The position numbers and the translations under genes were made by a program. A stretch of 64,000 nt of DNA from Arthrobacter sp. GTDB lineage: Bacteria; Actinomycetota; Actinomycetes; Actinomycetales; Micrococcaceae. Below are positions 1 to 64,000 of this stretch, piece by piece; within the stretch, counting starts at the first letter, position 1; each line of letters opens with the position of its first letter. The notes under the pieces are model-generated. The model made no database searches. It was not told where the DNA came from and was given only the letters and a program-made list of their open reading frames with translations. Where the stretch lies: positions 403,667 through 467,666 of the forward strand of contig JAITLQ010000015.1 in NCBI GenBank assembly GCA_031277795.1. Direction: 5' to 3'.

Positions 1-747
1 GGCGGCGATGAACTGCCACGCGGTCAGGCCCACGCCCTGCCACGGCTCCCAGATGACGCCCCACTCGTGGCCCTCGCCCTGCTGGATGCCAAAGACCAAG
101 AGGAACAGGCCGACGCCGGAGAGTGCCACCCCGAGCAGGTCGAAGCTGTGCGAGGCGGTGGGCAGCTGGGGCACCCACGCGAGCACCAGGATGAGGCACA
201 GCACGCCGACGGGAAGATTGACGTAGAAGATCCACTCCCACCCCGCGCCGTCTACGAGCACACCGCCGAGCAGCGGGCCAACCAACGTCGCCACGCCGGA
301 GGTCGCGCCCCACAGCGCCATCGGCGCACCGCGGCGCTCGGGCGGGAACATGCGCGTGATCATGGTCATGGACTGCGGCGTGAGCAGCGCGGCGCCGAGG
401 CCCTGCACGGCGCGCATGGCGATGAGCCAGCCGATCGTGGGGGAGAGGCCGCAGGCCAGCGAGGCAAGCGTGAAGATCACCAAGCCGATGACGTAGATGT
501 TCTTGGGGCCGAAGCGATCGCCCAGGCGCCCGGCCACGAGCAGCGGCACGGCGTAGGCGAGCAGGTACGCGCTCGTGACCCACACGCCGGCGTTGAGGTC
601 GGCCTGCAGATCCTTCATGAGCGCTGGCAACGCAGTGGTCACGATCGTGGTGTCGATCAGGATCATGAAGAAGCCCAGGATGAGGGCGCTCATGGCCTTC
701 CACGCCTGGCGGGGGGACACGACGGCGCGTTCTGCTGCGGTACTCAC
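1..747 (-). CDS. MFS drug exporter of the DHA2 (EmrB/QacA) type, 3' part cut by window edge
   Basis: The visible 249 residues are the N-terminal half of a major facilitator. After a short polar tail comes a first membrane segment containing DTTIVTTALP, the D-x-T-I-V-x-x-A-L-P signature typical of 14-helix DHA2 exporters. GRLGDRFGPKN (motif A) and an antiporter-type motif C region, SGVATLVGPLLGG, follow. It probably extrudes drugs or other hydrophobic compounds using the proton gradient; the substrate cannot be read from sequence. The start is GTG at 747, because the upstream ATG runs into a stop within four codons. The stop lies beyond base 1. It is divergent from the MscS gene across a 188-nt gap. 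Confidence 0.9.
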   Translation of the reverse strand, partial: MSTAAERAVVSPRQAWKAMSALILGFFMILIDTTIVTTALPALMKDLQADLNAGVWVTSAYLLAYAVPLLVAGRLGDRFGPKNIYVIGLVIFTLASLACGLSPTIGWLIAMRAVQGLGAALLTPQSMTMITRMFPPERRGAPMALWGATSGVATLVGPLLGGVLVDGAGWEWIFYVNLPVGVLCLILVLAWVPQLPTASHSFDLLGVALSGVGLFLLVFGIQQGEGHEWGVIWEPWQGVGLTAWQFIAA

Positions 748-935
748 CGGCCCATCGTAGTGCGAGCCCCCGTCGCCGGGCGTGGGCTGTGACCTCCCCC
801 TCCCTCGCCGGGGAGGCGGAGGGCGGCGCCGCCCGGCGCCGCCGCGTGATCCAGGGCCCGACGTCGCGGGGCCGGGGCTGCAGCGCCCGTGCGCCACACA
901 GCGGGGGCTGGGGAGCGTGTGGGAACCTTGGGCGC

Positions 936-2093
936 ATGGCGCTCTTGACTGCTTTGCTGCTCCGGCCGGCCGCTGCCCCCGCCGCGGGGGCGAGCCAAAC
1001 CCCCTCACCCAGCCCCACGCCGTCGGGCACCGAACCGACCCTGCCCAGCCTGGAACCGGCGCTCGAAAGCGCCCCCGACTTCCTGCGCCCGTGGCTCTCC
1101 ATCCTCATCCCCGTAGTGGTGGCCGCCGCGGCCACGTGGATCGTGTGGGGCATCCTCTCCAGCGTGCTGCGCTCGCACGAGGTGCTCGTCAAGCAGGTCA
1201 AACGCCTGCGCGCGCCGGTGTTTTGCCTGCTCCTCGACCTCGGCCTGCTCATCGGCACGAACGGCCTGATTTCAAGCGAGGGCTGGGCCACGGCCGTGGA
1301 CGCCGCCCTCAAGGTGGGCTTCATCGCGGCGGCGACCTGGGTCATCGTGGTGCTCATCTCCGTCTTCGAGGCCTCGCTGCTCGAGCACTACGACACGGAG
1401 GACGCAGACACCCGGCGGCTGGCCAAGATGCGCACGCAGGTCACGCTGCTCAAACGTGTCGTCACGGCCGTGGTGCTCGTGGTGGGCGTGGCGATCGTGC
1501 TCATGATGATCCCGTCCGTGCAGCGGCTCGGCACCACGATCCTTGCCTCCGCCGGCCTCATCTCGGTGGTCGTCGGCCTCGCGGTGCAGGGTGTGCTCGC
1601 TAACGTCTTCGCCGGCCTACAGGTGGCCTTCACCGACGCGATCCGCGTTGACGACGTGGTGGTCGTGGAGACGCAGCAGGGGCGCATCCAGGAGATCACG
1701 CTGACCTACGTGGTGGTGGCCATGGCGGACGGGCGCAACATGATCCTGCCCTCCACCTACTTCACCACCAAGCCGTTCGAGAACTGGTCGCGCAACAGCT
1801 CCGAGCTCAACGGCAACGTGCTGCTTGACCTGAACTGGAACGCGCCCGTTGACCGGATCCGGCACCGCGTGACGCAGTTGCTGGAGGCCTCCGAGCTGTG
1901 GGACGGCCGCACGGGCACCACGCAGGTGACGGGCGCGGAGGGCGGCATCATCAAGCTCACCATCACCATCAGCGCCCGCAACTCCGGGGACCTGTACAAC
2001 CTGAAGAACGAGATCCGCGAAAAGATCGTGTCGGAGCTGCAGTCCAAGCACCCCTCGGCTCTGCCGCACCAGCAGCACCCTCCCGTGGCCTGA
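936..2093 (+). CDS. MscS-family mechanosensitive channel
   Basis: Encodes 385 residues: a short hydrophobic N-terminus, a Pro/Ser/Thr-rich linker (residues 20-45), four or five membrane segments between about 50 and 225, then the MscS beta domain and a C-terminal alpha/beta domain. The pore-lining helix with small residues (ASAGLISVVVGLAVQ) and the beta-domain run RIQEITLTYVVV...ADGRNMILPSTYF match the family. Such channels release osmolytes on hypo-osmotic shock. ATG 936 was chosen because the longer frame to 789 has no extra conserved sequence. It stands alone; the ABC pair starts 92 nt downstream. Confidence 0.9.
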   Translation: MALLTALLLRPAAAPAAGASQTPSPSPTPSGTEPTLPSLEPALESAPDFLRPWLSILIPVVVAAAATWIVWGILSSVLRSHEVLVKQVKRLRAPVFCLLLDLGLLIGTNGLISSEGWATAVDAALKVGFIAAATWVIVVLISVFEASLLEHYDTEDADTRRLAKMRTQVTLLKRVVTAVVLVVGVAIVLMMIPSVQRLGTTILASAGLISVVVGLAVQGVLANVFAGLQVAFTDAIRVDDVVVVETQQGRIQEITLTYVVVAMADGRNMILPSTYFTTKPFENWSRNSSELNGNVLLDLNWNAPVDRIRHRVTQLLEASELWDGRTGTTQVTGAEGGIIKLTITISARNSGDLYNLKNEIREKIVSELQSKHPSALPHQQHPPVA

Positions 2094-2185
2094 GGGGCGG
2101 CTCCACCCACGGGATGAGGGCGGGCGGCGCAGGTGCCGCCCGCGGGGCGATGCCCCGCCGGCACCCCCACCGGCAGGCTGGAGCC

Positions 2186-3031
2186 ATGACTGAAAGCTTC
2201 ATGACCCCGGCCCCCGGCTCCCTCCCCGCCGGCGCCACCGAGCGCGCCAGCGAGGTGCGCCTGCGCGCCACGGGCCTGCTCAAGTCCTTCGGCGCCACCC
2301 GCGCCCTGGACGGCGTGGACGTGGGAGTGAAGGCCGGCGAGGCGCTGGCCATCATGGGCCCCTCCGGCTCCGGCAAGTCCACCCTGCTCCTCACGCTCGC
2401 CGGGATCGAACGTCCCGACGCCGGCTCGGTGCTCTACCGCGCGGACGGCCGCCCGGAGGTCGACGTCGCGGCCCTCCCCGATCGCGAGCGCTCCCGACTG
2501 CGCCGCGGCGACTTCGGCTTCGTGTTCCAGCAGGGCCTGCTCATCCCCGAGCTCACGGCGGAGGAGAACGTGGCGCTGCCGCTCATGGTCACGGGCGCGG
2601 TGCGCCCCGCGGCGCTGGCCACGGCCCGCGAGTGGCTGGGTCGCCTGGGCCTGGCCGGCATGGAGGGCCGCCGCCTGGGCGAGCTCTCGGGCGGCCAGGC
2701 GCAGCGCGTGGCGATCGCCCGCGCGCAGGCCGGCGGCTCCACCGTCACGTTTGCCGACGAGCCGACGGGCGCCCTGGACTCGGCGACCTCGCGCGAGGTC
2801 ATGGACCTCCTGCTGGAGTCGACGGTGGGCCGGGGCGCCGCCCTCGTCCTCGTCACCCACGATCCGCAGGTCGCCGCCCGCTGCGATCGCACGCTGACGC
2901 TGCGCGACGGCAAGATCGAGTCGCAGTTCTTCCGCACGCCCACCACGGGCGAGCTGCCCGTGATCCCGGCGCCCACCCGCCACCCCAGCCTCGGCACGCC
3001 CGGCCGCATCCTGCGCGGCGGTGCCCTGTGA
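2186..3031 (+). CDS. ABC exporter ATP-binding protein (MacB/LolD-like)
   Basis: Encodes 281 residues with all ABC ATPase motifs: Walker A GPSGSGKST (about residue 60), the Q-loop region FVFQQGLLIPELTAEENV, signature LSGGQAQRVAIARA, Walker B FADEPTGALD and a switch His in VLVTHDPQ. FADEPTGALD is typical of the MacB/LolD/FtsE subgroup that energises FtsX-like permeases in peptide, lipoprotein or drug export. The permease start overlaps its stop (GTGA), so the two are translationally coupled. The N-terminus before residue 25 is variable. The substrate is unknown. Confidence 0.9.
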   Translation: MTESFMTPAPGSLPAGATERASEVRLRATGLLKSFGATRALDGVDVGVKAGEALAIMGPSGSGKSTLLLTLAGIERPDAGSVLYRADGRPEVDVAALPDRERSRLRRGDFGFVFQQGLLIPELTAEENVALPLMVTGAVRPAALATAREWLGRLGLAGMEGRRLGELSGGQAQRVAIARAQAGGSTVTFADEPTGALDSATSREVMDLLLESTVGRGAALVLVTHDPQVAARCDRTLTLRDGKIESQFFRTPTTGELPVIPAPTRHPSLGTPGRILRGGAL

Positions 3032-4362
3032 CCGCGCTGCGGCTCACGTGGATGCTGCGCCGCGCGGCGGACGCCCGCGCGTTCCTCTTAAGCGCCACGG
3101 CGTACGCGCTCGTGACGGCCCTCCTCCTCATCACGCTCTCGGGCGGCTGGGCCTTCCTGTCCTGGACGGACGAGCTGGCCGGCGCCTACCAGATGCTGGC
3201 GAGCGTGGCCCTGGTCGTGCTCGTGGTGCCGCTGGCGTACCTCGGGGCGGCGGCCGCCCGCCTCTCCGCCAGGGCGCAGGATCGCCGCCTCTCCACGCTG
3301 CGCCTCGTCGGCGCCACGGGCGCCCAGGTGAGCGGTGTGACGGTGCTCGGCGCGGCCGGGGAGGCGCTCGTGGGAGCCGTGGCCGGGGCCGGCCTGGCGA
3401 CGGCGCTGACCCCGCTCGTGGGCCTCGTCCCCTTCCGGGGTGCCCCGCTGGGCGCGAACCTGTGGATGCCCGCCTGGTTCGTGGCCTGCGTCGTCGCCAC
3501 CGTGGTGTTGCTGGCCGCCGTGAGCGCCGTGGCCGGGCTGCGCCGGGTGCTCGTCACGCCCCTGGGGGTGCGCACGCGCAACGCCGTGCCGGTGCCCTCG
3601 TGGATCCGCCTGGTCTTGGCCTTCGGCCTCGTGGTCGCCGGGATCGGCGTCACGAACTCCACGAGCGCCGTGAGCGCCGTTCTCGGTACCGCGGGTGTCT
3701 TTGTCGCCATCCTCGGGGCGTTTCTCGCGGTCCTCGTGGCGATCAACGCCCTGGGACCCTGGGTCCTGAAGATCTGGGCCGGGCGCCGCGCGGCCAGGGC
3801 CACCAAGCCCCAGGCCCTGCTCGCCGCCCGCACGGTGCTCGATGACCCGCAGGCCACGTGGCGGCAGGTCTCCGGCGCGGCCATGGCCGGGGTCGTCGCC
3901 GTCCTCGGCGGCGTGGGAGCCGCCCTCTCCCAGGGCATCCCTGGCGACGCGTCAGCGTCCGATGTGATGCTCGGGGCGGACATCCTGCGCGGCGTCATCG
4001 TCACGCTGGTCATCGCCTTCGCGGGCGTGGCCGGCACGGCGCTCGTCTCGCAGGCGGCCACCGTGCTCGACCGCGAGGAGCTCGGCCGTGCGCTCGACGC
4101 CATGGGCATTCCGGCGCGCTTCACCGCCTCCGCGCGCGTGGCGGGGCTGCTGCTGCCGCTCATCCTCGTGCTGCTCGTGGGCATCGGCGCTACGGCCGTC
4201 ATCGTCTTCCCGCTGGCCGGCCTGGCGCTCATTGCCTCGCCGACCACGGTGGCGATCGTGCTGCTCGCGTGCTGCGCCGGTGTGCTGAGCGTGTGGGGTG
4301 CCGCCCGCCTGGCTGGACGGGTGGCCCGCCCGGGAGCGGCGGCCCGGATGCCGGCGCTCTGA
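3028..4362 (+). CDS. FtsX-like ABC transporter permease
   Basis: Encodes 444 residues in two related halves. Each half has long hydrophobic segments around an extracytoplasmic stretch, as in FtsX-domain permeases. RLSARAQDRRLSTLRLVGATGAQ is the conserved coupling region of this superfamily (residues about 80-103), echoed in the second half by DREELGRALDAMGIPARFTASAR. The GTG start at 3028 overlaps the ATPase stop by 4 nt, fixing both the start and the partnership. It forms the membrane part of a small exporter of unknown substrate. The gene ends in front of a strong bidirectional hairpin. Confidence 0.85.
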   Translation: MTALRLTWMLRRAADARAFLLSATAYALVTALLLITLSGGWAFLSWTDELAGAYQMLASVALVVLVVPLAYLGAAAARLSARAQDRRLSTLRLVGATGAQVSGVTVLGAAGEALVGAVAGAGLATALTPLVGLVPFRGAPLGANLWMPAWFVACVVATVVLLAAVSAVAGLRRVLVTPLGVRTRNAVPVPSWIRLVLAFGLVVAGIGVTNSTSAVSAVLGTAGVFVAILGAFLAVLVAINALGPWVLKIWAGRRAARATKPQALLAARTVLDDPQATWRQVSGAAMAGVVAVLGGVGAALSQGIPGDASASDVMLGADILRGVIVTLVIAFAGVAGTALVSQAATVLDREELGRALDAMGIPARFTASARVAGLLLPLILVLLVGIGATAVIVFPLAGLALIASPTTVAIVLLACCAGVLSVWGAARLAGRVARPGAAARMPAL

Positions 4363-4401
4363 GCCGGCCGGGGCGGATGCCCGCCCCGGCCAACCACAGC
4401 A

Positions 4402-4441
4402 CGACGTCGGGTGCTCACCTTGGGGGGAGCACCCGACGTCG
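4402..4441. terminator. Bidirectional hairpin of the CCGACG palindrome family
   Basis: Perfect 15-bp inverted repeat (arms 4402-4416 and 4427-4441, starting CGACGTCGGGTGCTC) with a 10-nt loop, in the 89-nt gap between the convergent ABC permease and leuA. There is no U-tract on either side. The position supports transcript termination or 3'-end protection for both genes. It carries the CGACGTCGGGTG core found in many other gaps of this window. Confidence 0.7.
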
Positions 4442-4451
4442 AGATGCGGCG

Positions 4452-6227
4452 TTAGTGCGCCACGCGCATCCCCGCGCGATGGCCGGTCGCCGCCCGCAAG
4501 ACGGCGGTGAAGTTCGCCTCGAGTACCGATCGATGCAGTCCCGCCGCCCAGCCGGTCTGCGTACCCCGTCGGAACTCGATGAGACTCAGCGCGTCCGTGG
4601 AGTTGCCTGCGCCGATCGGTGTCTGGTGCAGTTCGAGGACCTCGAGGTCGATCCCGTGGGTGGACAGTGCAGCCGCCAGCGACTCGACGGGGCCCCGGCC
4701 GTCGAAGGAATGGGTGGTGCTGACCTCGCCGCAGCGCAGGGTGAGGGAGCTGCTCGGTCCCTCGATGGAGTAGCGCTCAAGCCGGATGTCGTCGGCACCC
4801 GGGGCGCTGTCGCCGCTCAGGTACGTCTCTTGGAAGAGCTGCCACAGCTGCGAGGCCGAAACCTCCCCGCCGGAGGAATCGGTGTGCGACTGCACGTGCC
4901 TGGCAAAGTCGATCTGGAGCCGGCGCGGCAGCTCCAGGCCGTACTCGCTCTCGAGGAGATAGGCGATACCGCCCTTGCCTGACTGGGAATTCACGCGGAT
5001 GACGGCGTCGTAGCTGCGGCCAACGTCCGAGGGGTCGATGGGCAGGTAGGGAACGCGCCAGGGGGCCAGGGCCGGGTCGAGTCCCTCGCCGTGGGCGCGT
5101 GTGGTGTGCTCGGCGAGGCCCTTCTTGATGGCGTCCTGATGGGTTCCGCTGAAGGCCGTGTGGACGAGGTCTCCGACGTACGGGTGCCTGGCATGAACGT
5201 CGATGCGGTTGCAGTCCTCGACGATGCGGCGAATGTGGTCGATTTCGGAGAAGTCGATCTGCGGGTCCACCCCTTGGGCGTGCAGGTTCAGGGCCAAGGT
5301 CACGAGATCCACGTTGCCGGTGCGCTCGCCATTGCCGAAGAGGCACCCCTCGACGCGCTGGGCCCCGGCCAGTACCGCGAGCTCGGCGCACGCCACTCCG
5401 GTCCCGCGATCGTTGTGCGGATGCACGGAGAGAATGACGGCCTCACGCCTGGACAGGTGGCGGTGCATGAACTCGATCTGATCGGCATAGACATTGGGGG
5501 TCGCGACCTCCACCGTGGCGGGGAGATTGAGGATCACGGGGCGCTCGGGCGTGGCTTGCCAGAGGTCCGTCACTGCGTCGCACACCTGCAAGGCGTACTC
5601 GGGCTCGGTGAGGTTGAAGACCTCGGGGGAAAACTCGAAGCGCACATTGGGCAGGTGTCCTGCCAGCTCGTACACGTCGCGGGCTCCGGCAAGGATCAGC
5701 TCGAGGAGCTCCTCGCGGCTCTTGCCGAGCACCGTGTCGCGCCAGAGGGGAGCGGTGGCCGTGTAGAGGTGGATCACCACGTCGTTCGTGATGCCCTCGA
5801 TGGAGGCGACGGTGCGCTTGATGAGGTCGCGGCGGGCCGGGGTGAAGACCACGAGGGTGACATCGCTCGGGGCCAGCGCCCCCTGGGCCAGGAGGCGGAC
5901 GAAGTCGTAGTCGGTGCCGGAGGCGGAGGGATAGCCCACCTCGATTTCCTTGTATCCCATGGCGACGAGCAGCTCGAAGAAGGCGCGCTTTCGGTGGGGA
6001 TCCATGGGCTCGGCGAGGGCCTGGTTGCCGTCTCTGAGGTCGACGGGCACCCACAAGGGGGCCTGGGTGATGCGGGCCTCGGGCCACGCGCGTTCGGCGA
6101 GCGGGACCTCGACCTTCGAGAAAACATCGCTGTACCTCGCGGAGGGCATCTGTGAGGCCCGCTGGCGGTTCCACCGTGGAGCGGTGGGAGGGATCGGGCC
6201 GGCCGGAGTGGAGAGGGGGTGATTCAT
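4452..6227 (-). CDS. leuA: 2-isopropylmalate synthase
   Basis: Encodes 591 residues. It condenses acetyl-CoA with 2-oxoisovalerate, the first committed step of leucine synthesis. The catalytic TIM barrel contains [10 protein letters not shown] (residues 62-71), the metal-binding HPHNDRGTG and the [12 protein letters not shown] stretch; the C-terminal third is the leucine-sensing LeuA dimer domain. The N-terminal run [16 protein letters not shown] matches the extended N-terminus known from the M. tuberculosis enzyme, supporting the start at 6227, which has AAGGACT upstream. The promoter region carries two palindromic operators shared with the divergent GntR gene. Its end faces the ABC permease. 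Confidence 0.96.
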
Positions 6228-6350
6228 GACGAGTCCTTGATGGAGGGCGTTGCACCCGTGAGGGGGACCGGCGACGGTGAGGACTCCACGAGCGGGGCGC
6301 CGGCCTGGCTAGACCCCACCGTGGCGGTGAAGAGGGAACGGTCGCAACAA

Positions 6351-6363
6351 CATGTCTGACAAG
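6351..6363. promoter_or_regulatory. GntR-type operator, distal copy, overlapping leuA -10
   Basis: CATGTCTGACAAG is a 13-bp palindrome with one mismatch. It overlaps the proposed leuA -10 (AAGTTA on the plus strand, 6361-6366). Its centre is 22 bp, two helical turns, from a perfect second copy at 6373-6385. The spacing and the neighbouring GntR gene suggest cooperative binding by that regulator. Confidence 0.65.
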
Positions 6364-6390
6364 TTAGTTCAGCTTGTCAGACAAGTGCAA
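6361..6390 (-). promoter_or_regulatory. Probable leuA promoter
   Basis: On the minus strand TTGCAC (6390-6385) and TAACTT (6366-6361) are separated by 18 bp and read towards leuA. The perfect operator 6373-6385 fills much of the spacer, so bound regulator would block RNA polymerase. This is a sequence-only prediction. Confidence 0.5.
6373..6385. promoter_or_regulatory. GntR-type operator, perfect copy
   Basis: CTTGTCAGACAAG is a perfect 13-bp palindrome, with FadR-like outer GT...AC symmetry, inside the leuA promoter spacer and upstream of the divergent gntR. Together with 6351-6363 it forms a two-site control region. Confidence 0.7.
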
Positions 6391-6458
6391 GTGTGGGGAG
6401 CCGAGAAGACGCCACGTCCTCGCGGACATCTCCCCTGGTGGCTGGGATCATGGAAACC

Positions 6459-7127
6459 ATGAACTCACCGCGACGTGAACCCCTGGCCAAGCAGGCGGCG
6501 TCGACCTTGTTGCGCCGGATCGGTGAGGGGGAATGGGCCGTGGGGACCAAGCTCCCTGGGGAGACCACCCTCGCCGCGCAGCTCGGGGTGGGGCGATCCA
6601 CCATCCGCGAAGCCATCCGGGCGCTCTCCGCGGGAGGGGTGCTGGTGAGCCGCCAGGGCTCCGGAGTCTTCGTCACGGCCACGGCCCTCGCGCAAGACTG
6701 GGGGCAGGCGCTCGCCGCCGCCCAGCTTTCCTGGGTCATCGAGGCCCGCATCGCCATCGAGGTCGAGGCCTCTGCGCTCGCGGCCGATCGCCGAACCGAC
6801 GAGGATCTGGCGGCCATGGAGGCGGCGCTGCGGGAGCGTGGACTCGCCACACGCACGCTCGGCGAACACGTGGAGGCGGACGTGCGCTTCCACCGCAGCA
6901 TCGTGCTGGCGAGCGCCAACCCGTTGTTGCTCGAGCTTTTTGATGCGCTCGCCCCGCGCAATCGTGAGGCCATGGAGTCCATGCTCAAGGCCCGTGGCGA
7001 CTTCGGGCAGCAAGGCGACCAGGAGACGCACTCCGGCATTCTCGACGCGATCCTGACGGGGGACGGGACGCTGGCCGCCCAGCGAACGCGAGACCACTTG
7101 CTGGCTCTCGTGTCCGCCGCGGGGTAG
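6459..7127 (+). CDS. GntR-family (FadR/FCD-type) regulator divergent from leuA
   Basis: Encodes 222 residues from ATG 6459. Residues about 5-65 form a GntR winged helix (LAKQAASTLLRRI, LPGETTLAAQLGVGRSTIREAIRALSA). The rest is an all-helical FCD ligand-binding domain with conserved-type acid and His residues (EADVRFHRSI, ETHSGILDAI). GGGA at 6444-6447 lies 11 nt before ATG 6459 but only 2 nt before ATG 6450, hence this choice; a GTG at 6393 would overlap the operator zone. It probably represses leuA through the two palindromes and may sense a branched-chain or 2-oxo acid. The ligand is an inference. Confidence 0.88.
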   Translation: MNSPRREPLAKQAASTLLRRIGEGEWAVGTKLPGETTLAAQLGVGRSTIREAIRALSAGGVLVSRQGSGVFVTATALAQDWGQALAAAQLSWVIEARIAIEVEASALAADRRTDEDLAAMEAALRERGLATRTLGEHVEADVRFHRSIVLASANPLLLELFDALAPRNREAMESMLKARGDFGQQGDQETHSGILDAILTGDGTLAAQRTRDHLLALVSAAG

Positions 7128-7224
7128 CGGCAGGAGCGAGGGTGAGCGGAACGCCCTCCGACGTCGTGCTGTTGTTAGGTCCGGCGCCCGACCACCGCGC
7201 GGGCGACCCGGCGGCCAGCGCCGC

Positions 7225-8004
7225 TCAGGCCTGGCGCGCCGCCTGCGGCGAGCCGAAGTACAGCCCGAGGCGCTTGCCGTCCACCTCGTGGATGGGGATG
7301 CGCATGTCGTAGACCGACTCGAGCACCTCGGTGTCCATGATCTCCTCCGGGCCGCCGTGGGCCACGAGGGCGCCGCGCTTGAGCGCCAGGAGGGAGTCGG
7401 AGTAGGAGGAGGCGAAGTTGATGTCGTGCATGACCACCACCACCGTCTTGCCGTCCTCGTCCACGAGGGTGCGCATGAGCTGCATCATCGCCACGGAGTG
7501 CTTCATGTCCAGGTTGTTCAGCGGCTCGTCGAGGAGGACGTAGTCGGTGTCCTGGGCCAGCACCATGGCGATGAACGCGCGCTGGCGCTGCCCGCCGGAG
7601 AGCTGGTCGAGGTAGCGGTCGGCGAGGGAGGCGAGGTCGAGGCGCTCGAGGGCCGCCTCGACGAGCTCGCGGTCGTGGGCCGTTGGATGCCCGCCCGTGT
7701 GGGGGAAGCGGCCGAAGGTCACGAGCTCCCGCACGCGCAGGCGCAACGAGACCTGGTTCTCCTGGCGCAGGATCGCGAGCGTGCGGGCGAGCTGCTTGGA
7801 GGCGGTGGTGGTCACGTCCAGGCCGCCCACCGTGACGCGCCCGCTCTGGAGCGGCTGCAGGCGCGCGATGAGGCCGAGCAGCGTCGACTTGCCCGCGCCG
7901 TTGGGACCGATGATGCTCGTCAGCCCGGGGCCGATGCTGGCGCTGACGCGGTCCACGACCACCTCGGCGTCGTAGGACTGGCTCACGTTCTCGATGGTGA
8001 TCAC
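7225..8004 (-). CDS. Iron-siderophore ABC transporter ATP-binding protein
   Basis: Encodes 259 residues with Walker A GPNGAGKST (about residue 32), signature LSGGQRQRAFIA, Walker B YVLLDEPLNNLD and switch His in VVMHDINFAS. It belongs to the FecE/FepC family and is closest in pattern to the catecholate-siderophore type (YclP/FatE), whose partners have the same arrangement as here. GTG 8004 overlaps the upstream permease stop (GTGA), indicating coupled translation. It is the last gene of the four-gene uptake operon and powers import of ferric chelate. Confidence 0.92.
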   Translation of the reverse strand: MITIENVSQSYDAEVVVDRVSASIGPGLTSIIGPNGAGKSTLLGLIARLQPLQSGRVTVGGLDVTTTASKQLARTLAILRQENQVSLRLRVRELVTFGRFPHTGGHPTAHDRELVEAALERLDLASLADRYLDQLSGGQRQRAFIAMVLAQDTDYVLLDEPLNNLDMKHSVAMMQLMRTLVDEDGKTVVVVMHDINFASSYSDSLLALKRGALVAHGGPEEIMDTEVLESVYDMRIPIHEVDGKRLGLYFGSPQAARQA

Positions 8005-9005
8005 TTGAGGGCACCCTTCAGGAGCAACAGGATGAAGACGATGCCGCCGGCGAACTCGACGACGACGGAGAGGGTCGTGGAGTTGCCGGCCAACTGCTCC
8101 ACCACGAACTGGCCGGCCACGAGCACGAGCGTGCCGAGCAGGGCGGAGATGATCACGAGCCGGCCGTGGCCCGCCCCCGGCACGAGCTGGTAGGCGAGCG
8201 AGACCACGAGCAGGCCGAAGAAGGTGATGGGTCCCACGAGCGCCGTCGAGGTGCCGACGAGCACGGCGGAGAGGGCCAGCACCGCGGTGGTCACGCGGCG
8301 GTGATCCACGCCGAGGCTCACGGCCGTGTCCCGGCCCAGCGCCATGACGTCCAAGCTGTGGCGCAGGCGCCAGAGGAGGAACACCGCCACGGCGATGATG
8401 AGGGCCGCGACGGCCAGCAACGTGGGATCCACGCGATTGAACGACGCGAAGGAGAGGTCCTGCAGCTGCGTGTATTCGCTGGGTTCGAGCAGCTTGCCGA
8501 GCAGCGCCGTGACGCCGCGGAAGAGCGTGGCGAGCACGATGCCCACGAGCAGCATGAGGTGCAGCGCGCCCGGCTTGGACGTGAACATCCAGCGGTAGAG
8601 CAGCAGCGAGAAGCCCACCATGAGGGCCAGCTCCACGACAAAGCGCGCCGGCTCCGGCGTGGTGATCCAGGCCGTGGCTCCGAGCGAGAAGACCATGACG
8701 GTCTGCAGGAGCGAGTACAGCGCGTCCATGCCCATGATGCTCGGCGTCAGGATGCGGTTGGCCGTGACGGTCTGGAAGGCGAGCGTGGAGACGGAAATGG
8801 CCACGGCGCACAGGACGATGGCGCCGAGGCGCGTGCCGCGCAGCGTGAGCGCGAAGGACAGGCTGCCGAGCAGGTTCCAGCTGAGGAAGACCGCGATGGC
8901 CAGGGCGGTGGCGGCGCCGAGCCCACCGGCCCAGCGCGCAAAGCGCGCCTCGGGGGAGAGGCGGGAGGAGACGCCCGACGGCGTGTGGTCAAGGAGCTCA
9001 GGCAT
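8001..9005 (-). CDS. Iron-siderophore ABC transporter permease (second)
   Basis: Encodes 334 residues with about nine hydrophobic segments and the FecCD-family coupling stretch around LGRDTAVSLGVDHRR. ALVGPITFFGLLVVSLAYQLVPGAGH is the conserved region before the last helices. It pairs with the permease encoded just upstream to form the membrane channel. ATG 9005 has GGGAGG 5-10 nt upstream and overlaps the previous stop by 8 nt. A longer frame upstream lies within the previous gene and was discarded. Confidence 0.9.
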   Translation of the reverse strand: MPELLDHTPSGVSSRLSPEARFARWAGGLGAATALAIAVFLSWNLLGSLSFALTLRGTRLGAIVLCAVAISVSTLAFQTVTANRILTPSIMGMDALYSLLQTVMVFSLGATAWITTPEPARFVVELALMVGFSLLLYRWMFTSKPGALHLMLLVGIVLATLFRGVTALLGKLLEPSEYTQLQDLSFASFNRVDPTLLAVAALIIAVAVFLLWRLRHSLDVMALGRDTAVSLGVDHRRVTTAVLALSAVLVGTSTALVGPITFFGLLVVSLAYQLVPGAGHGRLVIISALLGTLVLVAGQFVVEQLAGNSTTLSVVVEFAGGIVFILLLLKGALK

Positions 9006-10077
9006 GCTCGCCTCCCGCGGTGGCGCGCGCCGGAGGCGAGGTGCGCGCCGTGGTGCGCCCGCGGCGTCGGGCACCCAAGAGGACGAGGAAGATCGCGGCA
9101 CCCACGACCGACATGATCATGCCGATCGGCACCTCGTAGGGCTGGCGGATGAGGCGACCCAGGATGTCGCACGCCAGGACCAGGCCCGAACCGATGAGGA
9201 CCGTGAGCGGGACGGCGCGGCGCAGGTGATCGCCCACGAGCAGGGAGACGAGGTTGGGGACCACGAGTCCGAGGAAGGGCAGCGCGCCCACCGTGGTCAC
9301 GGAGACGGCCGAGATGACGGCGACGATGAACATGCCCAGGCGCACCGTTGCCTTGTAGTTCATGCCGAGGTTGGTGGTGAAGTCCTCGCCGAGGCCGGCC
9401 ACGGTGAAGCGGTCGGCGGCGACGTAGCCGAGCACGCACGCCGCCGCGACGATCCAGAGCAGCTCGTAGCGCCCGCGCAGGATGCCGGAGAGGTCGCCGA
9501 TCATCCAAGCGTTGAGCGTTTGGAGCAGATCGAAGCGGTAGGCAAAGAAGGTGGTCGCGGCGGCAACGACGCCGCCGAGCATGATGCCCACGAGCGGGAC
9601 GAGCAGGGTGTCGCGCGTGGGGAGGCGGTTGATGAGCGCCAGGAAGAGCGCGGTGCCGGCCAGGGCAAAGAGCGTGGCGACGCCCATCTTGGCCAGCATC
9701 GGGGCGGCGGGCACCAGCACGGTGACCACGAGGATGCCCAGCGTTGCCGACTCGGTGGTGCCCACCATGCCCGGATCCACGAACTTGTTGCGCGAGAGCT
9801 GCTGCATGATGAGGCCGGCGACCGCCACGGCGGCCCCAGCCAGGACGGCGGCGAGGGTGCGGGGCAGGCGCGAGATCCACACGAGCTCCCACGCGGCCGG
9901 ATCCCCGGCCAGGAGCCGGGCCGGGTCGATGTCGGCGACGCCGACGAAGAGGGAGACGAGGGCCAAGAGGACGACGGCGGCCGCGCCGAGTCCCAGTGCG
10001 AGCGCGCCACGGCCCGGACGCGCGGAACCCGCGGCCGCCGGGGAGGCGGCCGCGGGCGCGGCGACGGTACTGCTCAT
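8998..10077 (-). CDS. Iron-siderophore ABC transporter permease (first)
   Basis: Encodes 359 residues: a cytoplasmic Ala/Pro-rich N-terminus, then FecCD-type helices. Recognisable parts are RLPRTLAAVLAGAAVAVAG, the conserved first-helix region of this family, GLGEDFTTNLGMNYK (coupling helix zone) and GALPFLGLVVPNLVSLLVGDHLRRAVPL. The start was set at ATG 10077 (MSSTVAAPAA); in-frame upstream codons add unconserved sequence. It lies 29 nt after the binding-protein gene and forms a heterodimer with the second permease. Confidence 0.9.
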   Translation of the reverse strand: MSSTVAAPAAASPAAAGSARPGRGALALGLGAAAVVLLALVSLFVGVADIDPARLLAGDPAAWELVWISRLPRTLAAVLAGAAVAVAGLIMQQLSRNKFVDPGMVGTTESATLGILVVTVLVPAAPMLAKMGVATLFALAGTALFLALINRLPTRDTLLVPLVGIMLGGVVAAATTFFAYRFDLLQTLNAWMIGDLSGILRGRYELLWIVAAACVLGYVAADRFTVAGLGEDFTTNLGMNYKATVRLGMFIVAVISAVSVTTVGALPFLGLVVPNLVSLLVGDHLRRAVPLTVLIGSGLVLACDILGRLIRQPYEVPIGMIMSVVGAAIFLVLLGARRRGRTTARTSPPARATAGGEHA

Positions 10078-10106
10078 GATGCTGCTTGGTGTTTCGAAGC
10101 GAGGGC

Positions 10107-11048
10107 TCAGAGGCCCTTGGCCACCTCGTCGATCATGCTCGGCACCGAGCGCAGGCCGTAGCCCACGAGGTACCACGTGCTCGAATCCAGCGAGACGATC
10201 TTGTTGTTCTTGGCGGCGTTCGTGGAGTTCACGAGCTCGTTGTCGAGGACGGACGTGGCGGCTTCGCCACCCTCGGTGCCCACCGCGGTGTCGCGGTCGA
10301 TGACGTAGAGGATGTCCGGGTTCTTTTCCTTGATGTACTCGAACGAGATGGACTCGCCGTGGGCGCCGTCGACCGTGACCTCGGCGACCGGGGTCACGCC
10401 CAGGACGTCGTGGATGAGGCCAAAGCGCGAGCCGGCGCCGTAGGCCGTGAGCTTGCCGCCGGAGACCATGGTGATGAGGGCCTTCTTGCCGGAGGCCTCG
10501 GCGGTGGTCTTCGTCTCGGCGATCGTGGACTCGATGCTCGTGAGCTGCTTCTCGACCTCGTCCGACTTCTCGAAGATCTTGCCGATGGAACGGGCGTTGG
10601 CCTCGAAGGACTCGAGCGGCTTCGTGGCGTCGGAGGAGAGATCCACGGTCGGGGCGATCTTCGAGAGGTCCTCGTACGAGTCCGCCGTGCGGCCGGAGAT
10701 GATGATGAGGTCCGGCTTCTCGGCGGCGACCTTCTCCAGATCCGGCTCCTTCATGCCGCCGATCTTGGTGTACTTCGCATCGGAGTACTTGGAGAGCGAG
10801 CTGGGGAACTCCGCCTCGGGGACGCCCTGGGCCTCGACGCCGATGGCCTCCATGTCATCGAGCGCCGCGAGGTCGTAGGTGAAGACCTTCTTGGGGTTCA
10901 CCGGCACGGGGGTTGAACCCTGCGCGTGCTCGATGGTGACGGTGGCCTCGGAGGACGCCGGGGTGGCGTCGGCCCCGCATCCGGTGGCGGTGAACAGGGT
11001 GGCCGCAGCGGCGGCGGCACCCAGGGCAAGGCGGAAGCCGGACTTCAT
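10107..11048 (-). CDS. Siderophore-binding lipoprotein (FatB/YclQ-like)
   Basis: Encodes 313 residues. The signal peptide ends in a lipobox (TATGC, Cys at about 24), so the protein is anchored outside the membrane. The mature part is a helical-backbone periplasmic-binding fold: VFTYDLAALDDMEAIGV, a KPDLIIISGR strand-loop, then a C-lobe ending YGLRSVPSMIDEVAKGL. This pattern fits binders of petrobactin and other catecholate siderophores (CeuE/FatB/YclQ). It is the first gene of the uptake operon. A 19-bp DtxR/IdeR-like box lies 37 nt before the start, so iron repression is likely. Confidence 0.92.
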   Translation of the reverse strand: MKSGFRLALGAAAAAATLFTATGCGADATPASSEATVTIEHAQGSTPVPVNPKKVFTYDLAALDDMEAIGVEAQGVPEAEFPSSLSKYSDAKYTKIGGMKEPDLEKVAAEKPDLIIISGRTADSYEDLSKIAPTVDLSSDATKPLESFEANARSIGKIFEKSDEVEKQLTSIESTIAETKTTAEASGKKALITMVSGGKLTAYGAGSRFGLIHDVLGVTPVAEVTVDGAHGESISFEYIKEKNPDILYVIDRDTAVGTEGGEAATSVLDNELVNSTNAAKNNKIVSLDSSTWYLVGYGLRSVPSMIDEVAKGL

Positions 11049-11469
11049 CGTTGACTCTCTTCCAACAGTGATGTGGTAATTAGCTTAGGAGTTCGTGACC
11101 TAATCAACGGGAACGACGTTAGGCGTTCCTGCGAGGCGGGCGCAAATCGGAGGCAGTGTGCGATACAGGGCGGCTGGAAGCATTTTTCTTACGCCGTGTG
11201 GATTGATGGACCAAACCCTGTTAGCGTTGTCGTTGGCAGGGTGGTGGGGCGCAGCTCCGAAATGGTCAAGAGCCATTTCCGGGGCGGCGCCCCACACTTC
11301 TTCCACGGAGCCTCCGGGCTGGCGCGAGGACCTTGGGGGTTCGCGAGAGGTCGGGCTCTCCCGCCGCGTGATCGGCGGGTGGACGCGAGGGCACCCCCCG
11401 TCGGCAGGGGCCAACGGGGGTGCACAGTGGGGTGGCGGAAGCCGGGTGGGCCGGCGCCCGCAACGGGGC
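11049..11469. other. 421-nt gap between SDR end and siderophore operon
   Basis: Near the operon it holds the promoter and iron box. 11104-11270 is less G+C rich than the surroundings and shows no credible gene: open frames here lack a ribosome site and domain character. Near the SDR it holds a hairpin (11391-11401 with 11414-11423, GCACCCCC/GGGGGTGC arms with one bulge) that could end the SDR transcript. I see nothing else definite. Confidence 0.5.
11085..11103. promoter_or_regulatory. DtxR/IdeR-like iron box upstream of the siderophore operon
   Basis: TTAGGAGTTCGTGACCTAA is a 19-bp element with perfect outer half sites TTAGG and CCTAA, the architecture of the DtxR/IdeR box. The centre is degenerate. 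It lies in an A/T-rich stretch between a candidate -35 (TTGATT, minus strand, 11107-11102) and -10 (CTAATT, 11083-11078) facing the binding-lipoprotein gene. Overlap with TTAGCTTAGG may extend the site. Confidence 0.55.
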
Positions 11470-12249
11470 TCAGCTGCGGCGCACGAGGCGTTCAACCGTC
11501 CGCGCCGGCAGCACGGCGGCGGCCACCTTGGCCGCCTTGTACCTCAGCGACGGGACGCTCAGGGACTTGCCAGACGCGGAGTCGGCCAGGCCTTGACGCA
11601 CCACGTCCTCGGCCTTGAGCCAGGCCAGGCGCGGGAAGGCCTTGGTGTCCTGGCCCATGCGCTCGTGGAACTCGGTGCGCGTGAACCCAGGGCACAGGGC
11701 CGTGACGACGATTCCGTGCTCCGCGTGATGCAGCGTGGCCCACTTGGAGAAATTCACCATGGCCAGCTTGGCGGCCGAGTACGTCCCGCGGGGCGTAAAG
11801 GCCGCCACCGAGGCCACGTTGACGATGCGACCGCCGCCGCGCTCGCGCATGGCCACGAGGGCGGCGTGGCTCAGCCGCAGCGGCACCTCCGTGTGGATGC
11901 GCCAGTGATCGCGCTCGTGCTCCCAGTCGTTCTCGGCAAAGCTGTGCACCAGGCCGTAGCCGGCGTTGTTGACGAGCAGTTCCACGGGATCCACGTGGCT
12001 CTCGATGCGTGCCTGCACCGCCGCCTGGCCGTCCTCGTCGAGGAGATCGGCCACGATGCTTTCGGTGTGGATGGCGTAGCCGCCCTCGAGCTCCTGCGCC
12101 ACCGCGGCGAGCCGATCGCGATCTCGCGCCACCAGGATCAGGTGTCTGCCCTGGGCGGCGAGTTGGCGGGCGAACTCCAGCCCGATCCCGCTCGTGGCGC
12201 CCGTGACGAGGGCCGTGCGGTGCGGTTCCTGAGGCTGCGTGCTGCTCAT
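11470..12249 (-). CDS. Short-chain dehydrogenase/reductase (DltE-like)
   Basis: Encodes 259 residues of classical SDR fold: cofactor motif TGATSGIG (about 17-24), an ARDRDRL stretch after the second strand suggesting NADP preference, NNAGYG, and the catalytic Ser region NVASVAAF with YSAAK. The C-terminus (ARTVERLVRRS) is basic. Similar proteins are generic oxidoreductases of unknown substrate. The gene begins 25 nt downstream of the metallo-hydrolase gene on the same strand and may be cotranscribed with it. Confidence 0.85.
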   Translation of the reverse strand: MSSTQPQEPHRTALVTGATSGIGLEFARQLAAQGRHLILVARDRDRLAAVAQELEGGYAIHTESIVADLLDEDGQAAVQARIESHVDPVELLVNNAGYGLVHSFAENDWEHERDHWRIHTEVPLRLSHAALVAMRERGGGRIVNVASVAAFTPRGTYSAAKLAMVNFSKWATLHHAEHGIVVTALCPGFTRTEFHERMGQDTKAFPRLAWLKAEDVVRQGLADSASGKSLSVPSLRYKAAKVAAAVLPARTVERLVRRS

Positions 12250-12273
12250 GCTTCGAGGGTACGGGCGCGACGC

Positions 12274-13059
12274 TCAGATCTGACCGCGCCGCGCCAGCAG
12301 CGCGAGCTGGGCGGAGACGGTGTGTTCGGCGGCGCCGCGCACCGACGGGTCCACCTCGGCGTAGACGATGTCCGTCACGGCGCCCACCGTCGGATCGAGG
12401 CCGCGCTCGCGCAACCCGTCCGCTGCGCCCTTGACTTGCTCGAGCCGCATGAGCCGGTGGCTCAGGTACTCCCTGGCCACGGTATCCACCGGGCCGGGGA
12501 AGCCCCCGTGGGCGGGCAGCGTGGGCACGGGACCCAACGCCCGGAGCGCCTCGAGCGAATCGAGGTAGTCGCCCAAGGTGCCGTCCGGGTGGTCGATGAT
12601 CGTGGTGCCGTGGCCCAGGATCGTGTCTCCCGTGAAGACCGCCTGGTCCACCCCGTCCCTGCTCAACACGAGGCTGATCGAGTCTGACGTGTGCCCGGGC
12701 GTCGCGAGGACGCGCAGATGCGCGCCATCGCCCAAGGCGAGCGTCTCGCCGTCGAGCAGGGGAGCCGCACCCACGCTGAACTCCTCCGCCGCCCCGCGCG
12801 ATGCGGCGCCCGTCAGGCCACGCAGCCGCGCGAGCCCTCCCACGTGATCGTGATGACGATGCGTGACGAGGATCAGGGCCACGGGGCCCAGCGCCGCCAG
12901 CGCCTCTTGATGGGCGGCGTCATCGTCCCCCGGGTCGATGACGACGGCACCGCTGGGGGCCTGAAGCACATAACTCTGGGTGCCCTCGAGGGTCATGGGG
13001 CCGGCGTTGTCCTGGCGCAGGACGCGCACGCCGGGGACCGGGGAATCGAGTTCGCTCAT
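12274..13059 (-). CDS. Metallo-beta-lactamase-fold hydrolase (LACTB2/glyoxalase II-like)
   Basis: Encodes 261 residues with the metal motif THRHHDHVGG, followed by ATPGHTSDSISLV, FTGDTILGHGTT and a C-terminal His in LPAHGGF. Together these form the dinuclear metal site of the MBL superfamily. The C-terminal helical extension after the hydrolase domain (HRLMRLEQVKGAADGLRERG) is typical of LACTB2-like endoribonuclease/hydrolases. ATG 13059 was chosen over a longer frame that crosses the divergent copC promoter region. The substrate is unresolved. It is followed closely by the SDR gene. Confidence 0.87.
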   Translation of the reverse strand: MSELDSPVPGVRVLRQDNAGPMTLEGTQSYVLQAPSGAVVIDPGDDDAAHQEALAALGPVALILVTHRHHDHVGGLARLRGLTGAASRGAAEEFSVGAAPLLDGETLALGDGAHLRVLATPGHTSDSISLVLSRDGVDQAVFTGDTILGHGTTIIDHPDGTLGDYLDSLEALRALGPVPTLPAHGGFPGPVDTVAREYLSHRLMRLEQVKGAADGLRERGLDPTVGAVTDIVYAEVDPSVRGAAEHTVSAQLALLARRGQI

Positions 13060-13198
13060 GCCTGCCAAGTATGCCGTGGCATGCCACGATGCAGGCCCCG
13101 TCACAGCGGGCGGGTGCGTGGCCTGAGTAGGATGGTGAGTTGCCGTGTGCCCGTGCGGCTGCCGCCGGGCCGAGGCAATCAACGTCTCAGGAGGAACC

Positions 13199-13852
13199 GT
13201 GCAAACCACCGCCCCCCGCTCGCTTCGTACGCGACTGACGCTGGCCCTGGCCGGCGTGCTCGCCCTCGTCGCCGCCCCGATCGTGGCGGCCGCCCCGGCC
13301 CAGGCCCATGACCAGTTCCTGGGCGGAACGCCCAAGGCCGGGAGCAGCGTCGAGGTGGCGCCGGACAAGATCACCCTGACGTTCTCCGCCGAGGTCAAGG
13401 AGATCGGCGGCAACTCCAACGCCATCTCGGTGACCGATCGCGACGGCAAGGAGTACGCCACGGGTGCCGTGAAGGTGGACGGCGTGACGATCTCGCGCGC
13501 TCTCGGCAAGCTGCCCGCCGGGACGTACGACGTGAGCTGGTCCGCGCTGTCCTCGGACGGGCACCGCGTGCACAGCAACAACGACTACGCCTTCACCGTG
13601 AGCAAGGGCGAGAAGGCCGCCGCCAGCACGGCGCCGTCCAGCTCCAAGCCGGCAGCGAGCGCGCAGGCCACCGCCGGGACGGCCCCGAGCATCGCCTCGG
13701 AGACGCAGGCCGCCGGTGGATCGGAGGTCGTCGCGGAGACGTCCCCGACCGTCATGATCATGTGGATCGTCGCCGGCTTCCTGGTGCTCGCGATCGTGCT
13801 CGGCATCATCCTGCAGCTCACGCGCAAGAAGCCCTCGCGCGACGAGGAGTAG
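13199..13852 (+). CDS. copC: CopC-domain copper-binding membrane-anchored protein
   Basis: Encodes 217 residues. A signal peptide ends at AQA, so mature protein starts HDQF with the N-terminal His that ligates Cu(II) in CopC. The beta-barrel domain includes LGGTPKAGSSVEVAPDKITLTFSAEV and SALSSDGHRVHSNNDYAFTV, the conserved D-G-H ligand region. A Ser/Ala-rich linker and one C-terminal membrane helix (residues about 185-207) follow, then a basic tail, the YobA/CopC type. GTG 13199 has AGGAGG 5 nt upstream. It probably passes copper to a CopD-like partner; one is fused to CtaG at 61.3 kb. Confidence 0.88.
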   Translation: MQTTAPRSLRTRLTLALAGVLALVAAPIVAAAPAQAHDQFLGGTPKAGSSVEVAPDKITLTFSAEVKEIGGNSNAISVTDRDGKEYATGAVKVDGVTISRALGKLPAGTYDVSWSALSSDGHRVHSNNDYAFTVSKGEKAAASTAPSSSKPAASAQATAGTAPSIASETQAAGGSEVVAETSPTVMIMWIVAGFLVLAIVLGIILQLTRKKPSRDEE

Positions 13853-13897
13853 CCCGGGCGGCCCGGGCCGCCGAGGGTGGGCGCCGCGCTCGCGCGA

Positions 13898-13992
13898 GCA
13901 CCCGCCGTCGGGCCCCTGGTCCCTGGAAAAACGCGCCCGCCTGAACTTTCCGTGTACTCGAGTGCACGCATTGTTCGGGCGGGCGCGTTTTT
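13898..13992. repeat. Composite repeat: half A-core plus CTCGAG-centred palindrome (copy 1)
   Basis: GCACCCGCCGTCGGGC (13898-13913) is followed 13 nt later by a 66-nt palindrome (13927-13992) centred on CTCGAG, with ends AAAAACGCGCCCGCC and GGCGGGCGCGTTTTT. A few base pairs in the inner part are mismatched. The T-run makes it a good terminator for copC, and the mirror A-run serves the convergent gntR. The same composite recurs at 21.7 and 22.5 kb. Confidence 0.8.
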
Positions 13993-14000
13993 TGCTTGGC

Positions 14001-14666
14001 TCAGTCGTCCCCTGGCTCGGTCGCCTCGAAGATCTCGGGATGGCGCTGCAGCTCGAGGCGGGTCTTGCGGATGTGGGAGTGCATGAGGCGATCCGCCTCG
14101 TGCGCGTCGCGGTCCTTGAACGTCTCGAGCAGGAGGCGGTGTTCGAGGTGGGTCATGCGCAGGCCCTCCCAGCCCACGAGCTCGGAGTACGCCCTGCGGT
14201 AGTGATGGGTGGAGTTCCAGAGGTTCTCCACGAGCGAATAGAGCGAGTCCATGCCGGCCGGGCGGTAGCTCTCCAGGTGGAAGCGGCGGTCGTGGTGCAG
14301 GTAGTCGGTGACGGTCTCCGAGGCCTCGATGTCGGCCATGATGCCGGCGAGCCGCTCGACGTCCTCGTCGGTGTAGCGCTTGACCGCCTCGCGCAGCAGG
14401 AGGGAATCCAGGCGCTCGCGGATGAGGTAGGTCTCCTCGGCCTGGCGCAGGTCCATGTGGGAGACCCAGGCTCCGGTGTGGGCCACGAGCGTCACGAGGC
14501 CGTCCGCCTCGAGGATGCGCAGCGCCTCGCGAATGGGCAGGCGGGAGACCCCGAATTCCTCGGCCAGCAACTCCTGCCGGATGCGCTCGCCCGGGCGCCG
14601 CTGGCCCTCGAGGATCTCGGCGCGCAGGCTCTCAGCGATGCGGTGACTTGCCGATTCCTTGCCCAC
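14001..14666 (-). CDS. GntR-family regulator with FCD domain, likely repressor of the 14-21 kb catabolic unit
   Basis: Encodes 221 residues. The winged helix (residues 5-70) contains LRAEILEGQRRPGERIRQELLAEEFGVSRLPIREALRILEADG. The FCD domain has the metal/ligand-type residues of the family: EETYLIRERLDSLLLREAV, HHDRRFHLESYRPAG, THLEHRLLLETFKDRD. GTG 14666 has AAGGAG 5 nt upstream. It lies downstream of two SDR genes but behind a hairpin (14787-14820). Two TTGGATCCA palindromes in the divergent promoter region at 16.4 kb are its probable targets. The inducer is unknown. Confidence 0.88.
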   Translation of the reverse strand: MGKESASHRIAESLRAEILEGQRRPGERIRQELLAEEFGVSRLPIREALRILEADGLVTLVAHTGAWVSHMDLRQAEETYLIRERLDSLLLREAVKRYTDEDVERLAGIMADIEASETVTDYLHHDRRFHLESYRPAGMDSLYSLVENLWNSTHHYRRAYSELVGWEGLRMTHLEHRLLLETFKDRDAHEADRLMHSHIRKTRLELQRHPEIFEATEPGDD

Positions 14667-14786
14667 GGGGCTCCTTGAGGTCGCAAGCGCCGCCCGGCGA
14701 CGCGAAGGGATCCGATGCCCGCGCTCGGCGGGCCATGACGAGTCTAGGGCTCGCCCCGGCCCGTGGGCGGTGTCGATGAAGGAGGC

Positions 14787-14820
14787 CCCGGCGCGGGGGC
14801 ATCGCAACACCCGCGCCGGG
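14787..14820 (-). terminator. Hairpin after the SDR pair
   Basis: Perfect 11-bp stem (CCCGGCGCGGG at 14787-14797 with its complement at 14810-14820) just past the stop of the downstream SDR gene on the minus strand. It lacks a clear U-run. It separates the SDR transcript from gntR. Confidence 0.5.
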
Positions 14821-14832
14821 AAGCGTGAGCGC

Positions 14833-15591
14833 CTAGCCGGCCATGAACAGGCCGCCGTTGACGTGCAGGGTCTCTCCCGTGATGAAGCTTGCGGCGTCCG
14901 AGGCCAGGAACACGGCGGCGGCGGCCACCTCGCCCGGCTCGCCGAAGCGGTGCAGCGGCGTCTGGGCCATCATGCTCTCGCCGCGATCGCTCACGAGGTC
15001 CTTCACCATGCCCGTGTTGATGGTGCCGGGGGAGACAGCGTTGACGCGCACGCCGGCCGGGCCGAGCTCGTGGGCCAGGGAGCGGGTGAGGGCGATGACG
15101 CCGGCCTTGGAAGCGGCGTAGTGCGCGTGCAGCTGCGATCCGCGGTGGCCGGCGACCGAGGCGAAGGTGACGACGGCGGAGCCGGCCCCGAAGTGGGGGA
15201 TGCACGCGCGGATCAGCTTGAAGACGCCGTTGAGGTTGATGCGCTGCACGCGTTCCCAGAGCTCGTCGCTCGTCTCGGCCACGGTGCTGCGAGGGTAGAT
15301 GCCGGCCACGGGCAGCAGCAGGTCCACCGACCCGCTGGCCGCCACGGCCTCCGCCACGGCGGCGTCGATGGTGTCCTGGGCCGAGGCGTCGCCCGGGACC
15401 AGGGTCACGCGCTCGCGGCCGAGCTCGTCGGCCAAGGCCTCGAGCGCCTCCGGATGCAGGTCCACGAGCACGAGGTGGGCGCCGGAGGCGTGCAGCAGGC
15501 GTACCACCTCGGCACCGATCCCGCCGGAGGCGCCGGTGACGATGGCGCTGCGGCCGGAGAAATCGAAGCGCACGTTGGAGGAGGGGTTCAC
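14833..15591 (-). CDS. SDR-family oxidoreductase, second of pair
   Basis: Encodes 252 residues. TGASGGIG (about residues 18-25) binds NAD(P), and a DLHPEALEAL run after strand two, with an acidic residue, suggests NAD preference. The usual NNAG is replaced by LLPVAGIYPR. Catalytic VTFASVAGHRG and HYAASKAG follow, and the C-terminus FITGETLHVNGGLF is typical of FabG-like sugar or hydroxy-acid dehydrogenases. GTG 15591 starts 2 nt after the first SDR's stop. Likely role: oxidation of the compound imported by the divergent carrier; substrate unproven. Confidence 0.85.
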   Translation of the reverse strand: MNPSSNVRFDFSGRSAIVTGASGGIGAEVVRLLHASGAHLVLVDLHPEALEALADELGRERVTLVPGDASAQDTIDAAVAEAVAASGSVDLLLPVAGIYPRSTVAETSDELWERVQRINLNGVFKLIRACIPHFGAGSAVVTFASVAGHRGSQLHAHYAASKAGVIALTRSLAHELGPAGVRVNAVSPGTINTGMVKDLVSDRGESMMAQTPLHRFGEPGEVAAAAVFLASDAASFITGETLHVNGGLFMAG

Positions 15592-15593
15592 GA

Positions 15594-16358
15594 TCAGTAC
15601 CAGTTTCCGTCGATGGTCAGGCCGCCGTCGGCCATGAGCAGGTGTCCGTTGACAAAGGAGGAGGCCTCGGAGGCGAGGAAGTAGACGCACTCGGCGATCT
15701 CCTCCGGCTCCCCGAAGCGCCCGAGCGCCGTGCGGGCCTCGATGCGCTCCGCGCGTAGCTCGCCGCGTTCCTTGAGGTTGTCGGTGAGCGCCGAGCGGAC
15801 GTAGCCGGGGCCCACGGCGTTGGTGCGGATGCCCTCGGGCGCCCACTCGACGGCCAGCGTGCGGGTCAGGCCGCCGATGGCCGACTTGGCTGCCGTGTAG
15901 TTCAGGCGCTGGGGCATGCCGGTCAGCGCCGCGACGGAGGCGATGTTGACGATGCGCCCGCGGCTGGCCTTGAGCAGGGGGAAGGCGGCGCGGCACATGC
16001 GCAGGGTGCCCGTCACGTGAATGTCCAGCAGCACCGAGAGGTCGTCGTCGCTCATGGTGGCGGCCGGGGCAGGGCGGGCGATGCCGGCGCAGTTCACGAG
16101 CGCGTCAACGCGGCCCTCGACGGCGGCCACGGAGGCGAGTGCCGCATCCACCGCCGTGCGGGAGGTGACGTCGGCGCCCACGCCGCGCGCGGCGGGTCCC
16201 AGCGTGGCGGCGGCGCGCTCGGCCGCCGCGGCGTCACGGTCGACCAGCACGGCGCGGCCGCCGGAATGGATCCAACGCGCGGCGCTGGCCAGGCCGATGC
16301 CTGCTGCGCCTCCGCTGGCCACCATGACGGGGGAGGAGGGGGTGGGTGCGAGCGTCAT
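15594..16358 (-). CDS. SDR-family oxidoreductase, first of pair
   Basis: Encodes 254 residues with GGAAGIG (cofactor loop, residues about 16-22), an acidic VDRDAAAAER after strand two (NAD preference), VNCAGIA, a Ser region NIASVAALTG and YTAAKSAIGG, ending LMADGGLTIDGNWY. It resembles FabG-like dehydrogenases acting on sugar acids or diols. ATG 16358 has GGAAGG 7 nt upstream. It is the first gene of the minus-strand half of the catabolic unit, read from a promoter with a TTGGATCCA operator. Confidence 0.85.
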   Translation of the reverse strand: MTLAPTPSSPVMVASGGAAGIGLASAARWIHSGGRAVLVDRDAAAAERAAATLGPAARGVGADVTSRTAVDAALASVAAVEGRVDALVNCAGIARPAPAATMSDDDLSVLLDIHVTGTLRMCRAAFPLLKASRGRIVNIASVAALTGMPQRLNYTAAKSAIGGLTRTLAVEWAPEGIRTNAVGPGYVRSALTDNLKERGELRAERIEARTALGRFGEPEEIAECVYFLASEASSFVNGHLLMADGGLTIDGNWY

Positions 16359-16394
16359 AGCGCGCCTTCCGGGGCCGGGGATGCGAACGGGCAC

Positions 16395-16424
16395 ACACTA
16401 GGACTTGGATCCATTCACCGGCAA
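16395..16424 (-). promoter_or_regulatory. Probable promoter for the SDR pair
   Basis: On the minus strand TTGCCG (16424-16419), an 18-bp spacer and TAGTGT (16400-16395) read towards the SDR genes. The TTGGATCCA operator at 16405-16413 lies within the spacer. Confidence 0.5.
16405..16413. promoter_or_regulatory. GntR-FCD operator copy 1
   Basis: TTGGATCCA, palindromic around GGATCC, sits inside the spacer of the SDR promoter. It matches the core of a perfect 12-bp copy centred 62 bp away, about six helical turns, which would allow looping by one regulator. Confidence 0.65.
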
Positions 16425-16460
16425 ATCGGGAGATACTCCGGGACGATTCACGATCCTGGC

Positions 16461-16490
16461 TTTACATTGGATCCAATCTAGCCCTACCGT
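16461..16490 (+). promoter_or_regulatory. Probable promoter for E1-E2-MFS
   Basis: TTTACA (16461-16466), an 18-bp spacer and TACCGT (16485-16490) read towards the E1 gene. The operator 16466-16477 overlaps the end of the -35 and the spacer, the same arrangement as for the divergent SDR promoter. Confidence 0.5.
16466..16477. promoter_or_regulatory. GntR-FCD operator copy 2 (perfect)
   Basis: ATTGGATCCAAT is a perfect 12-bp palindrome of the kind bound by FadR-subfamily GntR regulators. It lies within the E1 promoter. The nearest candidate regulator is the GntR encoded at 14001-14666. Confidence 0.7.
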
Positions 16491-16559
16491 GGTGGGTGAT
16501 CCGAGACCCGCGTCACGTTCAGGCGCCGGCCTCACCCCTTCGAAGAGGAAGGCACTCGC

Positions 16560-18749
16560 ATGCCCTCGCACGAGCGACTCGAACCCAGCGCCCCCTGGAT
16601 TCGGCTCACCACCACCCAGCAGGATTGGGACGCGGCCGACCCCGGGCTGCTGACCACGATGCTCGTGCAGATGCAGGTCATCCGCTCCTTCGAGGAGGCG
16701 GTGCTCGCGCTCGCCGGCGAGGGCCTCGTCCACGGCCCGGCCCACTCCTCCATCGGCCAGGAGGGCGGCGCCGTCGGCTCGGCCGTCGCGCTGCGCAGCA
16801 CCGACGCCGTCAACGGCACGCACCGCGGCCACCACCAGTTCCTGGCTAAGGCGCTGGCCCACCTGGCCGACGTTGACGGCCGCATGGATCCCACGGCTCC
16901 CCTTGGCGCCGACGTCCGTGAGCTGCTGGAGCGCACCCTCGCGGAGATCCTCGGCCTGGAGTCCGGCTTCTCCCACGGCCGCGGCGGCTCGATGCACCTG
17001 CGCTGGGCGGAGGCCGGCTGCCTCGGCACCAACGCCATCGTGGGTGGCGGCGTCCCGCTCGCGGCCGGTCACGCGTTCAATCAGAAGCGCAGCGGCACCG
17101 ACGTGAGCTTCACGTACTTCGGCGACGGGGCCTCGAACATCGGCTCCACCCTGGAGACCCTCAACCTGGCGGCGGCGTGGAAGCTGCCCCTGTGCTTCTT
17201 CGTCGAAAACAACCTCTACGCCGTCTCCACCTCGGTGGAGGACGTCACGGGGGACGCCCGCCTCTCCGGCCGCGGCCCGGGCTTCGGCATCCCGTCCTGG
17301 CGCGTCGACGGCATGGATCCGCTCGCCGTGCACCTGGCCACCCAGGAGGCCACCGAGCGCATGCGCGCCGGCGAGGGACCCTCGCTCATCGAGGCCGAGG
17401 TCTACCGCTTCTTCCACCAGAACGGGCCCTTCCCCGGCTCGGCCTTCGGCTACCGCACCAAGGCGGAGGAGAAGGAGTGGAAGGGCCGCGACCCGCTGGC
17501 CCTGACCGCCGCACACGTGCTGCGCCGCGGCCTCCTCACCCAGGAGCAGATCGAGGCCATGACCGCCGAGGTCACCGCCGCCTGCGCCGCCGCGGTTGAT
17601 GCCCTCACCGAGCTGGATCCGGAGGGCGAGAACGGCAAGCGCCGCATCAAGCCGGGCCTGTGGCCCTCCACCGACTTCGTCGACGTGGGCATTCGCTCCG
17701 ACGCCTCCTCGCTGGAGGGCGCCCGTTCCCTCGAGCTCGCGGAGGCCGAGCAGGGCGAGGTCTCCCAGCGCCGTTTCGTGGACGTCGTCGCCGAGGTGAT
17801 GCACCGCCGCATGGAGCAGGATCCGCGCATCGTGGTGATGGGCGAGGACGTCCACCGCCTGAAGGGCGGCACCAACGGCGCCACGCGCGGGCTCGTCGAG
17901 GACTTCGGCGACCGCGTGCTCGGCACCCCCATCGCCGAGAACGCCTTCACGGGCCTGGCCGGCGGCATGGCCATGGATGGGCGTTTCCGCCCCGTCGTGG
18001 AGTTCATGTACGCCGACTTCATGTGGGTTGCCGCTGATCAGCTCTTCAACCAGGTCGGCAAGGCGCGCCACATGTTTGGCGGGGACGTCGACATGCCCTT
18101 CGTCCTGCGCTCCAAGGTGGCCATGGGCACGGGCTACGGCTCGCAGCACTCGATGGATCCGGCCGGCGTGTTTGCCACCCAGCCCGGCTGGCGCATCGCG
18201 GCGCCGTCCACGCCGTTCGACTACGTGGGCCTCATGAACGCCGCCCTCACCCTCGAGGATCCGGTCGTCATCCTCGAGCACGTCAACCTCTACGCCCAGC
18301 AGGGCCCGGCCGTCGCGGACCTCGACTACGTCATCGAACCGGGCAAGGCCGCCGTGCGCCGCGAGGGCCAGGACGTCACGGTCCTCACTTACCTGGACAT
18401 GGTGGCGCCGAGCCTCGCCGCGGCGGAGACCGCGGCCCTGGACGCCGAGGTCATCGACCTGCGCTGGCTCGATCGCGCCTCCATCGATTGGGACACCATC
18501 GGCGCCTCCATCGAGAAGACCAACGCGGTGATGATCGTGGAACAGGGCGCGCGCAACGCCGGATACGGGGCCTGGCTCGCCGACGAGCTGCAGCGCCGCT
18601 TCTTCGACCACCTCGACGCGCCGATCGAGCGCGTCACGGGGGCCGAGGCGAGCCCCAGCATCTCGCAGGTCCTGGAGTCTGCGGCCTTTGCCCATCAGCA
18701 CGACGTCGAGTCGGGCTTCGCCCGCCTGGCCGCCCAACTGGGCCGCTGA
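16560..18749 (+). CDS. Thiamine-diphosphate 2-oxoacid (acetoin-type) dehydrogenase E1, alpha and beta fused
   Basis: Encodes 729 residues. Residues about 35-380 are an E1-alpha domain with the ThDP motif GDGASNIG...N (from about 188) and SHGRGGSMHL. From about 403 (RRFVDVVAEVM) comes an E1-beta domain with GEDV, PIAENAFTGLAGGMAMDG and an EHVNLYA region. Alpha and beta are usually separate genes, so this is a natural fusion. It would decarboxylate a 2-oxo acid (or cleave acetoin) and pass the acyl group to the E2 encoded 25 nt downstream. ATG 16560 has GAGGAAGG upstream. No E3 is present nearby. Confidence 0.88.
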   Translation: MPSHERLEPSAPWIRLTTTQQDWDAADPGLLTTMLVQMQVIRSFEEAVLALAGEGLVHGPAHSSIGQEGGAVGSAVALRSTDAVNGTHRGHHQFLAKALAHLADVDGRMDPTAPLGADVRELLERTLAEILGLESGFSHGRGGSMHLRWAEAGCLGTNAIVGGGVPLAAGHAFNQKRSGTDVSFTYFGDGASNIGSTLETLNLAAAWKLPLCFFVENNLYAVSTSVEDVTGDARLSGRGPGFGIPSWRVDGMDPLAVHLATQEATERMRAGEGPSLIEAEVYRFFHQNGPFPGSAFGYRTKAEEKEWKGRDPLALTAAHVLRRGLLTQEQIEAMTAEVTAACAAAVDALTELDPEGENGKRRIKPGLWPSTDFVDVGIRSDASSLEGARSLELAEAEQGEVSQRRFVDVVAEVMHRRMEQDPRIVVMGEDVHRLKGGTNGATRGLVEDFGDRVLGTPIAENAFTGLAGGMAMDGRFRPVVEFMYADFMWVAADQLFNQVGKARHMFGGDVDMPFVLRSKVAMGTGYGSQHSMDPAGVFATQPGWRIAAPSTPFDYVGLMNAALTLEDPVVILEHVNLYAQQGPAVADLDYVIEPGKAAVRREGQDVTVLTYLDMVAPSLAAAETAALDAEVIDLRWLDRASIDWDTIGASIEKTNAVMIVEQGARNAGYGAWLADELQRRFFDHLDAPIERVTGAEASPSISQVLESAAFAHQHDVESGFARLAAQLGR

Positions 18750-18774
18750 GCCAAGGAAGCGCAAGGACATCACC

Positions 18775-20145
18775 ATGGCAACCCTGATCACCATGCCGGC
18801 CATCGCGGCCGATTCCACCTCCGCCGTCCTGGGCAGCTGGCTCGCCGCCGAGGGCGCCGAGCTCGCGGCGGGCGACGCCCTCGCAGACATCGAGACGGAG
18901 AAGGCCACCGTCGAGTTCGAGGCCCCCGAGGCCGGCACGCTGGCCCGCCTGCTCGTCGCCGCCGGCGCCGAGGTGCAGGTGGGCGCCCCCATCGCCGTGC
19001 TCACCGCGCCCGGCGAGACGGAGGACGCGATCGCCGCCCTCTTGGGCGCCTCGCTGCCCGACGCCGCCGTCCCCGGCTCCCGTGCGGGCGGCGCCGAGGG
19101 CGCGGGTTCGCAGGCCGACGCCGCCGTTCCCGGCTCCGAGCTTCCCCCCGCCCCGGCGGGGGAGACGCCGGCGGCCGCCCCGGCCGGGGCATGGGCCTTC
19201 GCCTCCCCGCTGGCCCGCCGCCTGGCCAAGGACGCCGGCCTGCGCCTCGACGAGATCACCGGCTCCGGCCCCTCCGGCCGCGTGCTGCGCGGCGATGTCG
19301 AGGCCGCCGTGGCGGCCCGCGCGGCCCGGCCCGCCGCCCCGGCGGGCGCGGGCACCCGGGCGGCCGCAGCGCCGTCGGGCACCGTGCCCACTCCCGCCCA
19401 GGCATCCGGCCCCGCCGCGGCGTCGAGCTCCCCCACGTCCGGGCCGGGCGCCCCGGTGCCGGAGGGCGCCGAGGAGGTCAAGGTGACGCGCATGCGCGGC
19501 GCCATCGCCCGCCGCCTGACCGAGTCCAAGACCACCGTGCCGCACTTCTACCTCTCGGCGGACGTGCGCATGGACGAGCTGCTGGCCCTGCGCCAGCGGA
19601 TCAACGCCGCCGCCCCGCGCAAGATCACCGTGAACGACCTCATCGTCAAGGCCGTCGCGGCCGCGCTCGTGGCCGTTCCCGAGGCGAATGTGCGCTGGGA
19701 CAACGGGCGGATCCTGCGCTTTGCGCACGCCGACATCTCGGTGGCCATCGCCACCGAGGACGGGCTCGTGACCCCCGTGGTCACGGGCGCCGAGCAGGCC
19801 AGCGTCAGCGATGTCTCGGCCCGCGTTGCCGACTTTGTGGCGCGGGCCAAGGAGAACCGCCTGCGGCCGGAGGAGATCTCCGGCGGCATGTTCTCCGTCT
19901 CCAACCTCGGCATGTTCGGGACCCGTGAGTTCACGGCGATCCTCAACCCGCCGCAGTCCGGAATCCTCGCGGTGGGGGCGGCCAGCCCGCGCCCCGTCGT
20001 GGAGCCGGACGGGACCCTGGGCGTGGCCTCCCTCATGACGGTCACCCTCTCCGCCGATCACCGCGTCATCGACGGTGCGGTGGCGGCGCGCTGGATGAAC
20101 GCCTTCACCGAGGCGATCCAGCGGCCCCTCTCGCTCCTCATCTGA
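18775..20145 (+). CDS. Dihydrolipoamide acyltransferase E2 of a 2-oxoacid/acetoin dehydrogenase complex
   Basis: Encodes 456 residues. The lipoyl domain (1-80) has the lipoyl-lysine motif DIETEKATVEF with Lys43. An Ala/Pro-rich linker leads to a peripheral-subunit-binding domain near residues 142-180 (SPLARRLAKDAGLRLDEI...GPSGRVLRGDV), then a second linker. The catalytic domain (about 235-456) carries NDLIVKAVAAAL and ends with the active-site motif DHRVIDGA. It accepts the acyl group from E1 and transfers it to CoA. AAGGAC precedes ATG 18775. Acyl specificity cannot be read reliably. Confidence 0.9.
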   Translation: MATLITMPAIAADSTSAVLGSWLAAEGAELAAGDALADIETEKATVEFEAPEAGTLARLLVAAGAEVQVGAPIAVLTAPGETEDAIAALLGASLPDAAVPGSRAGGAEGAGSQADAAVPGSELPPAPAGETPAAAPAGAWAFASPLARRLAKDAGLRLDEITGSGPSGRVLRGDVEAAVAARAARPAAPAGAGTRAAAAPSGTVPTPAQASGPAAASSSPTSGPGAPVPEGAEEVKVTRMRGAIARRLTESKTTVPHFYLSADVRMDELLALRQRINAAAPRKITVNDLIVKAVAAALVAVPEANVRWDNGRILRFAHADISVAIATEDGLVTPVVTGAEQASVSDVSARVADFVARAKENRLRPEEISGGMFSVSNLGMFGTREFTAILNPPQSGILAVGAASPRPVVEPDGTLGVASLMTVTLSADHRVIDGAVAARWMNAFTEAIQRPLSLLI

Positions 20146-20152
20146 GCGTTGC

Positions 20153-20180
20153 GCCGGGGTGGGGTCCTCCCCACTCCGGC
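20153..20180 (+). terminator. Weak hairpin between E2 and MFS genes
   Basis: GCCGGGGTGGGG pairs with CCCCACTCCGGC (one G-T pair) around a 4-nt loop, 8 nt after the E2 stop, without a U-run. It may attenuate expression of the carrier relative to E1/E2. Confidence 0.4.
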
Positions 20181-20294
20181 CCCACGGCGCGCGGCACCCC
20201 CACCCCCTCCGTCCCGAGCATGTCGGCGGAGCGCGCCGGCTGGGACCATGAACACCGGGCCCCTCACTCGCGGCCCCCTCCCCGAAAGGCACCC

Positions 20295-21641
20295 ATGAGC
20301 ACCACCGAAATGCGCGGCCGCCAGGTCCGCAGCGATGTGGCCGGGATCAACCGGCGCATCATGTGGCGGCTGATGCCGTTGCTGATGCTCATCTACGTCA
20401 TCTCCTTCCTCGACCGCACCAACATCGGTATGGCCAAGGACCGCATGGAGATCGACCTGGGCATTTCCGCGGCCGCCTATGGCCTCGGCGCCGGGCTCTT
20501 CTTCCTCGCGTATGCGGCGCTGGAGATCCCGTCGAACATGATGATGCACAAGGTCGGCGCCCGCGCCTGGATCGGCCGCATCATGATCACGTGGGGCATC
20601 ATCTCCGGCCTCATGGCGATCGTGTGGAACGAGGCATCGTTCTACGTCATGCGCATCCTGCTGGGTGCAGCGGAGGCCGGACTGTTCCCCGGCGTCATGC
20701 TGTACCTGACGTACTGGTTCGGCCGCGACATGCGCGCCCGCGCCAACGGCTACTTCCTGATCGGTGCCTGCATCGCCTCCGTGCTCGGCGGCCCCGTGGG
20801 CGGCCTGCTGCTGCAGATGGACGGTGTGGGCGGCCTGCACGGGTGGCAGTGGATGTTCATCATCGAGGCCATCCCGGCCGTGCTGCTCTCCTTCGTGGTG
20901 TTCTTCAAGCTTCCCAACCGTCCGCACAACGCCAAGTGGCTGAGCAAGGACGAGGCGGACGAGATCGTCTCCCGCCTGGAGCGCGAGGCGGCCGAGACCG
21001 TCGAGGCCTCCGGCACGCGTTCCTTCCTTGGCATCTTCAAGGACCGCACGGTCATGTTCGCGATCTACATCAACTTTGCGCACCAGATCTCGCTGTACTC
21101 CGTGACGTACTTCCTGCCCTCGGTCATCGCCAAGTCCAACGGCTCGCTCCCGCCGTGGCTCGTGGGTTCCTTCGCGGCCATCCCGTGGCTCTTCGGCGGC
21201 ATCGGCGCCGCCCTGATCACGCCCCGCGTGACCCGCAACGCCCGCAGCACCAAGCTGGCCGTGGTGGTCGGCGTCCTCGCCATGACGGTGGGCACCACGA
21301 TCGGCGTGCTCGCCGGGCCCGTGTTCGCGATCGTTGGCCTGTCGCTGGCCGGCCTCTTCTGGTTCGTGGTGCAGCCGATCATGTTCTCGGTGCCCTCCAC
21401 GCGCCTCTCCGGTGTGACCCTGGCCTCCGGCCTGGCGCTCATGAACACCGTGGGCATCACGGGCGGCTTCGTCGGCCCCACCGTCATGGGCTTCACCGAG
21501 CAGGCCACCGGCAACACCTTCGCCGGTCTCTGGCTCTCCGTGGTGCTGCTGGTCCTCGCCGCCGTTGCCGCGTTCTTCCTCGACCTCGACCCGACCAAGA
21601 AGGCAGCGAAGGCGGCCGGGATTACCGCCGCCATGCGCTGA
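20295..21641 (+). CDS. MFS transporter, anion:cation symporter (ACS) type
   Basis: Encodes 448 residues, 12 predicted helices. The N-terminal run RLMPLLMLIYVISFLDRTNIGMAK is the ACS-family signature (R-x-x-P...D-R-x-N-x-G-x-A). EIPSNMMMHKVGARAWIGRIM is the family's motif A variant and LLGAAEAGLFPGVMLYLTYWF is also diagnostic. Relatives carry hexuronates, tartrate, phthalate, 4-hydroxyphenylacetate or other organic anions. It is the third gene after E1 and E2, so the substrate is probably an organic acid or its precursor. ATG 20295 has GAAAGG upstream. Confidence 0.9.
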   Translation: MSTTEMRGRQVRSDVAGINRRIMWRLMPLLMLIYVISFLDRTNIGMAKDRMEIDLGISAAAYGLGAGLFFLAYAALEIPSNMMMHKVGARAWIGRIMITWGIISGLMAIVWNEASFYVMRILLGAAEAGLFPGVMLYLTYWFGRDMRARANGYFLIGACIASVLGGPVGGLLLQMDGVGGLHGWQWMFIIEAIPAVLLSFVVFFKLPNRPHNAKWLSKDEADEIVSRLEREAAETVEASGTRSFLGIFKDRTVMFAIYINFAHQISLYSVTYFLPSVIAKSNGSLPPWLVGSFAAIPWLFGGIGAALITPRVTRNARSTKLAVVVGVLAMTVGTTIGVLAGPVFAIVGLSLAGLFWFVVQPIMFSVPSTRLSGVTLASGLALMNTVGITGGFVGPTVMGFTEQATGNTFAGLWLSVVLLVLAAVAAFFLDLDPTKKAAKAAGITAAMR

Positions 21642-21659
21642 CCCGCTGAGGTGACCCGC

Positions 21660-21789
21660 GCCGACGGCGGGTGGCCCCGGTACTCCGCGTGGCCACCCGA
21701 CGTCGGGCACCTGACCCCTGGAAAGACGCGCCCGCCTGAACTTGTCCGTGTACTCGAGTACACGGACAAGTTCAGGCGGGCGCGTCTTT
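21660..21789. repeat. Composite repeat: A palindrome plus perfect 68-nt CTCGAG palindrome (copy 2)
   Basis: A pair of arms (21660-21676 and 21691-21708, GCCGACGGCGGGTGGCC type) is followed 13 nt later by a perfect palindrome at 21722-21789. Its arms are 34 bp, with no loop and CTCGAG at the centre. The ends are AAAGACGCGCCCGCC and its complement ending in TTT. It lies between the codirectional MFS and lipoprotein genes. Copies 1 and 3 (13.9 and 22.5 kb) keep the same layout. Confidence 0.85.
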
Positions 21790-21889
21790 GCTTGCGGGCC
21801 GTGAGGGCATCGTGACCTGCCGGTGCTTCCCCGGTGCAGGGTGGGGTCATAGCGTGGGCGGATGGTTGGTTTCAGAGATCGGGGCCGTC

Positions 21890-22486
21890 ATGAAGGCACG
21901 ACGACGCGTGGCCGGGCGGGTGAGCCGCCGCGGTTGGGCGGGTGTGGGCCTGCTGGGCCTGGTGGCGGCCGCGGCGCTGAGCGGATGTTCCGGGCCGTTC
22001 CCCGGCACGTTTGAGGAGTGCCCGTCGGACGGCTCGTGTGCCGATACGCGGTCCCCGCAGGGCGACGCGCCCTCCGGCCCGGTCCGGCGCTACGACGGTG
22101 ACGATCCGGTGGGCGCCGCCCGCGAGCTGTCGGTGGCGCCTGCGTGGGCCGCAGCGCCGCGGGGCAAGGATTGCGGCTCGGTGGCGCTCATCGATAACGA
22201 GGCGCTCGAGACGGCACAGAAGGACTGTCTGGCCGCGGCCGTGAAGAGCGGCGAGGCGGCCCACGCGGGCTGGTGGGCCAGCACCACCGAAGGGGACCCC
22301 ATCGTGACGCTGGCGCAGACCTCGGGCTCGAAGCTCACGGTCGTGGAGATCAACGCCTTTGACTCCTACGGCGGCAACACCACAGCTCCGGCGCAGGGAT
22401 TCACGTGCTCGGCGCCCGGCGCCTACCTGGCCGAGCCCGGCTCGCAGACGGGCGCGCAGAATCCCGGGAGGTGCGCCCGCGATTAG
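21890..22486 (+). CDS. Hypothetical lipoprotein
   Basis: Encodes 198 residues. A basic N-terminus (MKARRRVAGRVSRRG) and hydrophobic segment end in a lipobox LSGC, so the protein is exported and lipid-anchored. The mature domain has several cysteines (EECPSDGSCADT, GKDCGSVAL, QKDCLAAAV, GFTCSAPG, GRCARD), probably forming disulfides. No family recognised. ATG 21890 was chosen because it places the signal peptide correctly; a longer frame would run into the preceding palindrome. It is flanked by two copies of the composite repeat. Confidence 0.75.
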   Translation: MKARRRVAGRVSRRGWAGVGLLGLVAAAALSGCSGPFPGTFEECPSDGSCADTRSPQGDAPSGPVRRYDGDDPVGAARELSVAPAWAAAPRGKDCGSVALIDNEALETAQKDCLAAAVKSGEAAHAGWWASTTEGDPIVTLAQTSGSKLTVVEINAFDSYGGNTTAPAQGFTCSAPGAYLAEPGSQTGAQNPGRCARD

Positions 22487-22508
22487 GAGATCCGCCCGCT
22501 CAAGCCGA

Positions 22509-22602
22509 CCACGCGCCGTCGGGCACTGGCCCTGACAAAAAACGCGCCGCGCTGAACAAAACGCGCACTCGAGTGCGCGGAATGTTCAGCGAGACGCGTT
22601 TT
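22509..22602. repeat. Composite repeat: half A-core plus CTCGAG palindrome (copy 3)
   Basis: CCACGCGCCGTCGGGC (22509-22524) is followed 14 nt later by a 64-nt imperfect palindrome (22539-22602) centred on CTCGAG, with AAAACGCG/CGCGTTTT ends and TGAAC/GTTCA in the same relative place as the other copies. It lies between the convergent lipoprotein and marR genes. Confidence 0.8.
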
Positions 22603-22626
22603 CTTCGCTGGTGTGCCCCGGCGCGC

Positions 22627-23112
22627 TCAGCGGCGCCGGTGCATCCCGCCCCCGCCGCGGCGGGCGCCCTCGGGGCGCGGGTGCGCCTCGAGGAGCACGC
22701 CGAGGATGCGGGCGAGCTCGGCGCGATCGGCCTCGGGGAGGATCTCGAAGTAGCCGGCGCTGCGCTCGGAGCGCATGGCGTGGACGCGGCGGTCGAGCTC
22801 CTGGCCGGCCTCGGTGGCCTGCAGCAGCACGGCGCGCTTGTCGGTGGGGTCCTGCGTGCGGGTGATCCAGCCGGCGGCCTCGAGCTGGGCGATCACCTCG
22901 GCGGCGGAACGCGGGGCGATGCGCAGGGCGTTGGCGACGTCGCGCTGGCGCGGGAGGTCCTCGCCGTGCTCGGCGTGGGCGGCCACGGTGTGCAGGGCCC
23001 GCCACTGGTGCGGCGAGATGCCGAAGGGGGCCAGGTCCTCCATCCAGCTCCGGCGCAGCCCGTGCGAGACGGAATGGACCAGGTCGGAGAGTTCGGGTGG
23101 AACGGGCATCAT
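22627..23112 (-). CDS. MarR-family regulator divergent from an ABC exporter
   Basis: Encodes 161 residues of MarR fold: dimer helix at the N-terminus (LVHSVSHGLRRSW), winged helix with LPRQRDVANALRIAPRSAAEVIAQLEAAGWITRT, wing DPTDKRAVLLQAT, then the C-terminal dimer helices and a Gly/Arg-rich tail ending HRRR. It probably represses the divergent exporter and itself through two GAGGT(A/T)ACCTC palindromes. ATG 23112 was chosen; ATG 23109 is equally possible. Confidence 0.88.
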   Translation of the reverse strand: MMPVPPELSDLVHSVSHGLRRSWMEDLAPFGISPHQWRALHTVAAHAEHGEDLPRQRDVANALRIAPRSAAEVIAQLEAAGWITRTQDPTDKRAVLLQATEAGQELDRRVHAMRSERSAGYFEILPEADRAELARILGVLLEAHPRPEGARRGGGGMHRRR

Positions 23113-23154
23113 GGCACCGATCCTAGGCGCAGCGGGAACAGAACCCAAGGTGTG

Positions 23155-23165
23155 GAGGTTACCTC
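23155..23165. promoter_or_regulatory. MarR operator copy 1
   Basis: GAGGTTACCTC is an 11-bp palindrome in the marR-ABC exporter gap. Its centre is 30 bp, nearly three helical turns, from a second copy. Confidence 0.7.
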
Positions 23166-23184
23166 TTTACATGACGTAACAAGT

Positions 23185-23205
23185 GAGGTAACCTCATTAA
23201 TGAGG
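23185..23205. promoter_or_regulatory. MarR operator copy 2 with overlapping palindrome
   Basis: GAGGTAACCTC (23185-23195) repeats the operator. It overlaps a second perfect palindrome, CCTCATTAATGAGG (23192-23205). The region is 47 nt before the exporter start and 73 nt before the marR start. Confidence 0.7.
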
Positions 23206-23251
23206 CGAGCGCGCAACGCGCCGCCAGCCCCAAGAGAGAGGAGGGCCACGC

Positions 23252-25240
23252 ATGACTCACGGTCCGGCACTCCATGGTCCTGGCCCCGGTGGGGGCCGCG
23301 GCGGGCACGGTCCCGCCAAGGTCAGCAAGGCTGACCGCAACCAACTTCAGCTCCACCCGGTGAGCCTGCGTCGCATCGGCGCGCTCTTCACGCCCTACAA
23401 GGGCCCCCTGTTCCTCGTGGTGCTGCTCATCACCGGCAGCTCCATCGTTTCCCTGTTCCAGCCGTTCCTGGTGCGCGGCGTCATCGACGACGCCCTGCCG
23501 CACGCGAACGTCCCCCTGCTGACCTGGCTCGTCATCGCGATGATCGCGGTCGCCGCCGTCACCGCCGTCATCGGCGTGTGGCAGACCTGGATCTCCACCC
23601 GCGTGGGCCAGGGCGTCATGCACGATCTGCGCACCCGGCTCTTTGGCCACCTGCAGCGCCAGTCGCTCGGCTTCTTCACGAAGACGCACGGCGGCGAGGT
23701 GCAGTCCCGCATGACCAACGACATCAACGGCATGCAGAACCTCGTGACGAACACCGCCACCTCGGTGGCCTCCAACGTCACCACCGCCATCGGCACCGTC
23801 ATCGCCATGCTGGTGCTCTCGCCCTGGCTCGCGCTGATCTCCCTCCTGGTGATCCCGCTGGCCGTGTGGGTGGCCCGCCGCGTGGCCGTGCTGCGCCGCG
23901 ACATCACGGCCAGGCAGCAGGCGCAGATGGCCCAGCTGCAGACCTACGTTGACGAGGGCCTCTCGGTCTCCGGCATTCGCCTGGCCAAGACGCTCGGCAC
24001 GCAGGACCGCGACGCTGATCGCTTCAGCGACGCCAGCCGGGAGCTGGTGCACCTGGAGATGCAATCGCAGCTGGCCGGCCGCTGGCGCATGGCCACGATG
24101 CAGATCATCTTCGCGGCCATCCCCGCCGTCATCTACCTCGCCGCCGGTTTCCCGCTGGGCGGCAACGGCCTCTCGATTGGCACCGTGGTGGCCTTCACCG
24201 CGCTGCAGGCCAATCTGTTCCGCCCCGTCATGGGTCTCATGTCGGTGGGCGTCCAGTGGGTCACCGCGATGGCCTTCTTCTCCCGCATCTTCGAGTGGCT
24301 GGACCTGGTCCCTGACATCAAGGAGCCGGCCGCGCCGGTGAAGATGGATCCCGCGACGACGCGCGGCGAGGTCCGCTTCGAGGGCGTGAGCTTCGCCTAC
24401 GGCGACGGGGCCCCGGTGCTCAAGGACATCGACCTGACCATCGCGGCCGGCACCACGACGGCGCTGGTGGGGCACACCGGCTCCGGCAAGTCCACGCTGG
24501 CCTCGCTGCTTCCCCGCCTCAACGACGTGACCTCCGGCCGCGTCACGATCGACGGCGTGGACGTGCGGGACATGAGCTTCGCGGACCTGGCGTCGCTGGT
24601 GGGCGTGGTGAGCCAGGAGACCTACCTGGTGCACGCCTCGGTCCGCGACAACCTGCGCATGGCGGCCCCCGAGGCCAGCGACGAGACGCTGTGGGAGGCC
24701 CTCGAGGCCGCCCGCATCGCCGAGCTGGTCCGGCGCCTCCCCGAGGGGCTCGACACTCTGGTGGGCGCCCGCGGACACCGCTTCTCCGGCGGCGAGCAGC
24801 AGCGCCTTGCGATCGCCAGGACGCTCTTGCGCAACCCCCGCGTGCTGGTGCTCGACGAGGCCACCTCGGCCCTGGACAACACCACCGAGGCGGAGGTGCA
24901 GGCCGCGCTCGATGACCTCGCCGCCACCCGCACCACCCTGACGATTGCCCACCGCCTCTCCACCGTGGAGGACGCCGAGCAGATCGCGGTGCTGGAGAAC
25001 GGGCGGGTTCTGGAGCGCGGGACGGCTTCGGAGCTGCGTGCGGCCGGCGGGGCGTTTGCCCAGCTCTCCGCGCGCCAGGCCGCCGGCCTGCCGCCCGAGG
25101 ACGAGGCGGCCGACGGTGCGGAGGGCGCCCAGGGCGCCGAGAGCCACCAGCACGACGACGCCGCCTCGCCCCGGGTGGGCGGGCGCGGCTCCCGCGGCCG
25201 CGGGCAACGTGGCCAGCACGACGGCGTGCACGCTCACTAG
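23252..25240 (+). CDS. ABC multidrug exporter, membrane and ATPase domains fused
   Basis: Encodes 662 residues. A Gly/His-rich start is followed by a six-helix type IV exporter membrane domain (about 40-340) and an ATPase domain with GHTGSGKST, QETYLVHASVRDNL (Q-loop), signature FSGGEQQRLAIAR, VLVLDEATSALD and switch His in IAHRLSTV. It works as a homo- or heterodimer exporting drugs or lipids. The C-terminal 45 residues are acidic, then Gly/Arg/His-rich (ends GQHDGVHAH), outside the conserved fold. It is divergent from a MarR gene with operators in between, so induction by a toxic substrate is likely. Confidence 0.92.
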   Translation: MTHGPALHGPGPGGGRGGHGPAKVSKADRNQLQLHPVSLRRIGALFTPYKGPLFLVVLLITGSSIVSLFQPFLVRGVIDDALPHANVPLLTWLVIAMIAVAAVTAVIGVWQTWISTRVGQGVMHDLRTRLFGHLQRQSLGFFTKTHGGEVQSRMTNDINGMQNLVTNTATSVASNVTTAIGTVIAMLVLSPWLALISLLVIPLAVWVARRVAVLRRDITARQQAQMAQLQTYVDEGLSVSGIRLAKTLGTQDRDADRFSDASRELVHLEMQSQLAGRWRMATMQIIFAAIPAVIYLAAGFPLGGNGLSIGTVVAFTALQANLFRPVMGLMSVGVQWVTAMAFFSRIFEWLDLVPDIKEPAAPVKMDPATTRGEVRFEGVSFAYGDGAPVLKDIDLTIAAGTTTALVGHTGSGKSTLASLLPRLNDVTSGRVTIDGVDVRDMSFADLASLVGVVSQETYLVHASVRDNLRMAAPEASDETLWEALEAARIAELVRRLPEGLDTLVGARGHRFSGGEQQRLAIARTLLRNPRVLVLDEATSALDNTTEAEVQAALDDLAATRTTLTIAHRLSTVEDAEQIAVLENGRVLERGTASELRAAGGAFAQLSARQAAGLPPEDEAADGAEGAQGAESHQHDDAASPRVGGRGSRGRGQRGQHDGVHAH

Positions 25241-25294
25241 CGCTGTCCGGGGTGGCCGGTGCGCTGCGCCGACGCCCTGGCCTTCCGGGTCCGC

Positions 25295-25360
25295 CGAACG
25301 GCCGGATCGCTTCAGAACTGCTGCAAGCTTCGCGCAGTCTCGAAGCGATCCGGCCGTTCG
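25295..25360. repeat. GGCCGGATCGCTTC palindrome (family B2, copy 1)
   Basis: Perfect 19-bp arms (25295-25313 and 25342-25360) around a 28-nt loop that contains a nested stem ACTGC...GCAGT and AAGCTT. A second copy, loop included, is at 27.14 kb in the same orientation. It lies downstream of the ABC exporter. Confidence 0.8.
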
Positions 25361-25409
25361 CGTGTGGATTCAGTGGCTCCGTCGTCGCGGGCGCTCCGAG
25401 GCTGCCTGG

Positions 25410-25476
25410 CTTTGAGGCGGGTTGTGCGCTTTGAGGCGTGCATTCCCCTCCTCAAAGCGCAGAACGTGCCTCAAAG
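25410..25476. repeat. 67-nt TTTGAGGC repeat (family B3, copy 1)
   Basis: The outer pair CTTTGAGGC/GCCTCAAAG and inner pair GCGCTTTGAGG/CCTCAAAGCGC form a double palindrome of exactly 67 nt. Copies of identical length lie at 27004, 30424 and 46220, all in the same orientation. Confidence 0.8.
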
Positions 25477-25498
25477 CTGCGGTGGAGCTGCGCTGGTT

Positions 25499-26836
25499 TC
25501 AGCGCCGCGCGTTGGCCGGGCCTCGGGTGATCTCGTGCCACTCGTCGCTGCCCGCCTCGCTCCAGGTGCGCAGGCGCCCGTTGGCCTCGTTCGGCGGCTC
25601 CTGCTCCGGCGGAAAGCCCAGCCAGTAGGTCTCGTCCGGATCCCAGCCGGTGATTGCCGAGCAGCCGTGGCCGGGCACCTCGATGGGCCGGGTGGCGCAG
25701 GCGAGATAGGCACCCACCGTGAGGTGAACGGCGTCGTACTCCCGGGCCACGCGCCGCCAATCGGGGATGACCCAGCTGGTAGCCCGCGGCTCGTCGCCGA
25801 GGTAGAGCGCGAGCCGCGCGTGCGGACCATATGAACGGCTCACGTCGAGGGGGAACGCGGCGCACAGCCTCACCCAGTCCCGTTCCGAAGCGACCTCGAG
25901 GACACGTGGGGCCGCCTGGGGAAGGAGCCTCCCCGCCTGCATGAGGGGGCCGACCGGCCCGCTGTCCTCCTGGATGAGGAAGCCGGTGGGTGTGCCCGGC
26001 ACGGCGAGCGGTTCATCGTCGTAGGGTGCGTTGGTCGGGGCATCGGGTGCGTCGCACGCGGCGGCGGGCAGGGTGCCGTGGGTGATGGGCGGGCAGTCCT
26101 CACCGAAGGTGATCGGCGAGGTCCACCACGTGCTGGAGAACCCCTCGGCCTCTTCCTCGGCGCGGTGCCGAGCCCATTCGGTCCACACGTCATGGATGTT
26201 TCCCCGCAGTCGCCAGCGCCACTCGCTGCCGTCGCTGTCCTGCCTTTCGATCCACTGGTCCTCGGGGTCCACCTCCCTGGACCACCAGGCCGCGGCCGGG
26301 CTCGTCGCCACGGCCTGGGCCACGGGGAGCAGCGCGGCGATCATCTCCGGCTGGGCGAGCAAGACGTCGACGCCGCTGGGCGGCTGCCACCCGCGGGTCG
26401 CACCGGCGGTCTCGGCCAGCGCCGACAGGACCGTGCCGGGCTGGGGGACTCGCGGCGTGATGCGTCGGCAGGCGTCGGCGGCTTGGGCGATCAGCGGTCG
26501 GGGGTCTCGCCTGGCCGCTTGGTGGGCTGCGCGCGCCTTCGCCTCGACCGCTTTGAGCTGCGCCGGGGTCATCCAGGAACGATCCTCGGGGTACGGCATC
26601 CCGAACGTCGCGCCGCGGGGATCCGGGTCCAGGGCGGCCTCGGCCGCCCACACGGCGTCGGACAGCGGGAGTTGGGCGGCGCACGCCGACCCGAATGCCA
26701 GTGCGACCGCCGCCGAGTCTGGCGTCGCGGCCCCTCCCGCTGCGCGCGCAGCTCCCTCCTCCCACGCGAGGACAAGGTTCAGGCACAGCAAGCGCCCGCG
26801 CGGCCCGGCCAGGAGTTCCTCAGCGGTGATTCCCAT
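25499..26836 (-). CDS. Hypothetical protein, flanked by mirrored repeats
   Basis: Encodes 445 residues; no family recognised. The N-terminal 120 residues are Ala-rich helical sequence (LLCLNLVLAWEEG, LKAVEAKARAAHQAARRD). The middle and C-terminus are rich in Trp, Pro and acidic residues (WWSREVDPEDQWIERQ, WDPDETYWLGFPPEQEPP). No signal peptide or membrane helix, so probably cytosolic. The ATG at 26836 is the only good start. The gene sits between B2-B3 repeats on its 3' side and B3-B2 on its 5' side, with 22-bp tandem repeats just upstream; this could be a cassette boundary. Codon use looks like that of its neighbours. Confidence 0.7.
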   Translation of the reverse strand: MGITAEELLAGPRGRLLCLNLVLAWEEGAARAAGGAATPDSAAVALAFGSACAAQLPLSDAVWAAEAALDPDPRGATFGMPYPEDRSWMTPAQLKAVEAKARAAHQAARRDPRPLIAQAADACRRITPRVPQPGTVLSALAETAGATRGWQPPSGVDVLLAQPEMIAALLPVAQAVATSPAAAWWSREVDPEDQWIERQDSDGSEWRWRLRGNIHDVWTEWARHRAEEEAEGFSSTWWTSPITFGEDCPPITHGTLPAAACDAPDAPTNAPYDDEPLAVPGTPTGFLIQEDSGPVGPLMQAGRLLPQAAPRVLEVASERDWVRLCAAFPLDVSRSYGPHARLALYLGDEPRATSWVIPDWRRVAREYDAVHLTVGAYLACATRPIEVPGHGCSAITGWDPDETYWLGFPPEQEPPNEANGRLRTWSEAGSDEWHEITRGPANARR

Positions 26837-26875
26837 GGGCCCACGCTAGCCGCTGGGTTCCTAGCCCGGCCCTGC

Positions 26876-26953
26876 CCATCCCGGGCTCCACCCTTGGCCA
26901 CCCCGGGCTCCGCCCCTGGCCACCCCGGGCTCCGCCCGTGGCCACCCTGGGCC
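26876..26953. repeat. 22-bp tandem repeat, about 3.5 units
   Basis: Three full 22-bp units (26876-26897, 26898-26919, 26920-26941; core CCCGGGCTCC) and a 12-nt partial unit lie 40 nt upstream of the hypothetical gene, in its presumed promoter or leader. Confidence 0.85.
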
Positions 26954-27003
26954 AGCGCCTGTCCGGCCCGCCCTTCGCGTGCACGGGCCTGCCGCACGCC
27001 GCG

Positions 27004-27070
27004 CCTTGAGGCGGGTGGTGCGCTTTGAAGCGTGCATTCCCCGCCTCAAAGCGCAGAACGTGCCTCAAAA
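27004..27070. repeat. 67-nt TTTGAGGC repeat (family B3, copy 2)
   Basis: Same length and orientation as the copy at 25410, with a few substitutions (TTGAAGCG for TTTGAGGCG in the inner arm). It lies in a divergent gap, so it is not simply a terminator. Confidence 0.8.
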
Positions 27071-27138
27071 CGCTGGGAGACCGCGGGACCGGCCCGGCGA
27101 GACCCTCCCGGAGCGCCCGCTCGCCTTCGGCTTCAGCG

Positions 27139-27202
27139 AAACGGCCGGATCGCTTCAGGACTACTGCAAGCTTCGCGCCGTCTCGAAGCGATCCGGCCGT
27201 TT
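27139..27202. repeat. GGCCGGATCGCTTC palindrome (family B2, copy 2)
   Basis: Perfect 18-bp arms (27139-27156, 27185-27202). The loop is nearly the same as in copy 1 (CTGCAAGCTTCGCG is shared). Order here is B3 then B2, the mirror of the other side of the hypothetical gene. Confidence 0.8.
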
Positions 27203-27237
27203 GCGTCGAGCCAGGTCACCGGCTGGCGCGCCCACTC

Positions 27238-27254
27238 TTCTACTGCCGGTAGAA
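27238..27254. promoter_or_regulatory. Palindrome before the copper/heme unit
   Basis: TTCTACTGCCGGTAGAA is a perfect 6-bp-arm palindrome 46 nt before the start of the membrane protein gene; TAGAAT inside it could be a -10. CTACnnnnGTAG resembles operators of BlaI/CopY-type regulators, which would fit copper control, but this is only a resemblance. Confidence 0.4.
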
Positions 27255-27300
27255 TCCGTGGTGGTCTGTCGACCGCCCGCGCCGCACAGAAGGAGGAAGC

Positions 27301-27990
27301 ATGCACAACCGCCTGCGTCCCCTCTTCCGTGCCTGGGGCGCCTCGGGCGTCGCCGTGTCCATCGCGGTGTTCTCGCACCTCGTGGCCGGCGGCCATGCCC
27401 CGGCGCCGCTGCTCGTGGCCATGGCCTGGGCCCTCGGCGCGGTCGTGGCCCTGCCCTTCACCAAGGCGCGCCCCTCGCTCATGAGGCTCGCCGGCCTCCT
27501 GCTCCCGAGCCAGCTGATCTACCACCTGGCCTTCGGCGGCTCCCACGCCGGCATGCACACCAGCACTCAGGCGAACACCCTGGGCGGCGAACACGCCGCG
27601 CACCTCGCGGAGGCGGCGGCGCTCGCCTCCCGCAACTTCGGATCCCTCGGCACCTCGGACCCGGGCTCCGGCGCCCTCGCCACGGGCTCCCTCCCCACCG
27701 AACTCTTCGCCCAGGCGGCGCAGGCGGGCCACGGCATGATCCTGGCCCACGTGCTCTCCGCCCTGGCCTCGGTCCTGCTGATCCGCCACGCCGAGCGCGG
27801 CCTCGCCGCGGCGTGGCGCTGGTGCACCGTGCGCCTGTCGGCCGGCACCGCCCTCCCCAGCCTGCCCGTGGCACCTGGCCGCCCGGCCGCCGTCGTGCCC
27901 TCGGTTTGCCTTCCCGGCCCCCACCTCCTGGGGCTTCCCCTCGCCGCCCTGCGGCACCGCGGCCCGCCCGCGCTCCCGGCGTTCGCCTGA
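27301..27990 (+). CDS. Membrane protein of the PCuAC/DyP copper unit
   Basis: Encodes 229 residues. At least four hydrophobic segments (about 14-30, 36-55, 60-78, 145-162) surround a His-rich extracytoplasmic loop (YHLAFGGSHAGMHTST, GGEHAAHLAEA) and another His/Met stretch (GHGMILAHVLS). These could coordinate copper. The C-terminal 70 residues are Pro/Leu-rich and poorly ordered. No named family recognised. The start 27301 has AGGAGG upstream. It precedes the copper chaperone by 112 nt and the DyP gene beyond it, suggesting a role in copper handling. Confidence 0.78.
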   Translation: MHNRLRPLFRAWGASGVAVSIAVFSHLVAGGHAPAPLLVAMAWALGAVVALPFTKARPSLMRLAGLLLPSQLIYHLAFGGSHAGMHTSTQANTLGGEHAAHLAEAAALASRNFGSLGTSDPGSGALATGSLPTELFAQAAQAGHGMILAHVLSALASVLLIRHAERGLAAAWRWCTVRLSAGTALPSLPVAPGRPAAVVPSVCLPGPHLLGLPLAALRHRGPPALPAFA

Positions 27991-28102
27991 GCCTCACCGG
28001 CTCCGGCGCGCGCTCTCGCACACCCATCACACCCCTCGCGGGCCGCTTCGGCGTGCCCGCTGGCCGGGCGCGCCCGGCCGCGCGAGACATCGGGAGAAAC
28101 CC

Positions 28103-28672
28103 ATGCGCAAGAACCTCAAGACCACCCTCATCGCCCTCTCGGCCGCCGCGGCGCTGAGCCTCACCGGCTGCGGAGCCCAGGGCGCCAGCGGCACCGCCGA
28201 CCCGACCCCCAGCACCACCGCCTCCCAGCAGCAGGAGGGCGTGAGCATCGCCGACGCGTGGGTCAAGGCCTCCACCAAGAAGGACGGCATGAGTGCCCTC
28301 TTCGGCGTCGTCACCAACCACTCCGGCACCGAGCGCACCATCGTCAAGGCCACCTCGGATGTGGCGGGCATGGTCCAGCTGCACACCACGGTGGCCACGG
28401 CGGGCGGCGGCACCGAGATGAAGGAGAAGGAGGGCGGCTTCCCGCTCGCCGCGGGCGCCAGCGTCACCCTCGAGCCAGGAGGTGACCACGTCATGCTCAT
28501 GGACCTCAAGCAGGACCTCGAGGCCGGGCAGACCGTGAACGTCACCCTGACGCTCGACGACGGCACCGAGGTGGCGGTCTCCGCGCCGGTCAAGGCGTTC
28601 GCCGGGGCCCAGGAGTCCTACGCCCCCACGGGCGATAGCTCCACGGGCGAGTCCACGCACGCGGGGCACTGA
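28103..28672 (+). CDS. PCuAC-type copper chaperone lipoprotein
   Basis: Encodes 189 residues. The signal peptide ends in lipobox LTGC (Cys about 23). The DUF461/PCuAC domain (about 46-165) has the copper-site pattern MVQLHTTV...EMKEKEGG...GGDHVMLMDL, with the His/Met ligands of the H-M-X10-M-X21-H-X-M type. It binds Cu(I) outside the membrane and delivers it, classically to cytochrome oxidase CuA or to secreted copper enzymes. The C-terminal tail is Ser/Thr/His-rich. Its stop is 1 nt from the DyP start, so they are cotranscribed. Confidence 0.9.
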   Translation: MRKNLKTTLIALSAAAALSLTGCGAQGASGTADPTPSTTASQQQEGVSIADAWVKASTKKDGMSALFGVVTNHSGTERTIVKATSDVAGMVQLHTTVATAGGGTEMKEKEGGFPLAAGASVTLEPGGDHVMLMDLKQDLEAGQTVNVTLTLDDGTEVAVSAPVKAFAGAQESYAPTGDSSTGESTHAGH

Positions 28673-28673
28673 C

Positions 28674-30008
28674 GTGGGCGCCGAACTGGGACGCCGCTCG
28701 CTCCTACGCGGCGGGCTTTTGGTGGCCACCGGCGCGGCGGTCGGTGCCGCCGGCGGCGTGGCCGGCGGGGCCGCGCTCGCCTCCGCGCTCGGCACGTCAC
28801 TGCCCGACGGCGCTTCGGCCGGGTTGGGCGGCTCGGCCGCCTCCGCGGGCGGTGCAGCGGGTGGTACGGCGGGCGGTGCCGGCGCCGGCGGCGTGCCCGG
28901 TTCGGCGAGCCTCGTGGGTTCCGGCGGGTTGGGGGCGGCCGTGGCGGCCACCCCCGCCGCCGGGCGGCAGCCGGGCGTCGACACCCCGCCCGGCGCGCAC
29001 GCCGTGTACCGGGCGTTCGCTCTGCGCGCGGGGACCGATGCCACGCGGCTGCGCGGCTGGCTCGCGCTGTTGGGGGATGACATCGAGCGCCTCATGAGCG
29101 GGCGCCCCGTGCTGGGCGATGTGGAACCGGAACTGGGGGAGGCGCCGGCCTCGCTGACGATCACGCTGGCCCTGGGGCGCGAGGCGGTGCGGCGGGCCGG
29201 GGTCTCGGCTCCCGCGTGGCTAGCGCCGCTGCCGTCGTACAAGATCGACGCGCTCGAGGAGCGGTGGGGCGAGGCCGACGTGTTGCTGCAGCTCACGTGT
29301 GACGACCCGCTCACGCTGGCGCACGCCGACAGGGTGCTGCAGCGCGAATCCGCGCCGTTTGCCACGCTGGCGTGGGTGCAGGAGGGCTTCCGCTACGCGC
29401 GCGGCGCCCGGGCCGACGGCACCACGATGCGCAATCTCTTTGGGCAGGTGGACGGCACGAGCAATCCGGCGCCGGGGAGCGAGGAGTTCGATGCGATCGT
29501 GTATCGCTCGGGGGACGGGCCCTTCGGCGCCGGCTCCACCTCGCTGGTGCTGCGGCGCATCGCGATGGACCTCGATACCTGGGACGAGGTGGATCGCTCG
29601 GCGCGCGAGGACGCCGTGGGTCGCACGTTGAAGGACGGTGGACCGATCACGGGCGGTGCCGAGGCGGACGAGGTGGACCTGGCGGCGGAGCAGGGCGGGT
29701 GGCCGGTGGTGGCCGACTTCGCTCATGTGCGCCGGGCCAGGCCGGCCGCGGCGGGGGAGAAGATCTACCGGCGCGGCTTCAACTACAACAACCCGGGTGC
29801 CTCCGGGAGCGAGCGGGCCGGGCTACTGTTCGTCAGTTTCCAGGCCGATCCGGTGAAGCAGTTCCATCCGATCCAGGCGCGCCTCGCGGAGCTGGACATG
29901 CTCAACGAGTGGACCACGCCCGTGGGTTCGTGCGTGTTCTGGGTGCCTCCGGCGTCCTCGCGTTCGGCGGCCGACGGCGGGTTCCCGGGCGACGTGCTCT
30001 TCGCCTGA
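28674..30008 (+). CDS. Tat-exported DyP-type heme peroxidase
   Basis: Encodes 444 residues. The N-terminus GRRSLLRGGLLVATGAA is a twin-arginine signal, followed by a long Gly/Ala/Ser-rich stretch (to about 105). The DyP fold includes the GXXDG-type motif FGQVDGTSNP, DFAHVRRARP with the proximal His, and RRGFNYNN near the C-terminus. It is exported folded with heme and uses peroxide to oxidise dyes, phenolics or metals. GTG 28674 lies 1 nt after the chaperone stop. In Streptomyces a secreted DyP works with copper chaperones, which this neighbourhood recalls; relatives also include EfeB-type proteins. Confidence 0.92.
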   Translation: MGAELGRRSLLRGGLLVATGAAVGAAGGVAGGAALASALGTSLPDGASAGLGGSAASAGGAAGGTAGGAGAGGVPGSASLVGSGGLGAAVAATPAAGRQPGVDTPPGAHAVYRAFALRAGTDATRLRGWLALLGDDIERLMSGRPVLGDVEPELGEAPASLTITLALGREAVRRAGVSAPAWLAPLPSYKIDALEERWGEADVLLQLTCDDPLTLAHADRVLQRESAPFATLAWVQEGFRYARGARADGTTMRNLFGQVDGTSNPAPGSEEFDAIVYRSGDGPFGAGSTSLVLRRIAMDLDTWDEVDRSAREDAVGRTLKDGGPITGGAEADEVDLAAEQGGWPVVADFAHVRRARPAAAGEKIYRRGFNYNNPGASGSERAGLLFVSFQADPVKQFHPIQARLAELDMLNEWTTPVGSCVFWVPPASSRSAADGGFPGDVLFA

Positions 30009-30014
30009 GGCCCG

Positions 30015-30076
30015 TTCCCCGCGCATCCACCAACTCCACTGAAATCCCTGCGGGGTTCTGGTGGATGCGTGGGGAA
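30015..30076. terminator. Hairpin downstream of the DyP gene
   Basis: 18-bp arms with one mismatch (30015-30032 and 30059-30076, TTCCCCGCGCATCCACCA type) around a 26-nt loop, starting 7 nt after the stop. There is no T-run. Likely a 3'-end structure. Confidence 0.55.
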
Positions 30077-30172
30077 TCGCTCGGCGCCACGGGCGCGCGC
30101 GGAAGCCTGCGGGGTGCGGGTGCGTCAGGGGGACTCCGGTGCACGCGTCTGGGATGCGGCTAGCCTGGCCGC

Positions 30173-30391
30173 ATGAGCCAGCCAGAGCACGCCGCCGACG
30201 CCACCGAGTTCCCGCGCGCGGTCGGCCGGCCCGCGGCCCGCGCGCTGATTCAGGCGGGAATCACCACGTGGGCGGCGTTGGCCGAGCGCTCCCGCGCCGA
30301 GCTCGCGGCGCTCCATGGGGTGGGGCCCAAGGCGATCGCGCTCCTGGGCCAGGGGCTCGCCGAGCGCGGGCTTGCCTGGCGCGCCGACTGA
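30173..30391 (+). CDS. Small helix-hairpin-helix protein
   Basis: Encodes 72 residues. Two consecutive HhH-like units are visible: GRPAARALIQAGITTWAALAE and ELAALHGVGPKAIALLGQGLAERGL, the latter with a G-V-G-P-K hairpin that binds DNA backbone non-specifically in other HhH proteins. Such single-domain proteins are common and uncharacterised in actinobacteria. ATG 30173 is the only good start. It is followed by A-core and B3 repeats. Confidence 0.75.
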   Translation: MSQPEHAADATEFPRAVGRPAARALIQAGITTWAALAERSRAELAALHGVGPKAIALLGQGLAERGLAWRAD

Positions 30392-30392
30392 A

Positions 30393-30490
30393 CCACCCGC
30401 CGTCGGGCATCCTTCATCACGCGCTTTGAGACCGGTTTTGTGCTTTGAGGCGCGCAAACCCCACCGCACAGCGCGGAAGGCGCCTCAAAG
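30393..30490. repeat. A-core half plus 67-nt B3 repeat (copy 3)
   Basis: CCACCCGCCGTCGGGC at 30393-30408 begins next to the stop of the HhH gene. A 67-nt B3 copy at 30424-30490 follows; its inner arms are degenerate (ACCGGTTTTGTGCTTTGAGG) but its ends CTTTGAG/GCCTCAAAG are kept. It lies between convergent genes. Confidence 0.7.
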
Positions 30491-30613
30491 CAGGGCGGGG
30501 AAGCGGGGTTGGCCCGGGCGCGTTCCGGCCGAACGTCCACTTTCACCCATGCCTTTCGACTTCTCTCCGGCGATTCGCGTGGCGAATGTCGAGGGGCCTG
30601 GGGGTGCGCAGGC

Positions 30614-31096
30614 CTACCAGAGCCCGCGCGCCTGGGTGGCCTCGCGGATCTTGCGCAGCGCGCCGGCGAGCAGTTCCTGCTCCTCGGTGCTGAGCGAGTC
30701 GAAGATGGTTTCGCGTACAAAGGTCACGTGTGCGGGCGCGGCGGCGCGGATGGCGTCCCAGCCGGCTTCGGTCAGCAGCACGTCCTGGCCGCGACCATCG
30801 CAGCTGGAGGTCGCGCGCTCGATCAGGCCCTTGCCCTCCATGCGGCGCAGCAGGTGCGAGAGGCGGCTGCGTTCCCAGCCCAGGTCGGCGGCGGCGTCGC
30901 CGGCGCGCAGGCGATGCCCCTCGGCCTCCGACAGGGTCGCGAGGACCGAGTATTCGCCCGTGGACAGCCCGGAATCGCGGGCGTTCTGTCGCTCGAGGGC
31001 GGCGGGGTAGCCCCACATGAACTCGCGGATGGCGAGCCAGGTTTCCTGTTCCTCCGCGCTGAGCCAGCGGGTGTCCTGGGGGGTGGGGTCGGTCAC
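30614..31096 (-). CDS. MarR-family regulator divergent from the hydroquinone reductase
   Basis: Encodes 160 residues: N-terminal dimer helices (TWLAIREFMWGYPAALERQ), winged helix LRAGDAAADLGWERSRLSHLLRRMEGKGLIER, wing SSCDGRGQDVLLT with one Cys that might sense oxidants, then C-terminal helices. The GTG start at 31096 has AGGAGG at ideal spacing. A perfect palindrome TTGACGCGTCAA lies 16 nt upstream of its start and before the divergent reductase, making a sensor-enzyme pair plausible. Closely related in style to the MarR protein at 57.8 kb. Confidence 0.88.
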   Translation of the reverse strand: MTDPTPQDTRWLSAEEQETWLAIREFMWGYPAALERQNARDSGLSTGEYSVLATLSEAEGHRLRAGDAAADLGWERSRLSHLLRRMEGKGLIERATSSCDGRGQDVLLTEAGWDAIRAAAPAHVTFVRETIFDSLSTEEQELLAGALRKIREATQARGLW

Positions 31097-31112
31097 GATG
31101 TCCTCCTACAAG

Positions 31113-31124
31113 TTGACGCGTCAA
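31113..31124. promoter_or_regulatory. Palindromic operator between marR and hydroquinone reductase
   Basis: TTGACGCGTCAA is a perfect 12-bp palindrome between the divergent genes. Its TTGACG also reads as a -35 towards the reductase, so binding would block transcription. Confidence 0.65.
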
Positions 31125-31225
31125 TCATTGCACGCGAGACTGATGGGAGACAACGCGGGCCGCATCACCATTTTCGCACGGTGTCACGCGGGCGCGGCGG
31201 GAGCGGTCACGGGAGGACGGCGGGC

Positions 31226-32347
31226 ATGAGCCAGGACGCAACGCAGGAGTACTCCACCAAGGGTGCCTACGTACACGGTGGCGCGGAGTTCACGCGCGAC
31301 ACCAACTACATCGAGGACCGCATCGTCGCCGACCCGGCGGCGGTACGGGCCCTCCCCGCGCCGCCGGCGTCCAAGGTCGGCTCCCTCGGCTTTGGTCTCA
31401 CCCCCGGCGCGCAGGCCTGGCCCGTGGAGGCCGGCCGCTACCGCCTCGTGGCCGCCCGCGCCTGCCCGTGGGCCAACCGCACCGTGATCGTCCGCCGCCT
31501 CCTGGGACTCGAGGCCGCCATCTCGCTCGGCCAGCCCGGCCCGGTCCACGATGTGCGCTCCTGGACCTTCGACCTCGACGAGGGCGGCAAGGACCCCGTG
31601 CTCGGCACCGAGCGTCTGCAGGAGAACTACCTCAAGCGCTTCCCCGACTACCCGCGCGGCATCACGGTTCCCGCCATCGTGGACGTCCCCACCGGTGCCG
31701 TCGTCACCAACGACTACCCGCAGATCACCCTCGACTTCTCCACGCAGTGGAAGGAGTTCCACCGCGAGGGTGCCCCGAACCTGCTGCCCGCCGGCGAGCT
31801 CGAGGAGATGTGGCCCGTCATGACCCGCGTCTTCACCGAGGTCAACAACGGCGTCTACCGCGCGGGCTTCGCCGGTTCGCAGGACGCCTACGACGCCGCC
31901 TACGCCCGACTCTGGGACGCCATGGACTGGCTTGAAGAGCGCCTCTCCACGCGCCGCTTCCTCATGGGGGACACCATCACCGAGGCCGACGTGCGCCTCT
32001 TCACCACGTTGGCCCGCTTCGACGCGGTCTATCACGGACACTTCAAGGCCAACCGCAACAAGCTCGCGGAGATGGACAACCTCTGGGGCTACGCGCGCGA
32101 GCTCTTCCAGACCCCTGGCTTCGGCGACACGATCGACTTTGTCCAGATCAAGGAGCACTACTACAAGGTGCACGAGGACATTAACCCCACGCGCATCGTC
32201 CCGGCCGGCCCCGACCTCGCCAACTGGCTCGAGCCGCACGATCGGGCCAAGCTCGGCGGCGAGCCCTTCGGCGACGGCACCGCGCCCGGGCCCGTGCCGG
32301 CCTCCGAGCGCGTGGCCGCCGGCCACAACCCGCTCTACCCGGCCTGA
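31226..32347 (+). CDS. Glutathionyl/mycothiol-hydroquinone reductase (Xi-class GST, ECM4/YqjG family)
   Basis: Encodes 373 residues. The thioredoxin-like N-domain has the catalytic ACPWANR motif with Cys80. PVHDVRSWTF, GITVPAIVDVPTGAVVTNDYPQI and a helical C-domain with NNGVYRAGFAGSQDAYD and FHYARP-like positions match the ECM4 family. These enzymes remove the thiol adduct from conjugated hydroquinones; in actinobacteria the thiol is probably mycothiol. ATG 31226 has GGGAGGAC upstream. It is divergent from a MarR gene with a perfect operator between. Confidence 0.93.
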   Translation: MSQDATQEYSTKGAYVHGGAEFTRDTNYIEDRIVADPAAVRALPAPPASKVGSLGFGLTPGAQAWPVEAGRYRLVAARACPWANRTVIVRRLLGLEAAISLGQPGPVHDVRSWTFDLDEGGKDPVLGTERLQENYLKRFPDYPRGITVPAIVDVPTGAVVTNDYPQITLDFSTQWKEFHREGAPNLLPAGELEEMWPVMTRVFTEVNNGVYRAGFAGSQDAYDAAYARLWDAMDWLEERLSTRRFLMGDTITEADVRLFTTLARFDAVYHGHFKANRNKLAEMDNLWGYARELFQTPGFGDTIDFVQIKEHYYKVHEDINPTRIVPAGPDLANWLEPHDRAKLGGEPFGDGTAPGPVPASERVAAGHNPLYPA

Positions 32348-32394
32348 GCGCGCGGGCTCACCGCGAGGCCCGGCCAGCGGTCACCCCTTCGCAG

Positions 32395-32538
32395 CGCACG
32401 ACGGCGCGGCGGGGCTTCCAGCCCCGCCCCACCTATTCACGCGCCACGGCGCAATGGCCCGGCAGGCACCCAGCCCCGTCGCACCCTTCCGCGCACGACG
32501 CCGCGGCGAGGCACCCGACCCAGCCGCGCCGTCGTGCG
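32395..32538. repeat. Long-range inverted repeat in the convergent gap
   Basis: Perfect 16-bp arms CGCACGACGGCGCGGC (32395-32410) and its complement (32523-32538) are 112 nt apart, with a GGGGCTTCCAGCCCC hairpin just inside. The arms carry the CGACGGCG core of the A family. The 214-nt gap between convergent genes holds nothing else recognisable. Confidence 0.6.
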
Positions 32539-32561
32539 TGAACACGGCGCGCGGCCGCACC

Positions 32562-33116
32562 TCAGGCGAACGCGACCTCGGCCGCGTCCACCACGGTGGC
32601 CGTGCGCCCCGGTGCCGCCTGGAACTGCCAGTAGAGATTGGTGTGGGCGATGACGGCGTCGACGCTGGGCGCGCCCCACGCCGTCTTGTCGGTGGCGGTG
32701 TGCGCGTCGCCCACGAGGGTCACGTCGTAGCCGCGCGTGAAGCCGCCGTGGATCGTGGAGCGGATGCACGCGTCCGATTCGGCGCCGGTGACCACCAGCC
32801 GCCCCACGCCGGCCGCCGCCAGCACCGATTCCAGATCGGTCCCCTCAAACGAGTCCCCATAGCGCTTGTGCACGCGGGCCTCAGCGTCCGCCGGCACCAG
32901 CTCCGGCACGATCTCCCAGCCGGGCGTTCCGCGCACCAGCTCCTCGTCTTCGGAGTGCTGCACCCACACCACGGGCACCCCCTCGGCCCGCGCCCGCTCC
33001 ACGAGCGCCGCGATGCGCCCCACCACCTCGTCCCGATGCGGCGCCTGCGCCACCACCTCGACCTGCACATCCACGACCACAAGCGCGGTCTTGTCACGGT
33101 CCTGCAAGGTACTCAT
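32562..33116 (-). CDS. Isochorismatase-fold cysteine hydrolase
   Basis: Encodes 184 residues with the catalytic triad pattern of this family: Asp16 in VVVDVQ, Lys84 in RVHKRYGDSF and Cys117 in ESDACIRSTIHGG. Relatives hydrolyse amides such as nicotinamide or N-carbamoyl compounds, or vinyl ethers as in isochorismate. The specific substrate is not clear. ATG 33116 has GGGAAGGGAAG upstream. It is divergent from the RNase HI gene. Confidence 0.87.
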   Translation of the reverse strand: MSTLQDRDKTALVVVDVQVEVVAQAPHRDEVVGRIAALVERARAEGVPVVWVQHSEDEELVRGTPGWEIVPELVPADAEARVHKRYGDSFEGTDLESVLAAAGVGRLVVTGAESDACIRSTIHGGFTRGYDVTLVGDAHTATDKTAWGAPSVDAVIAHTNLYWQFQAAPGRTATVVDAAEVAFA

Positions 33117-33217
33117 GGGCTTCCCTTCCCTTTGAGTCATCGCTGATCGCCCCAGCTTAGAAGCGACCCCCGACTCCTGTAACGCGCCGCGTCGCACCCC
33201 TGTGATGAGATAGCACC

Positions 33218-34111
33218 ATGACGATCATCGCGGCGGCAGACGGCAGCGCCCTGGGCAACCCCGGGCCGGCCGGTTGGGCTTGGTACATCGACAACAACAC
33301 CTGGCACGCCGGCGGCTGGAAGCGCGGCACCAACAACATGGGCGAGCTCATGGCCGTCCTCGACCTCCTGCGCTCCACGGCCCACACGGGCGAGCCGCTG
33401 ACGATCCTCTGCGACTCCCAGTACGTCATCAACTCGTTCACCAAGTGGATGAAGGGCTGGAAGAAGAAGGGCTGGAAGAAAGCCGACGGCAAGCCGGTCC
33501 TCAACCAGGATCTGCTCAAGGACATCGACGCCGCGCTCGAGGGCCGCGACGTGAGCTTCGAGTGGGTCAAGGGCCACGCCGGTCACCCGCTCAACGAGGC
33601 CGCGGACGACCGCGCCCGCGGTGCCGCCACCGCCTTCCAGGGCGGCAAGGACCCGGACGAGGGGCCGGGCTATCCCGGCGCCGCCGCTTCAGTGCCCGAC
33701 GCCGTGGGCTCCGGTTCTGGGGAGGGCACCGAAGGGGAGGACAGCCTGCCCGGCCTCGACGACGCCGCCGGGCTCGCCACGCCCGTGGGCGTGGCCCTGA
33801 CGCTCGAGGCCGAGGTGATGGACGCCGTCGAGCGCCAGGACCCGGAGACCCTGCGCTTCCTTCTCTCACCCGGCTTCCGCGGCGTGGGCGCCGGCGGGGA
33901 ACTCCTCGACGCCGCCTCGCTGGCAGCCTCCGAGGCAGCGCGCCCCACGGTGGACGGCGTGGAGCGCCTGGCCGAGGAGCTGCTCGGCGAGGTGGTCCAG
34001 CTGGCCTACCTCGTCTTCCGCGGCCCGGCCTCCTCCGTGCTCACCTCGTGGTGGCGCCGCGAGTCGGGGCGCTGGCGCTGCTTCTTCCGCCAGGAGACCC
34101 CCCGCGGCTGA
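33218..34111 (+). CDS. rnhA: Ribonuclease HI with C-terminal SnoaL/DUF4440-like domain
   Basis: Encodes 297 residues. Residues 1-140 are RNase HI: catalytic Asp8 (ADGSALGNPGPAG), Glu43 (NNMGELMAV), Asp66 (CDSQYVI), His120 (KGHAGHP) and Asp130/131 complete the active site that cuts RNA in RNA-DNA hybrids. After an acidic linker (140-185), residues 188-293 look like a small cone-fold domain (EAEVMDAVERQDPETLRFLLSP...GRWRCFFRQETP). The C-domain may guide targeting. The usual length is about 155, so this is clearly extended. ATG 33218 fits the domain start. Confidence 0.9.
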   Translation: MTIIAAADGSALGNPGPAGWAWYIDNNTWHAGGWKRGTNNMGELMAVLDLLRSTAHTGEPLTILCDSQYVINSFTKWMKGWKKKGWKKADGKPVLNQDLLKDIDAALEGRDVSFEWVKGHAGHPLNEAADDRARGAATAFQGGKDPDEGPGYPGAAASVPDAVGSGSGEGTEGEDSLPGLDDAAGLATPVGVALTLEAEVMDAVERQDPETLRFLLSPGFRGVGAGGELLDAASLAASEAARPTVDGVERLAEELLGEVVQLAYLVFRGPASSVLTSWWRRESGRWRCFFRQETPRG

Positions 34112-34160
34112 GCCCGCGCCCTCCTCACCTTTACCCCAGCAGCACCCACCAGGGAGAGAC

Positions 34161-35315
34161 ATGCAGCCATCCATCATCGCGCCCGGCTTCGAGGCCACGG
34201 CGCGCCTGCTCGCCGAGGCAACCGAGCAGGACCCGAACCACCGCGCGCAGCTTGCCGTGTACGTCAACGGCGCCCCCGTGCTGGATCTCGCGGTGGGCAG
34301 CGGGCTGGACGCGGACAGGCTGCATGGCGTCTTCTCGGTCTCCAAGGGCCTCTCCTCGCTCGTGTTCGCCAAGCTGGTCCAAGACGGCATGGTGGATCCG
34401 GCCGCGCCCGTGGCCACCTACTGGCCCGAGTTCGCCGCGGCGGGCAAGGCGGCCGTGACGGTGGAGCAGCTGCTCTCGCACCAGGCCGGCCTGCCGGGTC
34501 CCGTGGGCGGGCTCAGCATGGACGATTTCCTCGAGTCGCGGCCGGCCGCCGCGGTGCTTGCCTCGCTCGCGCCGCAGTGGACGCCGGGGGTGGCCTTCGG
34601 CTACCACGCGCTGACCTTCGGCACGCTCATCGAGGAGCTGGTCCTGCGCATCACGGGCCGCCGCGTGCAGGAGCTCTACGATGAGTGGATCCGCGTCCCG
34701 GCCGACGCCGACGCCTGGCTCGGCCTGCCGGAGGAGCAGGAAGGACGCTACGTGCCGGTGCCGTCCGTGGGCGGCATGGGCTTCGTCGACCCGTTCGGCC
34801 TCTCCGGGCTGTCGATGAACTCCACGGCCGGCTTCCTTGATGCAAACGGTGAGCGCTCCTACGACCTCATGCAGGTCCCGAACCTGCGCCGCGTGCGTGA
34901 GGTGGGCCCGGCGGCCGTGGGTGGCGTCGCCACCGCGCGCGGCCTGGCTCGCGCCTACGCCTCGGCCGTGACGGGGCTGCGCCAGGCGGACGGATCGCTC
35001 AGCGCGCCGCTGCTCAGCGCCGAGACGATCGCCGAGGTCTCGCGCGATCGCGTGTTCGGGCTCGATCGCATCTCCGGGAACCTGAAGGCCTTCGGGATCG
35101 GCTTCATGCGACCCACGCCGGATCGCGACTTCGGCTCGGCCAGCGCCTTCGGTCACGACGGCGCCAACGGCACCGTGACGTTCGCCGACCCCACCTGGGG
35201 TGTGGCGTTCGCGTACCTGCCGTTCACGCCGCAAGACGGCGCCCGTAACGGCGGCCTGGTCCAGCGGCTCACGGTCGCGGTGCGCGAGGCGCTGCTGGCG
35301 CAGGCCGCGGGCTGA
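34161..35315 (+). CDS. Serine beta-lactamase-fold hydrolase (class C/EstB-like)
   Basis: Encodes 384 residues. SVSK (Ser59-x-x-Lys62) is the nucleophile motif and YHA near 155 replaces the class C YxN, both in the expected order; GHDGANG near the C-terminus takes the place of the KTG triad. No signal peptide, so it is likely a cytosolic esterase or peptidase relative rather than a true beta-lactamase. It starts 50 nt after the RNase HI gene on the same strand (GGGAGAG upstream) and may share its transcript. The substrate is unknown. Confidence 0.85.
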   Translation: MQPSIIAPGFEATARLLAEATEQDPNHRAQLAVYVNGAPVLDLAVGSGLDADRLHGVFSVSKGLSSLVFAKLVQDGMVDPAAPVATYWPEFAAAGKAAVTVEQLLSHQAGLPGPVGGLSMDDFLESRPAAAVLASLAPQWTPGVAFGYHALTFGTLIEELVLRITGRRVQELYDEWIRVPADADAWLGLPEEQEGRYVPVPSVGGMGFVDPFGLSGLSMNSTAGFLDANGERSYDLMQVPNLRRVREVGPAAVGGVATARGLARAYASAVTGLRQADGSLSAPLLSAETIAEVSRDRVFGLDRISGNLKAFGIGFMRPTPDRDFGSASAFGHDGANGTVTFADPTWGVAFAYLPFTPQDGARNGGLVQRLTVAVREALLAQAAG

Positions 35316-35330
35316 GTCGCCTCTTTTTAC

Positions 35331-35377
35331 GCACGACGGCGTGTGGTCGGCTCCCAGCCGACCACACGCCGTCGTGC
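35331..35377. repeat. A-family palindrome after the hydrolase gene
   Basis: Perfect 22-bp arms (35331-35352 and 35356-35377, starting GCACGACGGCGTGTGG) with a 3-nt loop. CTTTTT precedes the left arm, which favours termination of the convergent minus-strand gene. It is followed 24 nt later by a second, unrelated palindrome. Confidence 0.8.
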
Positions 35378-35401
35378 TGTGCGGGTCGCGGCACCGCGGC
35401 G

Positions 35402-35468
35402 CCATCTCGCGACTTTCTGGCCATATCGCGAGAGAAAGTCGCGATATCGCCAGAAAGTCGCGAGATGG
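35402..35468. repeat. Nested palindrome with CTCGCGACTTTCTGG arms
   Basis: Outer 20-bp arms (35402-35421 and 35449-35468) and inner 9-bp arms (ATATCGCGA/TCGCGATAT) form an almost continuous palindrome of 67 nt with a 7-nt loop. CGCGA recurs four times. Only one copy in the window; it lies between convergent genes. Confidence 0.75.
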
Positions 35469-35566
35469 CCGGAGCCGGCGGGGAACGTTGCCCGGAGCCG
35501 GAACGCCGCCGGCCCGGACACCGGTCGCCCGCCCGGATAGCGCCCGGAGCCGGAGGCCGGCGCTCG

Positions 35567-36280
35567 CTAGCGCCCCGCGCGGGCCTCGGAGGCCAGCCAG
35601 GCCTGCCCGCCCAGCGGCCACCCCTCGGTGACGAGCGGCTCCTGGCCCGCGGCGATCACGAGGGCCGCCGCGCCGTCGTCGACCAGCGCCGCCTCGAGGC
35701 GTTCGATCTCGCCCGGCCGGGCGGCGACGAGCTGGCCGGCCAGCCGATCGGCGAGCCGTGCCGAGTCGGCCAGGACGGCTACGAGCCGCGCCCGCTCGGC
35801 GTCGCCGCGGCGGCGCACCGCCAGCGAGGCGTGCCAGCCGGGCGTCCCGGCCAGGGCAACATCGGCGAGCGGCAGGCCGTCGTCGTTCGCGATCGTGGCG
35901 CGCCACGCCTCGCCGAAGAAGGGATCGGCACCGTCCTCCGGCGCCCGCTGCGGGCGCGGCGAGCCGGAGGCGAGGACGTCGCCGTCCGCGGAGAGCGCCC
36001 AGTGCATGAAGCCCAACCCGTCCAGGGCCAGGCCGGCCTCGTCGAGGAGCCGGGCGCGCAGGGCGGTGCCGCCCACGGTGCCGGGCACGCGTTCCCAGCG
36101 CGGCGCGGTCTCCAGCGCCAGGCGCCGGATCACCTCGGCCGCCGTGGCCGCCTCGTCTGGCGCGGCGGGGACGGTCAGGGTCATGCGCACGCCGTGGGCG
36201 TCGAAGGCCTCGAGGTGGGGAGCATGCGTGTGCTCGGTGCGCTGCGACTGCTCGGCGCCGATGCCCTCCGCGGTGCTCAT
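35567..36280 (-). CDS. Hypothetical protein, coupled to a small exported protein
   Basis: Encodes 237 residues; no family recognised. The N-terminus is polar (HTHAPHLEAFDAHGVRM), then come mixed alpha/beta sequence (VIRRLALETAPRWERVPG, GFMHWALSADGDVLASGS) and Ala/Arg-rich helices (RLVAVLADSARLADRLAGQL). No membrane segment. ATG 36280 overlaps the stop of the upstream small gene (ATGA), so they form an operon. Nearby genes give no clue. Confidence 0.7.
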   Translation of the reverse strand: MSTAEGIGAEQSQRTEHTHAPHLEAFDAHGVRMTLTVPAAPDEAATAAEVIRRLALETAPRWERVPGTVGGTALRARLLDEAGLALDGLGFMHWALSADGDVLASGSPRPQRAPEDGADPFFGEAWRATIANDDGLPLADVALAGTPGWHASLAVRRRGDAERARLVAVLADSARLADRLAGQLVAARPGEIERLEAALVDDGAAALVIAAGQEPLVTEGWPLGGQAWLASEARAGR

Positions 36281-36549
36281 GCCGCCACCGCCCGGTGGTG
36301 GCTGCGCGCCGTGATGTCGGCGGCCCCGCCGCCCAGGAGCGACTCGGCGCTCACGGTGCGCCACGCGCCGGCCGTGGTGCTCACGCTCGGGCCGGAGGAG
36401 AGCGAGGCGGCGCCGATGCGCGCCTCGCTCGATTCGCCTTGCGGCCCGTGGCCGTTGGAGATCCCCCACCCCGCGCCGAGGCCGAGAACGCCGGCCGCGG
36501 CGAGGGAAACGGAGGCGACACCGGTCAGGACGCGCTGGGTGAAGTTCAT
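36277..36549 (-). CDS. Small exported hypothetical protein
   Basis: Encodes 90 residues. MNFTQRVLTGVASVSLAAAG...GLGAGWGIS is a signal peptide or single anchor; the remaining 60 residues are polar and Ser/Ala-rich with HH near the end. No family recognised. Its stop overlaps the next gene's start by 4 nt. It is divergent from the VIT gene. Confidence 0.65.
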   Translation of the reverse strand: MNFTQRVLTGVASVSLAAAGVLGLGAGWGISNGHGPQGESSEARIGAASLSSGPSVSTTAGAWRTVSAESLLGGGAADITARSHHRAVAA

Positions 36550-36718
36550 GGATCCACCCTCGCGGCCCCCTCTGTGAGATCCCTGAGTGCCCTCTGATGC
36601 GAGCCGATGAACAGCCGGAAACGGGCCCGCCGGCCCCGCCGTGGCACGGATGCGGCGCCAAGCAAGCCAAGCCTTTCCTGCCTGGCGCCCGGGCGTGGCG
36701 AGGAGTAGACAAGGGCCC

Positions 36719-37465
36719 ATGAGCACCCCAGAGCAGCAGGCAAGCCCCACCCGACAGGCCGGTCCGCACGAGGAGGAGCACGGTGCGGAGGGCCTCGCGA
36801 GCAAGCTCAACTGGCTGCGCGCCGGCGTCCTCGGCGCCAACGACGGCATCGTCTCCGTCGCGGCCGTGGTCGTGGGCGTCGCCGGTGCCACGCCGGAGGT
36901 GGCGCCCATCGTCGTGGCGGGCGCCGCCGCCGTGGTGGGTGGCGCCATCTCCATGGCGCTCGGCGAGTACGTCTCCGTCTCCAGCCAGCGCGACGCGCAG
37001 CGCGCCCTCGTGGCCAAGGAACGCGAGGAGCTTGCCTCCATGCCGGAGGAGGAGCTGGAGGAGCTCACGCAGCTGTACGAGGCGAAGGGCCTCAGCCGCG
37101 CCACGGCGGAGGCGGTCGCCCAGGAGCTGACGGAGAGGGACGCGCTGCGCGCCCATCTCGAGACCGAGCTGCACATCGACGAGGACGACATCCCCTCGCC
37201 GTGGGCCGCCGCGGCCGCCTCGGCCGTCGCCTTCCTCGTGGGTGCGGCGCTGCCCTTCCTCATGGCCATCCTGCTTCCGCCCGCCGTGCGAATCCCGGCG
37301 ACCTTCGTCGCCGTCCTCGTGGCGCTCGGCCTGACGGGCGCGGTGGGCGCGTACCTCGGCGGCGCCAAGGGCACGCGCGCCGCGGTGCGCACCATCGTGG
37401 GCGGGGCGCTCGCGCTGGCCGTCACGTGGGGGATCGGCGCCTGGCTCGGCACGGGGATCGCCTAA
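36719..37465 (+). CDS. VIT1/CCC1-family Fe/Mn transporter
   Basis: Encodes 248 residues. LRAGVLGANDGIVSVAAVVVGVAGA is the signature first helix, followed by AISMALGEYVSVSSQRDAQRA, a cytosolic helical segment (about 85-155: EELEELTQLYEAKGLSRATAEAVAQEL) and three C-terminal helices. The family exports or stores Fe(II)/Mn(II) with protons. ATG 36719 has AAGGG upstream. It stands alone; metal control is not visible in the short upstream region. Confidence 0.9.
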   Translation: MSTPEQQASPTRQAGPHEEEHGAEGLASKLNWLRAGVLGANDGIVSVAAVVVGVAGATPEVAPIVVAGAAAVVGGAISMALGEYVSVSSQRDAQRALVAKEREELASMPEEELEELTQLYEAKGLSRATAEAVAQELTERDALRAHLETELHIDEDDIPSPWAAAAASAVAFLVGAALPFLMAILLPPAVRIPATFVAVLVALGLTGAVGAYLGGAKGTRAAVRTIVGGALALAVTWGIGAWLGTGIA

Positions 37466-37611
37466 CGGCAGACCCAGCGCCCGACGCCGCGTCGCCGGGT
37501 CGCGGGGCAGGGTCACGTGGGCGGGTGCCCGGGCCCGGCCTGACCTGGACCCGGCGGGCACCCATCCCGGTGTGGCCGGGACCCGGGCGCCGCCGGGCGT
37601 AGGGTGAGGCC

Positions 37612-38391
37612 GTGGACTTCGAGAACCGTTTTCTGGCCCTGGGCGACTCCTTCACGGAGGGCATGGGCGACGTCGACGAGCGCCGCCCCAACCAGGTGCG
37701 CGGCTGGGCCGACCGCGTCGCCGAGCAGCTGTGCGCCGAGGGCTGGGGCTACGCCAACCTGGCGATCCGCGGCAAGAAGATCCCGCAGGTGCTCACGGAG
37801 CAGATCGACGCGGCCGTCGCCCTCAAGCCCACGCTCGTCACGCTCTACGCGGGCGGCAACGACATCATGCGGCCCAAGGTCAACATCGACGAGCTCGTGC
37901 GCGGCTACGGCGCCGCCGTGAAGCGCCTCCAGGACACGGGCGCCCAGGTCGTCATTTTCACGGGCTTCGACGGTTCCTCCTCGCCGGTGTTCGGCAAGCT
38001 CGTGGGTCGCACGGCCCTCTACAACGAGCGCATCCGCGAGGTCGCCGACCTGACGGGCGCCACGATCGCCGACTACTGGCGCTGGCGCGAGTTCGACCAC
38101 ATGGGCTACTGGGCCACCGACCGCCTGCACATGAACGAGCGCGGCCACGAGCTCATGAGCCGCCGCGTGCTGGGCGTCCTGGGCCGCGAGGCGCCGGGGG
38201 AGGACCCCGCCCCGCGCGAGCTGCCCACCCTCAGCGGCTGGGAGACGCTCAAGGACAACGGCCGCTGGGCCGTGGAGTACGTGGGCCCGTGGGTCAAGCG
38301 CCGCCTCAAGGGGACCTCCTCCGGCGATCACCTCTCCCCGCGCTTCCCCGCGTGGGTCTCGCTCGGCGCGGACGGCACCGTCACGCGGTAG
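37612..38391 (+). CDS. SGNH/GDSL-family hydrolase
   Basis: Encodes 259 residues with the four SGNH blocks in order: GDSFTEG (catalytic Ser13), Gly in NLAIRGK, GGNDIM and DRLHMNERGH with the catalytic Asp and His. No signal peptide, so probably a cytosolic esterase or lipase-like enzyme; the substrate is not readable. The GTG start at 37612 places the GDS block at its usual position. It is followed by A-family and TTGCACC palindromes. Confidence 0.9.
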   Translation: MDFENRFLALGDSFTEGMGDVDERRPNQVRGWADRVAEQLCAEGWGYANLAIRGKKIPQVLTEQIDAAVALKPTLVTLYAGGNDIMRPKVNIDELVRGYGAAVKRLQDTGAQVVIFTGFDGSSSPVFGKLVGRTALYNERIREVADLTGATIADYWRWREFDHMGYWATDRLHMNERGHELMSRRVLGVLGREAPGEDPAPRELPTLSGWETLKDNGRWAVEYVGPWVKRRLKGTSSGDHLSPRFPAWVSLGADGTVTR

Positions 38392-38546
38392 ACGCGCCCG
38401 GGCACACGCCCCGGCCCTGCGACGGACACTCTGGCACTCCGCCGCGCGCCCCGGTGCTCGGTCGGTTGCCTCGACCCCGGGCGTGCGCCCCGGCCCTTGG
38501 CCGCTCGCCCCGGCACTCCGCCGCTGGCCCCGGCCCCGAACGCGAA

Positions 38547-38591
38547 CAGGCGCCCGACGGCGTGGGGGAACCACGCGCCGTCGGGCGCCTG
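38547..38591. repeat. A-family palindrome after the SGNH gene
   Basis: Arms CAGGCGCCCGACGGCGTGG (38547-38566) and its complement with one extra base (38571-38591). It lies in the 281-nt convergent gap. Confidence 0.7.
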
Positions 38592-38608
38592 TCGCGTTAC
38601 CCCGGTCG

Positions 38609-38660
38609 TTGCACCAAACCCCGTGCAATCGCCGGGGTTTGGTGCAATCACCGGGGTTTC
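38609..38660. repeat. TTGCACCAAACCCCG palindrome and direct repeat
   Basis: Perfect 15-bp arms (38609-38623, 38633-38647). Overlapping it, TGCAATCGCCGGGGTTTGG is echoed by TGCAATCACCGGGGTTTC, giving a direct repeat. The rest of the convergent gap holds nothing else definite. Confidence 0.7.
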
Positions 38661-38672
38661 AGCCCGGCGGGA

Positions 38673-39308
38673 TCAGCCGAGCACCTTGAGCGCGGTGCCC
38701 CACTGGAAGGCGGGGAGGGCCTCGTTGACCTGCATGGCCATGACGAGCAGCTGCATGCCCTCGAGCTCGCGGGCGTGGTGCAGGCCTCCCACGGGGAGGG
38801 CGCGCAGGCCGGCGTCGGCGATGAAGGCGGAGACGAGGGCGGCGGCCTCGGCGTCGTCGGCGGCAACAAAGACGTCGAGCGGGGCGCCCTGGCCCTCGCC
38901 GGCGGCCAGCGGGCCGGCAAACGTGGTGTTGAAGGCCTTGACGACCGGGGCGGCGGAGGCAGCGGCGATGATTTGCGCGGCGGAGGAATCGGCCGGGACG
39001 GTCAGGGCGTCGAAGGTGGAGAAGTCCACCGGGTTGGAGAGGTCAACGAGCACCTTGCCGGCGAGGGCGGCACCCTGGGCCTTGGCGTACTCGACGATCG
39101 CGTCGAAGGGCAGCGCCGCGATGACGAGGCGACCGGCGGGGGCCTCGCTCAGCGCGGCGGAGGTGACGCCGTGGCCCAGCTCGGCCGCGAGGGCGGCGGC
39201 CTTGGCCTCGTCGCGGGCCTGGATCTGCAGGGTGCGGCCGGCGGCGATGGCGCGGGCGGCCAGGGCCTTGGCCATGTTGCCGGTGCCGAGGATGCTGATG
39301 TCAGTCAT
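38673..39308 (-). CDS. NADP-binding oxidoreductase (F420H2:NADP oxidoreductase-like)
   Basis: Encodes 211 residues. The N-terminus ISILGTGNMAKALAARAIAAG is a Rossmann nucleotide-binding loop, and DLSNPVDFSTFDALTVPADSSAAQ plus VKAFNTTFAGPL match the NADPH-dependent F420 reductase/NADP_oxidoreductase (COG2085) family. ATG 39308 was chosen; an in-frame GTG upstream would add 'NRLFARLFKKKDT', which is not conserved. A palindrome CTTGATGCTTCAAG (39377-39390) lies in the A/T-rich promoter region. Divergent from the gcv riboswitch. Confidence 0.83.
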   Translation of the reverse strand: MTDISILGTGNMAKALAARAIAAGRTLQIQARDEAKAAALAAELGHGVTSAALSEAPAGRLVIAALPFDAIVEYAKAQGAALAGKVLVDLSNPVDFSTFDALTVPADSSAAQIIAAASAAPVVKAFNTTFAGPLAAGEGQGAPLDVFVAADDAEAAALVSAFIADAGLRALPVGGLHHARELEGMQLLVMAMQVNEALPAFQWGTALKVLG

Positions 39309-39376
39309 GGTGTCCTTCTTCTTGAAGAGGCGGGCGAACAGGCGGTTCACTGCGGTGTCCTCACCGTCGTCGTTTG

Positions 39377-39390
39377 CTTGATGCTTCAAG
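39377..39390. promoter_or_regulatory. CTTGA-TCAAG palindrome upstream of the oxidoreductase
   Basis: CTTGATGCTTCAAG lies in a short A/T-rich island (about 39371-39420) that also has TTTAAA and a second CTTCAAG. It is probably a promoter with a MarR/HxlR-type operator; no matching regulator gene is next to it. Confidence 0.45.
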
Positions 39391-39514
39391 TTTAAACACA
39401 CTTTAGTTCAATCTTCAAGTAATGCCTGGGCGATGTGGCGCAAGAGACAGCACTCCACGTAGACTGAACCCCGTGCCCGGCGCCGCTGGCGTGGCGACGG
39501 ACACGGCTGTCGAC

Positions 39515-39735
39515 CCGCGGCGGGAGAGTCCCTCCCCGCTTGGGGTGGGCGCCGTAGGAGCAATCCCTCCCCGGGAAACTCTCAGGCACCCGCACCGCCG
39601 CGACGAGGCAACCCTGGAAAGCGGCAAGCCCCGGGCCACCGGAGCGAGCCCACCGACGGTGCAAGCGCCCTCATGGCCTCTCGGCCGATGGAGCGCGGAA
39701 TCTCTCAGGTCCCGATACAGGGTGGGGAGGACGCG
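39515..39735 (+). ncRNA. Tandem glycine riboswitch upstream of gcvP
   Basis: Two aptamer signatures are present. Aptamer 1 (about 39519-39592) has CGGGAGAGTCC, GCCGTAGGAGCAA and GGGAAACTCTCAGGCACC. Aptamer 2 (about 39611-39731) has CACCGACGGTGCAAGC, GCGGAATCTCTCAGG and the closing GGGTGGGGAGG. This tandem architecture senses glycine and switches on the glycine-cleavage genes when glycine is plentiful. A -10-like TAGACT lies at 39460-39465. The gcvP start is 50 nt past the second aptamer. Confidence 0.93.
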
Positions 39736-39784
39736 CGCCTTCAATGGGTGCGTGCACGGCCCACCGCGTCCTCGGGAGCAACAG

Positions 39785-42703
<2,919 letters not shown>

Positions 42704-42738
42704 GCCCGGCCACACACACCTCAGACAAGGAGAAGATC

Positions 42739-43866
42739 ATGAGCACCATCTCCCGCCACACGGCGTTGCACGCCGCGCACGAGGCCCTCGGCGCATCCTT
42801 CACCGACTTCGGCGGCTGGGACATGCCCCTGCGCTACGGTTCCGAGCTCGCCGAGCACAAGGCCGTCCGCGCCGCCGCCGGCCTGTTCGACCTCTCGCAC
42901 ATGGGCGAGGTCCGCGTCTCCGGCCCCGACGCCGCGCGCTTCCTCAACACGGCCCTGGCCGGCAACCTCGGCATCGTCAAGGTCGGCAAGGCCAAGTACT
43001 CGCTGATCCTGGACGAGAACGCCGGGATCATCGACGACCTCATCAGCTACCGCCTGGCCGAGGACGAGTTCCTCGTGGTCCCCAATGCCGGAAACGCCCC
43101 CGTGGTGTTCGCCGCGCTGCAGGAGCGTGCCGCCGGCTTCGACGTGCGGGTCGTCAACGAGTCGGACGCCACGAGCCTCATCGCCGTGCAGGGTCCCGCC
43201 TCCGAGGCCATCCTGCTGGGCCTGGCCCCGGATGAGCAGCACGCCACGATCACCGAGATGCCGTACTACGCGGCCGCCCCGGTCACCATCGCCGGCATCG
43301 AGATCCTCCTGGCCCGCACGGGCTACACGGGCGAGGACGGCTTCGAGCTCTACGTGAGCAACGAGCAGGCCCCCGCCCTGTGGGACGCCGTGCTGGCCGC
43401 GGGCCAGCCCAGCGGCCTCATCCCGGCCGGCCTCGCCGCCCGCGACTCGCTGCGCCTCGAGGCGGGCATGCCGCTCTACGGCAACGAGCTCAGCCTGAAC
43501 ATCACGCCGCTCGAGGCCGGTCTCGGCCCCGTCGTCTCCCTCAAGAAGGAGGAGGACTTCGTGGGGCGCGCCGCGTTCGAGGCCGCCAAGGCCGAGGGCC
43601 GCGGCACCACGAGCGGCCGCCGCCTCGTGGGTCTGAAAGGCCTCGGCCGCCGCGCGGCGCGCGGTGGCTACCCCGTGCTCAAGGACGGCGTCGTGATCGG
43701 CGAGGTGACCTCCGGTCAGCCCTCGCCCACCCTCGGCCACCCGGTCGCCTTGGCGATGGTCGACGTCGAGCATTCCGAGCTGGGGACCGCGCTTGACGCG
43801 GATCTGCGCGGCAAGGCAGAACCCTTCGAGGTCGTGTCCCTGCCGTTCTACTCCCGCCAGAAGTAG
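42739..43866 (+). CDS. gcvT: Aminomethyltransferase, T-protein
   Basis: Encodes 375 residues. It transfers the methylene carbon from the H-protein to tetrahydrofolate and releases ammonia. [58 protein letters not shown] and [11 protein letters not shown] are family blocks, with the catalytic Asp in the GWDMP region by homology. ATG 42739 has AAGGAGAAG upstream. It follows gcvP by 35 nt. Confidence 0.97.
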
Positions 43867-43913
43867 TCTTCCTTTCATCCTCTCTAACGCATTCAACAGT
43901 CAGGAGCCACACC

Positions 43914-44297
43914 GTGAGCGCCGTTAAGTCCTCCCTTCGCTACTCCGCAGAGCACGAGTGGATCGACGCCTCCTCCCCGGCCAAGATCGGCATCTCGCAG
44001 GTCGCGGCCGACGCCCTCGGCGACGTCGTGTACGTCGACGTCCCGGAGGCCGGCACCGCCGTCACCGCCGGCCAGACGTGCGGCGAGGTGGAGTCCACCA
44101 AGTCGGTCTCCGATCTGTACTCGCCCGTCACCGGCACCATCGTCGAGGTCAACCAGGCCGCGATCGATGATCCGAGCCTGCTGAATTCCGACCCCTACGG
44201 CGAGGGCTGGCTCTTCACCGTCGAGGTCACCGAGGAGGGCGAACTGCTCTCCGCCTCGGAGTACGCCTCCGCCAACGGCGGCGACGTCGTCGACTGA
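43914..44297 (+). CDS. gcvH: Glycine cleavage H-protein
   Basis: Encodes 127 residues. The lipoyl domain carries Lys63 in [18 protein letters not shown], the lipoate attachment site that shuttles aminomethyl between P and T. Start GTG 43914 has CAGGAG upstream; 47 nt after gcvT. A strong hairpin follows. Confidence 0.97.
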
Positions 44298-44333
44298 TCA
44301 ACCCTTTGGCGGCCCGCAGCCGCCAGAAGCAGG

Positions 44334-44361
44334 CGCCCCGGGGTACATCCACCCCGGGGCG
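44334..44361 (+). terminator. Terminator after gcvH
   Basis: Perfect 11-bp GC-rich stem (CGCCCCGGGGT, loop ACATCC) followed by TTTGT, 36 nt after the stop. It separates gcv from the serine dehydratase gene. Confidence 0.8.
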
Positions 44362-44415
44362 TTTGTCCCGGCGCAACCCTCACGCCGGTCCCCACAAGGC
44401 AAGGAGTGCACGGCC

Positions 44416-45834
44416 GTGTACCTGAGCATTTTTGATCTCTTCTCGGTGGGCCTGGGGCCCTCCTCATCCCACACCGTGGGCCCGATGCGGGCCGGCGCCG
44501 ACTTCGTCAGGCGCGTGCACGACGGCGCGGGGCTGGCTTCCGTGGCCGGCCTGCGGGTGGACGTGTACGGCTCCTTGGCGGCGACGGGCCACGGTCACGG
44601 GACCTTCCCGGCGATCCTGCTTGGCCTCGAGGGCTTCCGGGTCGAGGAGATCCTGCCGGAGCAGGCCGAGGCCCGCTACGCGGCCTGGGACGCCGGGGCG
44701 CCGTTGCTGCTGGGGGCTCAATTGGGGGGTTCCCAGCTACCCGACGGCGAGGGCGTGGCTTTGGATTATCACGTCGCGGACATGATTCAGCACCCGCTGA
44801 CGGTGCTGCCGCGGCACACGAACGGCCTGCGCTTGCAGGCGCTGGGCGCGGCGGGCGAGGTCCTGGCCGACGAGACGTACTTCTCGATCGGTGGCGGCTT
44901 CATCGAGCGCCTGGGCGAGGAGGCCTCGGTTGAGCATCTCGAGTCCTCCGAGCCCTACCCGTTCGACACCGGCGCCGAGCTGCTGCAGCGCTGCCGTGAG
45001 TCGGGGCTCTCCATCTCCGAGGTGGCGCTCGCGAACGAATGCGCCGCGCGGCCGCGGGAGGAGGTGCTCGCGGGAATCGATCACCTCTGGGACGTCATGG
45101 AGGAGTGCAAGGACTCGGCGCTGCGCCGCAGCGGCACGCTGCCCGGCGGGCTCAACGTGCGGCGCCGCGCGCCCGAGTGGCACGCGCGGCTGTTGGCCGA
45201 GGACACCAAGCGTGACTTCGAGTACTGGCAGGAGTGGGTGAACCTCGTGGCGCTGGCCGTCAACGAGGAGAACGCCACGGGCGGGCGCATCGTCACGGCC
45301 CCCACCAACGGCGCGGCGGGCATCATCCCGGCCGTCGGCTTCTACGCCACGCACTACGCGAAGGCGTGCCGCGGGCTGGGCGAGGAGGTCAAGCGCGAGC
45401 AGGTGCGCCGCTACCTGCTCACCGCCGCCGCCATCGGCAATCTGTACAAGAAGCAGGCCTCCATCTCCGGCGCCGAGGTGGGGTGCCAGGGCGAGGTCGG
45501 CTCGGCCTCCTCCATGGCGGCGGCCGGGCTGGCCGAGGTGCTGGGCGGGACGCCGGAGCAGGTCTCCAACGCCGCCGAGATCGCCATGGAGCACAACCTG
45601 GGGCTGACGTGCGATCCGATCGGCGGCCTGGTGCAGATCCCGTGCATCGAGCGCAACGCGATCGCCTCCGCGAAGGCCGTCAACGCCTCCCGCATGGCCA
45701 TGATGGGTGACGGCGACCACCGCGTGTCCCTCGACGAGGTCATCATCACGATGCGCGAGACCGGCAAGGACATGCTGGACAAGTACAAGGAGACGGCGCG
45801 CGGCGGGCTCGCCGTCAACGTCGTCGAGTGCTGA
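44416..45834 (+). CDS. sdaA: L-serine dehydratase, iron-sulfur type (fused single chain)
   Basis: Encodes 472 residues. It deaminates L-serine to pyruvate. Residues 1-155 are the beta domain ([20 protein letters not shown]) and the rest is the alpha domain with the cluster cysteines in [23 protein letters not shown] and IPCIERN, ending VNVVEC. GTG 44416 has AAGGAG 9 nt upstream. It lies past the gcv terminator but codes for the next step of glycine/serine use, and 54 nt separate it from the terminator hairpin. Confidence 0.96.
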
Positions 45835-45858
45835 GGCCGTTGGCCACCTGAGGAAGCA

Positions 45859-45896
45859 ACAGCGCCTCCCTCCGTCTGTACGGAAGGAGGCGCTGT
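45859..45896. terminator. Hairpin after sdaA
   Basis: Perfect 11-bp stem ACAGCGCCTCC/GGAGGCGCTGT with a further inner TCCG/CGGA pair, 24 nt after the sdaA stop, followed by a T/G-rich stretch. Confidence 0.7.
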
Positions 45897-46401
45897 GTGC
45901 GTCCGGTGCCGCTGTCCGAGTCCCCGATGGAGCGGGCGGTGGCGGTATTGAAGAAGGCAGGAGGGCCAGCGGCGGGCGTCCGCCGCTGGCCACCGGGACG
46001 CGAAGCGCCCGCGATGTGTGTCCTCCCGAGGTGCTGCCGGGCCAGAGGCCCGTGCTGGTGCCAAGCTTGCCCCCGTTATGCCCGCGCGGGGAGGGGGGCG
46101 CGGGGAATGTGATGCGAACGAGACCCCGCGATCGGCGGTGTTGCCGCGCCGAGACGAGAGCCGCACCGTCTCCGGGGCAGCGGCGCGCGGGGCAGCGGGG
46201 CCGGCGGCAGGGCCCGCCGCTTTGAGGCGCGTTGTGCGCTTTGAGGCGAGCAATGCCCGCCTCAAAGCGCAGACTCCGCCTCAAAGCCTGGAGAGCAGTG
46301 CGCACCCTCGGCGGGTGTCGGCCTCGCTCCGGACGTTCGCCCGCGCGCTCGAGGCGAGCGGGCGGCGTCGGGCGTTGGGTTCTGCTCCCGCCAGGGAGCC
46401 G
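45897..46401. other. 505-nt convergent gap with a 67-nt repeat
   Basis: Between sdaA and the convergent small hypothetical gene. Besides the B3 repeat at 46220-46286 it contains only G+C-rich sequence, including a GGCGTCGGGCG run near 46366 resembling the A core. Open frames here lack ribosome sites and domain character, so I call no gene. Confidence 0.5.
46220..46286. repeat. 67-nt TTTGAGGC repeat (family B3, copy 4)
   Basis: Same length and orientation as the copies near 25.4, 27.0 and 30.4 kb, with well-kept outer (CTTTGAGGC) and inner (GCGCTTTGAGGCG / CGCCTCAAAGCGC) arms. Confidence 0.8.
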
Positions 46402-46773
46402 CTAGAGCTCCACCGTCTCCGGGGCCGCGGGGCGCAGGTGCAGCTCGTAGCCGCGGTTGCGCAGGACGGCGCTGCCGTCCTCGTGGCGCTGGAAGTGCAC
46501 GCGGCCGGCGAGGACGTTCATGGAGAGGTCGGTGACGTTGCGATCGGCCTCGTCGACGCAGAACTCCATGGTGCGGATGCCGTTGTCCTCGGTGTCCCAG
46601 ACGTCGCCGTCCACGGCCAGGATGACCACGCGCGGGTTGTTGCAGACGCTGCTCGGCACCACGAGCGAGCCGGCGGCGGGGGAGGCCGGGACGTGCAGCT
46701 GCTTCCACCGGCGCGTGGGCACGTCCTCGCCGTCGGAGGTCAGGGAGATGACGTCGTAGTCGATGAAGTCCAC
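46402..46773 (-). CDS. Small hypothetical protein
   Basis: Encodes 123 residues. Beta-rich sequence (YDVISLTSDGEDVPTRRWKQLHVPAS, PRVVILAVDGDVWDTEDNGIRTMEFCVDEADRNV, GRVHFQRHEDGSAVLRNRGYELHL). No family recognised; similar-length proteins are scattered in actinobacteria. GTG 46773 was preferred to ATG 46791 because AAGGAG, encoded as residues 2-3 of the longer frame, lies 8 nt before it. It precedes a divergent small membrane protein. Confidence 0.65.
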   Translation of the reverse strand: MDFIDYDVISLTSDGEDVPTRRWKQLHVPASPAAGSLVVPSSVCNNPRVVILAVDGDVWDTEDNGIRTMEFCVDEADRNVTDLSMNVLAGRVHFQRHEDGSAVLRNRGYELHLRPAAPETVEL

Positions 46774-46886
46774 TTCGGGAGGCTCCTTCATGCTTGCGTG
46801 GCTGGGAATCCCCACGCTATCCGGCACACCCTGGCCGGGGAAGGTAGGTGCTGTGTGCCGGCGGTGAACACCGTACGCTGAGGGGC

Positions 46887-47057
46887 ATGCGTAACAACGC
46901 CCTGAGCATCGTGGCCGTGATCGTCGGCGTGCTCTTTGTGCTCTTCCTGCTCAAGTGGCTCTTCCGCCTCGCCACCGCGGTGGTGGTCGTGGGCGTGGTG
47001 GTCGTGGTCGGCGTGCTGATCGTGAACTGGCTCTTGCGCCAGCGCAGCGAGCGCTGA
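46887..47057 (+). CDS. Small membrane protein
   Basis: Encodes 56 residues: two hydrophobic segments (VAVIVGVLFVLFLLKWL and TAVVVVGVVVVVGVLIVNWLL) with a basic tail. No family recognised. ATG 46887 follows AGGGGC. It is cotranscribed with the acetyltransferase 14 nt downstream. Confidence 0.6.
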   Translation: MRNNALSIVAVIVGVLFVLFLLKWLFRLATAVVVVGVVVVVGVLIVNWLLRQRSER

Positions 47058-47071
47058 GCGGTCCGGCGCGG

Positions 47072-47614
47072 ATGAGCGAAGATCCCTTCCTGCGGCCATG
47101 GCGCGCGGACGATGCCGGGGCGCTGTTGGCCGCCGTCGCCGGCGCCGATGACCTGGCCTCGCAGTTCGGCGGTGCCGTGCCGGCAACGCTGGACGAAGCG
47201 GCCGCCCACCTCGAGCGCTCGCTGGTCTTCACCGAACGGGCGCGGAACTGGGCAGTGGAACTGGACGGCGTGGCCGTGGGCAACGTGGGGCTGAGCGCCA
47301 TCGAGCGCACGCACGACACCGCCTGGGCGTACTACTGGCTCGCGCCAGCGGCGCGGGGGAGGGGCCTGGCCTCGCGCGGGCTCGCGGCCGCAGCCGAGTG
47401 GGCGTTCTCCGAGGGGCTCTTCCGGCTGGAGCTGGGGCACCGCGTGAACAACCCGGCGTCCTGCTCCGTGGCGACGGCCGCTGGATTCGCCGCGGAGGGG
47501 ATCGAGCGGGCCAAGCTGCGCTACGGCGCCGAGCGTTTCGACGTGGAGGCCCACGCGAGGCTGGCCACCGACCCGCCGCCCGCCGTCGTGCCCCTGCCCC
47601 TGCGCCTCGCCTGA
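47072..47614 (+). CDS. GNAT-family N-acetyltransferase
   Basis: Encodes 180 residues of RimJ/RimL-like GNAT fold: LRPWRADDAGALLAAV, YWLAPAARGRGLASRGLAAAAEWAF with the acetyl-CoA pocket R-G-R-G-L-A, and GHRVNNPASCSVATAAGFAAEGIER. It may acetylate a ribosomal protein N-terminus or a small molecule. ATG 47072 fits the domain start. Confidence 0.88.
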   Translation: MSEDPFLRPWRADDAGALLAAVAGADDLASQFGGAVPATLDEAAAHLERSLVFTERARNWAVELDGVAVGNVGLSAIERTHDTAWAYYWLAPAARGRGLASRGLAAAAEWAFSEGLFRLELGHRVNNPASCSVATAAGFAAEGIERAKLRYGAERFDVEAHARLATDPPPAVVPLPLRLA

Positions 47615-47671
47615 ACAACGGCGGTCGGAACCGCGCGCCGTGTCACCGCTCCCGCGACTTCTCACCCCCGC

Positions 47672-47710
47672 GGCGTCCGCGCACCGTCTCGCGGACGGTG
47701 CACGGACGCC
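47672..47710. terminator. Bidirectional hairpin between acetyltransferase and cupin genes
   Basis: GGCGTCCGCGCACCGT pairs with ACGGTGCACGGACGCC (one unpaired base in each arm, 7-nt loop). TCACC/GGTGA sequences outside extend it weakly. It lies between convergent genes, in a 165-nt gap that holds nothing else. Confidence 0.6.
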
Positions 47711-47779
47711 CCCGGGGGTGCAGAAACGCGCAGGCGGTGAGAAAGCGGCAGGCGCGGCGCGGCGTCGGGCAGCGAGGTC

Positions 47780-48181
47780 TCAGCCGGCCGGCGTGAAGTA
47801 CACCTTGCGCAGCGCCGAGTGGATCTCCCAGACGGTCTCCTCGCCGGCCCAGAGGTGCACGAGCGAGCCCGGCCCCAGCTCCAGAACGCGCGCGGCGTGC
47901 CCGCCGGCCTCGGCCACCGTCACGGTCGCGGAGCCCGAGAGCACCACGAACACCTCGTCGGCCTCGACATCGGTTGCCGTACCTTCCGTCATCTCCCAGA
48001 CGCCGTAGTCCACCCCGGCCAGGGAACCGAGCTCGGCGAGGCCGGTGGTCGGCGAGCCGGCCACCACCTCATCCTCGGCGAGCTCCTCATGCGTCAACTC
48101 CAGCGCGGGAACCGACACCACGCCCTCGGGTCCGACGTTCTCGCCGGTCGGCAGGTCGTCCAGATCGTTCACACCGCTCAC
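47780..48181 (-). CDS. Cupin-domain protein coupled to the FAD oxidoreductase
   Basis: Encodes 133 residues. The C-terminal half is a cupin barrel (YGVWEMTEGTATDVEADEVFVVLSGSATVTV...LGPGSLVHLWAGEETVWEI), but several metal His are replaced, so it may bind a ligand without catalysis. GTG 48181 overlaps the oxidoreductase stop (GTGA), hence coupled translation. Cupin partners of this kind occur in amine-oxidation clusters. Confidence 0.78.
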   Translation of the reverse strand: MSGVNDLDDLPTGENVGPEGVVSVPALELTHEELAEDEVVAGSPTTGLAELGSLAGVDYGVWEMTEGTATDVEADEVFVVLSGSATVTVAEAGGHAARVLELGPGSLVHLWAGEETVWEIHSALRKVYFTPAG

Positions 48182-49626
48182 GAGTCAAACCCCATTCCCA
48201 CTGCATCCATGATCTTCAGGAAGGGTCCGCGCTTGCCCTCGTTGCGGTCGGCCTTCACGAGCGCGCGGGTCATCAGCTGGACGCCCACCCAGGCCACCGG
48301 CTCGGGAGGGAAGGGCAGCGGCTTCTTCTTGACCATCTTCAGCTCGGTGAGGTCGGTCTTGCTCCCGGAGAGCAGGTCGAGCATCACCTCGGCGCCGAAG
48401 CGCGTGGCGCCCACGCCCAGGCCCGTGAAGCCGGCCGCGGAGGCCACCTTCCCGCCCATCGCGGTGTCGAAGAAGGCGAAGAAGCGGCTGCACGTGTCGA
48501 TCGCGCCGCCCCAGGCGTGCGAGAACTTGATGCCCTCGAGCTGCGGGAAGGTGCCCATGAAGTGCGCCGCGAGCTTGCGGTACGTGGATTCGCCGGTCTC
48601 GTATTCGGGCTTCATGGTGCGTCCAAAGTGGTAGACGGCGTCCCAGCCGCCCCAGAGGATGCGCATGCGACCATCGGCGTCCCGCGTGGGGCGCGCGTAG
48701 TGGAAGCGGTTGGTCATGTCGGCCAGGCCCTGGAAGTTCTCCCAGCCGATCGCCGCCTCCTGCTCGGGCGTGAGCGGCTCGGTCATGAGCGCGTGGTCGT
48801 AGACCGGCACGGTGAAGAGGCGGTTGCGCTTGAGCAGCGCGGGGAAGACATTGGTGCCCAGCGCCACGCGGCGGGCGTGCACGCGGCCCGTCGCCGCGGA
48901 GAGGACCACGGTCTCGCCCTCGTCGGAGAGGTCGGTGATCTGGGTGTGCTCGTGGATGACCACACCCAGCTCGAGGCAGACGCGGCGCAGTTCCCACGCG
49001 AGCTTGGCCGGGTTCACGATGGCGGTCTCGGCGCGGTCCCAGTAGCCGCCCGTGAAGAGCGGGGAGTCGATCTGCGCGCGGACCTGCTCGGTGTTCAGGA
49101 GGTCCGGATCGGAGGGTCCGGAGGCCATCTCCTCGAGCCACTCGTGTTCGTGCTGCTCGAGGGAGACGCTGAGCGTGCCGACCTGCTGGAAGTCGCAGTC
49201 CATCCGGTAGCGCTCCACCGTGGCGGCGATCTCGGCGAGGTTCTTGAGGCCCAGCTCGGTGAGCTTGGCGTTCTCCTCCGGCAGGTGCTTCTCGCCGTTG
49301 GCCTCGCCGTGCACCAGCGAGGCGTCGCAGAAGCCGCCGTTGCGCCCGGAGGCCGCCCAGCCGATGCGCTGGCCCTCCAGCAGAATCACGCTGCGCTGGG
49401 GGTCGCGTTCCTTGGCGATGAGCGCGGTCCAGAGTCCGCTGTAGCCGCCGCCGACCACGGCCAGATCGGCGTGGGCCTCGCCTTCGAGGGCCGGCAGGGC
49501 GGCGGGGCGGTGCTCGTCGTCGAGCCAGTAAGCCAGCTGCTTGGCCCCGTCCAGGGCCGCGCTGACCGTGGCCTCGGGGATCTGCTGCTCGATGCGCTCG
49601 TAGATCGTGAGCTGGGGGTTGGACAT
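48178..49626 (-). CDS. FAD-dependent amine oxidoreductase (PuuB/DAO-like)
   Basis: Encodes 482 residues. ADLAVVGGGYSGLWTALIAKERD is the FAD dinucleotide fold (from about 55), with LLEGQRIGWAASGRNGGFCDAS after it. The remainder matches the DAO family (RILWGGWDAVYHFGR, CSRFFAFFDTAMGGKVASAAGFTGLGVGATRF). It probably oxidises a polyamine-derived or related amine, as in the putrescine route, and feeds aldehyde into the aminotransferase/dehydrogenase path. ATG 49626 has AAGGACG upstream. A TetR-type operator and promoter precede it. Confidence 0.88.
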   Translation of the reverse strand: MSNPQLTIYERIEQQIPEATVSAALDGAKQLAYWLDDEHRPAALPALEGEAHADLAVVGGGYSGLWTALIAKERDPQRSVILLEGQRIGWAASGRNGGFCDASLVHGEANGEKHLPEENAKLTELGLKNLAEIAATVERYRMDCDFQQVGTLSVSLEQHEHEWLEEMASGPSDPDLLNTEQVRAQIDSPLFTGGYWDRAETAIVNPAKLAWELRRVCLELGVVIHEHTQITDLSDEGETVVLSAATGRVHARRVALGTNVFPALLKRNRLFTVPVYDHALMTEPLTPEQEAAIGWENFQGLADMTNRFHYARPTRDADGRMRILWGGWDAVYHFGRTMKPEYETGESTYRKLAAHFMGTFPQLEGIKFSHAWGGAIDTCSRFFAFFDTAMGGKVASAAGFTGLGVGATRFGAEVMLDLLSGSKTDLTELKMVKKKPLPFPPEPVAWVGVQLMTRALVKADRNEGKRGPFLKIMDAVGMGFDS

Positions 49627-49783
49627 GTCAATCGCGTCCTTAGCGATGTTCCGGCGTGGCTGCCGCCGGAGGGGGCGTGCCGGGGTCGGTACCGCGCGCC
49701 CCACCGGTGGTGAGGGAAGCGGAACCCGGCGTGAGAGCACGACGGCGAGCGGGCGACGTCGTGCCGTGCGTCACGTCCCAGCC

Positions 49784-49803
49784 TACCTACCAGTTGGTCG
49801 GTA
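49784..49803. promoter_or_regulatory. TetR-type palindrome in the oxidoreductase promoter
   Basis: TACCTACCAGTTGGTCGGTA has near-perfect 8-bp arms. It lies in the spacer between a candidate -35 TTGGCA (minus strand, 49809-49804) and -10 TAGGCT (18 bp further), reading towards the FAD oxidoreductase. No TetR gene is in the window. Confidence 0.6.
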
Positions 49804-49805
49804 TG

Positions 49806-49851
49806 CCAAGGGTGGCTGGCCCCGGGGTGTCCCGGGACCAGCCACCCTTGG
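49806..49851 (-). terminator. Terminator of the aminotransferase gene
   Basis: Perfect 14-bp stem (CCAAGGGTGGCTGG at 49806-49819 with 49838-49851), an inner CCCGGG pairing and a short loop, in the 284-nt gap after the aminotransferase. It overlaps the oxidoreductase promoter region. Confidence 0.65.
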
Positions 49852-49910
49852 GTGCTGGGGCCGACATCAGGCGGCCTGCGCGCAGTGTGTGTGCCGGTTC
49901 AGGGCAGCGA

Positions 49911-51326
49911 TCAGATGTGGTTCGAGGCCTCGGTGAGGACGCCGCGAAGGATCGACTCGATCTCCGTGAACTCGGGCTGGCCGATCGTCAGCGGCGGGGC
50001 CAGCTGGATGACCGGGTCGCCGCGATCGTCGGCGCGGCAGTACAGGCCGGCATCGTAGAGCGCGGTGGAGAGGAAGCCGCGCAGCAGGCGCTCCGACTCC
50101 TCGTCGTTGAACGTCTCCTTGGTGGTCTTGTCCTTGACGAGCTCGATGCCGTAGAAGTACCCGGCTCCGCGGACGTCGCCGACGATCGGCAGATCGAGCA
50201 GCTGCGAGAGCGTGGACTTGAACGCGGCGGCGTTGTCGATGACGCGCTGGTTCAGGTTCTCGCGCTCGAAGATGTCGAGGTTGGCCATCGCCACGGCGGC
50301 CGCGACGGGGTGACCTCCGAAGGTGTAGCCGTGGTAGAAGGTCGTGTCGCCCTTGGTGAAGGGCTCGAAGAGGCGATCGGAGGCGATCATGGCGCCGATC
50401 GGGGCGTAGCCGGAGGTCATGCCCTTGGCGCACGTGATGATGTCCGGCGTGTAGCCGAAATCGGTGCACGCGAACATGGAGCCGATGCGACCGAAGGCGC
50501 AGATGACCTCGTCGGAGACCAGGAGGACGTTGTACTCGTCGCAGATCTCGCGCACGCGCTGGAAGTAGCCAGGCGGCGGCGGGAAGCAGCCGCCGGAGTT
50601 CTGCACCGGCTCGAGGAAGACGGCGGCGACGGAGTCGGCACCCTCGAACTCGATCTGCTCGCGGATGCGCTCGGCGGCCCAGTAGCCGAACTCCTCCTCG
50701 GAGGCCGAGTGGGCCTCGGGGGCGCGGTAGAAGTTGGTGTTCGGAACGCGGAAGGTGCCGGGCACCAGCGGCTCGAACGGGGTCTTCATGCTCGGCAGCG
50801 AGGTGATGGCCAGGGCGCCCTGCGGGGTGCCGTGGTAGGCCAGCGCGCGGGAAATGACCTTGGTCTTGCCCGGCTGCCCCTGCAGCTTCCAGAACTGCTT
50901 GGCCAGCTTGAAGGCCGACTCAACGGCCTCGCCGCCGCCCGTGGTGAAGAAGACGCGGTTCAGATCGCCGGGGGCGTGATCCGCGAGGCGCTCGGCCAGG
51001 TCGATGGCCGGCTCGTGGGCGTAGGACCACAGCGGCATGAAGGGCAGCTTCTCCGCCTGCTTTGCCGCGGCCTCGGCGAGCTCCTGGCGGCCGTGGCCCA
51101 CCTGGACCACAAAGAGGCCGGCCAGGCCGTCGATGTACTTCTTGCCCTGGTCATCGAAGATGTGGTGGCCCTCGCCGCGAACGATCGTGGGGATCTTCGC
51201 GTTGTCGTTGACGATGTGCGAGTGGCGCGCCATATGCATCCAAAGGTGGTCGCGCGCAGCCTGCTGGCGCGGCGTCCCCTTGGGGGTCAGGCTCTCAGTC
51301 ATGGTGTCTCCCGAATGGATGGTCAT
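49911..51326 (-). CDS. Class III PLP aminotransferase (polyamine/omega-amine)
   Basis: Encodes 471 residues. Family blocks are FVVQVGHGRQELAEAAA, FFTTGGGEAVESAFKLAKQ, ALAYHGTPQGALA, ILVSDEV-like LLVSDEVICAFGR and the PLP lysine in ITCAKGMTSGYAPIGAM. It transfers the amino group of an omega-amine such as putrescine, 4-aminobutyrate or beta-alanine to pyruvate or 2-oxoglutarate. ATG 51326 overlaps the lrp stop (ATGA); ATG 51302 with GGGAG is an alternative. Confidence 0.92.
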   Translation of the reverse strand: MTIHSGDTMTESLTPKGTPRQQAARDHLWMHMARHSHIVNDNAKIPTIVRGEGHHIFDDQGKKYIDGLAGLFVVQVGHGRQELAEAAAKQAEKLPFMPLWSYAHEPAIDLAERLADHAPGDLNRVFFTTGGGEAVESAFKLAKQFWKLQGQPGKTKVISRALAYHGTPQGALAITSLPSMKTPFEPLVPGTFRVPNTNFYRAPEAHSASEEEFGYWAAERIREQIEFEGADSVAAVFLEPVQNSGGCFPPPPGYFQRVREICDEYNVLLVSDEVICAFGRIGSMFACTDFGYTPDIITCAKGMTSGYAPIGAMIASDRLFEPFTKGDTTFYHGYTFGGHPVAAAVAMANLDIFERENLNQRVIDNAAAFKSTLSQLLDLPIVGDVRGAGYFYGIELVKDKTTKETFNDEESERLLRGFLSTALYDAGLYCRADDRGDPVIQLAPPLTIGQPEFTEIESILRGVLTEASNHI

Positions 51327-51805
51327 CGTGTTCCCCAGTTGTATTCCTGCTTGCGCAGGGAGAGGTAGAGCAGCGTCTCGGTGGATTCGACACCGTCGAC
51401 GCCGCGGATGGCGTTAACGATGCGGAGCAGGTCGTCGTCGCTAGCGGCGACCACCTCCGCGAGGATGTCGTAGGAGCCGGCGACGACGACGCAGTAGTCG
51501 ACCTCGGGCAGCTCTGACAAGCGATCGGCCGCGGCGGACATATCGCCGCGGGTGCGGATGCCGATCATGGCCTGGCGCTGGAATCCCAGCTGCACCGGGT
51601 CGGTGACGGCGACAACCTGCATCACGCGCGCCTCGATCAGGCGCTGGACACGCGCTCGCGTGGCGGCCTCGCTCAGGCCAACGGCTTTGCCGATGGCGGC
51701 GTAGGAGCGGCGGCCGTCTTCCTGCAGCTGTTCGATGATCGCCTTGTTCGTGGCATCCACGGTGGCGAGCTCGGAGCTGGAGTGAGACGCGGTCGGATGG
51801 GACAT
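51323..51805 (-). CDS. Lrp/AsnC-family regulator
   Basis: Encodes 160 residues: N-terminal HTH (DATNKAIIEQLQEDGRRSYAAIGKAVGLSEAATRARVQRLIEARV) and C-terminal RAM ligand domain (AAADRLSELPEVDYCVVVAGSYDILAEVVAASDDDL). It likely senses an amine or amino acid and regulates the aminotransferase, which it overlaps, and the divergent polyamine transporter. Palindromic sequences fill the 225-nt gap to the transporter. Confidence 0.92.
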   Translation of the reverse strand: MSHPTASHSSSELATVDATNKAIIEQLQEDGRRSYAAIGKAVGLSEAATRARVQRLIEARVMQVVAVTDPVQLGFQRQAMIGIRTRGDMSAAADRLSELPEVDYCVVVAGSYDILAEVVAASDDDLLRIVNAIRGVDGVESTETLLYLSLRKQEYNWGTR

Positions 51806-51860
51806 GCGGTTATCGACCTCCTGAGGCCCGTCTGATGTGACGGGGACGACATCGACTCTA

Positions 51861-51888
51861 GCGACAAATGAATCAGTTGTGTAGTCGC
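51861..51888. promoter_or_regulatory. Probable Lrp operator near the lrp start
   Basis: GCGACAAATGAATCAGTTGT...GTCGC is a 28-bp dyad: GCGAC/GTCGC outer arms and ACAA/TTGT-like inner arms. A minus-strand TACACA-N17-TAGAGT promoter for lrp overlaps it. Confidence 0.5.
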
Positions 51889-51926
51889 CTCTGCACGGCG
51901 GATCTCGAATGCGTATTCAGAATTTA

Positions 51927-51943
51927 ACAATGGTCCCTATTGT
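51927..51943. promoter_or_regulatory. ACAAT-N7-ATTGT palindrome upstream of the polyamine transporter
   Basis: ACAATGGTCCCTATTGT lies 88 nt before the first binding-protein gene, in an A/T-rich stretch. A likely second Lrp site or a transporter promoter element. Confidence 0.45.
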
Positions 51944-52030
51944 CATGTGATCTGCGTCTCTGTCATGATCGCTGTTCACTGGTCGGAGCGGTTCTCCATG
52001 CCCCGGCCCCGGCAGCTGAGGGAGCGTGAG

Positions 52031-53260
52031 ATGACCGCCCGTCGATCCGCATCACCGCAGGACCCGCTCGTCAGGGCCCTGGTCCAAGCACAGCTCGCTC
52101 GACCCTCCCGACGCGCCGTCCTTGCGGGCGCGGGCGCCCTTGGCCTCACGGCGGTCCTGGCCGCCTGCGGAACCAAAGGAAGCGGGGGTGGGGTCAAGCT
52201 CACGCCGGCCCAGGATCTTTCCGCGAGCAAGAAGGAACTGAGCTGGGCCAACTGGACCCTCTACCTCGACGTGTCGGATGACGGGAAGACCTACCCCTCG
52301 CTGGAGGAGTTCACGCGGCGCACCGGGATCACGGTCAACTATTCCGAGGACATCGACGGCAACGACACCTACTACGGCAAGGTGCAGGAGCAGCTCTCCC
52401 GCGGCCAGAGCATCGGCCGCGACATCATCACGCTGACCGACTGGATGGCCGGGCGCATCATCCGCCAGGGCTGGGTCCAGGAGCTCGACCACACGCGCAT
52501 GCCGCATGTGGACGCGAACATGCTGGAGAACCTGAAGAACGTTGACTTCGATCCGGGGCGCAAGCACTCCGTGACGTGGCAGACCGGCTACGCCGGCATC
52601 TGCTGGAACAAGGCCAAGTACCCCAAGGGGCTGCGCACGGTCTCCGATCTCTGGGCCCCCGATCTGAAGGGCCGCGTCACGGCGCTGGACGAGATGCGCG
52701 ACACGATGGGCCTGCTCATGCTCGACCAGGGCACCGACATCTCCTCCCCGGACTGGGGAGACGAGCAGTTCGAGAATGCCCTGGAGACGCTCAACCAACA
52801 GGTCCAGAGCGGCCAGATTCGCAAGGTCCAGGGCAACGCCTACAAGGAGGACCTCATCTCCGGGGACGCCCTGGCCGGGATCGTGTGGTCGGGCGACATC
52901 ACCCAGCTGAACTTTGAGCACGACAACCAATGGGAATTCGTCATCCCGGAGGCCGGCGGCACCCTCTGGAGCGACAACCTCATGGTCCCCATGGCCTCCC
53001 AGCAATTGAGCAATTGCGAGAAGCTCATGGACTTCTACTACGAGCCGGAGATCGCGGCCCAGGTGGCCGCCTACGTCAACTACATATGCCCCGTGAAGGG
53101 CGCGCAGCAGGCCATGGAAAAGATCGATCCGGAGCTCGTGAACAACCCCCTCATCTTCCCCACCGAGGCCGACCTGGAGAAGGCGTACGTCTTCAGGGCG
53201 CTGACCCCCGGTGAGGAAAGCGACTACACCGACAAATTCCAGACGGCGATCGGAGCCTGA
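52031..53260 (+). CDS. Polyamine ABC transporter binding protein, copy 1
   Basis: Encodes 409 residues. N-terminal RPSRRAVLAGAGALGLTAVLAACG combines a twin-arginine signal with a lipobox, so it is exported folded and lipid-anchored. The mature PotD/PotF-like fold begins WANWTLYLDVSDDGKTYPSLEEFTRRTGI and includes DIITLTDWMAGRIIRQGW and LWSDNLMVPMASQQLSNCEKLMDFYYEPE. It binds putrescine or spermidine-like compounds outside the cell. It is followed 6 nt later by a paralogue of about two-thirds identical sequence by eye. ATG 52031 has GGGAGCG upstream. Confidence 0.9.
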   Translation: MTARRSASPQDPLVRALVQAQLARPSRRAVLAGAGALGLTAVLAACGTKGSGGGVKLTPAQDLSASKKELSWANWTLYLDVSDDGKTYPSLEEFTRRTGITVNYSEDIDGNDTYYGKVQEQLSRGQSIGRDIITLTDWMAGRIIRQGWVQELDHTRMPHVDANMLENLKNVDFDPGRKHSVTWQTGYAGICWNKAKYPKGLRTVSDLWAPDLKGRVTALDEMRDTMGLLMLDQGTDISSPDWGDEQFENALETLNQQVQSGQIRKVQGNAYKEDLISGDALAGIVWSGDITQLNFEHDNQWEFVIPEAGGTLWSDNLMVPMASQQLSNCEKLMDFYYEPEIAAQVAAYVNYICPVKGAQQAMEKIDPELVNNPLIFPTEADLEKAYVFRALTPGEESDYTDKFQTAIGA

Positions 53261-53266
53261 TAGTTC

Positions 53267-54487
53267 ATGTCCCCCCGCAGCACCCACCTGAGGGAACAAC
53301 GCCAACGCATGGCGAGCGCCGTGCGGCAGGCACACATCAGCAGACGAGGCGTCCTTTCGGGGGCGGCGGGCGTGGCCATGCTCGGCCTGCTGTCCGCCTG
53401 CGGCACCAAGGGGATGGGCGGCGCCAAGCCGAGCCCGGCCGCCGACCGCTCGGCGGAGGAAGCGGCGGTGCGTTGGTCCAATTGGACCCTGTACCTCGAC
53501 CTCGACGATGCGGGCCGTAAGCACCCCACGCTCGACGCCTTCCAGGACACCAGCGGTCTCAGGGCCACCTACACGGAGGACATCGACTCCAACGACACCT
53601 GGTACGGCAAGGTGCAGGGTCAGCTCTCCCGCGGCCAGGACATCGGCGCCGACATCATCACGCCGAGCGACTGGATGTGCGAGCGCCTAATCCGCCAGGG
53701 CTACGTCCAGAAGCTTGAGCACGCCAACATGCCCAACGTCATGGCGAACATGCTGCCCAAGCTCAAGGATGTGCGCTGGGACCAGGGGCGCTACCGCTCG
53801 GTCACGTGGCAGACGGGTTTCACGGGCCTCGTGTGGAACAAGAAGGCCTTCCCGCAGGGCCTGCGCAATGTGGAGGACCTCTGGGACCCCCGCCTCAAGG
53901 GCCGCGTCACCGTCCTGGACGAGATGCGCGACACCATGCCGATGATGCTGCTCGATCAGGGCATCGACATCGCCGGCGACTGGACGCAGACGGACTACGA
54001 GAACTCCATCGACGTCCTCGATAGGAACATCCGCAACGGCCAGATCCGCCAGGTGAAGGGCAACTCCTACAAGGAGGACCTCATCTCCGGCGATGTGGTC
54101 GCCGCGATGGCCTACTCCGGCGACATCACGCAGCTGAACTTCGAGAACGGGGATCAGTGGGAGTTTGTCCTCCCGGAACGCAAGGGCCTGATCTGGTCGG
54201 ACAACATGATGGTTCCCGTCGGTTCGCCGCACAAGGCCAACGCCGAGAAGCTCATGGACTACTACTACGACCCTGAGATCGCGGCCGAGGTGGCCGCGTA
54301 CGTCAACTACGTCTGCCCTGTCCTGGGCGCCGACGAGGCCATGAAGGACATCGATGAGGAGCTCGTCAACGACCCCCTCATCTTCCCCACCGACGAGTAC
54401 CTGGCGCAGTCAACGAGCGAACGCCAGCTCACGCTCGACGAGGAAACCCTGTTCCAGAACATGTTCCAGGAAGTGATTGGAAGCTGA
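53267..54487 (+). CDS. Polyamine ABC transporter binding protein, copy 2
   Basis: Encodes 406 residues, aligning along its length with copy 1 (YGKVQ-QLSRGQ-IG-DIIT, LKGRVT-LDEMRDTM, GN-YKEDLISGD, SGDITQLNFE). N-terminal ISRRGVLSG...LGLLSACG is again Tat plus lipobox. Both bind-site regions vary, so the two copies may take different polyamines. ATG 53267 follows the copy 1 stop by 6 nt. Next is the ATPase gene 1 nt away. Confidence 0.9.
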   Translation: MSPRSTHLREQRQRMASAVRQAHISRRGVLSGAAGVAMLGLLSACGTKGMGGAKPSPAADRSAEEAAVRWSNWTLYLDLDDAGRKHPTLDAFQDTSGLRATYTEDIDSNDTWYGKVQGQLSRGQDIGADIITPSDWMCERLIRQGYVQKLEHANMPNVMANMLPKLKDVRWDQGRYRSVTWQTGFTGLVWNKKAFPQGLRNVEDLWDPRLKGRVTVLDEMRDTMPMMLLDQGIDIAGDWTQTDYENSIDVLDRNIRNGQIRQVKGNSYKEDLISGDVVAAMAYSGDITQLNFENGDQWEFVLPERKGLIWSDNMMVPVGSPHKANAEKLMDYYYDPEIAAEVAAYVNYVCPVLGADEAMKDIDEELVNDPLIFPTDEYLAQSTSERQLTLDEETLFQNMFQEVIGS

Positions 54488-54488
54488 C

Positions 54489-55652
54489 ATGAGCACCACC
54501 GCCACCCATGAGTCAAGTGAATTCAGCCCCGTCAGCGCCGGGTCCGGCGCGGACCTCGTCCTCTCCGGCATCTCCAAGCACTTCGCCGACTTCACCGCGG
54601 TCCAGGAGATGGACCTGAGCATCCCCTCCGGCACCTTTATCGCCTTGCTCGGCCCCTCCGGCTGCGGCAAGACCACCACCCTGCGGATGATCGCGGGACT
54701 GGAGGCCCCGACGTCGGGCACCATCACCATCGGCGGCGAGGACATGACCCGCCTGCCGAGCCACAAGCGCCCCGTGAACACGGTCTTCCAGTCCTACGCG
54801 CTCTTCCCGCACATGAGCATCCTGGACAACGTGGCCTTCGGCCTGAAGCAGAAGCGGGACAAGGACGCCATCGCGAAGGCCAAGGCCGGTCTGGAGATGG
54901 TGGAGCTCTCGCACCTGGCCAGCCGCAAGCCGGCCCAGCTCTCCGGCGGCCAGCAGCAGCGCGTGGCCTTGGCCCGCGCGCTCGTCAACCGCCCGCGCGT
55001 GCTGCTCCTGGACGAGCCGCTCGGTGCGCTGGACATGAAGCTGCGCCGCCAGATGCAGGTGGAGCTGAAGAAGATCCAGATGGAGGTCGGCCTGACCTTC
55101 ATCCACGTGACGCACGACCAGGAGGAGGCCATGACCATGGCCGACGTCGTGGCCGTCATGAACCAGGGCCGGATCGAGCAGATGGGATCGCCGCGCGAGC
55201 TCTACGAGCTCCCGCGCACGGCCTTCGTCGCCAACTTCCTCGGCAAGTCCAACCTGATGGAGGGCGCGGTGGTGGCCGACGCCGGTCCCGCCATCGTGGT
55301 CGACGTCGCCGGCCAGCGCTTCGAGTTGCTCAAGGAACGCGCCGTGGCCACCGAGGGCAAGATCGTGGTGGGTGTGCGTCCGGAGAAGATGCGCATCGCG
55401 GAGCTGGACAAGCCGGGCTTCGAGCACGCTGGCAACCAGCTCGTGGGCACCGTCACCGACGCCTCCTTCACGGGCGTGAGCACGGAGTACCTCGTGGACG
55501 TGCCCGGCGTGGGCACGGTGGGCACCTTCACCCAGAACCTGGGCCAGGATCCGGCCCGTCCGGGCGACAAGGTCCGCATGTCCTGGGAGCCGGAGTACAC
55601 CTTCGGCCTCGGCGCGGACGAGGACCTCGAGGCCGGGGTGCAGGCGTCATGA
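54489..55652 (+). CDS. potA: Polyamine ABC transporter ATP-binding protein
   Basis: Encodes 387 residues. The ATPase half has [55 protein letters not shown] and [14 protein letters not shown]. The C-terminal TOBE-like domain (about 270-380) includes [12 protein letters not shown]. It energises polyamine import. The start at 54489 lies 1 nt after the previous stop and its stop overlaps potB (ATGA). Confidence 0.95.
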
Positions 55653-56584
55653 GCGCGCCGGCCAAGGAGGCGCGGGCCGTCGAGAAGGTGGACCTGCGCA
55701 GCCCGGAGGAGATCCGGGCCGAGAAGAAGAAGGGACGGATGGGCGCCTGGCTCATCCTGCCCGGCATGCTCTACATGGCGCTGTTCTTCGCGGCGCCGGT
55801 GGTGGTGCTGCTGAGCATGTCGCTCTTCGTGAAGCCGGAGGGCGCCGAGCTGGGCGAGTTCGTGCCCGGCTGGAACTTTGGCACCTACGCGGAGGTGTGG
55901 AACCGCTACTGGCCGGTGCTGCTGCGCTCGTTCGTGTTTGCGCTCATCGCCACGGTCGCGGCGCTCATCATCGCCTTCCCCATGGCGTACCTCGTGGCGG
56001 TGCGCCTGCGGGGCAAGCCGCTGCTCAAGGGCATCCTGCTCGTGCTGCTCATCGCGCCCTTCTTCTCTTCCTTCATCCTGCGCACGCAGGCCTGGAAGCA
56101 GATCCTGGCGGACGAGGGCTGGATCGTGCAGACCCTCAAGGCGGTGGCGATCCTGCCCGCGGACGGCAGCCTCACCGCCACGCCGTTCGCCGTGATCTGC
56201 GGCCTGACGTACAACTTCCTGCCGTTCATGATGCTGCCGATCTACGCGAGCCTCGAGCGGCTGGACACCCGGCTCCTGGAGGCCTCCGGTGATCTCTACG
56301 CCTCGCCGGCGCAGACCTTCATGAAGGTCACGCTCCCGCAGTCCATGCCCGGCGTCTTTGCCGGCACCCTGCTCACATTCATCCCGGCGGCCGGCGACTA
56401 CGTCAACGCCGCGATCCTGGGCAACAACCGCGACACGAGCATGATCGGCCAGGTCATCGACTCCCGCTTCTTCAAGGTGATCGACTACCCAGGCGCCGCG
56501 GCCCTGAGCTTCATCCTCATGGTCTGCATCCTGATCCTCGTGCTCATCTACATCCGGCGCTTCGGCACCAAGGACCTGTTCTAG
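55649..56584 (+). CDS. potB: Polyamine ABC transporter permease
   Basis: Encodes 311 residues with six helices. The EAA-type coupling loop is LLEASGDLYASPAQTFMKVTLPQSMPGVFAG. N-terminal 35 residues are charged and cytosolic. It overlaps potA by 4 nt and lies 13 nt before the second permease, so the translocator is a heterodimer. Confidence 0.94.
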   Translation: MSAPAKEARAVEKVDLRSPEEIRAEKKKGRMGAWLILPGMLYMALFFAAPVVVLLSMSLFVKPEGAELGEFVPGWNFGTYAEVWNRYWPVLLRSFVFALIATVAALIIAFPMAYLVAVRLRGKPLLKGILLVLLIAPFFSSFILRTQAWKQILADEGWIVQTLKAVAILPADGSLTATPFAVICGLTYNFLPFMMLPIYASLERLDTRLLEASGDLYASPAQTFMKVTLPQSMPGVFAGTLLTFIPAAGDYVNAAILGNNRDTSMIGQVIDSRFFKVIDYPGAAALSFILMVCILILVLIYIRRFGTKDLF

Positions 56585-56597
56585 GAAGGAGTCACCC

Positions 56598-57401
56598 ATG
56601 TACAACACCAAACTTGGCAAGTGGTTCATCCCCGTCGTGGGCGGGCTCGCCTTCGTGTACCTCCTGGTGCCGATCGTCTACATCTTTGTCTTCTCGTTCA
56701 ACGACGGAGGCAAGTCGAACCTGCAGTGGCGCAGCTTCACGCTCGATAACTGGAAAAACCCCTGCGGCGCCCCCGGCGCGTGCGAGTCCCTCGTGAACTC
56801 GCTCTCCGTCGGCGCCGTCGCCACGATCATCGCGACGGTGCTCGGCACCGCGGTGGCGATCGGCCTGGTCCGCTACAAGTTCAGGTTCCGTTCCACGGCG
56901 GACCTGCTGATCATCCTGCCGCTGGCCACCCCCGAGGTGGTGCTGGGTGCATCGCTCCTGGCGCAGTTCCTCAACCTCGGCTGGGACCTGGGCTACTGGA
57001 CGGTGATCATCGCGCACGTGATGTTCTGCATGTCCTTCGTCATCGTGACGGTCCGGGCCCGCGTGGCGGGGCTCGACGACCGGCTCGAGGAAGCGGCCGC
57101 CGATCTCTACGCCAGCCCGATGCAGCGCTTCTGGAAGATCACCTTCCCCATGCTGATCCCGGGCATCGTGGCGGCGGCGCTGCTGTCCTTTGCCATGAGC
57201 TTCGACGACTTCATCATCACGAACTTCAACTCGGGCACGTTTTCCACGTTCCCCAAGTTCGTGTACGTCGCGGCCGCCCGTGGCATCCCGGCGCAGGCGA
57301 ACGTGATCGGCTCGGCGATGTTCATCATCGCGCTGCTGGTGGTCATCATCGGCCAGGTCATTTCCTACCGTCGCAAGAAGGCGCTGGCCGCCCGCGGCTA
57401 G
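56598..57401 (+). CDS. potC: Polyamine ABC transporter permease
   Basis: Encodes 267 residues, six helices, EAA loop LEEAAADLYASPMQRFWKITFPMLIPGIVAA and AMSFDDFIITNFNSGT, typical of PotC. ATG 56598 has AAGGAG upstream. Last gene of the transporter operon, followed by A and B4 palindromes. Confidence 0.94.
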   Translation: MYNTKLGKWFIPVVGGLAFVYLLVPIVYIFVFSFNDGGKSNLQWRSFTLDNWKNPCGAPGACESLVNSLSVGAVATIIATVLGTAVAIGLVRYKFRFRSTADLLIILPLATPEVVLGASLLAQFLNLGWDLGYWTVIIAHVMFCMSFVIVTVRARVAGLDDRLEEAAADLYASPMQRFWKITFPMLIPGIVAAALLSFAMSFDDFIITNFNSGTFSTFPKFVYVAAARGIPAQANVIGSAMFIIALLVVIIGQVISYRRKKALAARG

Positions 57402-57570
57402 TCCGCGTTCCGCCTTTTCGCTCCCACCCCTCCTCCCACTCCCTTCCGGGGGAGGGGCCGGGGTTCGGGGTGGGGCAGGGGCGGGTGAGGGGACGGGACG
57501 CCGGGGCGTCCAGGGGACGACGCACAGGCTTGGGGGACGGAACGGCAGGCCTCACGCGAGGCCCGCCCGC

Positions 57571-57611
57571 GGTGCCCGACGCCGGGTGGTTCCCACCCGG
57601 CGTCGGGCACC
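57571..57611. repeat. A-family palindrome after the polyamine operon
   Basis: Perfect 19-bp arms (57571-57589, 57593-57611, starting GGTGCCCGACGCCGGGTGG) with a 3-nt loop, the clearest example of the A core. Confidence 0.85.
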
Positions 57612-57649
57612 TCCGTGTCTGGGTACCGAGGCACCCGGCCACCTCAAGA

Positions 57650-57705
57650 ATCGGAGTGGGTTCGGTACGCTTTTCGGCCAAAAACCGTACCGAACCCACT
57701 CCGAT
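57650..57705. repeat. ATCGGAGTGGGTTCGGTACG palindrome (family B4, copy 1)
   Basis: Perfect 20-bp arms (57650-57669, 57686-57705) and a TTTTCGGCCAAAA centre that continues the symmetry. A second copy is at 63.5 kb, also 41-69 nt after an A palindrome. This and the A palindrome fill the 401-nt gap before the MarR gene; nothing else definite is present. Confidence 0.85.
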
Positions 57706-57802
57706 CCGAGGACGAGGAGGAGGAACGGGGCCCGCCGTGCCGCCGGGAACCGCGAACACCCCAGGTGCTTCACGTTTCAAGCAACCGTGGGAGGATGGGG
57801 GC

Positions 57803-58285
57803 ATGACTGAAGCACGCTGGCTCAACGCCGAGGAACGCCGTGCCTGGCTCGCCGTGCTGGCGCTGACCACGCGGCTGCCGGCCCAGCTGGATTCGGTCCT
57901 GCAGCGCGCGGCGAAGATCACGCTCTTCGACTACCACGTGCTCGCGATGCTCTCGGAGTCGCCGGGCGAGGTGCTGCCCATGTCGCGCCTCGCCGAGCGC
58001 ACCAATTCCTCGCTCTCGCGCCTGAGTCACGTGGTCAAGAAGCTGCAGGAGCGCGGCTGGGTCAAGCGCGCACAGAGCGCGGAGGATGCCAGGGTCACCG
58101 TCGTGCAGCTGCTCCCGCCTGGGCGCGCGCTGCTGGAGGACGTGGCTCCTGAGCACGTCGAATCCGTGCGGCAGGAACTCTTCGACGGGCTCGCGCCGCA
58201 GGACGTCTCCGACCTGGCCCGCATCGGCCGCAAGATCGTGGCCCACGCCGAGCCGGAGCACTGGATCTTCCAAGACGAGGCTTGA
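57803..58285 (+). CDS. MarR-family regulator
   Basis: Encodes 160 residues: dimer helix (EERRAWLAVLALTTRLPAQLDSVLQ), winged helix LPMSRLAERTNSSLSRLSHVVKKLQERGWVKR, wing SAEDARVTVVQLLPPGR, C-terminal helices (VRQELFDGLAPQDVSDLARIGRKIV). Its layout is very close to the MarR at 30.6 kb. ATG 57803 has GGAGGA upstream. No target gene is obvious next to it; an orphan regulator. Confidence 0.88.
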   Translation: MTEARWLNAEERRAWLAVLALTTRLPAQLDSVLQRAAKITLFDYHVLAMLSESPGEVLPMSRLAERTNSSLSRLSHVVKKLQERGWVKRAQSAEDARVTVVQLLPPGRALLEDVAPEHVESVRQELFDGLAPQDVSDLARIGRKIVAHAEPEHWIFQDEA

Positions 58286-58669
58286 GCCAGCGCTGGCGCT
58301 CACGGTGATGCGAAGCACCCCGCTCGTTTTGTGTTAACGGCCCCCTCTGCCGTAGTGTTAACCCCGCGTTCCGCGCGCACTCTTTTGCGATGCCTGGCAT
58401 CACACGGAGGCGTCGCGCGGCCCGTATACACGGAAGACATGACACCAACCGGGTAGGGAAAAGTGCCCGACCGGTGTCAGGACACCGCTGATGAAGCGTT
58501 CGAGGGCTTCGGCTGGTTCTCACCCAGCCTGGCGCCTCCATGTGGCTGAAACACGGTGCGCCCAACTGGGTAGCGGGACTCGTAGGGGACGCTCGGTGTG
58601 CCTTCTGGCGCGCTAGAAACTCCCCCCGCGGGAACCGCAGCACAACTGACACACACTGGAGGAGTGATC
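58286..58669 (+). promoter_or_regulatory. 384-nt promoter and leader of rpmB-rpmG-rpsN
   Basis: A promoter is suggested by TTGTGT (58329-58334), 18 bp, TAGTGT (58353-58358), with twin GTTAAC sites (58333, 58357). The transcribed leader of about 300 nt carries a GACACC...GGTGTC hairpin (58441-58478), so it may be structured. No TGAAAATGATTTTCA-type Zur box is visible. No gene is called in it. Confidence 0.4.
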
Positions 58670-58906
58670 ATGGCAGCACGTTGCCAGGTGACCGGTGCCG
58701 TGCCCGGATTCGGACACAGCATCTCGCACTCGCACCGTCGCAATAAGCGTCGGTTCGACCCGAACATTCAGAAGAAGCGGTACTTCGTGCCGTCCCTCGG
58801 CCGTAGCGTCACGCTGACGCTGTCGGTCAAGGGCATCAAGACCATCGACGCCCGCGGCATTGACGCCGTGGTTGCCGAGCTGCAGGCGAAGGGTGTGAAG
58901 CTCTGA
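58670..58906 (+). CDS. rpmB: Ribosomal protein bL28, zinc-free form
   Basis: Encodes 78 residues ([44 protein letters not shown]). It has one cysteine and no CXXC pairs, so it belongs to the zinc-independent (C-minus) form. ATG 58670 has GGAGGAG. First gene of a tight three-gene operon with intergenic gaps of 1 nt. Confidence 0.95.
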
Positions 58907-58907
58907 T

Positions 58908-59075
58908 ATGGCAAAGTCCCAGGACGTTCGTCCCATCATCAAGCTGAAGTCGACCGCTGGCACGGGCTACACCTACGTGACCCGTAAGAACCGTCGCAAC
59001 AACCCCGACCGCATCGTGCTGAAGAAGTACGACCCGGTCGTCCGCAAGCACGTCGAATTCCGAGAGGAGCGCTGA
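58908..59075 (+). CDS. rpmG: Ribosomal protein bL33, zinc-free form
   Basis: Encodes 55 residues ([30 protein letters not shown]...KHVEFREER), with no cysteine, the C-minus form. It starts 1 nt after rpmB. Confidence 0.95.
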
Positions 59076-59076
59076 G

Positions 59077-59382
59077 ATGGCCAAGAAGTCCAAGATCGCC
59101 AAGAACGAGCAGCGCAAGGTTCTGGTCGAGCGCTACGCCGAGCGTCGTGCTGAGCTGAAGAAGACGCTCATCGACCCCAACGCCACGGATGAGGCCCGCG
59201 AGGCCGCCCGCGTTGGCCTGCAGAAGCTTCCCCGCGACGCCTCCCCGGTGCGCGTTCGCAACCGCGACGCCATCGACGGCCGCCCGCGTGGCACCTTCCA
59301 GAAGTTCGGCATCTCCCGCATCCGCCTGCGCAACATGGCGCACAACGGCGAGCTGCCGGGCATCACCAAGTCTTCTTGGTGA
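59077..59382 (+). CDS. rpsN: Ribosomal protein uS14, long zinc-free form
   Basis: Encodes 101 residues ([57 protein letters not shown]). The 101-residue form lacks the CXXC zinc site. It starts 1 nt after rpmG. A strong terminator follows. Confidence 0.96.
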
Positions 59383-59416
59383 GTCCGTCGGCCTCGTGCC
59401 GATGAGCTGAACGCTC

Positions 59417-59453
59417 AAAGAGCCCGTCCCACTTTGTGTGGGGCGGGCTCTTT
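59417..59453 (+). terminator. Terminator after rpsN
   Basis: 16-bp stem (AAAGAGCCCGTCCCAC / GTGGGGCGGGCTCTTT, one bulge/mismatch) with a 5-nt loop, then TTTGTT. Confidence 0.85.
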
Positions 59454-59500
59454 GTTGTCCCCCGGCAAAGCGCATTTTCGGTGGGCAAAGTCCGGATCCA

Positions 59501-59517
59501 GTGCCCGACGGCGGGTG
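59501..59517. repeat. A-core half site between rpsN and DUF1992
   Basis: GTGCCCGACGGCGGGTG lies in the convergent gap with no complete mirror arm. It shows the core used by the A family. Confidence 0.6.
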
Positions 59518-59540
59518 TCCGCCTCCCAGCGCGGCGCGCC

Positions 59541-60305
59541 TCAGGCGCGCCGGAACCAACGGCGACGGCGCGCGCCCGGACCGGGGACGGCGGCGTCGGA
59601 CACAGCGGCGTCGGACGCAGCGGCGTCGGGCGCAACTTCGGCGGGCCCGCTGGGGGAGGGGCCCGCGGCGCTGCGGGCGCGGCGCTCGCGCCAGGCGAGC
59701 ACCTCGGCGTCCACGTCGCGCAGGGGCGTGATGACCGGCGGGCCGCCGAGCAGCTGCCGGCGCGCCTCGACGATGCGCCGGTTGAACGTCTCCAGCTCGG
59801 CGCGGACGGCGGCCTCGGAGGGCAACGCGTCGAGCGTCTCCTCCATCGCGGCGTCCGCCACGCGCAGCAGGAGCGCCTCGGGGCCCAGCCCCTCGGTCGC
59901 GTGCACCTCCTCGCGGCGCATGAGCGACTTGGTCCACCAATCCGGATCCGTGGAGGCCACGAGGTCCGGGAGCGGCTTGCCCGCGTAGGCGAGGTGCTCG
60001 AAGGCGCCCTCGGCGATGGCGCGGTCAACGGCCGTGCGGGCCACGGCGTCGACGGTGGCTGCGAGCTTGGCCGCCTCGGAGCCGGGCCGACGGGGGAGCA
60101 GCGGGTCCTCGGCGGCGGGATGCGCGTCCGCGGTGGAGTCGGCCCCGGGCGCCTCGCCAACGCCGGGTCGGGGCAGCGATCCGTCGTCGAAGGTGCGCCC
60201 CGCCAGGGCCGCCAGCTCCTCGACATCGAGGCCGTCCCGGTAGCGCGCTGCGCGCAGCCGGGGGTCGTCTGCGCCCTGTCCCGGCGCGGAAAGTCCACCG
60301 TTCAT
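59541..60305 (-). CDS. DUF1992 (DnaJC28-like) protein
   Basis: Encodes 254 residues. The DUF1992 core (about 105-190) reads AIAEGAFEHLAYAGKPLPDL...DPDWWTKSLMRREE, followed by helical sequence and a Ser/Ala/Pro-rich, then basic tail (ARRRRWFRRA). N-terminal 95 residues are low-complexity. Function unknown; it is conserved beside the ribosomal and HU genes in Micrococcales. ATG 60305 has the family's start region. Confidence 0.83.
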   Translation of the reverse strand: MNGGLSAPGQGADDPRLRAARYRDGLDVEELAALAGRTFDDGSLPRPGVGEAPGADSTADAHPAAEDPLLPRRPGSEAAKLAATVDAVARTAVDRAIAEGAFEHLAYAGKPLPDLVASTDPDWWTKSLMRREEVHATEGLGPEALLLRVADAAMEETLDALPSEAAVRAELETFNRRIVEARRQLLGGPPVITPLRDVDAEVLAWRERRARSAAGPSPSGPAEVAPDAAASDAAVSDAAVPGPGARRRRWFRRA

Positions 60306-60330
60306 GGGGCCATCCTTCCACCGGAATGTG

Positions 60331-60435
60331 GGGCGTGACACGGCCAGGTTCGTGACGGATGTGACTGGAGTGGCCAGTGTGACTCGAAGCCGCAAAATTC
60401 CCTGGAAAACACGCCAATCCGGGCGTGACACGGCC
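60331..60435. repeat. Direct repeats in the DUF1992-HU gap
   Basis: GGGCGTGACACGGCC occurs at 60331-60345 and 60421-60435, exactly 90 bp apart, in the divergent gap. The second copy contains a GTGACA that may be the HU -35 (then TAGTTT at 60447). Confidence 0.55.
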
Positions 60436-60531
60436 TCGGATGCTGTTAGTTTCGTTCGGAACGCCCCGGACAACCGGGGCACAGGCAGCGCCTCTTTCGG
60501 GCGCTGGTTCCCACGTCCAGGAGGACAGATC

Positions 60532-60816
60532 GTGTCTATGAACCGCAGCGAGCTCGTCGCCGAGGTTGCCAACAAGTCCGGCGCCAACAAGACCGTCGTG
60601 AACGACGTGCTGGATGCCCTCTTCGCCACCTTCACCGAGCAGGTCGCCAAGGGCGAGAAGGTCTCCGTCCCCGGCTGGCTCGCCGTTGAGCGCACCGACC
60701 GCGCCGCCCGCACGGGCCGCAACCCGCAGACCGGCGAGACCATCCAGATCCCGGCCGGCCACTCCGTGAAGCTGACCGCCGGCTCCAAGCTGAAGGCCGC
60801 CGTCGCCAAGAAGTGA
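60532..60816 (+). CDS. hup: HU-family nucleoid protein
   Basis: Encodes 94 residues: NRSELVAEVANKSGANKTVVNDVLDALFATFTEQV, KVSVPGWLAVERTDRAARTGRNPQTGETIQIPAGHSV and a short basic end. It bends and compacts DNA. The usual long Lys/Ala-rich tail of the mycobacterial HupB is absent. GTG 60532 has AGGAGGAC at ideal spacing; ATG 60538 is an alternative. Confidence 0.93.
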   Translation: MSMNRSELVAEVANKSGANKTVVNDVLDALFATFTEQVAKGEKVSVPGWLAVERTDRAARTGRNPQTGETIQIPAGHSVKLTAGSKLKAAVAKK

Positions 60817-60849
60817 GTCGACGCCGGGCTCGCCCCGGCCGTTGGCTTG

Positions 60850-60888
60850 AGGCCCGCCGCACCCCACACGGGGAGCGGCGGGCCTTTG
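60850..60888 (+). terminator. Terminator after HU
   Basis: 11-bp stem (AGGCCCGCCGC at 60850-60860, complement at 60875-60885) followed by TTTGC. Confidence 0.8.
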
Positions 60889-61280
60889 CTGTGTCTGGAG
60901 GGCATGGCCTGCAGACGGTGCCCGACGGCGTGTGCTCGCCCGCGCGGGCGGGTCACGCCGGGTGCGTGGGCGAGGATGGGTGCCGGTGGCACCCAGCGGC
61001 TCCACGGGCCGCCGTTGCCTCCCCGGCCCCGGGTTCCCCCGCTTCGCTGGGGGTCTCGCGCGCCGTCGTGCCCTGTTTCGCGCCCTGGCGCGGCACGGCG
61101 CTGTGGTGGCCACCCGCCGTCGGGCGGGGTACCGCGCTCCGGCGCCGCTCGGCGCGGTGGCGCCCACCCGCCGTCAGGCAGGGTGGTGAGGCACCTAACC
61201 CCAGGCCCCAGGGCGAGTTCTACACGCCGTAGACTTGGAGCCGCGTGCCCGCTGGGTGGCGGCGCGCGGAGGAGAGAGAC
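60889..61280. other. 392-nt gap with three A-core half sites
   Basis: Between the HU terminator and CopD-CtaG. It contains TGCCCGACGGCGTGTG at about 60919, CCACCCGCCGTCGGGC at 61110-61125 and CCACCCGCCGTCAGGC at 61164-61179; the first can pair with the second over about 175 nt. No gene seen. The CopD promoter probably lies near 61200. Confidence 0.5.
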
Positions 61281-63383
61281 ATGGCGAACACCGCCGAGCA
61301 GGACCGCCCGCGCGTTGCGCTGTGGTTGGCCCTCCCCGCCCTGCCGATCGCGCTGATCGTGACCGTGCTGGGCCTCTGGCTGGCAGGATCAGCCACGGCC
61401 TCAGTGCTGCTGGATCCCGGCGCGTTCACGCGCTGGGGCCTGCCGATCGCGCGCGTGATCCACGACGGCGCCATGACCCTGACCATCGGCTGCCTCATCT
61501 TTGCCACGGCGATCCTGCCGCGCACCACCAAGCCGCACCGCGCCGGACCCGGCGAGACGAGCACCGACGGCGGCAAACCGCAGCCGGCGTTCGTCCGCAC
61601 CGTCAACGTGGCCGCCGGGGCGGCAGCCGTGTGGACGCTCGCCGCCGCCTCAGTGGCGATCCTGACCTACTCGGACGCCGCCGGTCAGCCGCTGCGCACC
61701 GACTCGACGTTCACCTCGGGCTTCGGCGACTTCCTCGTGAACGTCGCCATGGGCCGTGCCTGGGCCGCCGCGACGATCCTGGCCGCGCTGACCACCACGC
61801 TCGCTTTTGCGCTGCGCTCCCCGGTGGGGCTGGCCGTCGCGGGGGTGTGCGCTGGCAGCGTCATCATCCCGCTGTCCCTGATCGGCCATGCCTCGGGCGG
61901 CGACGATCACTGGGGCGCCGTGAACGGCATCGGCCTGCATCTCGTGGGCGTGGCGGTCTGGGCCGGCGGCATCGGCGCGCTGGCCGTGGTCGCCGGGCTC
62001 CTGGGCCACCGCACGCCGCAGGTGACGGGCAAGGCCGGCCACGTCATGGGCGCCGATGTGCTCTCGCGCTTCTCGGCACTCGCGACGGCCTCGCTCTTCC
62101 TCGTGGTGGGCTCCGGCGTGGTGTCCGCGCTGATCCGCGTCGACTCCATCGACCAGCTCGGCACGCCCTACGGCATCCTCCTGCTGCTCAAGCTCTTCCT
62201 CTCGGTGATCCTGGCGTTCCTTGGCCTGGCCCACCGCCGCGGCGTGATTCCGCGCCTGCGCGCCGGGGACCTCACGGCCCGCCGCGCGGCGTGGTCGGTC
62301 ATCGGCGTGGAGGTGGCCATCATGTCCGCCGTGATGGGCCTGGCCACGGTCCTGGGCCGCACGGCGCCGCCGCTCTCCGAGGACCAGCCGGCCGACATGA
62401 CCCCGGCTCGCCGCCTCACGGGCTACGAGCTGCCGCCCGAGCTGCACCTGCCCGAGTGGCTCACGGTGTGGCGCTTCGACTGGCTCTGGGTGGCCATCAT
62501 CGTCTTCCTCGCCGTGGCCTACACGCGCTGGTTTATCCGGGTGCGCCGCCGCGGTGACGCGTGGAGCGTATGGCGCCTGATCAGCTTCTACGTGGGGCTC
62601 GCCGCGCTGTTCTACATCACCTCCGGCGCCCCGGCGGTCTACGGCATGGTGCTCTTTTCCATGCACATGGTCGATCACATGGCGCTGACGATGGTGGCGC
62701 CGTTCTTCCTGGTGGTCGGCTCGCCGATCGCGCTGGGGCTGAAGGCCATGGGCTCGCGGCAGGACGGCACGCGCGGCCCGCGAGAATGGACCCTCACCCT
62801 CATCCATTCCAAGTTCGCGGCGTTCGTGACCCACCCGATCTTCGCCGCCGTGAACTTCGCCGGCTCGATCATCCTCTTCTACAACACCGACGTGTTCGGG
62901 CTCTCCCTGCGCTACCACGTGGGCCACGAGCTGATGATCGTGCACTTCCTGCTGACCGGCTACATCTTTGCCGTCAACATGATCGGGCTCGACCCGCTGC
63001 CGCGCCGCGCCACCTATCCCATGCGCCTGGTGATGCTGCTGGCCACCATGGTCTTCCACGCGTTCTACGCCACGAGCATCATGGGCACCGAGGTGCTCAT
63101 CCAGCCCGATTGGTTCGGCAACCTCGGCCGCCCGTGGGGCGACTCCGCGATCGACGATCAGAAGGCCGGGGCAGGCGCCATGTGGGGCATCGGCGAGGTG
63201 CCGACCTTGCTCCTGGCGCTCGGCGTGGCGATCGGCTGGTCCAAGTCCGACGAGCGCGAGACCAAGCGCCGCGACCGCGAGGCCGATCGTTCGGGCGAGG
63301 CCGAGCTGAACGAGTACAACGACATGTTCGCCCGCCTCGCGGCGGCCGACGCCGAGCAGAAGCGCCGCACGGGCCGCAACTGA
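61281..63383 (+). CDS. CopD-CtaG fusion membrane protein
   Basis: Encodes 700 residues. The N-terminal half (about 15-370) is a CopD-like copper permease with several helices. The C-terminal half (about 430-640) is a CtaG/Caa3-assembly domain with FSMHMVDHMALTMVAPFFLVVGSPI, GHELMIVHFLLTGYIFAVNMIGLDP and a His/Met-rich membrane core suited to copper. The tail is charged. It moves copper across the membrane for cytochrome oxidase or related enzymes. Known as a fusion in Micrococcales. ATG 61281 has GGAGGAGAGA upstream. Confidence 0.92.
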   Translation: MANTAEQDRPRVALWLALPALPIALIVTVLGLWLAGSATASVLLDPGAFTRWGLPIARVIHDGAMTLTIGCLIFATAILPRTTKPHRAGPGETSTDGGKPQPAFVRTVNVAAGAAAVWTLAAASVAILTYSDAAGQPLRTDSTFTSGFGDFLVNVAMGRAWAAATILAALTTTLAFALRSPVGLAVAGVCAGSVIIPLSLIGHASGGDDHWGAVNGIGLHLVGVAVWAGGIGALAVVAGLLGHRTPQVTGKAGHVMGADVLSRFSALATASLFLVVGSGVVSALIRVDSIDQLGTPYGILLLLKLFLSVILAFLGLAHRRGVIPRLRAGDLTARRAAWSVIGVEVAIMSAVMGLATVLGRTAPPLSEDQPADMTPARRLTGYELPPELHLPEWLTVWRFDWLWVAIIVFLAVAYTRWFIRVRRRGDAWSVWRLISFYVGLAALFYITSGAPAVYGMVLFSMHMVDHMALTMVAPFFLVVGSPIALGLKAMGSRQDGTRGPREWTLTLIHSKFAAFVTHPIFAAVNFAGSIILFYNTDVFGLSLRYHVGHELMIVHFLLTGYIFAVNMIGLDPLPRRATYPMRLVMLLATMVFHAFYATSIMGTEVLIQPDWFGNLGRPWGDSAIDDQKAGAGAMWGIGEVPTLLLALGVAIGWSKSDERETKRRDREADRSGEAELNEYNDMFARLAAADAEQKRRTGRN

Positions 63384-63385
63384 CG

Positions 63386-63434
63386 CTTCCCTGCCCGACG
63401 GCGGGTGGTGACCACCCGCCGTCGGGCAGGGAAG
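63386..63434. repeat. A-family palindrome after CopD-CtaG
   Basis: Perfect 24-bp arms (63386-63409, 63411-63434; core CCCGACGGCGGGTGGT) with a single-base centre, beginning 3 nt after the stop. The longest A-family member. Confidence 0.85.
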
Positions 63435-63496
63435 GCGGGCCCTACCTCCGCCCCTGGCCCCCGTCCGTCCCTCCTTCGCTTCCTCTTCCTTCCGAC

Positions 63497-63552
63497 ATCG
63501 GAGTGGGTTCGGTACGTTTTTTGGCCCAAAAGCGTACCGAACCCACTCCGAT
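63497..63552. repeat. ATCGGAGTGGGTTCGGTACG palindrome (family B4, copy 2)
   Basis: Perfect 20-bp arms (63497-63516, 63533-63552) with a TTTTGGCCCAAAA-like centre; the arms are identical to those of copy 1 at 57.65 kb. It lies in the 299-nt gap before the thioredoxin/NHL gene. Confidence 0.85.
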
Positions 63553-63682
63553 TTTGGTGTGTGGGGCGGGGTGCCGCTCCTGGTGTCGGGCGCCGCGGGG
63601 CGTCACGAATCCGGCCGGGAACAGCCAGCCGCCTACGATGGTTCTATCCACGTCAGCCGACAAGCGATTACGAGGTCCTTTC

Positions 63683-64000
63683 GTGTCCGAGAACACCACC
63701 ACCCTGCGCTCCGCCGTCCGTGTGCGCGCCTCCGAACTGACCGGCCGCGGCTGGTTGAACACGGGGGAAAAGTCCCTGGACCTCGAGTCCCTGCGCGGCA
63801 AGATCGTGCTGCTGGACTTTTGGACCTTCTGCTGCATCAACTGCCTCCACGTGCTGGACGAGCTGCGTCCGCTGGAGGAGGAGTACAAGGACGTCCTCGT
63901 GACCGTGGGCGTGCACTCGCCCAAGTTTGAGCACGAGGCCGATCCCGTGGCCCTGGCCCACGCCGTGGAGCGCTACGAGATCCACCACCCGGTCCTCGAT
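63683..64000 (+). CDS. Thioredoxin-like protein (NHL-repeat family), 5' part
   Basis: The 106 visible residues start at GTG 63683 with GAGG upstream. RGWLNTGEKSLDLESLRGKIVLLDFWTFCCINCLHVLDEL is a thioredoxin-like domain with the FCCINC active site, followed by VTVGVHSPKFEHEADP. In this family (human NHLRC2-like) an NHL beta-propeller follows, which would lie past the window. Probably a thiol-disulfide oxidoreductase. Confidence 0.85.
   Translation, partial: MSENTTTLRSAVRVRASELTGRGWLNTGEKSLDLESLRGKIVLLDFWTFCCINCLHVLDELRPLEEEYKDVLVTVGVHSPKFEHEADPVALAHAVERYEIHHPVLD

Follow-up and report, generated by a model that had tools for sequence, protein, structure and literature searches.

Three described systems come closest to the repeats analysed here: bidirectional intrinsic (Rho-independent) terminators, REP elements and the attC sites of integron cassettes. 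Intrinsic terminators are recognized by a stable hairpin, a T tract and a location at gene ends. REP elements are GTAG- and CGTC-tagged palindromes of 20-40 bp (PMC3733652), and integron cassettes present a single gene bounded by palindromic repeats of ~60 nt. We describe a locus at which a 445-residue gene stands between copies of two hairpin families, B2 and B3, that resemble each of these systems in part. As in bidirectional terminators, the hairpins are strong and symmetric, usually lie soon after a stop codon and often occupy convergent gaps, but they lack a T tract and their copies share sequence as genome-wide families. Like REP elements, they are dispersed intergenic palindromes with several families per genome, but they are about twice as long, number only tens of copies and occur in a genome without a Y1 (RAYT) transposase. 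The integron likeness extends to the single gene between palindromes of the right length, whereas the stems are near-perfect, no recognizable GTTRRRY/RYYYAAC cores were seen in B2 or B3 by inspection, no integrase scored above cut-off and the gene is fixed in three species.

The 445-residue gene and its flanking repeats

The window, by which we mean the whole 64,000-nt stretch analysed (C10:403667-467666), comes from the 3.6-Mb genome of a Galactobacter-type bacterium; among named species, Galactobacter valiniphilus is its closest relative. We compared four genomes of the genus: the window genome, G001, G002 (a Galactobacter MAG) and G003. Gene positions were taken from a simple, home-made codon-usage gene caller, and B2 and B3 sites were counted by covariance-model search on both strands.

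The gene (25499-26836, minus strand) has on its left an ABC transporter gene (23252-25240, plus strand; Pfam ABC_membrane and ABC_tran) that is colinear in G001, G002 and G003, and on its right a gene for a hypothetical protein (27301-27990, plus strand), which is followed by genes for a PCu(A)C copper chaperone and a Dyp-type peroxidase. A palindromic box, TTCTACTGCCGGTAGAA, precedes the 27301 gene and the copper-chaperone cluster at 27238-27254; it is intact in G002 and G003, almost intact in G001, and resembles an operator. The 445-residue reading frame is real: it has syntenic orthologues in two other Galactobacter species (73% and 69% identity), matches in related genomes (19 of 59) and distant relatives on plasmids of Rhodococcus, Prescottella and Micrococcus. 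The G003 orthologue (3482-4801) occupies the same place as in NZ_QQXK01000002.1 (G. valiniphilus). Codon adaptation of the gene is below that of its neighbours.

The sequence-only reading had assigned the protein to no known family, and this holds: it has no match in Pfam, NCBIfam or PADLOC and represents an unnamed actinobacterial family, with distant relatives in other genera, for which there is no family model. A profile search of solved structures returned no match, PHROGs gave nothing meaningful, and the AlphaFold model (six sequences) reached a mean pLDDT of 48, too poor for a structure search. The plasmid neighbourhoods of the homologues yielded no functional hint. A phage or known defence gene was considered and rejected, with no phage match, no PADLOC match and no meaningful PHROGs match.

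In the left, convergent gap, B2 (25297-25358, plus strand) starts 57 nt past the ABC stop and B3 (25409-25477, plus strand) lies 21 nt past the stop of the 445-residue gene; both are conserved in G002 and G003. On the right follow a tandem repeat with a period of 22 bp (26866-26952; 4.0 copies, 86% match), present in the window genome only, then B3 in the divergent gap (27003-27071, plus strand) and, beyond it, B2 (27140-27201, plus strand), which in the relatives stands before B3 or a B3 remnant. Coordinates and alignments thus bear out the mirrored B2-B3 / B3-B2 order read from the window, as well as the 22-bp tandem between the gene and its inner repeat. The claim that individual repeats keep the same orientation is also right, because both pairs match better direct than inverted. 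The B2 copies are identical at 59/62 positions (87% over 87 nt including flanks) and the 69-nt B3 copies at 64/69. All four hairpins fold far more strongly than shuffled sequences (MFE z -4 to -8.5). The presence of B2 and B3 here is not due to chance, given that the elements are dispersed genome-wide and the copies at the locus are more alike to each other than to copies elsewhere. A mirror image of the whole unit was rejected, since every copy is direct and the order differs in the relatives.

Two dispersed families of probable 3'-end hairpins

The window alone cannot reveal two properties: the repeats occur genome-wide, and relatives do not keep the mirrored order. B2 occupies 16 sites in the window genome (32 matches on two strands), approximately 14 in G002 and 12 in G003; the covariance-model search found none anywhere in G001. 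B3 and its sister form, GCTTTGCCCACC...GGTGGGCAAAC, occupy approximately 38, 18 and 14 sites in the window genome, G002 and G003, respectively. Many sites are common to several species by position. At the corresponding position in G003, some copies are missing or have decayed. We found no description of B2 or B3 repeats in the literature, and Rfam has no family at the window hairpins; other loci gave only microRNA-hairpin matches below threshold. A glycine riboswitch aptamer at 39511-39607 does score above the Rfam threshold. A further dispersed palindrome, GTGCCCGACGNCGGGTGG...CCACCCGNCGTCGGGCAC, occurs at 38552, 57574 and 63393 of the window and at many half-sites, also beside B3 copies, and the B3 model additionally found a related 60-nt hairpin family, RTTTGTGGCGCGTTTCGTGCG...CGCACGAAACGCGCCACAAAY, in another genus of the family (G015, loci L108-L112).

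Compensatory changes are frequent in both stems, with 49 cells altered on both sides for B2 compared with 23.7 in shuffles, and 24 compared with 14.6 for B3. Since stem pairs co-vary, the hairpin itself is maintained. Sequence is conserved as well, with 22 of 62 B2 columns invariant across 34 copies. A moderate excess of copies is seen close to stop codons: 50 of 85 B2 and B3-type copies (20/34 and 30/51, respectively) lie within 60 nt of one, against 40% expected from random placement in the same gaps. Only five copies lie clearly in divergent gaps, and all are the right-hand copies that the window genome, G002 and G003 have at the 445-residue locus; for one sister-form copy (L095:1535) the two gene sets disagree, one placing it in a divergent gap and the other 174 nt beyond a stop. 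ABC genes as favoured B2 neighbours were seen at several sites, but this was not general.

B2 and B3 would therefore mainly be 3'-end elements of Galactobacter, acting as terminators and/or as hairpins that protect transcript ends, and usable on both strands. Compared with intrinsic terminators, they have the stable hairpin and, except for the right-hand pair of the locus, the position at gene ends. What speaks against terminator activity is the T tract, which follows neither B2 nor B3 stems in a scan of 25200-27400; within the window, one copy of a sister hairpin family near 13.95 and 21.75 kb does end in T6. At the left convergent gap, one 3'-end hairpin per convergent transcript is what the distances to the two stops lead one to expect, so that the ABC transcript would be ended by B2 and that of the 445-residue gene by B3.

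Probable duplication and decay at the locus

The window genome, G002 and G003 share a colinear arrangement of the ABC gene, the 445-residue gene and the 27301 homologue. The elements run B2-B3-gene-B3-B2 in the window genome, B2-B3-gene-B2-B3 in G003 and B2-B3-gene-B2 followed by a B3 remnant in G002; the mirror is thus private to the window genome. The left pair is stable across the three species and the right side is unstable: in the window genome the 22-bp tandem occupies the position of the relatives' right B2, and B2 is found beyond B3 instead. In a tree that rests on 62-nt sequences and is modest evidence, the six B2 copies of the locus group together (clade support 0.92), so the right-hand pair is probably a local duplicate. 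The two window copies are sisters (0.81), and these groupings suggest local duplication together with conversion or re-copying within the window genome. G001 has the ABC gene and the next gene without the 445-residue gene or the repeats, and its ABC stop lies ~41 nt before a conserved TTCTA...TAGAA box.

On balance we favour, with some reserve, the reading that the 445-residue gene was acquired next to a duplicated 3'-end hairpin pair and that the right-hand pair is a relic in a promoter gap. The gene would have entered between the ABC gene and the copper cluster next to a hairpin pair, and the B2-B3 unit would have been duplicated locally, leaving a copy stranded in the present promoter gap, where it may now be decaying. 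G002 would have lost its right-hand B3, and in the window genome the right B2 would have been displaced and the tandem grown in its place. An insertion beside the repeats is made plausible by the absence of the gene from G001, its weaker codon adaptation and the flanking local B2-B3 duplicates, although a loss in G001 is also conceivable.

To this extent the earlier proposal of a cassette or an insertion between repeats stands, but its excisable form is unsupported. Excision as a circle finds no backing in a gene that is colinear in three species, with a right-hand order that differs in each, no scar and neither a RAYT nor an integron integrase. An empty site with a single B2-B3 pair had been expected; the sole gene-less genome, G001, has no repeat there. 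It holds no excision scar either, and because it carries no B2 at all it cannot show whether excision happened. The gene might also have recurred beside the same repeats elsewhere, but no second copy was found in the window genome. Colinearity with different flanks in relatives would have told against the proposal: the gene is indeed colinear, but in its flanks it is the order or number of the elements that differs, not their kind.

Alternatively, B2 and B3 could be mobile repeats of a non-autonomous, REP- or MITE-like kind, with independent insertions to the left and right of the gene. Their dispersal as families of similar copies, the differing numbers among species and the copies missing or decayed in G003 fit such a history, but the single clade of locus copies rules against independent landings, and many sites are positionally shared among species. 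Moreover, no Y1 transposase (PF01797) was matched in the window genome, whereas control genomes were positive, and the aligned cases gave no clean target duplication. We consider this account unlikely.

Hairpins at the edges of insertions and deletions

A different possibility is that the hairpins are recombination sites at which exchange inserts, swaps or deletes the intervening DNA, the 445-residue gene being one such cassette. In the window genome an 8.5-kb segment (C13:190037-198631) lies exactly between two B2 copies and G003 has a single B2 (C20); conversely, a 2.8-kb G003 segment (C11:65632-68489) lies between two B2 copies, with a single B2 in the window genome (C18). Similarly, an 8-kb window segment (13900-21790) absent from G003 is enclosed by two copies of another hairpin, AAAAACGCGCCCGCCTGAACTT...GGGCGGGCGCGTTTTTTG, with one copy at the joined site in G003. 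B2 stands at an indel edge in five of nine judgeable loci (one at ~0.4 kb). This enrichment is marginal (p ~0.03 for B2 without correction for gap type), given that indels also border 17 of the 79 gaps as a whole and 10 of the 26 convergent ones. Along ~217 kb of colinear C10/C22 sequence, only 2 of 17 indels are flanked on both sides by matching repeats, and paired B2 copies are often only ~70-80% alike. A chimeric single B2 at empty sites was inspected as a recombination footprint and rejected: in most cases the lone B2 is close to one or other of the two copies at the junctions and is hence not diagnostic of recombination. As a separate observation, G003 lacks a 39-kb island (G000 C10:251886-290991) but retains, at the joined site, the B2-B3 pair that stands ~0.4 kb from the end of the island.

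Searches turned up no dedicated recombinase. For the integron integrase model TIGR02249 nothing passed the cut-off; its only matches were weak tyrosine-recombinase fragments of the kind seen in every control genome. With the 445-residue gene present in all three B2-carrying species as well, recombination at the hairpins is a distinctly doubtful explanation of the locus. The indel data are compatible with hairpins that mark insertion-tolerant gaps, with a 3' hairpin arriving as part of every inserted unit. The broader idea that several long-hairpin families of Galactobacter serve both as transcript ends and as gene-exchange junctions, in a cassette system that relies on common terminators and needs no integrase, is speculative and quite improbable. 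Finally, binding sites for a chromosome-organizing or regulatory protein, with pairs that insulate the gene, could account for stem conservation beyond pairing and for pairs on both sides, but hairpin positions follow stop codons, one sister-form site has decayed in a relative and the right pair is unstable, which makes this reading barely credible.

Returning to gene gain beside duplicated 3'-end hairpins, local duplication and decay replace a mobile-cassette story for the 445-residue locus. The hairpin families at these gene ends are new to Rfam and, among the genomes searched, essentially limited to three species of Galactobacter, apart from a related family in one further genus. Their natural one-copy and two-copy junctions offer a way to examine if sharing a 3'-end hairpin favours the gain and loss of genes.
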